Shown here: positions 1 to 37,547 of the stretch, one piece after another
How the letters are laid out: each line of letters begins with the position of its first letter
Position numbering within the stretch: the first letter of the stretch is position 1
Source of the DNA: a virus
IMG/VR virus record: IMGVR_UViG_3300045116_000102
Span: 1 to 37,547 of that record
Reading direction: 5' to 3' (one strand)
DNA length: 37,547 nt
Translations under genes and position numbers: made by a program
Notes under the pieces: model-generated
The model's database searches: none
Seen by the model: only the letters and a program-made list of their open reading frames with translations
Told to the model about the DNA's origin: nothing

Positions 1-2
1 GC

Positions 3-122
3 CTCTTGTTCTACCGACTTATCAGTCAGGCTATCGACCTAGGACCGGTGCTGGAGAAGCAACTCAGAGCGCCATTTGGAGACTCTGGGAGTCCCGAAAA
101 ATCACAAGAGTCAACTGCATAG
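3..122 (+). CDS. C-terminal end of a gene cut by the left edge (unknown)
   Basis: Read from base 3, the frame is open for 39 codons and stops at TAG 120-122. The end reads LLFYRLISQAIDLGPVLEKQ and continues with a polar tail ending SQESTA. The helix-like middle and polar tail look like a real protein C-terminus. A strong GC hairpin follows about 40 bases later, as expected at the end of a transcription unit. No family is recognised, and the fragment is too short to exclude chance. Confidence 0.4.
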   Translation, partial: LLFYRLISQAIDLGPVLEKQLRAPFGDSGSPEKSQESTA

Positions 123-141
123 CCCTATTTCATTGGTTTGG

Positions 142-210
142 TTTCCTTTCCGGGTTTTCCACCCGCCTCGGTCCCCGGCTCGGGGCCCGAGGCGGGGGGA
201 CTACCCCACC
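142..210. repeat. Leader repeat, copy 1, with GC hairpin
   Basis: This block is nearly identical to 484-552. It holds a nested inverted repeat: arms CCCGCCTCGG (162-171) and CCGAGGCGGG (187-196), with an inner CCCCG/CGGGG stem (173-185) and a 3-base loop. It lies between the + strand gene tail ending at 122 and the leftward ORF ending at 221, so it could terminate both. On the minus strand it carries the same GGAAAGGA ribosome-site sequence as copy 2, but the ATG behind it (AATGAAATAG) meets a stop after two codons. Confidence 0.7.
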
Positions 211-220
211 TAGGGTATCC

Positions 221-478
221 TCACCACCGAGCTTCACACCCGGTCAGGTGGGCGATTTCGCGAGCGGTCTTTCCAGCGTGCCACAGTTTGTGAATTTTCC
301 GAGCAGCAAGCTGAGTTACCCGCCCCCCTCGACCCGGAAGATCGAACGAAATCCCAGTTTTCCAGGGGACACTGACACAGGGGACGCTGACACGGAAGTG
401 TCCCGTATACTCTTCCCAATTGTTCCTTACCCTCAGGGTCTCGAAGATTTCACAGTCGCTGCAATCACAGATTTTCAT
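221..478 (-). CDS. Small leftward protein with possible helix-turn-helix
   Basis: An 85-aa ORF on the minus strand. Its ATG is preceded by GGAAAGGA about 7 bases upstream, a good ribosome site. The N-terminus is Cys-rich (MKICDCSDCEIFETL), which suggests metal binding. The C-terminal third (AARKIHKLWHAGKTAREIAH) resembles the helix-turn-helix of resolvases and small regulators. Its opposite orientation to the virion genes suits a regulator. The family is unknown. A 188-aa + strand ORF covers the same DNA but looks less protein-like. Confidence 0.5.
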   Translation of the reverse strand: MKICDCSDCEIFETLRVRNNWEEYTGHFRVSVPCVSVPWKTGISFDLPGRGGRVTQLAARKIHKLWHAGKTAREIAHLTGCEARW

Positions 479-483
479 GTTTT

Positions 484-552
484 TTTCCTTTCCGGGTTTT
501 CCACCCGCCTCGAACCCCGGTTCGGGGGGCCGAGGCGGGGGGACTACCCCCC
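484..552. repeat. Leader repeat, copy 2, with GC hairpin
   Basis: Second copy of the 142-210 block. The hairpin arms are CCCGCCTCG (504-512) and CGAGGCGGG (531-539), with an inner CCCCG/CGGGG stem. On the minus strand it forms the 5' leader of the 85-aa ORF: the hairpin is followed by GGAAAGGA and then ATG at 478. A hairpin this close to the ribosome site could control translation or terminate upstream transcription. The function is inferred. Confidence 0.65.
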
Positions 553-562
553 CTGGTATCTA

Positions 563-712
563 CTACCTACTACCGGACAGGGTGCGGCCCGCCGGGTGGC
601 CCGCACGACGGGCAAAAAGTTTCACCCACCGGTCCTGAGCGGCCATAGATTCAGGATTACCGACTGCGAGCTTCCTTTGCATAATCGACTTCATGGTCTT
701 TCTCGTTTTCAT
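563..712 (-). CDS. 49-aa leftward basic small protein
   Basis: On the minus strand, an ATG at 712 is preceded by AAAGGGAAC, a plausible ribosome site, and the frame runs to TAG at 563-565. The product begins MKTRKTMKSIMQRKLAVGNP and ends AGRTLSGSR. It is strongly basic. It lies just upstream of, and in the same direction as, the 85-aa ORF, and a palindrome sits just in front of it. No family is recognised. Confidence 0.4.
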   Translation of the reverse strand: MKTRKTMKSIMQRKLAVGNPESMAAQDRWVKLFARRAGHPAGRTLSGSR

Positions 713-736
713 ATTGTTCCCTTTCACGTGGTCAAT

Positions 737-752
737 GTCTCATATTTGAGAC
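737..752. promoter_or_regulatory. Perfect palindrome, possible operator
   Basis: GTCTCATATTTGAGAC is an inverted repeat with 6-bp arms and a 4-base AT centre. It lies in the AT-rich gap between the leftward small ORFs and the rightward ParB-like gene, where a divergent regulator would bind. No convincing -35/-10 pair was found around it. Operator function is inferred from position and symmetry. Confidence 0.4.
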
Positions 753-867
753 GTAACGCAAGGGGAAAAAAGCTCGATTTGCAACTTTACAGTAACGCTA
801 ATGGAAACAAATAAGTTTCATTAAAGAACGGCCTTGACGGGTCGTCCGGGGTGGTGGACTGTCGCGC

Positions 868-1437
868 ATGCCGGATGCTACAAAGCGCGACAAGTCCGCA
901 ACGATCCACGTTTCCAAGGTCCACATGGTCCCAATCGGGGATCTCAAAGCCAACCCTTCCAACCCCAACAAGCACCCCGCCTCGCAAATCGAGCTGATGG
1001 CCGAGATTATCCGCCACCAGGGCTGGAGGTCGGCAATCGTCGTGTCAAAACGTTCCGGGTTCGTTGTCGTCGGTCACGGGCGCTTGGAAGCGGCCCGCAA
1101 ACTCGGCCTGGACAAGGTGCCGGTCCATTACCAGGAGTTCGCCACGCACGAGGATGAGATCGCGCACATGCTCGCCGACAACAAGCTGGCCGAGCTCGCT
1201 TCGTTCGACCTAGCCCTGGCCGATGTCGCGTTGCAGTCGCTCGGCGACGTGGTTGCGTTCTCCGGGTTCACACTGGACGAAGCCCAGGCTGTCCACCGGA
1301 CGCTGAACGGCGGCGACACCATGACGGATTCCGCGTTCACGTTCGAGGACACGGACGCCACGGAATCGCAGCGCAAGGGAAAGATGATCGAATGCCCGAA
1401 CTGCCACCACAAGTTCGACAGCAGCAAGGTCAAGTAG
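868..1437 (+). CDS. ParB/Srx-like nuclease-domain protein
   Basis: A 189-aa protein. Residues about 18-110 carry the ParB N-terminal fold signature, including VVVGHGRLEAARKLG (residues 67-81), the phosphate-binding box of the ParB/sulfiredoxin superfamily. The C-terminus has a CPNCHH motif (176-181) that may bind zinc. Phages often place such proteins just before the terminase genes, where they may act in DNA recognition or nicking. The centromere-binding helix-turn-helix of a chromosomal ParB is absent, so a partitioning role is unlikely. The domain call is good; the biochemical role is unknown. Confidence 0.8.
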   Translation: MPDATKRDKSATIHVSKVHMVPIGDLKANPSNPNKHPASQIELMAEIIRHQGWRSAIVVSKRSGFVVVGHGRLEAARKLGLDKVPVHYQEFATHEDEIAHMLADNKLAELASFDLALADVALQSLGDVVAFSGFTLDEAQAVHRTLNGGDTMTDSAFTFEDTDATESQRKGKMIECPNCHHKFDSSKVK

Positions 1438-2186
1438 ACCTGGGGTTGTGGGCCAAGCTGCGCCCGTTCGAATTCGGGCTGCCCGAGATCGATCCGGCGT
1501 GGTGTTTCGCGCCCGAGGGAAGGGTGGGGGCCTGGCTCCCCGGAATGAGCGTGGACTGCAACGACTGGAACGCGATAATCTATGACATCTCGGACTTCCG
1601 CAACTACGCGAAGCAGGGGGGCGACTGGTCGAAGGTGATCGTTCACTGGATGACATACGATACAGGAAAACTCGATCCGCTCTGGGGCAACCTGTTCATG
1701 GACCGGGTGGAGAAGATGCGTTCCCTGGGCGTGAAGTATTGCGTGGCGCCAGACTTCTCGGCATGGGGCGATTTCCCAATCGCGGTCCAGGTGTTCAATC
1801 ATTACAAGTCCCTGGTCGTAGCGCGGGACCTGACGTTCGCGGGGTTCAAGGTGATTCCCAACGTCGCGGTTGGGGCTATGCAGCTGTGGCCCCTGATGGT
1901 GATGTCCTGGCCCAAGGCGGCGCCGGCGATCATGCTGGACATGACGCACGGTTCGGGCGGATATGATCGGTCAGCATTCGGGCACGCGGATCTGATTGCT
2001 GAGAGTGGGTCGGAGCGGGTATTGATCTGGGCCAACGACCGGCCGGTTGCCGACGGTTGGAAGCGGGTCCTGAAAGGTAAGAGAGTTGACTGGGTGCCTT
2101 CCAGGGTGCGCGCCCTGCGTGACCTGGTGAAGCACAAAAGACGGTGCTTCCAGCGCAACAAGGAAAACCGAAAGGAGGTGAAATAA
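1392..2186 (+). CDS. DUF4417-like protein
   Basis: Up to 264 aa. Features of the DUF4417 type are GAWLPGMSVDCNDWNAIIYD near the N-terminus, VKYCVAPDFSAWGDFPIAVQ in the middle and GFKVIPNVAVGAMQLWPL after it. The function of the family is not known; members often sit beside ParB-like genes in phages. The ATG at 1392 overlaps the previous gene by 46 bases, and the overlap codes a poor Pro/Gln-rich leader. A TTG at 1446, giving a start just before WAKLRPFEFG, is a credible alternative. The next gene's ribosome site lies within the last codons. Confidence 0.7.
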   Translation: MPELPPQVRQQQGQVDLGLWAKLRPFEFGLPEIDPAWCFAPEGRVGAWLPGMSVDCNDWNAIIYDISDFRNYAKQGGDWSKVIVHWMTYDTGKLDPLWGNLFMDRVEKMRSLGVKYCVAPDFSAWGDFPIAVQVFNHYKSLVVARDLTFAGFKVIPNVAVGAMQLWPLMVMSWPKAAPAIMLDMTHGSGGYDRSAFGHADLIAESGSERVLIWANDRPVADGWKRVLKGKRVDWVPSRVRALRDLVKHKRRCFQRNKENRKEVK

Positions 2187-2187
2187 G

Positions 2188-2574
2188 ATGGCTACAACAA
2201 AAACGATAAGGCGCCGCCTTCGCAAGGCTCATGCGCGGGGGGCTCCCTGGGAGGAGATGATCAAATTGGGATTAGTGCCCGTTCCCGGCCTTCGCAAGGC
2301 TTATGAGGGGGGGGCTTCTTGGGAGGATATGCGCCAAAAGGGATTCCCACTCGTTCGCGCAAAGCGCCGGACCCGGATTGGGACTGGTGCGGGTCGCACG
2401 ACGGCGCGGGTTGTCGGCAAGCGCACGGCGGTCCCGGTTGTCGGCAAGCGCACGGCGGTCCCGGTTGTCGGCAAGCGCACGGCGGTCCCGGTTGTCGGCA
2501 AGCGCACGACGGCGCGGGTTGTCGGCAAGCGCACGACGGCGCGGGTTGTCGGCAAGCGCAAGAAGGTACGGTAG
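2188..2574 (+). CDS. Small protein with two N-terminal motifs and a basic nonapeptide-repeat tail
   Basis: A 128-aa protein. AAAGGAGGTGA eight bases before the ATG is one of the strongest ribosome sites in the window. Residues 1-60 hold two copies of a motif LRKAxxxGAxWExMxxxG. Residues 75-128 are six nonapeptides of the type VVGKRTAVP or VVGKRTTAR, ending KKVR. The tail is strongly cationic, like histone H1-type or AlgP-like tails, so binding to DNA or RNA is a reasonable inference. Its position between the DUF4417-like and terminase genes may point to packaging. No family name is assigned. Confidence 0.7.
   Translation: MATTKTIRRRLRKAHARGAPWEEMIKLGLVPVPGLRKAYEGGASWEDMRQKGFPLVRAKRRTRIGTGAGRTTARVVGKRTAVPVVGKRTAVPVVGKRTAVPVVGKRTTARVVGKRTTARVVGKRKKVR
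2410..2571 (+). repeat. 27-bp tandem repeat, six copies
   Basis: GTTGTCGGCAAGCGC starts at 2410, 2437, 2464, 2491, 2518 and 2545, exactly every 27 bases. Copies alternate between two endings (ACGGCGGTCCCG and ACGACGGCGCGG) in blocks, which suggests recent unequal expansion. The repeat is in frame and codes the basic tail of the 128-aa protein. Confidence 0.9.
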
Positions 2575-2579
2575 CACTG

Positions 2580-2596
2580 GCCGGGTAGATCCCGGC
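2580..2596 (+). terminator. Short GC hairpin after the repeat-tail gene
   Basis: GCCGGG (2580-2585), TAGAT loop, CCCGGC (2591-2596), in a gap of 189 bases with no ORF. No U-run follows directly, so a classical rho-independent terminator is doubtful. The rest of the gap shows nothing else clear. Confidence 0.3.
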
Positions 2597-2763
2597 TTGA
2601 CCGGTGGCGCTTTTGGTGTCAAGTGTCGGCAACGATGACACACAGGTTTTCTCCGCCGGTCAATCCAACCCACACCGCGTCGCCCGACCCAAGCCCCGCA
2701 GGTACGGTGTCGCGTTTCCAATTCCTCCCGGTTCCTGTCCTTGGGTAATCGGGAGTCTTCTTT

Positions 2764-3486
2764 ATGGGAACCTTCACGCCGAAACGCACCCCAGAGCAAC
2801 GCCGTCTCGACATTATCGCGACATGCCGGATGCGGTCCAAAGGCGTGGACTGGCCAGACATTGCCCGCAAGCTGTGCGAGGGAAAGGGCTACACGCTCAC
2901 ACGCCAGGCGGTGTACAAGGACTACATGGCCGAGGTGGCGAAGCGCAACGCCGAGATGTCCGAGGAGGTGGGGCGGTCGGTGGCTATCACTATCATGCAG
3001 TTGGACCACTTGATAAAGGAATGCTGGGACGGCTATGAACGGTCGAAGCGGGATCGGGCCAGCCGGCGCCACCCAATCGGCAAGGATGGAAACCCAGACC
3101 GGACAACGGGAACATTCGAGCAGAGCCTCTCGGATGGCGATCCGGCCTGGCTGGGTAGAATCGAGTCGCTGATCCAGCGCAAGGTCGCGCTCCTGGGTGT
3201 TGAACCGCCGGTGAAGCATGCCTTGGTTGGGCCCAATGGTCAGTTGACGGGTGCTGGGGCGGTTCTGGTGCTGCCGTCGAATGGGTTCGAGTTGGAGGTG
3301 GCCAAGCTGAAAGGGAATGATGCAAGCGTTATCGACGTTGGAGGAGCAGAAGCGGAAGCTGACGCAGGAGATGCAACGGGCGCTGAAGGCGCCCAAGCCA
3401 CCGTTGCTGACGCACCGGCGGAAACAGACGGAGGTGATGGGCCCTCAACCTGGGCCGCAGAAGGCATTTCTCAGCACCCCGGCTGA
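2764..3486 (+). CDS. Terminase small subunit-like protein
   Basis: A 240-aa protein directly before the large terminase subunit. Residues about 14-60 (RLDIIATCRMRSKGVDWPDI onwards, through the TRQAVYKDYM stretch) form a helix-turn-helix as in phage small terminases that bind the packaging site. A helical middle follows. The last 50 residues are very rich in Ala, Gly, Asp and Glu and are encoded where the next gene also reads, so this tail may be a by-product of overlap. The start ATG has only a weak ribosome site. The role is inferred from the helix-turn-helix and gene order. Confidence 0.65.
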   Translation: MGTFTPKRTPEQRRLDIIATCRMRSKGVDWPDIARKLCEGKGYTLTRQAVYKDYMAEVAKRNAEMSEEVGRSVAITIMQLDHLIKECWDGYERSKRDRASRRHPIGKDGNPDRTTGTFEQSLSDGDPAWLGRIESLIQRKVALLGVEPPVKHALVGPNGQLTGAGAVLVLPSNGFELEVAKLKGNDASVIDVGGAEAEADAGDATGAEGAQATVADAPAETDGGDGPSTWAAEGISQHPG

Positions 3487-4828
3487 GGTGTGCATCTATG
3501 GCGGTGCAGCCGGCGGCGGCAAAACGTATGGTCTTCTCCTCGAACCACTGCGGCACCGTGCCGTGCGGAACTTCGCTGCGGTAATTTTCCGGCGCAACGC
3601 CGTCCAGATCGACAATCCTGGCGGCCTCTGGGACACATCCGAGGACCTGTACTCGGCATTCGGCGGCCGGGGTAGCCGGCACCGGCACACCTGGACCTGG
3701 GACAGCGGGTTCGAGATTCGCTTCGCGCATCTTGACCGGGAGGAAACGAAGTTCTCGTACCAGGGGGCACAAATACCGTTCATCGGATTCGACGAGCTGA
3801 CGCACTTCTCGCGCAGCCAGTTCTTCTATCTGTTCAGCCGCAACCGGTCGTTGACCGGTGTCCCGGGGTACATCCGGGCCACGACGAATCCAGGCGGCGT
3901 CGACAACTGGGTGACCAAGCTGGTCGAGTGGTACATCGGGGACGACGGGTTCCCGATTCGAGAACGATCAGGGGTCATACGCTGGTTCATGCGGGACGGC
4001 GACGCACTGTCATGGGGAAGCAGCAAAGGGGAACTGCTCAAGAAGCATGGATCCGATGCCGCCCTGACCATGAAGTCTTTCACGTTCATTCCGGCGAGGG
4101 TGTTCGACAATGGCATCCTGTTGCGGCGTGACCCGTCCTACTTGGCCAATCTGCAGGCCCTGCCCATGGTGGACCGCGAGGCCCTGCTGGGTGGCAACTG
4201 GCATGTAATCCCGGCCGCCGGCCTGTTCTTTAAGCGGGAATGGTTCGAGGTTGTGCCGGTGATTCCGATTGGCCGAACGCGGACCATTCGATATTGGGAC
4301 TTGGCTGGCACGCAGAAAACGGACGACAACGACCCCGACTGGACGGCGGGCGTGAAGATGACCAAGGTCGATGGCGGCTACTACGTGGTGCACGCGACGC
4401 GATTCCGTGAATCGCCGGCCAAGGTAGAGGATCGCATTCGCAACATCGCTTCCCAAGACGGCAAACAGGTCGAGGTCCACATCAACCAGGACCCCGGCCA
4501 GGCTGGTCAGGCCCAGGCGTTCCACGTCGCACGAATGCTAGATGGGTACACAATCCGCATGCACCGGGAATCTGGCAACCCGTTGGATCGAGTAAAGCCG
4601 TTCTCGTCGCAGGTGGAACATAAGAACGTCAAGCTGATCGGCGGTTCATGGGTTGACGATTATCTCGGCGATTTGGAGGCATTCCCGGATGGGACACACG
4701 ACGACTATACAATGGCCAGTGCCATGGCATACAGCGTCCTTGTGGACGACATCATGCCTCGCGTTCTTCCGTCCGCATTGCCGAGCACGCGGCGGCTGGA
4801 ACGGTCGGACCGGAGCGCAATGGCATAG
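3317..4828 (+). CDS. Terminase large subunit
   Basis: A 503-aa packaging motor. Walker A is YGGAAGGGKT (residues 61-70) and Walker B is FIGFDE (155-160). The RNase H-fold nuclease is marked by RYWDLA (325-330) and HDDYTMA (461-467), giving the acidic metal ligands. The pattern fits the Terminase_6 group. The ATG at 3317 overlaps the small subunit by 170 bases. The ATG at 3437 (MGPQPGPQKAFL) has GGAGG only three bases upstream, and still leaves Walker A intact. The start is therefore uncertain, the function is not. Confidence 0.92.
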   Translation: MMQALSTLEEQKRKLTQEMQRALKAPKPPLLTHRRKQTEVMGPQPGPQKAFLSTPAEVCIYGGAAGGGKTYGLLLEPLRHRAVRNFAAVIFRRNAVQIDNPGGLWDTSEDLYSAFGGRGSRHRHTWTWDSGFEIRFAHLDREETKFSYQGAQIPFIGFDELTHFSRSQFFYLFSRNRSLTGVPGYIRATTNPGGVDNWVTKLVEWYIGDDGFPIRERSGVIRWFMRDGDALSWGSSKGELLKKHGSDAALTMKSFTFIPARVFDNGILLRRDPSYLANLQALPMVDREALLGGNWHVIPAAGLFFKREWFEVVPVIPIGRTRTIRYWDLAGTQKTDDNDPDWTAGVKMTKVDGGYYVVHATRFRESPAKVEDRIRNIASQDGKQVEVHINQDPGQAGQAQAFHVARMLDGYTIRMHRESGNPLDRVKPFSSQVEHKNVKLIGGSWVDDYLGDLEAFPDGTHDDYTMASAMAYSVLVDDIMPRVLPSALPSTRRLERSDRSAMA

Positions 4829-5000
4829 AAATCGTTTGACATGCGTCGTAAGTATGCGACCTTGGCGAAGCAAATGAGCAACACCGGACAGGATGACAGA
4901 ACGCCGCGCACCTGCGGAGCGGATCGTTGCGGTGGTCCGGTGAAACGAGTGTGATTCAGTGTCGGTAAACATAAACCAACAGAACCAACAGGAGAAAACT

Positions 5001-5279
5001 ATGGGAAAGCAACAACAACACCCCTATAAGGTCGGTGGTCTGTACTTCATTCGGACCGTAACCCACCACCACACCGGCAGATTGATGGAAGTTTACGAGC
5101 ACGAGCTTGTTTTGGGACAGGCTGCGTGGATTGCTGACGACGGTCGGTTTTCGCAATCCGTCTCCACCGGTGATTTCAATGAGGTTGAACCGTTCCCGTC
5201 GGACCACAGAGTTATCGTCGGTCGCGGGTCTATAATTGACGCTGTGGAGATTCCCAAGCTGCCGACTGAGCAGAAGTAA
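5001..5279 (+). CDS. Small conserved-looking phage protein preceding the hexamer array
   Basis: A 92-aa protein. ATG 5001 is chosen over the longer frame from 4959 because AGGAG lies 7 bases upstream. The sequence has a compact globular look: GLYFIRTVTHHHTGRLMEVY, then ELVLGQAAWIADDGRFSQ, then NEVEPFP and IVGRGSIIDAVEIPKLP. From memory this resembles a recurrent small phage family with RTVT...TGRL...AAWIAD...GRF motifs and no known function; unverified. It ends 59 bases before the first array unit, so co-transcription with the array is likely. Confidence 0.65.
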   Translation: MGKQQQHPYKVGGLYFIRTVTHHHTGRLMEVYEHELVLGQAAWIADDGRFSQSVSTGDFNEVEPFPSDHRVIVGRGSIIDAVEIPKLPTEQK

Positions 5280-5304
5280 GTGGTGTGTCTTGAACAACGA
5301 ACGA

Positions 5305-5327
5305 TTACCCGGTCACTGACCCGGTAA
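5305..5327 (+). promoter_or_regulatory. Near-perfect dyad in front of the hexamer array
   Basis: TTACC-C-GGTCA, a single C, then TGACC-C-GGTAA: two 11-base arms with one C/C mismatch. It is followed by TAAAAACTACA and the first array ATG at 5339. No purine-rich ribosome site precedes that ATG. The dyad could be an operator, or an RNA hairpin controlling entry to the array. Function is inferred from position only. Confidence 0.4.
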
Positions 5328-5338
5328 TAAAAACTACA

Positions 5339-5560
5339 ATGAACCAGCCGATCACATTTTCGGAGAGTTATCGATCATGGTTTGGATCAGGTCCGCGGTC
5401 CTGGTCGGTGTCGGGGTCGGGTCCGCGGGCGGGATCTTGGCCCTGGTCTAGGTCGAGGTCGGGGTCGAGGGTTGGTTCGCGGGCGGGTTCGCGGTCTGGG
5501 GCTGGGTCGTTGTCGCGGGCGTGGTCGTGGTCTAGGTCTGGGTCGTTGACGGGGTCGTAG
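5339..5560 (+). CDS. Array unit 1: Ser-X repeat protein
   Basis: 73 aa. It has the most divergent leader, MNQPITFSESYRSW, followed by Ser alternating with Trp, Arg or Gly. TAG ends it two bases before the next ATG. As first unit it is the probable entry point for ribosomes, yet no Shine-Dalgarno sequence is visible in ATAAAAACTACAATG. Coding is plausible rather than proven, because GGTCNN DNA is automatically stop-free in this frame. Confidence 0.5.
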   Translation: MNQPITFSESYRSWFGSGPRSWSVSGSGPRAGSWPWSRSRSGSRVGSRAGSRSGAGSLSRAWSWSRSGSLTGS

Positions 5561-5562
5561 CT

Positions 5563-5724
5563 ATGAACCAATCGATTGCAATCATGGGATGTTACCGATC
5601 ATGGTCTGGGTCGTGGTCGCGTTCGGGGCTGCGGCACAGCCTCCGGGCTGGGTCGAGCGTGGGGTCGAGGTCGTGATCGAGGCCTGGGGCTGGGTCGTTG
5701 TCGCGGTGGGCGTGGTCTTGGTGA
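5563..5724 (+). pseudogene. Array unit 2, interrupted by a stop codon
   Basis: Leader MNQSIAIMGCYRSW. The frame meets TGA at 5674-5676, where the array norm would be TGG (Trp), giving a 37-aa product. Ignoring that single G-to-A change, the frame continues for 53 codons to a TGA at 5722-5724 that overlaps the GTG of unit 3. The tail here is also less regular (GLRHSLRAGSSVGSRS). Confidence 0.5.
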
Positions 5725-5936
5725 ACCAATCAATCGCATTCGTGGGGTGTTACCGATCATGGTCGGGGACTAGGTCGTGGGTTCGGTCGCGGACCAGGCC
5801 GTGGTCGTGGTCTAGGGCGTGGTCTGGGTCTCGGTCTGGGTCTCGGTCTGGATCGTGGGTGGGGTCATGGTCACGGTCTCCGTCACGGTCTCGGTCTGGG
5901 TCGTGGTCATGGTCAGGGTCTGGGTCGCATCGATGA
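5721..5936 (+). CDS. Array unit 3: Ser-X repeat protein
   Basis: 71 aa from GTG. The leader is of the second type, VNQSIAFVGCYRSW. The tail contains Pro and Val variants (SWVRSRTRPW) before regular SG/SR/SW pairs, and ends GSHR with TGA overlapping the next ATG (ATGA). Confidence 0.45.
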   Translation: MNQSIAFVGCYRSWSGTRSWVRSRTRPWSWSRAWSGSRSGSRSGSWVGSWSRSPSRSRSGSWSWSGSGSHR

Positions 5937-6253
5937 ACCAAGCGATTGCAATCAACGTGTGGTCGTGGTCTCGGTCGTGGTCGTGGTCGTGGTCACGGTC
6001 TGGGTCTAGATCGCGGTTGGGGTCGGTGGCGTGGTCACGGTCTGGGTCTAGGTCGTGGTCGTGGTCGCGGTCGCGGTCGGCCTGGCCGGGGGCGTGGTGC
6101 TTGCCGGGGGCGGGGTCTAGGGCGTGGTCTAGGTCTCGGCGTGGGTCTAGGGCATGGTCTGGGTCTGGGTCTGAGACTGGGGATTGGTCGGGGTCTGGGA
6201 ATTGGTCGGGGTCACGGTCTGCGGTGGAGTTGTGGGCTGGGTCGCATCGATGA
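5933..6253 (+). CDS. Array unit 4: Ser-X repeat protein
   Basis: 106 aa, the second longest unit. Leader MNQAIAINVW. A central interruption (AWPGAWCLPGAGSRAW) breaks the Ser-X pattern, and the end reads SAVELWAGSHR. ATGA overlap with unit 5. Confidence 0.45.
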   Translation: MNQAIAINVWSWSRSWSWSWSRSGSRSRLGSVAWSRSGSRSWSWSRSRSAWPGAWCLPGAGSRAWSRSRRGSRAWSGSGSETGDWSGSGNWSGSRSAVELWAGSHR

Positions 6254-6498
6254 ACCAAGCGATTGCAATCAACGCGTGGTGTTGGTCTCGGTCGCGGTCG
6301 TTGTCGCGGTCGTTGTCGCGGTCGTGGTCACGGTCGTGGTCATGGTCTCGGTCTCGTTCTCGGTCTCGTTCTCGGTCTGGGTCTAGGGCGGGGTCTAGGT
6401 CTGGGTCTAGGTCGTGGTCCTTGGCGGGGTCGGAGTCGCGGGCGCGTCCTGGCCGGGGTCTGGGGCTAGGTTGGGGTCTGGGTCGCGGTCGTGGTTGA
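6250..6498 (+). CDS. Array unit 5: phase-slipped Ser-X repeat protein
   Basis: 82 aa, leader MNQAIAINAW. Near 6445-6455 the hexamer phase shifts, so the last 16 residues read Gly-Leu/Gly-Arg (GRGLGLGWGLGRGRG) instead of Ser-X. The TGA at 6496-6498 falls 10 bases before the next ATG, the only junction that is neither an overlap nor the usual TAG plus two bases. Its distance to the next start is the only one leaving remainder 1 on division by 3. Confidence 0.4.
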   Translation: MNQAIAINAWCWSRSRSLSRSLSRSWSRSWSWSRSRSRSRSRSGSRAGSRSGSRSWSLAGSESRARPGRGLGLGWGLGRGRG

Positions 6499-6508
6499 GG
6501 TCGCATCA

Positions 6509-6790
6509 ATGAACCAAGCGATTGCAATCAACGTGTGGTATCGGTCGTGGTCTCGGTCTCGGTCGTGGTCTCGGTCTCGGTCTCGGTCTCGGTCGTTGTC
6601 GCGGTCGTGGTCTCGGCCGTGGTCTCGGCCGTGGTCTCGGCCGTGGTCTCGGTCTCGGTCGGGGGCGTGGTTTGGGGCTAGGTCGTGGTCTGAGTCACGG
6701 TCTGGGTCTAGGTCCTGGTCGGGGTCGTTGGCCAAGCCGTGGTCTGGGTCTGGGTCGCGGTCGCGGTCTGGGGAGGGGTCGCAGCGATGA
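6509..6790 (+). CDS. Array unit 6: Ser-X repeat protein
   Basis: 93 aa, with the hybrid leader MNQAIAINVWYRSW combining both leader types. It contains a threefold SRPW block from GGTCTCGGCCGT repeats near 6612-6645. It ends GEGSQR with ATGA overlap. Confidence 0.45.
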   Translation: MNQAIAINVWYRSWSRSRSWSRSRSRSRSLSRSWSRPWSRPWSRPWSRSRSGAWFGARSWSESRSGSRSWSGSLAKPWSGSGSRSRSGEGSQR

Positions 6791-7014
6791 ACCGGGTGGT
6801 TGCAATCAACGCGTGGTATCGGTCGTGGTCTGGGTCGTGGTCTCGGTCTCGGTCTCGGGCGGGGTCGGGGTCGTTGTCTCGGTCGCGGTCTGGATCGCGG
6901 GCGGGGTCATGGTCTGGATCGCGGTCGTTGTCTCGGTCGCGGTCTGGATCGTGTGTGGGGTCTCGGGCGTGGTCCTGGGCTGGGTCTCGGGCGGAGTCTC
7001 GGTCTGGGCCGTAG
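6787..7014 (+). CDS. Array unit 7: Ser-X repeat protein
   Basis: 75 aa, leader MNRVVAINAWYRSW. A short internal duplication (GSRSLSRSRSGS-type) corresponds to GGTCTGGATCGCGG repeats near 6887-6950. It ends RSGP with TAG two bases before the next ATG. Confidence 0.45.
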   Translation: MNRVVAINAWYRSWSGSWSRSRSRAGSGSLSRSRSGSRAGSWSGSRSLSRSRSGSCVGSRAWSWAGSRAESRSGP

Positions 7015-7016
7015 CG

Positions 7017-7250
7017 ATGAACTTGGTGGTTGCAATCAACGTGTGGTCTAGGTCGGGGTTGCGGTCGGGGGCTGGGTCTAGGTCTTGGTCTTGGTCTTGG
7101 TCTCGGTCCTGGCCGCGGGTGTTGTCGGGGTCGGAGTCGGGGGAGGCGGAGGGGTCACGGTCGTTGTCGGGATCGCGGTCTGGGTCGAGGGCGGGGTCGA
7201 GGGCGGGGTCGAGGGCGGGGTCTAGGTCATGGTCAGGGTCTGGGTCGTAG
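7017..7250 (+). CDS. Array unit 8: Ser-X repeat protein
   Basis: 77 aa, leader MNLVVAINVWSRSG. It contains a short acidic break (SESGEAEGSRS) and a threefold GSRA block from GGGTCGAGGGCG repeats near 7190-7220. TAG two bases before the next ATG. Confidence 0.45.
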   Translation: MNLVVAINVWSRSGLRSGAGSRSWSWSWSRSWPRVLSGSESGEAEGSRSLSGSRSGSRAGSRAGSRAGSRSWSGSGS

Positions 7251-7252
7251 CG

Positions 7253-7420
7253 ATGAACCAAGCGATTGCAATCAATGTGTGGTCTGGGACGTGGTCTGGG
7301 GCTTGGTCTGGGGCTTGGTCTGGATCGCGGTCGGTGTCTTGGTCTGGGTCGGAGTCGCGTTCGGGTTCGCGGTCGGGAGCATGGTCGGAGTCGCGGTCTC
7401 GGTCTGGGTCGCATCGGTGA
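7253..7420 (+). CDS. Array unit 9: Ser-X repeat protein
   Basis: 55 aa, the shortest intact unit. Leader MNQAIAINVWSGTW, closely matched by unit 13. Its tail end (SESRSGSRSGAWSESRS) recurs nearly identically in unit 13, which points to duplication between units. GTGA overlap with unit 10. Confidence 0.45.
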   Translation: MNQAIAINVWSGTWSGAWSGAWSGSRSVSWSGSESRSGSRSGAWSESRSRSGSHR

Positions 7421-7668
7421 ACCAAGCGATTGCAATCAACGTGTGGTCGTGGTCTCGGTCTCGGTCGTTGTCTCGGGCGCGGTCTCGGTCTCGGTCGTCG
7501 TCGGAGTCGTGGGCGTGGTCTGGGTCTAGGGCGTGGGTGGGGTCTCGGTCACGGTCTGGGCCGTGGGCGTGGTCTGGGTCTGGGTCACGGTCTGGGTCGT
7601 GGGCGGGGTCTGGGGCGTGGTCTGGGTTTGGGGCGGGGGGGTGGTCCTGGTCAGGGTCTGGGTCGTAG
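7417..7668 (+). CDS. Array unit 10: Ser-X repeat protein
   Basis: 83 aa from GTG, leader VNQAIAINVWSWSR. The second half has more Gly, Ala and Phe (GAWSGFGAGGWSW). TAG two bases before the next GTG. Confidence 0.45.
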   Translation: MNQAIAINVWSWSRSRSLSRARSRSRSSSESWAWSGSRAWVGSRSRSGPWAWSGSGSRSGSWAGSGAWSGFGAGGWSWSGSGS

Positions 7669-7670
7669 CG

Positions 7671-7927
<257 letters not shown>

Positions 7928-7931
<4 letters not shown>

Positions 7932-8191
7932 ACCAATCAATCGCATTCGTGGGGTGTTATCGGTCATGGTCGTTGTCGCGGTCTAGGCCGTGGTCGTGGT
8001 CTAGGGCTAGGTCTCGGTCTCGGGCGTGGTCGTTGTCACGGTCGTGGTCGAGGTCTGGGGCGGAGTCGTTGTCGGGTTCGGGATCGCGGTCTAGGGCGTT
8101 GTCACGGTCGTGGTCGAGGTCTGGGGCGCGCTCGTGGTCGTGGTCGGGGGCTCGGTCGTGGCCGTGGTCGGGGGAGGGGTCGCATCGGTGA
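7928..8191 (+). CDS. Array unit 12: Ser-X repeat protein
   Basis: 87 aa with the second leader type, MNQSIAFVGCYRSW, as in units 3 and 15. A roughly 60-base block near 8034-8090 is repeated near 8099-8130 (SRSWSRSGAES and SRSWSRSGARS). GTGA overlap. Confidence 0.45.
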
Positions 8192-8433
8192 ACCAAGCGA
8201 TTGCAATCAATGTGTGGTCTGGGACGTGGTCTGGGTCTTGGTCTGGATCGCGGTCGGTGTCTTGGCCGGTGGCGTGGTCTCGGTCGGGGTCGGGATCGCG
8301 GTCTAGGGCGTTGTCGGGGTCTCGGTCGCGGTCTGGGGCGTGGTCTCGGTCGTGGTCCTGGTCTGGGTCGGAGTCGCGTTCGGGTTCGCGGTCGGGAGCA
8401 TGGTCGGAGTCGCGGTCTCAGTCTGGGTCGTAG
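8188..8433 (+). CDS. Array unit 13: Ser-X repeat protein
   Basis: 81 aa from GTG, leader VNQAIAINVWSGTW. Both ends match unit 9 closely and the middle differs, as expected if the ends were copied together. It ends SQSGS with TAG two bases before the next ATG. Confidence 0.45.
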   Translation: MNQAIAINVWSGTWSGSWSGSRSVSWPVAWSRSGSGSRSRALSGSRSRSGAWSRSWSWSGSESRSGSRSGAWSESRSQSGS

Positions 8434-8435
8434 CG

Positions 8436-8648
8436 ATGAACCGAGTGATTGCAATCAACGTGTGGTCTAGGTCGGGGTTGCGGTCGTGGTCTGGGTCTAG
8501 GTCTTGGTCGGGGTCGGTGGCATGGTCACGGTCTGGATCGTGGTCACGGTCGTGGGTGGGGTCGGGATCGCGGTCTCGGGCGGGGTTGCGGTCACGGTCG
8601 TGGTCGTTGACGTGGTCTGGATCGTGGTCACGGTCGTGGGTGGGATGA
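8436..8648 (+). CDS. Array unit 14: Ser-X repeat protein
   Basis: 70 aa, leader MNRVIAINVWSRSG. Two copies of a segment GSWSRSWVG appear, the second at the C-terminus. ATGA overlap with unit 15. Confidence 0.45.
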   Translation: MNRVIAINVWSRSGLRSWSGSRSWSGSVAWSRSGSWSRSWVGSGSRSRAGLRSRSWSLTWSGSWSRSWVG

Positions 8649-8995
8649 ACCAAGCAACCGCATTCGTGGGGTGTTATCGATCATGGTCGTGGTCGTGGTC
8701 ACGGTCTGGATCTAGGTCCTGGTCGGGGTCGGTGGCGTGGTCACGGTCTGGGTCTAGGGCGGGGGAGGGGTCTCCGTCACGGTCTCGGTCGTGGTCTGGG
8801 GCGTGGTCTGGGTCTCGGTCGTTGTCGTGGTCGGGGGCTTGGTCTCGGGCTTGGTCTCGGGCTTGGTCTCGGGCTTGGTCTCGGGCTTGGTCTAGGGTGT
8901 GGTCTCGGTCTCGGTCTGGGCCGTGGGCCAGGCCGTGGGCCAGGCCGTGGTCTGGGTCGCGTTCGGGTGGGGGCGTGGTCGGGGGCGGGCCATAA
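8645..8995 (+). CDS. Array unit 15: last and longest Ser-X repeat protein
   Basis: 116 aa, leader MNQATAFVGCYRSW. It contains five consecutive WSRA-type repeats (near 8840-8890) and three WARP/PWAR repeats, and ends GGGVVGGGP. TAA at 8993-8995 overlaps an ATG (TAATG) that opens a 23-codon ORF entering the cassette region, so the coupling pattern continues past the array. Confidence 0.45.
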   Translation: MNQATAFVGCYRSWSWSWSRSGSRSWSGSVAWSRSGSRAGEGSPSRSRSWSGAWSGSRSLSWSGAWSRAWSRAWSRAWSRAWSRVWSRSRSGPWARPWARPWSGSRSGGGVVGGGP

Positions 8996-9066
8996 TGGTG
9001 GCAGGTCAATCGAATCCGACATGGCGAACGATCAAGCTGAGCGACGGGAGTGCGAACAACCCATGA
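8995..9066 (+). CDS. 23-aa ORF bridging array and cassettes
   Basis: MVAGQSNPTWRTIKLSDGSANNP, starting in a TAATG overlap and ending in an ATGA overlap with the next gene. Its end, KLSDGSANNP, matches KLTDRGANNP at the end of the first methyltransferase-like gene (9700-9729) because both are read through the same part of an attC-like site. It is more likely a consequence of that repeated DNA than an independent gene. Confidence 0.25.
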   Translation: MVAGQSNPTWRTIKLSDGSANNP

Positions 9067-9134
9067 TACTGGAAACTCAAACGACATCCGAATGGCGAGC
9101 GCCCGCTCCCGTTCGCTCCGGTGACTGGTTAGGG
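9023..9134 (+). other. attC-like site 0
   Basis: R''-like GGCGAAC (9023-9029). L'' arm GAGCGACGGGAG (9039-9050) pairs with CTCCCGTTCGCTC (9106-9118) except for one extra T, the extrahelical base typical of attC sites. R' core is GTTAGGG (9128-9134). The ATG at 9063 of the downstream gene lies inside the site. Confidence 0.75.
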
Positions 9135-9729
9135 CGCGTTCTTGTGGCCTGCGAATATAGCGGCATCGTCCGTGACGCCTTCGCTGCTCTGGGCTGGGAT
9201 GCGTGGTCGTGCGACCTACTGCCGAGCGAGAAGCCCGGCAACCACCCACCAATGCGACGTGCGCGAAATCCTGGGCGAAGGCTGGGACATCATGGTGGCG
9301 CATCCGCCGTGTGTGCATCTGGCGGTGAGTGGTGCGCGCTGGTTCGCAGCCAAACAGCGCGAGCAAGCGGAGGCTCTAGACTTCGTGCGGCTGCTGCTGT
9401 CCGCGCCGATACCGCACATCGCACTCGAAAACCCGATAAGCGTCATAAGCTCGAAAATCCGAAAGCCCGACCAAGTGATACAGCCGTGGCAGCACGGCCA
9501 TGGAGAGACGAAGGCAACGTGCCTCTGGCTAAAGAATCTCCCGCGCCTCATGCCGTCGAATGTCGTGAATGGCCGCGAACAACGAATCTGGAAACTGCCG
9601 CAGAGTGCGGACAGGTGGAAAGAACGAAGCCGGATGTTCTCCGGCATAGCTGGGGCGATGGCGAACCAGTGGACGCTCGCCACGCGCCCTAACGAAAAGC
9701 TCACCGACCGGGGCGCGAACAACCCATGA
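9063..9729 (+). pseudogene. Cassette A: cytosine methyltransferase-like phage protein with a one-base frameshift
   Basis: The N-terminal part reads LVACEYSGIVRDAFAALGWD and CDLLPSEKPGNH in the frame of ATG 9063. The rest (QCDVREILGEGWDIMVAHPP, then LAVSGARWF, then QPWQHGHGETKATCLWLKNL and RWKERSRMF) is in another frame ending at TGA 9727-9729. Removing one C from the run at 9244-9246 gives the family sequence PGNH-HQCDVREIL without a gap. The family is common in phages and related to C-5 cytosine methylases, though catalysis is unproven. Cassette A has no ATG near its own start, so translation probably begins in attC-like site 0 (9063, or 9021). This may be a pseudogene, a programmed shift or an assembly error. 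Confidence 0.75.
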
Positions 9730-9798
9730 CGACCGATTGCAACGAGAGCGTTGAAACTGCCGAGGCCCGCCCCGGTTCGGTGAAGCATCTTGTTATGC
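9684..9798 (+). other. attC-like site 1
   Basis: R'' GCGCCCTAAC (9684-9693). L'' arm GCTCACCGACCGGGGCG (9699-9715) pairs with CGCCCCGGTTCGGTGAAGC (9768-9786), leaving two unpaired bases. R' core GTTATGC (9792-9798), followed by CG. Its centre shares GCGAACAACCCATGA with site 0. Confidence 0.8.
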
Positions 9799-10466
9799 CG
9801 CGTCTTTTGGATTTGTTCTGCGGCGCCGGCGGTGCTGGTGAAGGATACCGACAGGCCGGATTCGACGTAACTGGCGTGGACATTAAGCCGCAAAAGAACA
9901 ACCCGCATCGCTTCGTGCTCTCCGATGCTCTCGAATACGTTGCGGAACATGGAAGCGAATATGATGCAATCCACGCCTCGCCGCCCTGCCAAGCCTACTC
10001 GATGGCCGCACAGACTCAGCGCAATCGGGGCAAGGTGTATCCTGACCTGTTGGCCGTGACTCGATGTGCGCTCCAAAAGACTGGCAGGCCGTGGGTGATC
10101 GAGAATGTGCCGGGTGCTCCGATGCGACCAGACTTCAAACTCTGCGGTTGCCAATTCGGGATGAATCTGCGCCGGGAGCGGTGGTTTGAAACGTCGTGGC
10201 ACGCGTTCGCACTGCTCCCAAGCTGCCACCACCCGTTCCCGGTCGTGTCGGTAGTCGGGCACGGCACACCGACATGGGTGCGCGAAAAGCTGGGATACAA
10301 CCCGACAATCAAGCACTACCGAGAGGCGATGGGCATAGACTGGATGAACCGCGAAGAACTATCGCAGGCGATTCCACCCACGTTCACCGAATACATTGGC
10401 CGCTACCTACGCGCGGAGGTCGAGCGGCATAACGACCGAACTGAGCGACAGCCGCCCGGACGGTGA
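9795..10466 (+). CDS. Cassette B: DNA cytosine methyltransferase
   Basis: A 223-aa protein. Motif I is LDLFCGAGGAGEGY (residues 5-18), the catalytic Pro-Cys lies in SPPCQAYS (62-69), and motif VI is IENVPG (102-107). ATG 9795 sits inside the GTTATG at the very start of the cassette, as is usual for cassette genes; an in-frame ATG at 9726 would add 23 residues read through the attC-like site. The protein is short for the family and lacks an obvious target-recognition domain. It probably protects phage DNA or marks it against host restriction. Confidence 0.85.
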   Translation: MPRLLDLFCGAGGAGEGYRQAGFDVTGVDIKPQKNNPHRFVLSDALEYVAEHGSEYDAIHASPPCQAYSMAAQTQRNRGKVYPDLLAVTRCALQKTGRPWVIENVPGAPMRPDFKLCGCQFGMNLRRERWFETSWHAFALLPSCHHPFPVVSVVGHGTPTWVREKLGYNPTIKHYREAMGIDWMNREELSQAIPPTFTEYIGRYLRAEVERHNDRTERQPPGR

Positions 10467-10554
10467 CGTAATGACCACGGAAGCCACAATGCCGCCAATG
10501 GTGTTCGCCAAAGCTGAAGGCGGGGCGGCTGTTCGCTCCAGTGACTTGTTAGAG
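10424..10554 (+). other. attC-like site 2
   Basis: R'' GCGGCATAAC (10424-10433), the exact complement of the start of cassette B. L'' arm CTGAGCGACAGCCGCCC (10441-10457) pairs with GGGCGGCTGTTCGCTCCAG (10523-10541) except for an unpaired T and C. R' core GTTAGAG (10548-10554). The end GTTCGCTCCAGTGACTTGTT closely matches the same part of site 0. Confidence 0.8.
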
Positions 10555-11412
10555 CATTCGGCCTCCGACTCTCAAACACTCTATGAGCTACACCTATTTG
10601 CTGGAGTCGGGGGAGGAATCCTCGGCGGTATCCTTTGCGGACATATCCCATGCTGCGCTGTGGAAATCGAACCGTATGCCCGACAAGTCCTGCTGCAACG
10701 GCAACGCGATGGAATCCTGCCGCCGTTTCCAATCTGGGATGATGTCCGAACCTTCGATGGACGACCGTGGCGAGGAATCGCCGATGTCATCTGCGGTGGA
10801 TTCCCATGCCAAGACATCAGCTACGCCGGAAAGGGAAAAGGTATCGAAGGTGAGAGAAGCGGACTCTGGAGCGAGATGGCCAGAATCATTGGCGAAGTAC
10901 GACCGCGCTTCGCGCTTGTGGAGAACTCGGCAGCTCTCACTTTTCGGGGGCTTGGGCGAGTCCTTGGAGACCTGGCCGAACTGGGGATGGATGCGCGATG
11001 GGGAGTGCTGGGAGCAAACCATGTCGGCGGACTCCATCGGAGAGCCCGAATCTGGCTGGTGGCCTACTCCAAAGAAAATGGATGGGGTGAAGATGCTACT
11101 GACAGAATCACCGGCGCACTGGTGGAGCGAGTATCAGCGCCATGCGAAACGCGGAGTAAGGAAGCAATACCACCTCTCAATCGCAGTCCATTTCGGTTGC
11201 GGGGAATCCAAATTCAAAGAACGGATCGAACGCCATGGAGTGCCATCGCCGAACCCCGACGAACAACTCAGCCCGGAATGGGTGGAGTGGTTAATGGGGT
11301 GGCCAACGGGATGGACCGACTTGCAGCCATTGGAAACGGACAAGTTCCGGCTGTGGCTGCACTCGCATGGAAAATCCTCGACGCTCAACTGACCGCTAAC
11401 GCGAACGCGTGA
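10471..11412 (+). CDS. Cassette C: C5 DNA cytosine methyltransferase
   Basis: Up to 313 aa. Motif I is LFAGVGGGILGG (residues 42-53), the catalytic motif IV is GFPCQDIS (110-117), motif VI is LVENSA (149-154), motif VIII-like HRRARIWLV follows, and motif X is NGQVPAVAALAW near the C-terminus. The start is uncertain: ATGs at 10471, 10489 and 10498 lie in the attC-like site, and no ATG lies between cassette start and motif I. A second long frame overlaps its 3' two thirds. The last codons contain the remnant R'' box CGCTAAC, and TGA overlaps the next GTG. Confidence 0.88.
   Translation: MTTEATMPPMVFAKAEGGAAVRSSDLLEHSASDSQTLYELHLFAGVGGGILGGILCGHIPCCAVEIEPYARQVLLQRQRDGILPPFPIWDDVRTFDGRPWRGIADVICGGFPCQDISYAGKGKGIEGERSGLWSEMARIIGEVRPRFALVENSAALTFRGLGRVLGDLAELGMDARWGVLGANHVGGLHRRARIWLVAYSKENGWGEDATDRITGALVERVSAPCETRSKEAIPPLNRSPFRLRGIQIQRTDRTPWSAIAEPRRTTQPGMGGVVNGVANGMDRLAAIGNGQVPAVAALAWKILDAQLTANANA
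10784..11392 (+). CDS. Overlapping second-frame protein inside the cassette C methyltransferase
   Basis: A 202-aa frame lying wholly within the methyltransferase gene. It starts at ATG 10784 with AGGA 8 bases upstream. Its sequence is protein-like: DSHAKTSATPERE, SLAKYDRASRLWRTRQLSLF, GLGESLETWPNWGWMRDGE, WWPTPKK and SPEWVEWLMGWPTGWTDLQP. From memory these AKTS...SLFGG...WPTP...EWLMGWP.GW patterns recur in phage proteins near cytosine methylases. Both frames carry recognisable motifs over the same 600 bases, so this is likely true dual coding. Function unknown. The frame could be extended upstream to 10583. Confidence 0.7.
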   Translation: MSSAVDSHAKTSATPEREKVSKVREADSGARWPESLAKYDRASRLWRTRQLSLFGGLGESLETWPNWGWMRDGECWEQTMSADSIGEPESGWWPTPKKMDGVKMLLTESPAHWWSEYQRHAKRGVRKQYHLSIAVHFGCGESKFKERIERHGVPSPNPDEQLSPEWVEWLMGWPTGWTDLQPLETDKFRLWLHSHGKSSTLN

Positions 11413-11726
11413 ACTTCCTCCCCCTTATCCTCTGCGTTCCTTGCCTCGCATCCACTGCGACCTGGTATGGCGAGGGGCACCGGGGCCGGCTCATGGCCAA
11501 CGGTCGGCCATTCGACCCGGACCGGCTGACATGCGCAACTTGGGGGTGGCCGCTCGGGACCGTCCTGCGGGTGAGCACCTGGGACGGGTCCCGGGCGGTT
11601 GTGGTGCGGGTGACGGACAGGGGTCCTGCACGGTGGACGCGGGCGGATATCGATCTGAGCCGAGCTGCCTTCCGTCGGCTGGCGCCGTTGGGGACGGGGC
11701 GGTTGAAAGTGAGGGTGAGACGGTGA
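11409..11726 (+). CDS. Secreted RlpA-like double-psi beta-barrel protein
   Basis: A 105-aa protein from GTG, in GTGA overlap with the methyltransferase stop. A hydrophobic N-terminus (MNFLPLILCVPCLAS) looks like a signal peptide. The rest matches the RlpA barrel: TATWYGEGHRGRLMANGRPF, then LTCATWGWPLGTVLRVS, then VVVRVTDRGP and IDLSRAAFRRLA. RlpA-type proteins bind or cleave peptidoglycan, so a role in lysis or in modifying the host envelope is inferred. It has the bare barrel with no SPOR domain. Confidence 0.75.
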   Translation: MNFLPLILCVPCLASTATWYGEGHRGRLMANGRPFDPDRLTCATWGWPLGTVLRVSTWDGSRAVVVRVTDRGPARWTRADIDLSRAAFRRLAPLGTGRLKVRVRR

Positions 11727-12085
11727 ATACGACCTGCCGAACCTGCAATACGTCGCCCCCGGAATTCGAGCTTGAGGACGGGCGGTGTATTCGGTGCATC
11801 GCAATGGACCTCGCCACCTGCCGCCAGACGATTGCCGCGCTACGCGCGATCTGGCCCAGGTTGAGCGGTACGATCCCGGCCATGGCGCCACCGGAGTCGG
11901 ACGGGCCGCGCTTTCCGGTCGAGGCTGTAATCGAAGAGCACCGAGAGGTGTGTCTTCTGCTGATGGAGGCGGTTGACATGATGCGGAGGACGCAGCGTCT
12001 GTTCGATCTGAATGACGGTCACATTCTCATTGCGAAATGCCGGGAAATAGAGCGGTGGCTGGACTCCCACCAATCCGAGGTATGA
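11723..12085 (+). CDS. Small zinc-ribbon-like protein
   Basis: A 120-aa protein from GTG 11723, in GTGA overlap with the RlpA-like gene. The N-terminus has CRTC and CIRC pairs (residues 5-8 and 23-26), a likely zinc site. The remainder is helical, with LLLMEAVDMMRRTQRLFDL. The frame stays open upstream, but that part is the shadow of the RlpA-like gene. The family is not recognised. Confidence 0.55.
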   Translation: MNTTCRTCNTSPPEFELEDGRCIRCIAMDLATCRQTIAALRAIWPRLSGTIPAMAPPESDGPRFPVEAVIEEHREVCLLLMEAVDMMRRTQRLFDLNDGHILIAKCREIERWLDSHQSEV

Positions 12086-12158
12086 CTATGACCGAGCTGC
12101 CGGTGGACGACTCACATTTTCCACTTGCAATGGGTCTCAAATTGGTTACATTGATACC

Positions 12159-12683
12159 ATGGAACAGGACAACATGTTGAACACTAACACAACTGAGATT
12201 GGGGACTGGCCATTGTGGCGCGTGCTGCTCGGCAAGATGCGGGAGAATGAGAATTACGGTTACGGGGCGGTATGGGAAACGTCGTTCTTCGAGGCCGGCC
12301 TGGGGGCCAAGCGAGGCACGCCGGACTTCGCATTCCAAATGCTCGACATGCGAGCGGAAATGGAGGAGGTGGACGGCTACTATCTGCGGTGTCAGACACG
12401 GCACGATGAGGCTGGCCGGACAATCGAGGAATGGTTGATCCCGAGCGCCGCCGAGCACGAAGAGGTGGCGCGGGGGTTCGAGGCGCGCATGGGCCGGTAC
12501 GCTCACCGGAGCGTGGACATCAGGGCGAAGACCCTGGCCAATCCGACGGCGACGCTGAGCAGTGAGGAACGCGCGAACACTGAGGCCAGGATGCGCATCG
12601 CGGCGACGCGGATAGTACTGCTGAGGCGGGAGAAGTCGGTGGCAGAGTATGTCGTGAAACACGCGCCCAAACTGCTCAAGTGA
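12159..12683 (+). CDS. Unknown phage protein
   Basis: A 174-aa protein beginning MEQDNMLNTNTTEIGDWPLW. It is soluble and helical, with a conserved-looking core (ENENYGYGAVWETSFFEAGL) and a charged C-terminal helix (ARMRIAATRIVLLRREKSVA). No clear ribosome site precedes the ATG; 12174 is a second possible start. The AT-rich stretch upstream holds TTCCACTTGCAA (12119-12130), also found before the gene at 14992. No function is recognised. Confidence 0.6.
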   Translation: MEQDNMLNTNTTEIGDWPLWRVLLGKMRENENYGYGAVWETSFFEAGLGAKRGTPDFAFQMLDMRAEMEEVDGYYLRCQTRHDEAGRTIEEWLIPSAAEHEEVARGFEARMGRYAHRSVDIRAKTLANPTATLSSEERANTEARMRIAATRIVLLRREKSVAEYVVKHAPKLLK

Positions 12684-12711
12684 TAGGCCACCGCCACCCG
12701 GTTGAATTTCT

Positions 12712-12760
12712 GGGCTAGGCCCGGCCGGGGGCAAGGCGTGGCGGGGCGCGGATTGGCAAA
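12712..12760 (+). repeat. Short GGCNN pentamer array
   Basis: GGC recurs with about 5-base spacing (GGCTA GGCCC GGCCG, then GGCAA GGCGT GGCGG GGCGC GGATT GGCAA). It has the same style as the large array at 13425-14110, so the gene at 12834-13415 is flanked on both sides by pentamer DNA. The rest of the 12684-12833 gap shows nothing else. Confidence 0.7.
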
Positions 12761-12833
12761 CACACGGGGCGGCAACGCCACGCAGCTTTCATGAAGTGTG
12801 GGCAGTGCAATCGATGAACAGAAAGGCGCAACA

Positions 12834-13415
12834 GTGAAGTCGATGAAAGTCAAATGGACCGGGATCAGGCCGACGATCATGCACAATGGGGCCATGGTCG
12901 ACCCGCTCAATCCCCTGGTGCAGGCAATCAAAGCGGTGGTGTCGAAGGGAGCCAAGAAGCTGACTCTAGCCGACCTGGAAAGGCGGGACACGCTGGAATG
13001 GGAAGCTGGGCTGTACTACGACGACGAATTGGGCCCGGTGATTCCGTCCGACAACATCGAGGCCGCGATCAAAGCCGGCGCCCGCAAGTCCCGCTTGGGC
13101 AAAGACGCCGAGGCTGCGGTGTTCTGCACGGAACCGAACACCAGGCTGGAGTACGACGGGCCCCGGGACAAGGCGCGCCTGGCTGGGGACGTTCGGTTTG
13201 TGATGCGCAAACCTTGCAAGCTTCCGTCGGGCGTCAGGATCATTCGGATCCGCCCCATGTTTCCGACTGGGTGGGTGCTGCGGTTCGAGTTGGAGTTCGA
13301 TGACTCCGTGATCGGGCCCAAGGAGCTGGTCAAAGCTATGAACGACGCCGGCGCCTTGGTCGGGCTTGGGGACTGGCGTCCCAAGTTCGGCCGGTTCCTG
13401 GTCGAGGTGGAGTGA
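12834..13415 (+). CDS. Phage protein with GDWRPKFGRF C-terminus
   Basis: A 193-aa protein. GTG 12834 has AAAGG upstream; ATG 12843 is a close alternative. The order of motifs, IRPTIMHNGAMVDPLNPLVQ, then WEAGLYYDDELGPVIPSDNI, then IRPMFPTGWVLRFELEFDDS, then GDWRPKFGRFLVEVE, fits a protein type seen in many siphophages. Its function is not established; a RAMP-like RNA-binding fold has sometimes come to mind for such sequences, but I cannot support that here. It is the only gene embedded in the pentamer-repeat zone. Confidence 0.65.
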   Translation: MKSMKVKWTGIRPTIMHNGAMVDPLNPLVQAIKAVVSKGAKKLTLADLERRDTLEWEAGLYYDDELGPVIPSDNIEAAIKAGARKSRLGKDAEAAVFCTEPNTRLEYDGPRDKARLAGDVRFVMRKPCKLPSGVRIIRIRPMFPTGWVLRFELEFDDSVIGPKELVKAMNDAGALVGLGDWRPKFGRFLVEVE

Positions 13416-13424
13416 TTTCCAGGG

Positions 13425-14110
13425 CTGGGCGAGGCTTGGCGAGGCGCGGCCGGGCACGGCAAGGCGAGGCGGGGCCGGTCTTGGCAACACCACCCCCGGG
13501 GTCAAACCCGGGGGAAGATTTCGTGGAGTGGCAAGGCAGGGCTTGGCGGGGCGATGCTGGGCCGGTCGCGGCGACACCACCCCCGGGGTCACACCCGGGG
13601 GAAGATTTCGCGGTGGGGCGTGGCGAGGCGGGGCCGGTCTTGGCAACACCACCCCCGGGGTCAAACCCGGGGGAAGATTTCGCGGTTGGGCATGTCCTGG
13701 CTGGGCGAGGCGGGGCCTGTCGTGGCGGGTCGAGGCGACACCACCCCCGGGGTCACACCCGGGGGAAGATTTCGCGGTGGGGCGTGGCGAGGCGGGGCCG
13801 GTCTTGGCGACACCACCCCCGGGGTCACACCCGGGGGAAGATTTCGCGGCGGGGCTTGGCCGGGCTCGGCGAGGCTTGGCGTGGCGAGGCCGGTCGAGGC
13901 ACCATCACCCCCGGGGTCAAACCCGGGGGAAGATTTCGCGGTTGGGCATGTCCTGGCCGGGCTCGGCAAGGCGGGGCTTGGCCGGTCTTGGCAACACCAC
14001 CCCTGGGGTCACACCCGGGGGAAGATTTCGTGGAGTGGCAAGGCAGGGCTTGGCGGGGCGATGCTGGGCCGGTCGCGGCGACACCACCCCGGGGGCGTCA
14101 AAACCCCCCG
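13425..14110 (+). repeat. GGCNN pentamer array with eight GC hairpin elements
   Basis: The stretch is built of GGCNN pentamers (GGCGA GGCTT GGCGA GGCGC GGCCG, some GTCNN). It is interrupted by a hairpin, CCCCCGGG-GTCAMA-CCCGGGGG (M is A or C) followed by AAGATTTCGYGG. Hairpins start at 13493, 13580, 13652, 13744, 13816, 13908, 14000 and, degenerate, about 14087. Their spacings are 87, 72, 92, 72, 92, 92 and 87 bases, all leaving remainder 2 on division by 5. A block of about 75 bases at 13512-13585 recurs at 14019-14091. The long ORFs across it are products of the repeat and not convincing genes. Confidence 0.92.
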
Positions 14111-14399
14111 GGGCAGCCCACCCACTTGACACACCGCCCAAGACGTGCGAAGGATCGCGCAGAGTTGTGAAGTCTACCGATAGAGAGAATTTCGGAGCCC
14201 CGCCGATACCCGATTGCAAGGGTCGGCACAGTTCACCGAAGACTGCACAACCGGGGCGCTCCGGGGCCATGCCGATCCGAAATAGGCGGCCCCTCTTTTC
14301 CCAGGTCCGCAGGTCGCACCTGTTCACCACATAAAAAGGCCTAGCGGCTTCCGACCCAGGCACCCGGTACCCAACCCGGGTGAAACAACGAGGAACGTC
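14111..14399. other. Gap without a convincing gene
   Basis: This lies between the pentamer array and a possible 45-aa ORF. It has mixed composition with no repeats and no clear promoter. An AT-rich point, CACATAAAAAGG, lies near 14328-14340. Open frames here only continue the repeat frames. Nothing further can be supported. Confidence 0.5.
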
Positions 14400-14537
14400 C
14401 TGGCGAAGAAAAACACGGGCGGATGGTCGACAACCGGCCGCCTTAAAGAGCGGGGCAAGCTCCCTTTGCCTTTACAGCCCCGCGTCGTCCCCACGCACCC
14501 CGGCCGCCTTAGCGCCGGCAGGCTTCCGATTGGTTAA
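14400..14537 (+). CDS. Possible 45-aa basic protein with CTG start
   Basis: AGGA at 14391-14394 is followed after 5 bases by CTG, and the frame reads AKKNTGGWSTTGRLKERGKL with a Pro-rich end to TAA 14535-14537. The Lys-rich start and spacing to AGGA look genuine, but a CTG start is rare. The longer alternative frame from 14380 runs through low-complexity DNA. Confidence 0.3.
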   Translation: MAKKNTGGWSTTGRLKERGKLPLPLQPRVVPTHPGRLSAGRLPIG

Positions 14538-14991
14538 AGTGTGCCTAGCAGCGTGGACCGTAACGGACTCCCAGCTCATCCCTGAGCGATTCCGCCAACA
14601 CTCCCAGACGATAATCCCTCGCCGGGTTGTCGTCTGCCCGCACGGTCCAACCCGCCCAAACCCGAACGATTGCCCCCAACCAGCCACGAGCCGTCCCAAG
14701 GCGTCGCCCGGGCCGACGCCCGGTGGCGCCCGGGCCGACGCCCGGTGGCGCCCCCAACGCAGCGCCTCAGTGCCGGGGCCCAACGGGCCCAGTGCCTGGG
14801 ACGCCGGCACCGGCACCAAAACGACACCGGCACCGGGGCCGAACCGGCACCTCGCCCGGTTGCGCCCCAGACGTCCGTTGGGAGCCCAACGGGGCGGAAA
14901 CCGACAGGGTGGCTCCGGGGTGGAAAACCGCGACATTCCACTTGCAACGTCGCCGATATGTGCGATGTTCTGTGCCGACAGAAACGACACT
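14538..14991. other. C-rich gap with short repeats
   Basis: No convincing gene. The + strand turns C-rich, unlike its G-rich surroundings. It holds a 22-base tandem duplication (14709-14752, unit CGGGCCGACGCCCGGTGGCG plus CC), GGCACC repeats near 14800-14850, and TTCCACTTGCAA at 14936-14947, which also occurs at 12119-12130 before another gene and might be a promoter element. Confidence 0.5.
14709..14752 (+). repeat. 22-bp tandem duplication
   Basis: Two identical copies at 14709-14730 and 14731-14752, each with short internal GGCGCC and CCCGGG palindromes. They lie in a gap without a confident gene. Confidence 0.8.
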
Positions 14992-15276
14992 GTGAACACG
15001 GAAACCAGCACCGTCGGCGCAACCGATACCACCGCTATGCCACCGCCAACCCCGGTTCAAGGCGCGGATCCGCCAGCGAATGGCCCGGGGGCCGCGCCGG
15101 TGGAGGCGCGTGAGGCGGCCGCGCAGGAGATGGCGGAGGTGGCGCGGGATGTGTACGATATGATTGACGAGCTGGCGGTGGAGTTCGTTTGGCGGACGCT
15201 GCCGGCCGGCCAGCGGGCGAAGAGGCTGGGGGAGATGGCGGAGTTCACGCGGTGGTTGCGATCTGAAATCCAATGA
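14992..15276 (+). CDS. Small phage protein, disordered head and helical tail
   Basis: A 94-aa protein from GTG 14992. The first 40 residues are rich in Thr, Pro, Ala and Gly (TETSTVGATDTTAMPPPTPV). The rest is helical (AQEMAEVARDVYDMIDELAV, then WRTLPAGQRAKRLGEMAEF). The frame is open to 14380, but the upstream part is low-complexity and probably not translated. Its TGA overlaps the ATG of the next gene, so it heads a coupled chain of five small genes. Family unknown. Confidence 0.5.
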   Translation: MNTETSTVGATDTTAMPPPTPVQGADPPANGPGAAPVEAREAAAQEMAEVARDVYDMIDELAVEFVWRTLPAGQRAKRLGEMAEFTRWLRSEIQ

Positions 15277-15539
15277 CCTCGCGGAACATCGTCACGCTCA
15301 AGCGCGATCTGTACCGGAAGGTGCGGTCGGCGTCCGGTGCGCTGGTGTGCACGGTGCGGGTGACGATTGACGGCGAGGTGTTGGTGCGCAAGCCGCACGG
15401 CCGGCAGTGGGAGGTGGTGTGGAGGCCGCCTGGGGTGTGGTACGAGCCCGGGCAAGTTGGGTTACCGTTCGGGAAGCCGACGGCGGAGGTTTTCGCGGAG
15501 TCCGAGGCCAAGCGTGCGGTGGTGGGGGGGGCATTATGA
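15273..15539 (+). CDS. Small beta-rich phage protein
   Basis: An 88-aa protein in ATGA overlap with both neighbours. It begins MTSRNIVTLKRDLYRKVRSA, then alternating beta-type stretches (LVCTVRVTIDGEVLVRKPHG, QWEVVWRPPGVWYEPG). Soluble and basic, family not recognised. The tight coupling suggests co-production with the proteins on each side. Confidence 0.5.
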   Translation: MTSRNIVTLKRDLYRKVRSASGALVCTVRVTIDGEVLVRKPHGRQWEVVWRPPGVWYEPGQVGLPFGKPTAEVFAESEAKRAVVGGAL

Positions 15540-15832
15540 GGGAGACTGGTTACATTCCGCGGACAGCGGTGATGCGGCTGGTGCCGGGCAGTGTGCTTGC
15601 TCACTGGAGCATCAGGGTCGACGCATGCCGATTCGTGCCCCGGACCGTGCCGTGCTTGAGCGGCCTCAAGAGCGCGATTCAAGGTCTGAGCACCCTGCAC
15701 AAGTGCGAGTATTGCGCCGGGTTCGACGTGGCCGATGACGGGTTCGACGTGGCCCCTGGCGAGCCTGTTACGCCGGCGTCCGATCTCGACGTTCTACACG
15801 TCCGGTGCATGTTTCAATGTGCCACGGCATGA
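15536..15832 (+). CDS. Small Cys-containing phage protein
   Basis: A 98-aa protein, ATGA-coupled at both ends. A HKCEYC motif and other Cys residues (VRCMFQC) near the C-terminus could bind metal. The N-terminus reads MRETGYIPRTAVMRLVPGSV. Family not recognised; the longer upstream frame from 15407 is the shadow of the preceding gene. Confidence 0.45.
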   Translation: MRETGYIPRTAVMRLVPGSVLAHWSIRVDACRFVPRTVPCLSGLKSAIQGLSTLHKCEYCAGFDVADDGFDVAPGEPVTPASDLDVLHVRCMFQCATA

Positions 15833-16011
15833 AACATGAGGTGCGATTCTTCAAACTTGGGCAACGGGCACTGGCCTCTGGCGCCATCAAAGGGCGGATC
15901 AAGGTCGATTCTTGCGTTCGTGTGCACGTCCGTGGCCGAGGGTGGGTATCGGCGTGGGTGTGGAAGATTGACCCGGTGCCGTGGCGCACGGTGCACTTGA
16001 CCGAGGTATGA
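15829..16011 (+). CDS. Small basic phage protein
   Basis: A 60-aa protein, MKHEVRFFKLGQRALASGAI and on to KIDPVPWRTVHLTEV, starting in an ATGA overlap at 15829. Earlier in-frame ATGs at 15805 and 15817 exist, but the coupled start fits the chain. It is basic and beta-rich. Function unknown. Confidence 0.45.
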   Translation: MKHEVRFFKLGQRALASGAIKGRIKVDSCVRVHVRGRGWVSAWVWKIDPVPWRTVHLTEV

Positions 16012-16508
16012 GCCTGATCGAGCGACTGAAGCGAAAGGGACGGAATGCACTCGAAAGTGATGGCTGGGTCGAGCAGGAGGACGGGTCGTGGTCGAGGCCG
16101 ACCACTCGGCCCGCCGGTGCTGGTGTGGGTGCCGTGGTGCCCGCCGAGCCTCAACGCGGTGCTCGGGGCCGGCCTGGGCGAGCGCATCCGGTCCAAGCGC
16201 AAGGCGAAGGAGGCGTGGGTGGTGGCGGCGTTAGGCCAAGCGATCAGCGGCGATTCACGGTTACGCTCACTGCTCACGTCCGGCGGCGCAGGGATGACGA
16301 CAACCTCGTCGGCGGTCTGAAGCCGTTGAGGGATGCCGTTGCCTCGGCGCTCAGGGTCGACGACGGCGACGAGCGCACCCGCTGGCAGTACGGGCAGGTT
16401 GAGACTCGGGGCGAGACGGGTGTGGTGGTGTGCATCGAAGTGGAGGACCGTCGCAAGCAACGTCAGCAAGGCCCCATTGTCCCGACCCTGGACGAGGGTG
16501 GCGCCTGA
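16008..16508 (+). CDS. RusA-like Holliday junction resolvase with displaced middle frame
   Basis: Up to 166 aa from an ATGA-coupled ATG. The N-terminus has RLKRKGRNALESDGWVEQED. The C-terminus has the RusA signature RRRRDDDNLVGGLKPLRDAV with VDDGDE after it; the Asp cluster binds metal and cleaves junctions. Between about 16105 and 16250 this frame is low-complexity, whereas the next frame reads WVPWCPPSLNAVLGAGLGER and IRSKRKAKEAWVVAALGQA, which is the missing RusA middle. Two compensating shifts, near 16105-16115 and 16235-16255, would restore a full protein. It may be inactive, error-affected, or split into two genes with the RusA start in the second frame. Confidence 0.65.
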   Translation: MSLIERLKRKGRNALESDGWVEQEDGSWSRPTTRPAGAGVGAVVPAEPQRGARGRPGRAHPVQAQGEGGVGGGGVRPSDQRRFTVTLTAHVRRRRDDDNLVGGLKPLRDAVASALRVDDGDERTRWQYGQVETRGETGVVVCIEVEDRRKQRQQGPIVPTLDEGGA

Positions 16509-16562
16509 CCCGGCGTGTTGACAGGGGCGGGGCGGTGGGGGATGCTGGGTGGCAGGATTGCC

Positions 16563-18470
16563 ATGCCGCCACGCGCAGAGAGCCCGCTCAACCCCGCTGG
16601 CAACGTCATTGACACTCGCCGCAACGGCGATGCTGGTGGTGACGTTGGCGAGCAGGGCAACCGGGAAGTGTTCCGCAAGCGGATACGTCCGCCGCGTGTC
16701 TTCATCAACCCGATTCGCGGGTTGACGGTGGCGCGGGCCGTGATGCTTCTGGAGCAGGCGCAGTACGGGTTCAACGCCGATCTGCAGTGGACCTTCCGTA
16801 GCATCGAGCGCAAGGAGCCCGTGATTCGGTCGCTGAAGGAACGGCGGCTCTCGGCCATCCGCAAGCTCAAGGTCAACTTCGTCGTGGACGACGAGGCCAA
16901 GGGCGAGGGCGAGGAAGGGGTTGGGTCGAACGAGGAGGCGCAGCAGCAGGTTCAGGTCCTCAAGGAAACGTACCGGCGCATCGACAACGTTGGCCAAGCT
17001 ATCAAGTGGCTGGCCTTGGCGACGTTCCGTGGGTACTCGCACCTTGAGAAGCACTACGACGCGGAGATGAACGTTGTGCACCTGGAGCCGGTGCCGCAGT
17101 GGCACTGGTGCAAGACGTACCCCTTCGACGACTGGAAGTTCAACCGGGATGCGTACCAGACGAATGTCGGCGAGGAGGTCGACCCGGGGCAGTTCGTGGT
17201 TCGGGAGGTGGACGACCCGCTGGATGAGATTGGGTTGATCGTGTTCCTGCGCAAGAACTTGACGCAGAAGGACTGGGACTCGTTCTGTGAGACGTTCGGC
17301 ATCCCGAGCCTGTTCGCCGAGGCGCCGGTGGGCGCGACGCAGAGCGACGTGGACAACTACCTGGCGGTCCTAGACCAGATCATCGGCAACGGGCGCGGGG
17401 CCCTGCCGCCGGGGTTCCGCATGCAGTCGACGGCGCAGCAGGTTGGGGCAACGCTGCCGTTCGAGCCGCACCTTGGGTACTGTGACAAGATGATGGTGCT
17501 GGCGGGAACGGGCGGCAAGCTGACCATGCTGTCGGAGGCCACCGGCATTGGAAGCGGTGCGGCCGAGGAGCACGCGGACGTGTTCCAGGACATCGCTATC
17601 AGCGAGTCCGAGGAGATATGCGAGGTGCTGCACGCGGCGATTGATGTGCCGGCGCTGCAGGCTGCGGGCTTCGAACGGCCGCTGGCGAAGGTGGCACTGG
17701 AGAAGCTGAAGACGGCGGACCGGGCGAAGGCGGCGGACTTCCTGGCGACGCTGGCGTCGGCCGGGTATCGTACAACGGATGATCATGCGTCCGAGCTGGT
17801 GGATCTGGAGGTCCGACTGGACCAGGGCGGGGGTCCTGGGGAAGGAGTGCCCGGGGACGAGGGGCAGCCCGGGGACCAGGAGGGTGGCGAGGGTGGGGTG
17901 GACATAGGCGCGATGTTCGACCGAGCGGGGATCGAGGACACCAGCGGCGGCGAAGGCGAGGAAGACGAGCGGGCCGAGGGAGGCCAGCCGGCCGGGGAGG
18001 CGCAGAACACGGCATCGAGTGACGTGTGGGCGGTTGGCGACCCGGCGCCGAGGCTTGACCCTCGGGCCCCGGTGTACCCAGCGGTGAGCCAAGCGGCATC
18101 GAGCATGACGCCCGATCCTCCGCCCTACCGGTTCGGGTATCCGACGGAGGGGGAAGTGGAGCGGTACAGGCGGGCCATGCAGCCGCTGGTGGATGAGTAC
18201 CAGCGCGCCGTCGCGAGCGGGTTGCACAAGGACCTTGGTCCGGTGCGGACGGAGCTGGAGAAGATACTGGAACTTGACAGCGAGGATGAGGCAGGCGAGA
18301 GATTGGCTGCGTTAGACGCCTCCCTGCCGGGGAGGTTGAGGGGTATGATGAGAGACTCATCGGCTGCACTGGCCCTACGCGCCATCCTGGAGGACGGGGT
18401 TGCGCGTGGGGCATCGCCTACGGGGCGGCGGTCGCTGTGGTCGCGATTCAAGGGGTTGATCCGCAAGTGA
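16563..18470 (+). CDS. Portal protein (DUF935 / Mu gp29-like)
   Basis: A 635-aa protein. ATG 16563 has AGGA 5 bases upstream; ATG 16542 is also possible. Portal signatures are IERKEPVIRSLKERRLSAIR (residues 81-100), DWDSFCETFGIPSLF (237-251), IIGNGRGALPPG and the LTMLSEATGIGSGAAEE segment. The portal is the dodecameric ring through which DNA enters and to which the tail attaches. The C-terminal third is an acidic Gly/Glu-rich linker followed by a helical domain (RYRRAMQPLVDEYQRAVASG) that may be a fused assembly domain. Its TGA overlaps the protease GTG. Confidence 0.88.
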   Translation: MPPRAESPLNPAGNVIDTRRNGDAGGDVGEQGNREVFRKRIRPPRVFINPIRGLTVARAVMLLEQAQYGFNADLQWTFRSIERKEPVIRSLKERRLSAIRKLKVNFVVDDEAKGEGEEGVGSNEEAQQQVQVLKETYRRIDNVGQAIKWLALATFRGYSHLEKHYDAEMNVVHLEPVPQWHWCKTYPFDDWKFNRDAYQTNVGEEVDPGQFVVREVDDPLDEIGLIVFLRKNLTQKDWDSFCETFGIPSLFAEAPVGATQSDVDNYLAVLDQIIGNGRGALPPGFRMQSTAQQVGATLPFEPHLGYCDKMMVLAGTGGKLTMLSEATGIGSGAAEEHADVFQDIAISESEEICEVLHAAIDVPALQAAGFERPLAKVALEKLKTADRAKAADFLATLASAGYRTTDDHASELVDLEVRLDQGGGPGEGVPGDEGQPGDQEGGEGGVDIGAMFDRAGIEDTSGGEGEEDERAEGGQPAGEAQNTASSDVWAVGDPAPRLDPRAPVYPAVSQAASSMTPDPPPYRFGYPTEGEVERYRRAMQPLVDEYQRAVASGLHKDLGPVRTELEKILELDSEDEAGERLAALDASLPGRLRGMMRDSSAALALRAILEDGVARGASPTGRRSLWSRFKGLIRK

Positions 18471-19579
18471 GGTCATTCGCCATCAACGCCGGGCAGGCCG
18501 GCCAGTTCACACCCCCGAGTGACGGGTGGATCCAGGTTCTGACGTCTGGTGAATGGCCGAACAAGGATGCCGGTCTGGTGCAGGTTGTGGACGACCAGGC
18601 AGTGCAGAACATCGTCGAGACGTTTAACCGCGAGCGCACCGAGGCTGGCGCGGCGTGGCCTGGGCTGCTGGTCGATTTCGACCACTTCAGCCATGACCGG
18701 AACCACCCGAGCGAGGCGGCGGCATGGGTGGACGACTTGCAGGTGCGGGGGAAGGATGTCTGGGCGCACTTCCGATTCACCGAGAGCGGCAACCGTAAGG
18801 TGACGGGTGGGGAATATCGGCTGGTGTCGCCGGTGCTGACGGATTTTTCTCCTACCGGGACGGAGAAGACACCGGAGGGGCTGCCGTTGATGCGGCCTAA
18901 CAGATTGAGCCGGATAGCGTTGACGAACGCGCCGAACATCACTGGGATGGTCCCGGTGAGCAATCGCGGTGCGGCGGCTGCCCCGGCGGAGGTGAAACGT
19001 ATGGACCACAAATCCGAACTCTGCAAGTTGCTGGGGGTGCCGGCGGATGCCGGCGACGACAAGATCCAGGAGGCAATCGAAGCCGTGAACCGCGATGTCA
19101 ATGAGCTGCAGGCTGCGGTGGATGAGGATCCCGCTCCCAAGGATAGCCCCGAGTTGGTTGAGGCGAAGAATCGCATCGCTGAACTGGAGCGCGCCCTGGT
19201 CGAGCAGGAGGCGAAGCGGTTCGAGGGCCTGGTGCCGGACACGGACGAGGCCCGGGGCGAGCTGCGTACGCTGTTGGCATCCAATCGCGAGGCTGCGGTG
19301 GCTGTCCTGGCGAACATCCAGCCGCCCAAGCCGGCCAATACGATCCCGGCAGTGGTGTTCAACCGGAACTACAAGCCGGTGCCGGCGACGGTGGACGAGA
19401 CGGCTGAGGATGGGAAGTTCGCGAGGTGCCGCGTGCGGGCCAACGAGATTGTGGCGATGAACCGGAAGAGCGGTATCAACGTCACCTACCAGTCGGCCTT
19501 TCAGCAAGCGGTGGCGGAGATGAGCGGGGTTGACCCGAACATCAGCCGCAAAGCGCCTCTGGCCGGTGTCAAGGAGTAG
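18467..19579 (+). CDS. Mu I-like prohead protease / scaffold precursor
   Basis: A 370-aa protein from GTG 18467, in GTGA overlap with the portal. The protease-type N-terminal domain (about residues 1-170) has GWIQVLTSGEWPNKDAGLVQ, GLLVDFDHFSHDRNHPSEAA, AAWVDDLQVRGKDVWAHFRF and YRLVSPVLTDF, matching Mu gpI-like proteases. The C-terminal half is helical and charged, as in scaffolds. A perfect ribosome site inside the gene marks an internal start at 19001. The protein would shape the prohead and then be cleaved with it. Confidence 0.85.
   Translation: MRSFAINAGQAGQFTPPSDGWIQVLTSGEWPNKDAGLVQVVDDQAVQNIVETFNRERTEAGAAWPGLLVDFDHFSHDRNHPSEAAAWVDDLQVRGKDVWAHFRFTESGNRKVTGGEYRLVSPVLTDFSPTGTEKTPEGLPLMRPNRLSRIALTNAPNITGMVPVSNRGAAAAPAEVKRMDHKSELCKLLGVPADAGDDKIQEAIEAVNRDVNELQAAVDEDPAPKDSPELVEAKNRIAELERALVEQEAKRFEGLVPDTDEARGELRTLLASNREAAVAVLANIQPPKPANTIPAVVFNRNYKPVPATVDETAEDGKFARCRVRANEIVAMNRKSGINVTYQSAFQQAVAEMSGVDPNISRKAPLAGVKE
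19001..19579 (+). CDS. Nested scaffold protein from an internal start
   Basis: Inside the protease gene, GGAGGTGA (18988-18995) stands 5 bases before an in-frame ATG at 19001. The 192-aa product begins MDHKSELCKLLGVPADAGDD and is coiled-coil-like (AKNRIAELERALVEQEAKRF). Mu and lambda make their scaffold from an internal start in the protease gene, so this is probably the scaffold. The internal start is read directly; the function is inferred. Confidence 0.65.
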   Translation: MDHKSELCKLLGVPADAGDDKIQEAIEAVNRDVNELQAAVDEDPAPKDSPELVEAKNRIAELERALVEQEAKRFEGLVPDTDEARGELRTLLASNREAAVAVLANIQPPKPANTIPAVVFNRNYKPVPATVDETAEDGKFARCRVRANEIVAMNRKSGINVTYQSAFQQAVAEMSGVDPNISRKAPLAGVKE

Positions 19580-19615
19580 TCGAGGAGTCAGAAACAATCC
19601 CAGGAGAGATCATCC

Positions 19616-20842
19616 ATGAATGCTGTTCAAAGCAACACGATTAGCGGTGTTTTCGTGGCTTACACCGCCACCAACCTGACCGACAAGGAGGGCTACCTTG
19701 TCAAACTGACTGGGGCCACATCTGGGACGTACCCGGTCGTTGCGCTGGTGAGTGCGGCGACGGACAACCCGGTGTTTGTGCTTGAGGATGGAGCCAATGG
19801 CTCGACCACTGCGGCCCCCGTGAACGTGCGGCCCATCGAGCCAGGGCGGAACATTCGGGCCAAGCTCTCGGGGACCTGCTCGCCTGGCGATCCGCTCTAC
19901 CCGACATCGGCTGGCAAGGTGAGTGCGACCGGGACGGCCGGCGACACCATTGTTGGGTATGCCGAGGAGACCGGGGCAGATGGTCAATTCGTCAAGTTCC
20001 GCACCAAAGGGGTTGGGACCGAGGCGGATACGCAGTGGTACGATGGCGCGGGGGTGACTCTTGCTGACAGCAGCGCGGCCTTCGTCGTGACCACTGGGAC
20101 CACGAACGGCACCAAGTTCGGCGCTACCACGTCGAACAAGGTCGGATTCTTCAACACCACGCCGGCGGTTCAGCCATCGAGCGCGAACCAGACCGCCGTC
20201 ACCGACAATTCTGGCGGCAGCGTCAGCGATGCCACCGCTGTGGCCGTTACGGCAAACGCCGCGATCACGGACAACACCGGTGGTTCGACGGCGAACACCT
20301 GGGCTGTTGGGGCTGCCGAGTACGTCATCGCGGTTCCGGCGGTTCTCCCGACTGGGACCGGTGCGGCCGATCAGGCGACGGCGATTGTGATTCCGCACAA
20401 GTTCGCGGTCATCGGTTGGCAGTTCATGGTCACGGTTGCCGGTGTCGGCGCCGGTGCTTCGCGGGTGTTCAACCTGGAGATCGGGTCCGTGGATGTCGGC
20501 ACGGTGCCTTCGACGGTCACGCTGACCGAGGCGGGCACGGCTGCTGTTGGTGCGATTACGGCTAGCACGGCGGTTTCCGGGGCCAACACCGGTGCGGCCG
20601 GGGCCACGCTGAGTGTCGAGGTTGCGAACGGTGGCACTGCGTTCACTGCCGGGCAGGGTGTGTTCCTGGTGACGCTTAAGAACATGGACACCGCGGATGC
20701 CATTGCGGGGATTGCCACCGGGCTTAACGCGGTGCGCACCGCGATTGGGAACCTGAACGACAACTTCGCCAAGGGCACCGAGTTGACCAACGCCACCCGG
20801 TCCGCCCTGGTGACGCTGGGCCTGATCAAGGGGAGCGCCTAG
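19616..20842 (+). CDS. Capsid decoration / head-fibre-like virion protein
   Basis: A 408-aa protein with AGGAGAG 8 bases before the ATG. The N-terminal 120 residues resemble DUF2190-type head decoration proteins (YLVKLTGATSGTYPVVALVS, then PIEPGRNIRAKLSGTCSPGD). Then comes GFFNTTPAVQPSSANQTAVT, a motif seen in phage surface proteins with the pattern FFxxTPVVQP, and a Thr/Ala/Gly-rich beta region. The C-terminus ends in a helix and TLGLIKGSA. Its place between scaffold and capsid genes supports a head protein. Confidence 0.65.
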   Translation: MNAVQSNTISGVFVAYTATNLTDKEGYLVKLTGATSGTYPVVALVSAATDNPVFVLEDGANGSTTAAPVNVRPIEPGRNIRAKLSGTCSPGDPLYPTSAGKVSATGTAGDTIVGYAEETGADGQFVKFRTKGVGTEADTQWYDGAGVTLADSSAAFVVTTGTTNGTKFGATTSNKVGFFNTTPAVQPSSANQTAVTDNSGGSVSDATAVAVTANAAITDNTGGSTANTWAVGAAEYVIAVPAVLPTGTGAADQATAIVIPHKFAVIGWQFMVTVAGVGAGASRVFNLEIGSVDVGTVPSTVTLTEAGTAAVGAITASTAVSGANTGAAGATLSVEVANGGTAFTAGQGVFLVTLKNMDTADAIAGIATGLNAVRTAIGNLNDNFAKGTELTNATRSALVTLGLIKGSA

Positions 20843-20895
20843 AGTCGACGTAACGGGGAACGGAGCAACAGAAACCATCAAGAATCGGAGCCACT

Positions 20896-21828
20896 ATGCC
20901 GAGCCAACTTACAGCCATTTCGCCAAGCCCTGCCCTGCGGCAGTACGCTTTCGGAGCCGCCCAGTCTGCCATTCAACCGGTGGCGGACTTCATTGCGGGT
21001 GTGGTCGAGGTGACCACGAGCATTGGGCGCTACAAGATCTACTCGCAGAAGAGCCAGTTCCACCTGCCCGAGACGGTGCGCGCCACCGGCGGCCGGGCTG
21101 CGGAGGTGACGTTCGGCGGCACGGATGGGACGTACAACTGCGTTCCGAACGCCATCGACGTGCCGGTGGACATCCTCCAGCAGCAGGAAGCCGCGCCGCT
21201 GGAATCTATGCTCATGGAGTCGGCCAACATGGCGGCTGAGATTGCGGCCCTGATCCACGAGAAAAAGGTTGTCAAGCTGGCCTACGACACTCTCTCTGGT
21301 GGTGCCACGGCGGTCAACACGGCGTCCACTGATCCGATCGCGGCGCTGGACACGGCCATCCTAAGCGTGATTAAGGCCGCCCGGTACGGGTCGGCCATGG
21401 GGGTTGGGATCGTGTTCGGACCGGACGCCTACAAGCTGGTCAAGAACTCGACCTACGTGCGGAGCCGGTTCGTGACGGCTGGCACGCCGGCCTTCCCGAA
21501 CATCACTCCGGACGTCATGAAGTCTCTGCTCCTGGGGCTGCCGGATGTCATGATCAGTTTCATGGTCGAGGACACGGCGGCCGAGGGTGTGGCGGACTCC
21601 ATCGATTGGGTCGGTGGCATCGGGTCGGCGGCGATTGTGTTTGCCCGCAAGGCGAATGCGACGCGGCGTGACCCATCCTTCATGAAGACGTTCCGGTTGT
21701 CCGGCCAGTGGATGGTGCCCGGGACGTACATGCGCGACGACCAGCGTGCAACGGTGGCGAAGTTCGACTGGAGCGAGGATGTTGTTGTGACGAACTCGTC
21801 CGCTGCCGCGATGCTGACATTCACCTGA
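20896..21828 (+). CDS. Major capsid protein
   Basis: A 310-aa protein with CGGAG 6 bases before the ATG, directly after scaffold and decoration genes. The sequence fits an HK97-fold coat: an N-terminal helical arm, VEVTTSIGRYKIYSQKSQFH, the long helix region SMLMESANMAAEIAALIHEK, GSAMGVGIVFGPDAYKLVKN, and a C-terminal beta stretch. Codon use is strongly biased, as in highly expressed genes. The call rests on gene order, length and fold-like pattern. Confidence 0.8.
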   Translation: MPSQLTAISPSPALRQYAFGAAQSAIQPVADFIAGVVEVTTSIGRYKIYSQKSQFHLPETVRATGGRAAEVTFGGTDGTYNCVPNAIDVPVDILQQQEAAPLESMLMESANMAAEIAALIHEKKVVKLAYDTLSGGATAVNTASTDPIAALDTAILSVIKAARYGSAMGVGIVFGPDAYKLVKNSTYVRSRFVTAGTPAFPNITPDVMKSLLLGLPDVMISFMVEDTAAEGVADSIDWVGGIGSAAIVFARKANATRRDPSFMKTFRLSGQWMVPGTYMRDDQRATVAKFDWSEDVVVTNSSAAAMLTFT

Positions 21829-21886
21829 CCTGTAGCGGGGCCCAGTTCCTCGTCATTGACTAGGGGCTCCGTCTTGACCACCTGTT

Positions 21887-21916
21887 GGCCGGGTGTGGCG
21901 TGGGGTTGACCCGGCC
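21887..21916 (+). terminator. GC hairpin after the capsid gene
   Basis: GGCCGGGT (21887-21894) pairs with ACCCGGCC (21909-21916) across a 14-base loop. No T-run follows. A partial terminator or processing hairpin after the most expressed gene is plausible. Confidence 0.45.
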
Positions 21917-21933
21917 GCACCCGGTTCCTGTTT

Positions 21934-22413
21934 ATGGCGTGGGCAGAATTGACGGAGGCTGAACTGCTTCAGCACATCAGCGGGCAGGAGTTGTCCGCTT
22001 TCCGGCGAGCCAATCAGCGCCCCGGGGAGGTGGATCCGTTGGCTGGGCAGATCCAGGACGTGACGGCGTTGGTGCGCGGGTACATCCTGCAATGCCCGCG
22101 CTACAAGCTCGGGCCCGACGGGACTTTGCCGGACATTCTGCACGACGCAGCCGCCGACCTTGTTGTCCTGCGGGTCATGGCGCGGTCCGGGGGGGCGATT
22201 CTCGACCAGGGCGGGGAACGGAAGAAGGCCGGGGACGATGCCCGGCAACTTTTGCAGGCGGTGTCGGAGGGGCGTGGACCGTCGATTCCGTTACCGACGG
22301 ACGCTGAGGGGCTGGGGAGCGAGATGGACACAAGGCCACCTGGGGTCATGCAGGCGAGCTACAGCACAGCCGACACCAGGCAATGGACAAAGGCGAACAT
22401 GGACGGGCTGTAA
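21934..22413 (+). CDS. Head completion / gp36-like protein (DUF1320-like)
   Basis: A 159-aa protein right after the capsid gene. The helical layout AWAELTEAELLQHISGQELS, then DVTALVRGYILQCPRYKLGP, then DILHDAAADLVVLRVMARSG matches Mu gp36/DUF1320-type head-tail connectors. A polar C-terminal tail mentions PTDAEGLGSEMD. No strong ribosome site is visible. The role, closing the portal channel, is inferred from pattern and position. Confidence 0.65.
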   Translation: MAWAELTEAELLQHISGQELSAFRRANQRPGEVDPLAGQIQDVTALVRGYILQCPRYKLGPDGTLPDILHDAAADLVVLRVMARSGGAILDQGGERKKAGDDARQLLQAVSEGRGPSIPLPTDAEGLGSEMDTRPPGVMQASYSTADTRQWTKANMDGL

Positions 22414-22416
22414 GGG

Positions 22417-23193
22417 ATGCCGACACCCAAGCAACATTCGCTGCGCCGGTTGGCCCGCATGGTAAGGTTGCCAGGGGTCGCCCCGGGCGTTTTGCGGCGT
22501 TTGGACGCGGACGTTCGGGAATTGGCCCTCTTCAGTGCCGGCGTGACCCAGGCACGGTTCTTGAGCCAATTGCGGCGCGTTCTGATCGGGATTGAACGTG
22601 GCGATCTGACCCGGGCGGAGGCGAAGAGGCACCTGCGCCGGTGGTTGGCGAACACCGGGTATGAGCCGCCGGCCGGTCAGGAGGGGAAGATTCAAGACCT
22701 TAGCTCGGACATTCGTCTGCGGGTCATCGTTGAGACGCAAGCCGGTCTGTCCGAGGGCTACGGTCGGTACATGTGGCAGCGTCACCACCAGAAGCAATTC
22801 CCCTACGTTGAGTTGTACCGGCGCGAGCCCCGGCGGCACCCTCGCGACTGGCCGAAAATCTGGAAGGTGGCCGGCGGCAAGCAGTATGCTGGCCGGTTCA
22901 TCGCTCCGTTTGGGTCGCCGATCTGGCTGCGGATTTCGGATTTCGGGCACCCGTACCCGGTGTTCAAGTGGCTGTCTGGGATGTGGACGCGCATGGTGTC
23001 GAGCTACCGGGCGGCCAAGTACGGGTTGCAAGGGGCGGCGAAGAGGGCGAGACTGCCAAGGATGCTCGAAGGGTGCAAATCGGGAATGAAGGGCATAGAC
23101 CGTGAACTAGGGCGGGTCGTGACGTCCGCGCTCCCGGGGTGGCGCCTGGACCGCGACGCCATCGTTTGGAGGGGGTCGTGGCCGACGAGCTGA
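22417..23193 (+). CDS. Minor head / head morphogenesis protein
   Basis: A 258-aa basic protein, 3 bases after the connector gene. It contains VTQARFLSQLRRVLIGIERG, LSSDIRLRVIVETQAGLSEG, YGRYMWQ and WPKIWKVAGG, followed by GRFIAPFGSPIWLRISDFGH, an order seen in phage minor head proteins. In Mu-like systems such proteins sit by the portal. The last 16 bases overlap the next gene. Confidence 0.65.
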   Translation: MPTPKQHSLRRLARMVRLPGVAPGVLRRLDADVRELALFSAGVTQARFLSQLRRVLIGIERGDLTRAEAKRHLRRWLANTGYEPPAGQEGKIQDLSSDIRLRVIVETQAGLSEGYGRYMWQRHHQKQFPYVELYRREPRRHPRDWPKIWKVAGGKQYAGRFIAPFGSPIWLRISDFGHPYPVFKWLSGMWTRMVSSYRAAKYGLQGAAKRARLPRMLEGCKSGMKGIDRELGRVVTSALPGWRLDRDAIVWRGSWPTS

Positions 23194-23768
23194 TTCGAGT
23201 GAGAGTCAAGACTACTGGCGGCGTGCGCGCTGGCTATGTTCTGGACATGGCACGGCTTGAGAGCGCAATGATGTCGGGCGGGTCACGTGTGGTCGAGGAT
23301 CTACGGGACTTCTACATGCTCAACGACCAGCACGAACCGAACCGCTTCGTGCAGGATGGAACCGGGTCGAGGCGGACGCACTTCTGGGCCCAGGTGGCCG
23401 ACAGCATTCGCGGTCCCGAGTGGGTGAACGGTGGTGTGAACATCACGATCACGGACGGGCGCATCAAGCAGAAAATCTACGGTGGCGAGATCGTGGCCAA
23501 GAACGCGAAGTACCTGACGATCCCGATTCACCCGGAAGCGTACGCCCGGAGAGCGTTCGATCTGGAGGCGACTGTCGGGAAGATGTTCTTCTGGCGGTCG
23601 AAGAATGGATTTCTGTTCCTGGCCGGCAAGTACGATGGACGATTCACACTGTTCTACCTGCTCAAGACAAGCGTGAACCAGGAGCCGTGGCGGACCGCGC
23701 TGCCCAACCGCAGGTTCCTGACTTCGTCGTTCCAGGCCGGGGTGCGTGAGTGGCTGCGGAGGAATTGA
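23178..23768 (+). CDS. Virion morphogenesis / tail completion-like protein
   Basis: A 196-aa protein. GTG 23178 is chosen for GGAGG 5 bases upstream and lies inside the end of the previous gene. It contains NRFVQDGTGSRRTHFWAQVA and KNAKYLTIPIHPEAYARRA, typical of phage virion morphogenesis proteins, and a final segment (GREW-like VREWLRRN). The role at the head-tail joint is inferred from pattern and order. Confidence 0.6.
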   Translation: MADELIRVRVKTTGGVRAGYVLDMARLESAMMSGGSRVVEDLRDFYMLNDQHEPNRFVQDGTGSRRTHFWAQVADSIRGPEWVNGGVNITITDGRIKQKIYGGEIVAKNAKYLTIPIHPEAYARRAFDLEATVGKMFFWRSKNGFLFLAGKYDGRFTLFYLLKTSVNQEPWRTALPNRRFLTSSFQAGVREWLRRN

Positions 23769-23771
23769 GCC

Positions 23772-24164
23772 ATGCCGGAAGGCATCACAACAGCGACTGT
23801 GGCCGGGACAATCGTTGACGCGAGCGGGGTTGCCATGACCGGCTATGTTCGTTTCAGTCGGCGCACGGGCCCTGAGGCGTCATCGTCTGTTGTGGTTACA
23901 ACCGGTCCGATTGACACTGTCCTTGTGGCTGGGGCGTTCTCGGTCGAACTGTTGCCGGGGCCGTACCTGTTTGAATTCGCTGGAAGCAAGCCGGTTCCGG
24001 TAACGGTCCCGGGCACTGGCGACTATTCGTTGGCGGACCTGTTGGGGAGTGCTGCAACTACCGGGGTCGAGTATCTGAGGATCTGGAACCCGGATGAAGA
24101 GCAGTACAACACGGTCCGCGTTCTTGGGGTCGGTGACGAACGCGGGTTGGTTATCAGCGATTGA
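23772..24164 (+). CDS. Small beta-sandwich virion protein
   Basis: A 130-aa protein with GGAGGA before the ATG. It begins with an immunoglobulin-like pattern: TATVAGTIVDASGVAMTGYV, then LVAGAFSVELLPGPYLFEFA, then PVPVTVPGTGDYSLADLL. Such domains often sit at the base of phage fibres. It directly precedes the tailspike, so an adaptor role is plausible. Family not certain. Confidence 0.5.
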   Translation: MPEGITTATVAGTIVDASGVAMTGYVRFSRRTGPEASSSVVVTTGPIDTVLVAGAFSVELLPGPYLFEFAGSKPVPVTVPGTGDYSLADLLGSAATTGVEYLRIWNPDEEQYNTVRVLGVGDERGLVISD

Positions 24165-24168
24165 TGGA

Positions 24169-27100
24169 ATGAGCGCGAAACGGTCGATCTGGTTCCTGGC
24201 GGCGGTTCTCCTGCTGGTGGTTGCGGCTCTTGGCGAGCCTGGCACCAACAAGACCATCATGGCGGACGTGAACAGCCTGGCGTTGGCGTGGCCAACGAAC
24301 CTGTTCGCGGCCAACTCGAACCTTCTCAACGCGAGCATCGGGGTCACACAGTCGAGCGTTTCGAATCTGATCGGGGCGACTGACCTCTGGAAGGACGGCC
24401 TGGCTCGGACGAAATGGCAATGCCTGACCTGGGATGACTTCTACCGGACGGCGGGCGTGTACGGCACGACGAACCTTGGCGGCCCATACGTCGGGCCGCC
24501 GTGGGTGAACTGGTCGGTAAGTGAACTCAACACGAACCTGGTCATCATCGACGGGAAGATGCAGTCATGGGGCGTTGACGCTGGAGTCGGCAACACGGGC
24601 TATCTGTGCGCTGAGCTGGCGGACACGCCGAGCCTGATGGAATCATGGGTCGAGTGGGACGATGAAGGGACAGGGGACGACGAATCGAGCACCGGGGTAA
24701 CGGTGGCGATCGGTCAGGCGCCCGACCCGACATGGACGGCGAGGCGGATGGTGCATTTCCAGATCGGCGCGGACTCGTTCGGAAGCTCGACGGGGCGCGT
24801 GTTCGGCCTGGTGCAGTTGTGGAAGGGGGGGACGAACTACGCGAACGTGAGCGGGTACGGGTTCGCGCCTATCAACGTCGGCGAGACGAATCACCTTCAG
24901 ATCCTCTACGACGCCTCGTTGCCGAGGATCGAACTGTACTGCAACGGCGAGCTGGTCATCTACAGCACCAGCAGCGAGCTTCCGAACTTCATCGGTCACT
25001 ACGTGTATTGGGAGTGCATCGTCAACGGGGTCGGTCCGGCTCGGTACAAGGCTCGGTATGACAAGGTCGCGGCCTGGGGTGGTCGGCGACCCGGACCGCT
25101 GCCGGCCTACTACGGGGGAACGGGCGGGAACAGCCCGGCGACGGCCAGGGAAGCTCTCGACGTGCCTCAGTCGGGATCCTATACCAATCTGTCGTCCGAT
25201 GCGCTCTGGACCTTCCCGGCCGAGCACGGTGCCGCGGGCACAATGTGGGCCGAGGACGGCGCCGGGGGGTTCAGCGCGGTCGGCACTTCTGCATGGATGC
25301 GGCAGCGGCTTTACGATACCGACGACCAGGAGGCCGCCTATATCCGCTTGACGGCGAGCAAGACAAACACCCTAACCTATGAGCCCGCCCCTGCGCCGCC
25401 GACGCCGACACTGGGGGAAGCGCCGCTGTACGGGGCGACCACTGCAGGCCGAACGCGGTTGATGACTGTCACTTCGAGCGGTGGGCTTGCCGCGATCACC
25501 ACCGCTGAAGAGCTTCAGGCCCTGCCGCGAGTGTTCGGTACGGTGTCCGAGCTTCTTTCCTATTCCGGCACGGCAACGAACGTTCTCTTGACCGGCTACA
25601 CTTCAATCGGCGACGGCGGAGGCGGTCCGCTGCACTACGCATCGACTGGGACAACGAACTACATCACGACCTTTCCGCGTTCCGGGGGCGGCTATTGGGA
25701 GCGCGATGACTTGACCGGCCCGCTAAACTTCGCTTGGACCGGGCACCAACAGAACCCAACGGACTGTTCGCACGCGCTGACGAACGCGCTGCGTTGGGCG
25801 ATGACGACGCGGCGCGGGCTGTACATGCCGCCGGGCACCTACAACGTGTCGAACCGAATCGAGATGGGCTCCATCGGCACACAGCTTGCCAACATGCATT
25901 GGTTTGGGCGTGGTGCGCTAATCTCAATGAACGCCTGGGGTTTTACAAACTCGACGTTTCCGGACGGGATAAGCGGTTACGATGCCGGGCGACCGCTCTA
26001 TACCAACATGACCGTCCTGTACTTCTACCGTCCAACCAACTGGGTTGTGGAAGGGTTGACGTTTGGTTGCTCACTGGTGACGGCTGGCGCATCGAACAAC
26101 TACTTGCTCGGTCCGTGGTATGGGCTCAAGTTCGACATCAGGTCGGAAGATGACAAGCACGTCGTCGTCCGGGATTGCACCTTCGAATACATGCGGTGGG
26201 GAGCGGTCGGCGCGTCGTCGGCACTCGCACCGAACACGGTTACGGGACTCAAGATCCTCAACAACCGCTTCATCGAGTGCGACAAGAATCCCCTGGGGAC
26301 GGGATCTTCGATTGTCGACGGATTGATGGGTTCATACCAGTTGATCGGGAACGAGTTTATCCACTGTGGCAACACCAACTATCAACCGTCTGCGCTTGCT
26401 CATCACCACTGCTTCTACCCAGCCTACGGCGTCGGATTCCAGATCATCGGCAACCACATTCTTGCAGACCGTTCCGACGACGTCGGCAACCTGATCGTCA
26501 TTGCAGGCAGCGTTGGCGGTGTGGTCGCGAATAATACGATGATTGGCTCTTCGAACGTTCCCAAGAACTTCCTGGAGATCGGCGGATTCGATGTTGTGGT
26601 AGCCAACAACGCTGCCACCAACGGTGTGATTCGCATTAACGCCTGGTCGAGTCCTGCAAATGGCGCCGTTGCGGGCAGGATCAAGATGGTCAACAACGAC
26701 TTCGCGATCAACTTCTTTCACGGCATTGCAGACGGACATGTCGGCGAGGTGATCGGCACGGCAAATCACCCGGTGGAACTCGAGATGATTGGCAACACGG
26801 TCAGGGTGTTGCTTCCTGCTAATGTGTTGGCAGCGGGATACACGAACTCGGCGTGGTTCAATCTCGTCGGTCTGACGAACTCGATCATAGAGGGCAACAC
26901 CTTCGACAACATACCGGTGCTGCTTTCTACATCTGGAGGGGTGACGCTGCGTCGCAACCGAATCAACGTTCCCCTATGGACGACTACCAAGGCAGGGCTG
27001 AACAGCAGGGTGCTCAATCTCACCAGTGTGACGAATGCTTTTCTATTTGAAAATCTGGTAGACGTGCGGCATTACGACTACTACTCAATCTACGCAGACT

Positions 27101-27984
27101 CATCGTCTTACATCCGGGCTGCGTGGGGCAACTGGGTCAACGCTGGTCAGACATACTCGATTGGCTACACGTCGGACACGCGCGATTCGTGGCAGTCGTT
27201 CGGACCACTGCCAGTGATGGCGAACACGAATTACGACACGTGGTCGCCGTTCGCAGCCTCGAAACACCTGCGACTCAGCGGCGGCTCGGCGTTCATCAAC
27301 GGTCTGACGAACGGGCTAAACAAGGCGGGCGGATCGCTCATCCTGGAGGCTGGCATCGGAACCGGCAGCGGTACGAACGCTATTGTGTTCCGCACCGCAC
27401 CGAGGCTCGTGTCCGGCCGGACAGCCCAGACACTGGCTGATCGAGCGATCCTCGACGCCGACGGCGTGTTCAAGGTCTACGAGGGGAGCACGGCAGGGGC
27501 GGCCGCGATGGCGCTGTTCACCAACAGCATGATCTGGAGCGGGTCAGGGGCCCCGTCCTCGACCGGGGCGGTGGGGAGCGTCTACATGCGTCGAGATGGT
27601 GGCGGAGCGACGGCGCTGTACGTGAACCTCGATGGCAACACGACCGGCTGGCGACCGGTGATGACGGCGAGTGAATATGACCAGACAGTGACGGCACAGG
27701 GCACCACGATCGCCAGCTCGGCTCGGGTCACCCGTCTGACATCGGGCACCGGCTACACGATCACCAACACGCCGTCCATCACCGCCGGGACGGTCGGCCA
27801 GATCCTCGTCCTGATCGCGACTGACGCAACCACCGCGGTGACGCTCCAGGACGCGACCTCGCTATCCGGATCAGCGCTGCGCCTTGGGGCCGCGACCCGC
27901 ACTCTCTCGGCCTATAACGTCCTGACCCTGATCTACAGCGGTAGCGACTGGCGAGAGATGAGCTACTCCGTCAACTCTCCGTAA
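24169..27984 (+). CDS. Large tailspike / receptor-binding protein with beta-helix
   Basis: A 1271-aa protein. ATG 24169 is chosen because the upstream frame is the shadow of the previous gene. Residues 1-25 (SIWFLAAVLLLVVAALG) form a hydrophobic signal- or anchor-like helix, unusual in a tailspike. Residues about 130-290 look like a concanavalin/LamG-type lectin fold. Residues about 455-520 (GTVSELLSYSG, then GYTSIGDGGGGPLHYAS) start a pectate-lyase-type module and about 540-960 a right-handed beta-helix with Asn ladders (ILNNRF, IGNEF, VANNT). The end has a GSVYMRRDGGGATALYVNLD-type tail-fibre repeat. It probably binds and degrades surface polysaccharide. Confidence 0.8.
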   Translation: MSAKRSIWFLAAVLLLVVAALGEPGTNKTIMADVNSLALAWPTNLFAANSNLLNASIGVTQSSVSNLIGATDLWKDGLARTKWQCLTWDDFYRTAGVYGTTNLGGPYVGPPWVNWSVSELNTNLVIIDGKMQSWGVDAGVGNTGYLCAELADTPSLMESWVEWDDEGTGDDESSTGVTVAIGQAPDPTWTARRMVHFQIGADSFGSSTGRVFGLVQLWKGGTNYANVSGYGFAPINVGETNHLQILYDASLPRIELYCNGELVIYSTSSELPNFIGHYVYWECIVNGVGPARYKARYDKVAAWGGRRPGPLPAYYGGTGGNSPATAREALDVPQSGSYTNLSSDALWTFPAEHGAAGTMWAEDGAGGFSAVGTSAWMRQRLYDTDDQEAAYIRLTASKTNTLTYEPAPAPPTPTLGEAPLYGATTAGRTRLMTVTSSGGLAAITTAEELQALPRVFGTVSELLSYSGTATNVLLTGYTSIGDGGGGPLHYASTGTTNYITTFPRSGGGYWERDDLTGPLNFAWTGHQQNPTDCSHALTNALRWAMTTRRGLYMPPGTYNVSNRIEMGSIGTQLANMHWFGRGALISMNAWGFTNSTFPDGISGYDAGRPLYTNMTVLYFYRPTNWVVEGLTFGCSLVTAGASNNYLLGPWYGLKFDIRSEDDKHVVVRDCTFEYMRWGAVGASSALAPNTVTGLKILNNRFIECDKNPLGTGSSIVDGLMGSYQLIGNEFIHCGNTNYQPSALAHHHCFYPAYGVGFQIIGNHILADRSDDVGNLIVIAGSVGGVVANNTMIGSSNVPKNFLEIGGFDVVVANNAATNGVIRINAWSSPANGAVAGRIKMVNNDFAINFFHGIADGHVGEVIGTANHPVELEMIGNTVRVLLPANVLAAGYTNSAWFNLVGLTNSIIEGNTFDNIPVLLSTSGGVTLRRNRINVPLWTTTKAGLNSRVLNLTSVTNAFLFENLVDVRHYDYYSIYADSSSYIRAAWGNWVNAGQTYSIGYTSDTRDSWQSFGPLPVMANTNYDTWSPFAASKHLRLSGGSAFINGLTNGLNKAGGSLILEAGIGTGSGTNAIVFRTAPRLVSGRTAQTLADRAILDADGVFKVYEGSTAGAAAMALFTNSMIWSGSGAPSSTGAVGSVYMRRDGGGATALYVNLDGNTTGWRPVMTASEYDQTVTAQGTTIASSARVTRLTSGTGYTITNTPSITAGTVGQILVLIATDATTAVTLQDATSLSGSALRLGAATRTLSAYNVLTLIYSGSDWREMSYSVNSP

Positions 27985-28107
27985 CCCGACATCCCCATGA
28001 AACCGAGAGTTTTCCAGAATGGTGACAAACGCGATTGCGCACCCCGGAATGGCTGGTGAGCACGAACGCAATACAGTGATTAGGAGGAATAGGAGAACAG
28101 GATCGAT

Positions 28108-28323
28108 ATGGGCTACACCGGAAAAGCAACGAGTCGGGGCATCAGCGCGACGCTGAATATCGGCGGGACGGTCGTCCAGGCCTGCGTCGTGACAGTGAAC
28201 GAGAACGACGAGGCCAAGGTCAACGAACTCAAGGACGGTTTTGGCGAGGTCGAGGGCCTGGACACATCCGATCGGCGGCGCCGGCCCAATCGTGATAATC
28301 ACAACGTGGTTCTGATGACATGA
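28108..28323 (+). CDS. Small phage protein, possibly frame-disturbed at its end
   Basis: A 71-aa protein with AGGA 5 bases before the ATG. The body reads GISATLNIGGTVVQACVVTV and DEAKVNELKDGFGEVEGLD, a beta-rich phage pattern. The last 20 residues turn to a basic, unlikely sequence (SDRRRRPNRDNHNVV), while the next frame gives THPIGGAGPIVIITTWF and then a stop. A one-base shift near 28258-28265 is possible. ATGA overlap with the next gene. Confidence 0.45.
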   Translation: MGYTGKATSRGISATLNIGGTVVQACVVTVNENDEAKVNELKDGFGEVEGLDTSDRRRRPNRDNHNVVLMT

Positions 28324-28736
28324 GCAAGATCCAATCTTGGTTCTCGGGTTGGTGGCCTGTGTTCGCAGCTGCAATGCCTCTTGTGACCGGCGGGATCCTC
28401 TGGTGGGCTGCAGGCTACTTTGTTACGCGTGCTGAGCATTCGAACACGATTCGTGAATTGCGTAACGAGCGTGCTAACGACATCAGTCAGAGCAAGGCTG
28501 AGTCTGATGCTCGATGGAGGGCGCACCTTGAACTGTCAGAGCAGCTGTTCCAACGGGTGAACGACAAGATTGTGGTGAACGAGCGCGCAATCGCCCAAAT
28601 GTCGAGCATGTGGATGCGCGAGAGCGACGAGAACAGGGCTGCACACGCTCAGGTGCTGACCATGCTGGGTGTGATTCGAGAGGAAATCGCGGCGTTGAAA
28701 GCCGAACGTCGCACAGCCAGTGAAAGCAAACCATGA
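28320..28736 (+). CDS. Inner-membrane coiled-coil protein (spanin-like)
   Basis: A 138-aa protein. A single membrane segment lies near the N-terminus (WWPVFAAAMPLVTGGILWWA), followed by about 100 residues of charged coiled coil (NTIRELRNERANDISQSKAE onwards). This is the topology of inner-membrane spanin subunits, though small tail-adjacent membrane proteins can look alike. Both ends overlap neighbours by ATGA. Lysis function is inferred from topology and from the membrane proteins that follow. Confidence 0.5.
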   Translation: MSKIQSWFSGWWPVFAAAMPLVTGGILWWAAGYFVTRAEHSNTIRELRNERANDISQSKAESDARWRAHLELSEQLFQRVNDKIVVNERAIAQMSSMWMRESDENRAAHAQVLTMLGVIREEIAALKAERRTASESKP

Positions 28737-28864
28737 AACAAGTCGTCACCGCGATCTTGTGCCTTCCGTTTGTCCTGCTGTACGCTGTCATTGTTGGCGT
28801 GTTGGCGTGTATCAGCACAGTTTGTGAACGGCTTGGCCTGACTGATGATTTTTCAACCCATTAA
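28733..28864 (+). CDS. 43-aa membrane protein
   Basis: ATGA overlap with the coiled-coil gene. It begins MKQVVTAILCLPFVLLYAVI and continues VGVLACISTVCERLG, i.e. one long hydrophobic helix with three Cys and a polar end to TAA 28862-28864. It is too short for most gene-callers. A holin-like or spanin-partner role is possible; no family match is claimed. Confidence 0.5.
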   Translation: MKQVVTAILCLPFVLLYAVIVGVLACISTVCERLGLTDDFSTH

Positions 28865-28869
28865 CCTAT

Positions 28870-29736
28870 ATGAACGAGATTCAACCTCTGCTGGACCTGC
28901 TCGGTGCGAAGCACGGGTGGGTGGCGGCTGGTTTCGCGTGGGTCGGTGCTCTGCGCGTGGCTATCAAGCCGTTTGGGACGGCCCTAGCAGGGTTGCTCCA
29001 AGCCGCCGTGGCGTTCGTTCGGGGCAACGAAGCCGAGGCCCATTGGCTCGACCGGATCATGCGTTCGGCACCGTACCGGCTTGCCGCCTTCCTCGTGGAC
29101 TACGTTGCTTCGGTGAAGCTGCCTTTGCGCGCCCACGAGGACGCGCCAGGAGGCGATTCTAGCGGTCCGGGCGCCGATCCGGGTAGTCCGCAGCCTCCCG
29201 GCGGTCAGAACGCCGGGAAACCCCCTCCAGGCTCGATTGCAGGGGTTCTGAAGCGGATCTATATCGCCGTCGCGGCCATAACAGCCCTGGTCGGGTGTGC
29301 GACGCTTGCCGCCCTGGCCACCCCGGACCGGATTTACGCGATCACCAAACTTGCGGCCTACGTCACCTGTTCGCAGCGCGTGTCCGGCACGCCGGTCGAG
29401 CGGACGTCCTGGGTGTCCGCCTACGGGGCCTTGAAGGTTCTGAACGATGCCCCAGGCCAGTGGGGTCCGGCCGAGGTTGTCGCCGCGCTCGACAAGGCCG
29501 GCGTGTCCGAAATGATCGGTTCGGAGGGGCAGTTGACGATTGCCGGCGGCCTGGCGCTGCTGGACACGTTTACCGGTGTTCTGACCAGCATCCACACTCT
29601 CGATCAGGCCCAAGCGGCGGCGCGAGGCGCCATGGACGGGATTGGGCTAGCCCTTGACGCCAACGTGCCGACCCGGCGGGAGGCTATCCTGCAACGACTG
29701 ACGACCGAGGCCCAGGGCACCAGACCGCACCGGTGA
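28870..29736 (+). CDS. Two-domain membrane protein, possible holin or lipoprotein role
   Basis: A 288-aa protein. The N-terminal part (MNEIQPLLDLLGAKHGWVAA, then VGALRVAIKPFGTALAGLLQ and LAAFLVDYVASVKLP) resembles small phage membrane proteins of the holin type. A Pro/Gly linker (residues about 95-120) leads to IYIAVAAITALVGCATLAAL, a hydrophobic stretch with a lipobox-like VGCA. A soluble helical domain follows. A fusion of a holin-like protein with a lipoprotein is possible. Confidence 0.45.
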   Translation: MNEIQPLLDLLGAKHGWVAAGFAWVGALRVAIKPFGTALAGLLQAAVAFVRGNEAEAHWLDRIMRSAPYRLAAFLVDYVASVKLPLRAHEDAPGGDSSGPGADPGSPQPPGGQNAGKPPPGSIAGVLKRIYIAVAAITALVGCATLAALATPDRIYAITKLAAYVTCSQRVSGTPVERTSWVSAYGALKVLNDAPGQWGPAEVVAALDKAGVSEMIGSEGQLTIAGGLALLDTFTGVLTSIHTLDQAQAAARGAMDGIGLALDANVPTRREAILQRLTTEAQGTRPHR

Positions 29737-29739
29737 CGC

Positions 29740-30249
29740 ATGCAGTATCCTTGGACAATTGGCCAGCAGTTCGCCGATGAAACGGCCTACGTCACCGCGT
29801 TGACCAGCGCCGGGTTCCTGGCCCAGGTTCAGGTTGGTGTGGCTGGGTTGTTGAATAGCCACACCCGGTTCGCGGACGGGCAGGTGCCGATTGTGATCGA
29901 GGCGATTGGCGACTACGTGTCCGAAATGCAGCAGATCCTGGCCAAAGCGCGGCTGGCCATTCTGGTCAAGACGCCGTCGATGAGGTGGGTTGACACGAAC
30001 GTCTGGGAGGTGTCGATTGTTGTGCAGGTGCTGGAATTCCCTGCCGTGAACAGGACAATGGCTGGACCGTACATCACATCGATGCGCGGCGCGGAAATGG
30101 CGTTGGCGATACTCAAGGACAAGTCGCCATGCGACGGGGTGAGCCCTTTCCGGCCTCGGTCGATTGACACGGTGCAGGCCAGCGCTGGGGCTGCCAATTT
30201 TGCGCTGACTGGGACAGTGAAAACGATTCTGAGTACGGTGGAGGTATGA
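29740..30249 (+). CDS. Tail terminator / tail completion-like protein
   Basis: A 169-aa protein placed directly before three tube-like genes. It contains VIEAIGDYVSEMQQILAKAR, then SIVVQVLEFPAVNRTMAGPY and MRGAEMALAILKDKSPCDG, matching the length and pattern of Mu gp37-type tail terminators. The call rests mostly on size and gene order. Confidence 0.5.
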   Translation: MQYPWTIGQQFADETAYVTALTSAGFLAQVQVGVAGLLNSHTRFADGQVPIVIEAIGDYVSEMQQILAKARLAILVKTPSMRWVDTNVWEVSIVVQVLEFPAVNRTMAGPYITSMRGAEMALAILKDKSPCDGVSPFRPRSIDTVQASAGAANFALTGTVKTILSTVEV

Positions 30250-30252
30250 CGT

Positions 30253-30690
30253 ATGGCTGACAACTACGCAATCGCGACGGTCACGGTATTCGGAGCCGGT
30301 GCAACGACGGCGTCTATTTCCGGGATCGCATCGACCGACATGATCGGGATCGAACTGACGGACAACGTCACCGTCACCGAGCAGTTGAGCGGAGTGGGCG
30401 AGGTGAGTGGCGCCGTTGCATCAGATGCCAGGGACGACGTCACCCTGACATTCTACCCGATCCCGGTTCACACCGGCGCCCCGACGGCTGCGCAATACAA
30501 GGCGATTACGCTTCCGGACGTGCTTGCCACGGTGGTCGTGGAGCGGGCTTCCGGAGGTGTGGCGTCGAGGAACATTCCGACACGCACCATTGGGACCTTC
30601 CGTTACATGGGCAACGGCAGCATGGACTTCACGGCTGACGGCATGCTCAGGATGAGTCTGCCGTGCAAGAAGTACGAAGCCGGAATCTGA
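30253..30690 (+). CDS. Tail tube-like protein 1
   Basis: A 145-aa protein and the first of three tandem paralogues. Shared pattern: VTVFGAGATT, then IELTDNVTVTEQLSGVGEVS, DVTLTFYPIPV, TFRYMGNGSMDFTADGML and a closing LPCKKYEA. The beta-rich size and place between terminator and chaperone fit a tail tube or a close structural relative. Stop and next start are ten bases apart. Confidence 0.55.
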   Translation: MADNYAIATVTVFGAGATTASISGIASTDMIGIELTDNVTVTEQLSGVGEVSGAVASDARDDVTLTFYPIPVHTGAPTAAQYKAITLPDVLATVVVERASGGVASRNIPTRTIGTFRYMGNGSMDFTADGMLRMSLPCKKYEAGI

Positions 30691-30700
30691 TGGAGGAACT

Positions 30701-31156
30701 ATGGCTGACCTTTACACAACCGGTGTGGTGACGATTTTTGGGGCCAACGGAACCGTCGCGTTGAGCGGGGTGATTGCCGCAAGTGCGATGTCCTCGATCG
30801 ACTTCCGAGACGACACGACCGTTGTCGAGCAGAAAAACGGCGTTAACAAGACGGTAGGACTGGCCGCGCACCGGTTCCTTCAGGACATCAACTTGAGGTT
30901 CTACCCGATTCCGCTAGGCTCCGCCGACACCGACTTCCAGAACATCAACCTTCCTGCCGTGTTCTCCACGGTGCGGCTGACCAGGAACACGCCAGCCACC
31001 GGCCCGGGGCAACTTCCGACCGAGGTGGCGGGCATGACGGGTGTAGATTACTCCGACTACACTTACATGGGGGGCGGCACCATAACGCTGGCCCAGGAAG
31101 GATTCGCGGTCATGACGCTTCCATGCCGGCGATACGCCGCGATTACTCCAGCCTGA
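30701..31156 (+). CDS. Tail tube-like protein 2
   Basis: A 151-aa protein with GGAGGA before the ATG. It aligns with its neighbours: VVTIFGANGTVAL, IDFRDDTTVVEQKNGVNKTV, INLRFYPIPLG, YMGGGTITLAQEGFAVMTLP and CRRYA. It differs from copy 1 mainly in the central loop. Confidence 0.55.
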   Translation: MADLYTTGVVTIFGANGTVALSGVIAASAMSSIDFRDDTTVVEQKNGVNKTVGLAAHRFLQDINLRFYPIPLGSADTDFQNINLPAVFSTVRLTRNTPATGPGQLPTEVAGMTGVDYSDYTYMGGGTITLAQEGFAVMTLPCRRYAAITPA

Positions 31157-31157
31157 C

Positions 31158-31613
31158 GTGGACCTGCTCATCATTGGCGAGACGACTATTTTCGGCGTCA
31201 CTGGGTCGGCCCAGATTGACGGTTGGTCGATCATCGACATGACGTCCATGACGCTGCGCGATTCGTTTTCGTTGGCCGAGCAGTTGGACCTGGCCGGTGA
31301 CATTATACGGGTGACGCCATGGAAGAACCAGCACGATGTGACGATAGCATTCTACCCAGTGTCTGCGGACATGTCCCAAATCGACATGCCCCAGCCAATG
31401 TCCAGAGTGGCGATTTCTGCGCGGCCCGGGTACGCAATGCCCAAGGTGTTCGCCCATGACGACTGGCGCTACGTCGGGGAGGGCGAAATTCAGATGACGA
31501 ACACCGGGCTCATGGTGATGCACCTGCCACTGCGACGTTGGAACCCGCTCCACGGGAAGCAGCTTTACAAGGACGGTCAGCCCTACACCCCGCTGTACAC
31601 CCCGCCGGCATGA
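31158..31613 (+). CDS. Tail tube-like protein 3
   Basis: A 151-aa protein from GTG. The same scaffold is present: ETTIFGVTGSAQIDG, MTLRDSFSLAEQLDLAGDII, VTIAFYPVSA, WRYVGEGEIQMTNTGLMVMH and LPLRRW. It lacks the Cys of the LPC motif and has an extra Pro-rich end (GQPYTPLYTPPA). ATGA overlap with the next gene. Confidence 0.55.
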   Translation: MDLLIIGETTIFGVTGSAQIDGWSIIDMTSMTLRDSFSLAEQLDLAGDIIRVTPWKNQHDVTIAFYPVSADMSQIDMPQPMSRVAISARPGYAMPKVFAHDDWRYVGEGEIQMTNTGLMVMHLPLRRWNPLHGKQLYKDGQPYTPLYTPPA

Positions 31614-32215
31614 CGAACGAAGAGCAATTTTTGCGGGTCATCTTCCCTCCAACCCACAGGGTGGCCGGGCGTCGGTTGCGACCTCTGACGCTCGGCCACT
31701 ACCTGTTGTTGCAGCGGATGGGGAATCCTCTGGCCATTCTGAATGGTTTCTGGGACCACGATTGCGAGGCTGGTCATGCGGCGCAGGCACTGTTCCTCTT
31801 TACCAGAGGGTGGCGAGAAGCGTTACGCTTCTTCGAAGGCCCGGAGTTCTGGCAGCAACTGCGTTTGGCTTGGTATGCTGACCACGGCGACGCCCTGATC
31901 CAGACCGTGGTTGGGTTGCACAACCACGTCATGGATGCATTTAAGCGACCCAACACGATGGCCAAGCCCAAAGGCAGGTTCTTCGCTGTGACGAAGTTGG
32001 GGGCCCCGTACTGGATGGTGACGATAGCGCGCATGGTCGCGCAGGGTCGCACCGTAGAGCAGGCATTGGACGTTCGTGTCCAGGCGGCGCTGTGGATCAA
32101 CTCGACCGAGGATGAGGAAAACGGTGTTCTGGACTGGGTGTCGGCGGAGGAGTCGAGCATTCAGGATATGGTTCGCGAAGAGATACGACTAAGGCAGGAA
32201 GCGAACAAGGGATGA
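31610..32215 (+). CDS. Tail assembly chaperone-like protein
   Basis: A 201-aa helical protein between the tube-like genes and the tape-measure-like gene, the usual chaperone position. It begins MTNEEQFLRVIFPPTHRVAG and contains RPLTLGHYLLLQRMGNPLA, as chaperone-type proteins do. It overlaps both neighbours by ATGA. No frameshift product is evident. Confidence 0.5.
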   Translation: MTNEEQFLRVIFPPTHRVAGRRLRPLTLGHYLLLQRMGNPLAILNGFWDHDCEAGHAAQALFLFTRGWREALRFFEGPEFWQQLRLAWYADHGDALIQTVVGLHNHVMDAFKRPNTMAKPKGRFFAVTKLGAPYWMVTIARMVAQGRTVEQALDVRVQAALWINSTEDEENGVLDWVSAEESSIQDMVREEIRLRQEANKG

Positions 32216-33615
32216 TCGAGACCACCAATAAAGTCGAATTTCGCTACGAGGTCAACGCCGACGACTTTGCAGTCAAAGCCCAGAAGGTGACATCTTCTGT
32301 CACCAATATGTCGAAGGCTGTTGACGATGTGCGGCGCAAAAGCAACTTGACCGACACCGTCGATACCACAGATCGGCAGGTGGCTATCCGGAAAGAGTGG
32401 CGGGAGTTGGAGCAGCGCAGGAAAGAGTTGCGGGAGAACATGAGAGCGTTCGGTGAGAAGCCTGAAGCCGTTGCCGAACTTGCCGCCAACAAGCGTCGCG
32501 CCGCAGCTCTCGAACGTGAAGATTTAGCGATTTTTGCAAAAAGAGAGAAAGAGGAGCGGCGGGCGAATGCCGCCGAGCAAAGGCGCGTTGCTGCGGAGTT
32601 GAAAAAGCTCAAGCAGGAAGAGGCAAAAAGAGAGAAAGAGGAGCGGCGGGCGAATGCCGCCGAGCAAAGGCGCGTTGCTAAGGAGTTGAAAAAGCTCAAG
32701 CAGGAAGAGGCGAAAATAGAGAAGGAGCAAGGCAGGGATGCAGCGCGGAGGGTTTCGCTGCTTCAGCGGTTCATGAACATAGCCGGTGTAGGCAGGTTCG
32801 GTCCGAGAAGCCAGATTGGATCCATGCTGTTCGGTGGCGGTATTGGTAAGATTGGATCCATGCTGTCCGGTGGCGGTATTGGTAAGATTGGATCCATGCT
32901 GTCCGGTGGCGGTATTGGTAAGATTGGATCCATGCTGTCCGGTGGCGGTATTGGTAAGATTGAATCCATGCTGTCCGGTGGCGGTATTGGTAAGATTGGT
33001 CTTGCTGCAGTGGCATATTTAGGGAAGAAGGTTCACGACATAGTATCTGGCATAACCGAACAGGCAAGGCAATGGAAGGATGTAAAAAACCCAGCCACTT
33101 CCCTCCGGCGCGAAATGGCGACGTATGTTCCTCCTGGCGAGGCTATGGAACGGACGCGGTACTCTTCGAAGGCTGAAGCTGCACGGCTGGCGATGGAAAC
33201 TAAGTTGGGGGGTAAATTGGCTGGTATAAAAGAATGGGCGGCGAAAGGGTTCATTCACTATGTGTATGGAACAAAGGCCCTAATTCGCACCGTTGCAAAT
33301 GCCGCGAGAGGTGAAGGGTGGAATTACTCGGAGTTCGACAAAGCCAACAAAAGGCTGAAGGCTATAGGGTCGCCTGGGGGTGCTGAGTTGCGCTATTGGA
33401 TGAACACAGAAGAAGTCAGAAAGGCATCCGATGCGTACATGGCGACTGGAGAGGAGTCCGTCGGTCTGTTCGCAACGTCGGCCAGGGGACAGTCTGTCAG
33501 CTCGCAGGCACATACGATGCAGTCGCTGGTCGACGCGATCAAGAGCGCGTCTGACAACCTGGGGCGGATATCGAAAAACCTCAGCGAGCAGTCCGTCAAC
33601 AAAGGGCCGCTTTAG
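32212..33615 (+). CDS. Tape measure-like protein with internal repeats
   Basis: A 467-aa protein. The N-terminus (EFRYEVNADDFAVKAQKV) is a common tape-measure opening. Residues about 110-170 form a charged coiled coil with two 29-residue repeats (REKEERRANAAEQRRVAAEL...). Residues about 201-262 are five copies of a dodecapeptide of the type IGSMLSGGGIGK, hydrophobic and Gly-rich, perhaps membrane-active during DNA entry. A helical C-terminus follows. If it is the tape measure, its length predicts a short tail. Confidence 0.6.
   Translation: MIETTNKVEFRYEVNADDFAVKAQKVTSSVTNMSKAVDDVRRKSNLTDTVDTTDRQVAIRKEWRELEQRRKELRENMRAFGEKPEAVAELAANKRRAAALEREDLAIFAKREKEERRANAAEQRRVAAELKKLKQEEAKREKEERRANAAEQRRVAKELKKLKQEEAKIEKEQGRDAARRVSLLQRFMNIAGVGRFGPRSQIGSMLFGGGIGKIGSMLSGGGIGKIGSMLSGGGIGKIGSMLSGGGIGKIESMLSGGGIGKIGLAAVAYLGKKVHDIVSGITEQARQWKDVKNPATSLRREMATYVPPGEAMERTRYSSKAEAARLAMETKLGGKLAGIKEWAAKGFIHYVYGTKALIRTVANAARGEGWNYSEFDKANKRLKAIGSPGGAELRYWMNTEEVRKASDAYMATGEESVGLFATSARGQSVSSQAHTMQSLVDAIKSASDNLGRISKNLSEQSVNKGPL
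32536..32711 (+). repeat. 87-bp tandem repeat in the tape-measure-like gene
   Basis: Two near-identical in-frame copies begin at 32536 and 32623 with GCAAAAAGAGAGAAAGAGG, and a third degenerate beginning lies at 32710. The repeat codes a 29-residue coiled-coil segment, four heptads plus one. Confidence 0.9.
32815..32994 (+). repeat. 36-bp tandem repeat, five copies, in the tape-measure-like gene
   Basis: ATTGGATCCATGCTGTCCGG-type units start at 32815, 32851, 32887, 32923 and 32959, with a sixth partial start at 32995. Copies are nearly identical, differing by single bases (TTC/TCC, GGA/GAA), which indicates recent expansion. Confidence 0.92.
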
Positions 33616-33617
33616 AG

Positions 33618-34778
33618 ATGATTACGTTTCCGTCATACTGGACAACTCAGGAGTTCACGGAAGGGATTTCCGGCCTCGGCTATGTCGAGGAGCCGATTCA
33701 GAAGACGTTCGATCCGACGATGTGCTGGCAGCAGATCCGGACGTTCTCTGGGCCCATGGTTCAGTTCAAGCAGTTCTGGGTGTTGTTGACTGGGGATCAC
33801 GGGCACAAACCGTTCCAGGCGAGCCTCCAACCAGACGGGCCGAACATTCGGACGTCCGTCGTGTTTTACTCGAACGACTACGACGGACTCCAGGTGCGCG
33901 ATCCGTTGCTGACGACGTGGGGCATGACCTGTAACCGCGGCAACGAGCCGATTGTATCGTGTCGGAAGGCAACTTGGGCGTTCCGCAACTGCCCGGACGT
34001 GATCAGGAAGGTTCAGGTGGCGGTGGCCCTGTGGCAGAACGTGCTCAGCCCGATGACAAACACGTTTTGGAAAAGTCTGGAGGGCACCCAACCGTACACC
34101 ATCACCCAGCTTCAAAACCAGATTTTCGCGGCTGTTGTGTGCCTGAAAGCCGGCGGCAGCACCGATCTTGAGACATACACCGCCAAGGATGGTTCGGTGT
34201 ACACGCCGACTGTCGAGGACCTGTGGCACGCGGCGCAGATGTTCAGGATGCTTTGCAAGGGTGTGACGTCGTTCCCGACCTACCAATACGTCCTGCACAA
34301 GACGTCAATCTGCTTCCCGAACATCGCGGTTGAGGGCGTGTCGCTGGGGAGCGATATGCGGGCCTCGTATGATCGGGTTGGCTATGCGTTCTCGACGGTG
34401 GCGCTTCGTGAGCGTGAAACGCTGTTGACGAGCGACATTGCCTCCCTGTTGGACGTCGACCGGTTCCCGCGGTTCTGGTGGGTGAAGCAACCACCGATCA
34501 TCGAGCAGACCAGTGACGGTCGGTGGAACGTCCGTCAAGAGTGGTGGGGGTACGAGTGGTTCGAGCCGTGGATCTACCCGTGGGTGACTGGGGAGGGAGA
34601 GGTGATTGTTGACCCGGTGTTCGACCCGTCGAAGTACTACGACTCCCCCCGGGAGAACGATCCGATCCCGGCCTCGAAGACATTGTACGGGGTGAAGGAC
34701 GGGACCTGCGTGCAGTGGCCGAAAGAGCTTCAGGATGCTATCTACGGCAACCAGGACGGGACAACCGACATCGACTGA
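33618..34778 (+). CDS. Tail protein of unknown type
   Basis: A 386-aa protein following the tape-measure-like gene. It is rich in Trp, Tyr and Phe (MITFPSYWTTQEFTEGISGL, then WWVKQPPIIEQTSDG and EWWGYEWFEPWIYPWV). Position suggests a distal tail or baseplate component. I recognise no family. Its TGA overlaps the next ATG (TGATG). Confidence 0.5.
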   Translation: MITFPSYWTTQEFTEGISGLGYVEEPIQKTFDPTMCWQQIRTFSGPMVQFKQFWVLLTGDHGHKPFQASLQPDGPNIRTSVVFYSNDYDGLQVRDPLLTTWGMTCNRGNEPIVSCRKATWAFRNCPDVIRKVQVAVALWQNVLSPMTNTFWKSLEGTQPYTITQLQNQIFAAVVCLKAGGSTDLETYTAKDGSVYTPTVEDLWHAAQMFRMLCKGVTSFPTYQYVLHKTSICFPNIAVEGVSLGSDMRASYDRVGYAFSTVALRERETLLTSDIASLLDVDRFPRFWWVKQPPIIEQTSDGRWNVRQEWWGYEWFEPWIYPWVTGEGEVIVDPVFDPSKYYDSPRENDPIPASKTLYGVKDGTCVQWPKELQDAIYGNQDGTTDID

Positions 34779-34999
34779 TGAACCACCCAAGCGAGCTTAA
34801 GCCACAACCGAGAGGTCGGTTGACAACCCAGTTCAACCAAGTGTATCGGTTGACCGATGCATGCAAGGCGTCGAACCCAGGTCCCGGGGTGCTCGGAATG
34901 CAGACGGTTCATGGTCAGGCGTACAAGCAGGACCCGTTGCAGTGGGTGTACCGTGGGTTTGGTGGTGGCGGGACGTCGGGCCCAGCCCGGTGGGGGTGA
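34778..34999 (+). CDS. Small tail-region protein
   Basis: A 73-aa protein coupled by TGATG to the previous gene. It begins MNHPSELKPQPRGRLTTQFN and has a Gly-rich end (GFGGGGTSGPARWG). It is basic and Pro-containing, probably partly disordered. Function unknown. Confidence 0.45.
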   Translation: MNHPSELKPQPRGRLTTQFNQVYRLTDACKASNPGPGVLGMQTVHGQAYKQDPLQWVYRGFGGGGTSGPARWG

Positions 35000-35016
35000 G
35001 TAGAAAAAGGTGACTT

Positions 35017-35730
35017 ATGGCAATCAGTACGACATTGGCGGTCAACGTCAGCGCGTCGCTGACCTACTCCGGAAACACTCTGGCGGCAGGACTGAAATCC
35101 TCGACCCAGACATGCGGAACAACTGGCGGGTTGGCATTCCAGGACAACCCGGTGTTGACGGCAACGGCATTCAAATCCTACACAACGCTGGGGTCTTTGA
35201 CGGTGTCCACGCCGTTCGTGCTCTACGTCGAGAATCTGAGCACGGCTGGCGACTACCTTCTTCTGCCATACGATGCCACGTTGACGCAGAACGCAGCCGG
35301 CCTGGCATGGCTAACGTCCACCGCATACACGGTCGGCCAAGTGGTTACCAACGACGGTCTGTACTACAAATGTTCAACCGCCCACACGTCCCACACCTTC
35401 TTCAATACCGACCTCGGCAACTACAAGTGGCGACGATTGGTTGCGTGCGCTCCGACGATCCATGCCGACGGTCTCGCGTGGATTACCAGCAAATCGTATG
35501 CGTTGGGAAACATCGTCTCGCACGGTGGATTCTACTACGAGTGCATTGTGGCCACTTCCAGTGGGACGCTGGTCCCGCCCGAGGACGCGGAGCACTTTAG
35601 CCAAATCTCGGCCACCGTAATCCCGATGGGCAGGGCTGCTGCCATGTGGACAACCGGCACTTTTAGTTTGGTTGCCACTACAACCCCGACGACTGGCGAG
35701 TGCCGGGTGGTGGCGATTCAAGATGCCTAG
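35017..35730 (+). CDS. Virion protein with two carbohydrate-binding-like modules
   Basis: A 237-aa protein. Two related modules occur: AWLTSTAYTVGQVVTNDGLY with YKCSTAH after it, and AWITSKSYALGNIVSHGGFY with YECIVA after it. The W...Y..G..V...G..Y.C pattern is that of chitin-binding type 3 / CBM5/12-like domains. A beta-rich N-terminus and C-terminus flank them. This suggests glycan contact at the virion surface or tail tip. Fold and ligand are inferred. Confidence 0.6.
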   Translation: MAISTTLAVNVSASLTYSGNTLAAGLKSSTQTCGTTGGLAFQDNPVLTATAFKSYTTLGSLTVSTPFVLYVENLSTAGDYLLLPYDATLTQNAAGLAWLTSTAYTVGQVVTNDGLYYKCSTAHTSHTFFNTDLGNYKWRRLVACAPTIHADGLAWITSKSYALGNIVSHGGFYYECIVATSSGTLVPPEDAEHFSQISATVIPMGRAAAMWTTGTFSLVATTTPTTGECRVVAIQDA

Positions 35731-35733
35731 CCT

Positions 35734-36375
35734 ATGGCCCTAACACCGGCAACGCACAAGATCTCGCAATCGGTTTCGGGCACTCAGTTCCGCACCTACA
35801 GCGACGGTGGGTCGCCGGCGACGGTTGTGCAGGGCGTGGTCGTTACCGACCCGGACGGCAACCCGGTTGGCGGCGAGCTTGTACCGCTTCACGTCGCAGC
35901 GGTGGCGTTCGAGCACTACGAGCTGCACCAGGGGGATGCGTACTCGTACAGCGACGTAATCACGCTGGGTTCAGCCGGGACTCAGGACTACCTATTGACC
36001 GTAGCGGACGACGCCGAAATCCCGCATTTCTCCTACACCGTCGAGGGGATCTACGGCATCACGGTCGAACTCTACGAGGGTGCCGACCGCACCGGAACAA
36101 CCGCGCAGGATTCGTTCAACCGGAACCGCAACCACCCGGATGCGTCCACGCTGGCGATCCACAAGGGCACGTCCGGTGGCACAACCGATGGGACGCGCAT
36201 CATGTGGAAAAAGTCCGGCAGCGGGCCAACCGGCGGTAAGCTGTCGGGACACTCATCGGCGGCGACGGAATGGGTGCTGGCGCGCGATACCAAGTATCTG
36301 TTCCGCGTCACGTCAGCCGCAGCCTCGAACGACATTTCTGTCGAGCTCAACTACTACCTGCACGGGCTGGAGTAG
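35734..36375 (+). CDS. Phage virion surface protein
   Basis: A 213-aa protein 3 bases after its neighbour. The motif order AFEHYELHQGDAYSYSDVIT, then FNRNRNHPD and then EWVLARDTKYLFRVTSAA, ending LNYYLHGLE, is typical of a beta-sandwich virion protein found in many phages. It may decorate head or tail. The stop TAG is immediately followed by the next ATG. Confidence 0.6.
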   Translation: MALTPATHKISQSVSGTQFRTYSDGGSPATVVQGVVVTDPDGNPVGGELVPLHVAAVAFEHYELHQGDAYSYSDVITLGSAGTQDYLLTVADDAEIPHFSYTVEGIYGITVELYEGADRTGTTAQDSFNRNRNHPDASTLAIHKGTSGGTTDGTRIMWKKSGSGPTGGKLSGHSSAATEWVLARDTKYLFRVTSAAASNDISVELNYYLHGLE

Positions 36376-37547
36376 ATGCTTGAACCTCTTATCAGGCAGG
36401 CCCTTGAGGACGAATGGTCCCGGCAGGGTCGGCTCCCGGGGTACACTCGGGCGGTCTTCGCCAACCCAGGCGACCCGATCACTTCGCGACAGAAGAACCT
36501 GTTCGCGCGAGCTGTCAACGAGCGGTTAGCGTCCGGTCTCGGGGACGGTGTCTGGAGGATCGTCCAAGGCATGCTCGGCGCCAGCCGGGCCATGCTGGTT
36601 GGTGACGGTCTGCGTTTCTACCCCGAGGGGGTGTGGTCCGAGACCTACGCCGCCCTTGCCCCGGGGACTGCCCAATGGCCCTTGGTAGGGGTTGGGGAGG
36701 GAGCAGGCGGACCGAACGTCCAGAACCCTTGGATGGCATGGGTGTACGGGAACGATCAGGCCGGGCTGGAAAGCGAGGCGGCGAGGCTGTCCAACGTCCC
36801 GATGGCGTTGAATCTGTACAGTGCCGAGCTGAAGTGGCAGACGGCGAAGGCGCAACGCGGATTGAAGGACCCGGCAACGGGCTTCGAGGCGGCCCCGATG
36901 CGGGCCTTGTCGTACGAGTACGCCCGCCTCGCGTACCGGCTCGACAGCCTGTTGGGGACCAGTTACGGGGGTTTCCTTCCGGGCCCGGCGACGAAGCCCG
37001 GAGAAGCATGCTGGCCGGTGTGCGCGAGTCCGCCATGCGACATTCCGACACGGGAGAACAAGGACATCTTCTTCACTTCGACCCGGCCAGACGTTACGAC
37101 TGCCGGTCTGCACCATTCGGCGGCCTATGCCGTGCCGTGGCCTGCTGATCCGACGTTCGAAGTGTGGCAGATCCACTATGCGGGCACATGCATGACAAGT
37201 GACATGCCCGGCGCCCCGGACTACTCGCAGCACATCCTGTATTTCTGGCGGTTCCCGTTGGGGTGGGTAGTCATTCTTAATGACGGCACCGAGGACTTCT
37301 TGCCGGCTGCCGACTGGGTCCTTGGTCCATTCACTCAGGTGGACTACTTGAGCCGGGATTTCGGGGACCAGGTGCAAATGACCGTTAACGCGTTCAACCG
37401 TGAATTCCGAGGATCTGACGGGCAGCGTATCGGTGGGTACAACCTGGAGAACGCCCTGGATGCCCAGGCCTACTACACCGAACAGAACTACCTGGCCCCG
37501 GCCTATGGGACGCAGGTTGGCGAGGCAATCGAGGGTAAGTATCCGGC
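36376..37547 (+). CDS. Large virion-region protein, cut by the right edge
   Basis: ATG 36376 directly abuts the previous TAG, and the frame stays open to the last base, giving at least 390 aa. It begins MLEPLIRQALEDEWSRQGRL and contains KNLFARAVNERLASGLGDG, NNDQ-type loops and YFWRFPLGWVVILNDGTEDF. The middle is Pro/Cys-containing (CWPVCASPPC). No family is named; gene order suggests a structural or host-contact protein. Confidence 0.6.
   Translation, partial: MLEPLIRQALEDEWSRQGRLPGYTRAVFANPGDPITSRQKNLFARAVNERLASGLGDGVWRIVQGMLGASRAMLVGDGLRFYPEGVWSETYAALAPGTAQWPLVGVGEGAGGPNVQNPWMAWVYGNDQAGLESEAARLSNVPMALNLYSAELKWQTAKAQRGLKDPATGFEAAPMRALSYEYARLAYRLDSLLGTSYGGFLPGPATKPGEACWPVCASPPCDIPTRENKDIFFTSTRPDVTTAGLHHSAAYAVPWPADPTFEVWQIHYAGTCMTSDMPGAPDYSQHILYFWRFPLGWVVILNDGTEDFLPAADWVLGPFTQVDYLSRDFGDQVQMTVNAFNREFRGSDGQRIGGYNLENALDAQAYYTEQNYLAPAYGTQVGEAIEGKYP

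Follow-up and report, generated by a model that had tools for sequence, protein, structure and literature searches.

A phage genome with three attC sites and three methyltransferase genes

The window analyzed here is the whole of IMG/VR record IMGVR_UViG_3300045116_000102, a linear stretch of 37,547 nucleotides in which profile searches identified phage genes for a terminase, a Mu-type portal, a head protease, and a major head protein. Its block at 9023-11400 holds three attC sites and three DNA methyltransferase genes, closed on the right by a further R box. These features are listed below, with bit scores from two attC covariance models (R1 and R2) that are defined in the next section. All results given here were obtained by computation on assembled contigs.

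9023..9134, + strand: attC site 0, with R'' box GGCGAAC at 9023-9029 and R' box GTTAGGG at 9128-9134; R1 45.8 bits, R2 68.3 bits
9063..9729, + strand: gene A, phage DNA methyltransferase (PHROG 757, E = 1e-50), reading frame broken near 9239-9258
9687..9798, + strand: attC site A, with CCCTAAC at 9687-9693 and GTTATGC at 9792-9798; R2 57.1 bits, missed by R1
9726..10466, + strand: gene B, C5-type DNA methyltransferase (PF00145, 2e-6; phrog_363, 1e-40)
10427..10554, + strand: attC site B, with GCATAAC at 10427-10433 and GTTAGAG at 10548-10554; R1 47.1 bits, R2 73.8 bits
10471..11412, + strand: gene C, C5 DNA methyltransferase (PF00145, 4e-27; phrog_363, 3e-59)
11394..11400, + strand: right-hand R box CGCTAAC closing cassette C, with its AAC in the frame of gene C

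The genes and sites are closely interlocked. Gene A, which had no match in Pfam and was identified through PHROG, has its leader start (ATG 9063) in the loop of site 0 and is read in frame 1 from that ATG and in frame 2 down to TGA 9729; the break near 9239-9258 in the assembly is either a real frameshift or a sequencing error. In frame 2, gene A terminates in RPNEKLTDRGANNP, and its TGA overlaps the ATG of gene B as ATGA (9726-9729) within site A. Gene B is predicted to start at this ATG, with its first 23 residues encoded by site A; a second ATG lies within the R' box GTTATGC. The gene ends in HNDRTERQPPGR, with its stop codon (10464-10466) inside site B, and its homologue in contig L091 (87% amino acid identity over residues 26-228) has an ATG of its own and no attC. 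The predicted start of gene C, ATG 10471, is also inside site B. Since the stretch from the R' box to the gene C domain lacks an in-frame ATG, GTG, or TTG, the start of this gene must fall in the attC. Gene C terminates in LTANANA and reads the AAC at 11398-11400 of the closing R box in phase 0. Its TGA stop partly coincides with the GTG (11409) of the ORF that follows.

The sites belong to a recognizable attC family

All three sites form the imperfect inverted repeat R''-L''-loop-L'-R' with AAC/GTT cores. Each also has extrahelical bases: in sites 0 and B, L' contains a T and a C that are unpaired, and site A has a single unpaired T. The paired arms, GTT cores, and extrahelical bases described in an earlier sequence-only reading of this DNA are indeed there. 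We scored the sites with two covariance models from which the window was excluded, R1 being built on 19 attC sites from Spartobacteria/Verrucomicrobiota chromosomes and R2 on 80 attC sites from other viral contigs. R1 found site B (E = 3e-11) and site 0 (E = 7e-11); site A departs from the family and was not detected by this chromosomal model. With R2, all three scored far above background, and E-values across both models span 7e-11 to 1.5e-18. Neither model placed a further attC in the 37.5 kb at E ≤ 10. Given these scores and the lack of any other site at that threshold, the background-level result that the sequence-only reading had named as evidence against itself did not appear.

In single-strand folding compared with shuffles, site A reached z ~ -3.8 and site B z ~ -2.4. 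Site 0 folded no better than shuffles (z -0.2 / +0.6), so its support comes from the covariance model and from the sequence family to which it belongs. No Rfam family matched the sites at gathering score. The loop motif GNGCGAACAACCCATGA, tried as a family marker, gave five matches, of which L022 alone was relevant, and a weak match in L001 (21.9 bits) was dropped because it was not recovered at E ≤ 0.001 over the whole contig. Chance inverted repeats or an assembly artefact would fit a metagenomic contig and the folding of site 0 by itself, but E-values of the above size from window-free models, together with the occurrence of the same attC family in many independent contigs, make such an origin extremely improbable. 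The evidence thus supports the reading of the window sites as attC sites of the integron type, associated with gene cassettes that a phage carries.

The family also points to a source. A 22-base L'-R' attC pattern, scanned over 84,980 species with one genome each, hit 16 loci, all of them in Verrucomicrobiota metagenome-assembled genomes (MAGs); 15 bear a Spartobacteria or Chthoniobacteraceae label, and one is unclassified. Several of these loci are arrays, and the L047/L101 array shares its contig with a full integron integrase (467 bits). Because all 16 loci fall in this phylum, the phage host is probably a Spartobacteria-like member of the Verrucomicrobiota, as far as attC type indicates. 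One locus in a bacterial MAG, L060, has the phage-type site and gene direction; it may be a mis-binned phage contig and was excluded from the chromosomal set. Among viruses, the same attC family occurs with other cassettes in many other contigs. Nine terminase relatives of the window phage (30-52% identity) had no such sites and so gave no example of different cassettes at this place, and our search found no relative with all three window genes.

Cassette genes in phage arrays are inverted

To describe direction, we call the orientation in which the window is written the P-orientation. Chromosomal arrays with an adjoining intI served as the polarity reference, and orientation calls were based on ORF length and on the strand assigned by the attC model. 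In P-orientation, the chromosomal arrays have intI to their right, with cassette ORFs running leftward, away from it. ORFs that run away from intI are the textbook integron layout. By contrast, the cassette ORFs of the window run rightward, as do those of other viral contigs. The longest ORF lay on the P strand versus the other strand in 129:24 phage cassettes and in 5:83 Verrucomicrobial chromosomal cassettes (Fisher p = 6e-36), and while cassettes within one array are non-independent, this contrast nevertheless holds over many contigs. About 16% of phage cassettes (the 24 above) have the longer ORF on the canonical strand. Genes in phage integrons are thus inverted relative to attC polarity and intI. 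This opposition argues against one alternative, namely that ordinary cassettes were captured from a host integron, each attC being the 3' end of its upstream gene and both the gene direction and the leaders being accidental.

The extrahelical bases are located in L' of the window's + strand, which we take to correspond to the canonical bottom strand by comparison with VCR and attCaadA7. The sequence-only reading had looked to the bottom-strand sites for recombination; on our analysis, the active strand would instead be the + (coding) strand.

In the phage arrays, the attC also contains the predicted start codon of the gene. An attC-internal ATG whose frame stays open for 60 codons or more beyond the R box was found at 124 of 215 phage sites versus 29 of 212 on the mirrored strand, and at 10 of 118 chromosomal sites. 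Where a single frame was open for 60 codons at phage sites, an ATG in the attC was in that frame in 90/121 cases versus 40/242 for the other frames. Chromosomal arrays had no excess of in-frame attC ATG (10/35 vs. 16/70). The attC-started ORFs of other phage arrays encode N6/N4 methylases, MT-A70, a PAPS-reductase-like protein, and DUF1643, and their domains begin past the R box. The methylases, those of the window included, likely protect against host restriction, a use that Qi et al. also propose for phage cassettes (PMC9892861).

Related cassettes indicate that the attC travels with the gene behind it. In the L036/L111 pair, the cassette bodies agree at 92%, the preceding attC sites at 96%, and the following attC sites at 55%, against a background with a mean of 59% and a 95th percentile of 72%. 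L035/L039 and two cassettes of L090 also agree in the preceding attC, and this co-travel comparison draws on few informative pairs.

Reading phase is locked at the AAC core

Phage ORFs that cross the next AAC core read AAC as a codon in 57 of 60 cases. With TAAC cores left out, which removes stop bias, AAC was still in frame in 37/40 (p = 7e-15), and the TAA of the R box terminates 14 further ORFs. At GTT, in the other R box, phase was uniform (43/45/48). A locked phase is needed solely where cassettes join, which places the join at AAC and assigns the attC to the following gene. A lock at AAC and not at GTT is again contrary to ordinary cassettes taken from a host.

Stops and starts are coordinated as well. 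The next attC contained the stop codon of 73 of 105 ORFs, and distances from stop to next start cluster sharply at -4 nt, the ATGA overlap. The window follows both rules of the phage arrays, with attC starts at 9063, 9726, and 10471 and the AAC of gene C in phase 0. As read from these patterns, the phage attC-gene unit is frame-standardised and translationally coupled, with the attC start presumably the one in use.

Cassette ends suggest three complete units

The sequence-only reading had observed that the first bases of cassettes A and B are complementary to the R'' boxes at their far ends. This was confirmed, and for cassette A the match is longer than claimed: the 12-nt GTTAGGGCGCGT at 9128-9139 (+), the start of the cassette A body, is the exact complement of ACGCGCCCTAAC at 9682-9693. 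The first 10 nt of the cassette B body (9792-9801, +) are exactly complementary to 10424-10433. The chance of a 12-mer complement in 3.4 kb is ~2e-4, before demanding that it lie on the R box of the next attC. At the right end of cassette C, just 5 nt (GTTAG) are complementary to the R' of site B. Still, the end at 11399 given in that reading is meaningful, as the R box CGCTAAC occupies 11394-11400.

From polarity, co-travel, and phase, we predict that the mobile unit is an attC together with its downstream gene, which would give the following cassettes with crossover at AA|C:

9029..9692, + strand: predicted mobile cassette A, attC site 0 plus gene A
9693..10432, + strand: predicted mobile cassette B, attC site A plus gene B
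10433..11399, + strand: predicted mobile cassette C, attC site B plus gene C; right end weaker

The claim that attC cassettes reside in a phage genome therefore stands, whereas the make-up originally given to them does not, since each attC goes with the gene downstream of it. Read in the inverted sense, three attC sites, three genes, and the closing R box make three whole cassettes. Ordinary cassettes from a host integron would leave site 0 and gene C as unexplained orphans and would not account for an attC that co-travels with its downstream gene. This attC family is common to Verrucomicrobiota chromosomal integrons, R-box complementarity is identical under either reading, and same-direction cassettes appear in what Qi et al. 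present of phages TJE1 and PH101 (PMC9892861), all of which would suit ordinary capture. On balance, we regard it as unlikely.

The window has no PF00589 tyrosine recombinase (intI) anywhere in its 37.5-kb record. With three attC sites and no intI, it has the composition of a CALIN and not that of a complete integron, in which intI and attI adjoin the array. Nor is its arrangement that of canonical cassettes, where attC lies 3' of the gene and transcription runs away from intI; as the window itself lacks intI, this assignment is based on a gene-versus-attC direction opposite to that of chromosomal arrays and on the finding that, in relatives, attC co-travels with the gene located downstream. 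We conclude that the block at 9023-11400 is very probably a small integron cassette array without its own integrase (CALIN), carrying three methyltransferase cassettes in the inverted phage form. Because the record is linear and has no intI, the mobility of this particular array is something we infer.

Viral contigs encode integron integrases next to such arrays

An intI gene directly follows the array in some of the viral contigs with these sites, among them G017 (256 bits), G027 (290 bits), and G043 (270 bits; all TIGR02249), and among solved structures the best relative is 2a3v, an integron integrase. A scan with three phage IntI showed that at least 111 viral contigs encode relatives. We retrieved 80 of these contigs and searched 79 loci with R2, obtaining 259 attC hits in the 79 loci (54 different loci once duplicates are removed), nearly all just upstream of intI and in one polarity. 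Of 36 such contigs tested with three terminase profiles, 25 also carried a large terminase. In a tree of 100 IntI, 35 sampled sequences formed a phage-only clade with support of 100/100. The IntI of L195/L197, L199, and L192 group among chromosomal IntI, several of them as long branches, and the arrays of L195, L197, and L199 are mostly inverted too. Coverage by our attC models is poor for some viral IntI groups that have short attC. We found no report of integron integrases on viral contigs, or of a "phage-encoded integron," in the open-access literature.

These arrays also bear on whether the window sites still recombine. They could instead be RNA-level coupling or attenuation hairpins of a methylase operon, with their integron origin a fossil: the record has no intI, the sites carry stop-start overlaps, one gene seems broken, and the block is absent from terminase relatives. 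However, exact R boxes and complementary cassette ends would be useless to an RNA element, related arrays adjoin intact IntI genes, and one cassette was found with different neighbours. We therefore consider a purely RNA-level role very unlikely and favour inverted cassettes that would still recombine.

Relation to known systems

The sequence-only reading held that cassette arrays in phages are hardly described, which is too strong. Clusters of attC sites with methyltransferase cassettes have been reported from the virulent phages TJE1, P12002L, PH101, and MW202573 (Qi et al. 2023, PMC9892861), and in that study IntI1 recombined five of the six sites tested. The window resembles these CALINs as an attC cluster without intI in a phage genome, with DNA methyltransferase cargo. 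It differs in that the cassettes described by Qi et al. run in the same direction (TJE1, PH101) or have mixed attC directions (P12002L), and the results on virulent phages in PMC9892861, as far as they inform this comparison, contain no attC start codon, phase lock, or phage-lineage IntI clade. Our R1 scan of TJE1, P12002S (the sister of P12002L), and MW202573 found no site.

Sedentary chromosomal integrons of Verrucomicrobiota share with the phage form the attC family and the way in which attC is placed and oriented with respect to intI, but their genes run away from intI and they have no excess of in-frame attC starts. The atypical integrons of Treponema, in which intI is turned round and transcribed toward attI, are alike in that intI and the cassette genes are transcribed in one direction (PMC3607928). 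In Treponema, however, it is intI that is flipped and precedes the cassettes, whereas in the phage form the relation of intI to attC is the usual one and the genes are flipped, running toward intI. The related phage arrays are accordingly not of the Treponema type, having intI at the far end and pointing away from the array. Translation aids within attI and attC are also known, as ORF-11 of attI1 and short ORFs in attC (reviewed in PMC8876359); as in the phage arrays, expression of the following cassette is helped by translation signals that lie in a recombination site. In those known cases, coupling is by a separate short peptide, while the phage attC start would be fused in frame with the gene and, on the polarity evidence, move with it. 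In the open-access literature, we found none of the following described: a phage IntI clade, inverted cassettes with attC starts, or phase standardisation. What appears new is the arrangement of inverted genes, attC starts, and phase lock; phage methylase cassettes with attC were already known.

A proposed phage form of the integron

Integrons are known as bacterial platforms, in which an attC hairpin impedes translation of the cassette that follows it and cassette genes mostly depend on one shared promoter. In the arrangement that we propose for phages, the attC would instead act as the 5' leader of a gene. The upstream ORF would usually end there, often at ATGA, and the next ORF would take its start codon and N-terminal residues from the attC. 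Cassettes would be joined at AA|C of the left R box, and with phase standardised at this point, they could follow one another with translational coupling unbroken. Expression would come from the phage's own transcription and not from an integron promoter. For the window array, IntI would act in trans, supplied by a co-infecting phage, a prophage, or a host integron.

Because the genes run backwards and attC carries their start codons, phages seem to have a gene-shuffling system of their own, a frame-matched form of the bacterial one. We think it likely that phages have an integron kind of their own, with more than one origin from cellular IntI, in which cassettes are standardised in frame, attC serves as a stop-start relay, and IntI reorders and exchanges accessory genes without disturbing their expression. 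This suggests that phages maintain integrons beyond stray bacterial fragments, with methylases prominent among the cargo, and such integrons plausibly swap anti-restriction genes. Movement of cassettes between phages and host integrons can now be tested, as can the strand and orientation that IntI needs. An inverted attC that relays translation in a standard reading phase would amount to a natural plug-in format for coding modules.

Methylase genes within the cassette array

Reading-frame features stood out in two of the cassette genes:
9239-9258, where methylase gene A appears to be split by a frameshift
10583-11389 (+), second open frame within gene C, overlapping the C5 methylase

Despite its apparent frameshift, the 3' frame of gene A terminates in the standard ATGA overlap (the stop-start overlap in attC). 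The second frame in gene C matched phrog_1008 (E=1e-18), and its C-terminal part, which includes WVEWLMGWPTGWTDL, matched phrog_26627 (E=9e-15), both being phage DNA-methyltransferase families. The family match of the main gene C frame extends up to its end, and from these matches both overlapping frames appear conserved.

Repeats in the window

Repeats were observed in two places:
5400-8960, degenerate hexamer-like repeats (GGTCNN) over ~3.5 kb
13460-14060, repeat units of 72-164 bp in tandem

The GGTCNN-like tract directly adjoins the cassette array on its left, has several frames open on both strands, and is broken up by recurring starts of the form ATGAACCAAGCAATCGC (MNQAIAINVW followed by (S/R/G)n). 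In the tandem repeats, more than one of the open frames encodes GPVLATPPPGSNPGEDFAV.

Related loci

The integron integrase (IntI) groups L160-L193 represent additional viral IntI lineages, which are poorly covered by the present attC models; attC sites in some groups are short (58-70 nt). On the phage contig L113 (G025), ~15 attC lie within ~6 kb (3269-9497), with very short cassettes (minimum ~150 nt) that have C-terminal tails in common, such as NDQVERQPPPPTR, coded by the next attC. Phage-type attC and inverted methylase cassettes were carried by L060 (BJFP01000298.1), a 5.4-kb contig binned in a bacterial (Verrucomicrobiota) MAG, which is possibly a phage contig or a prophage.
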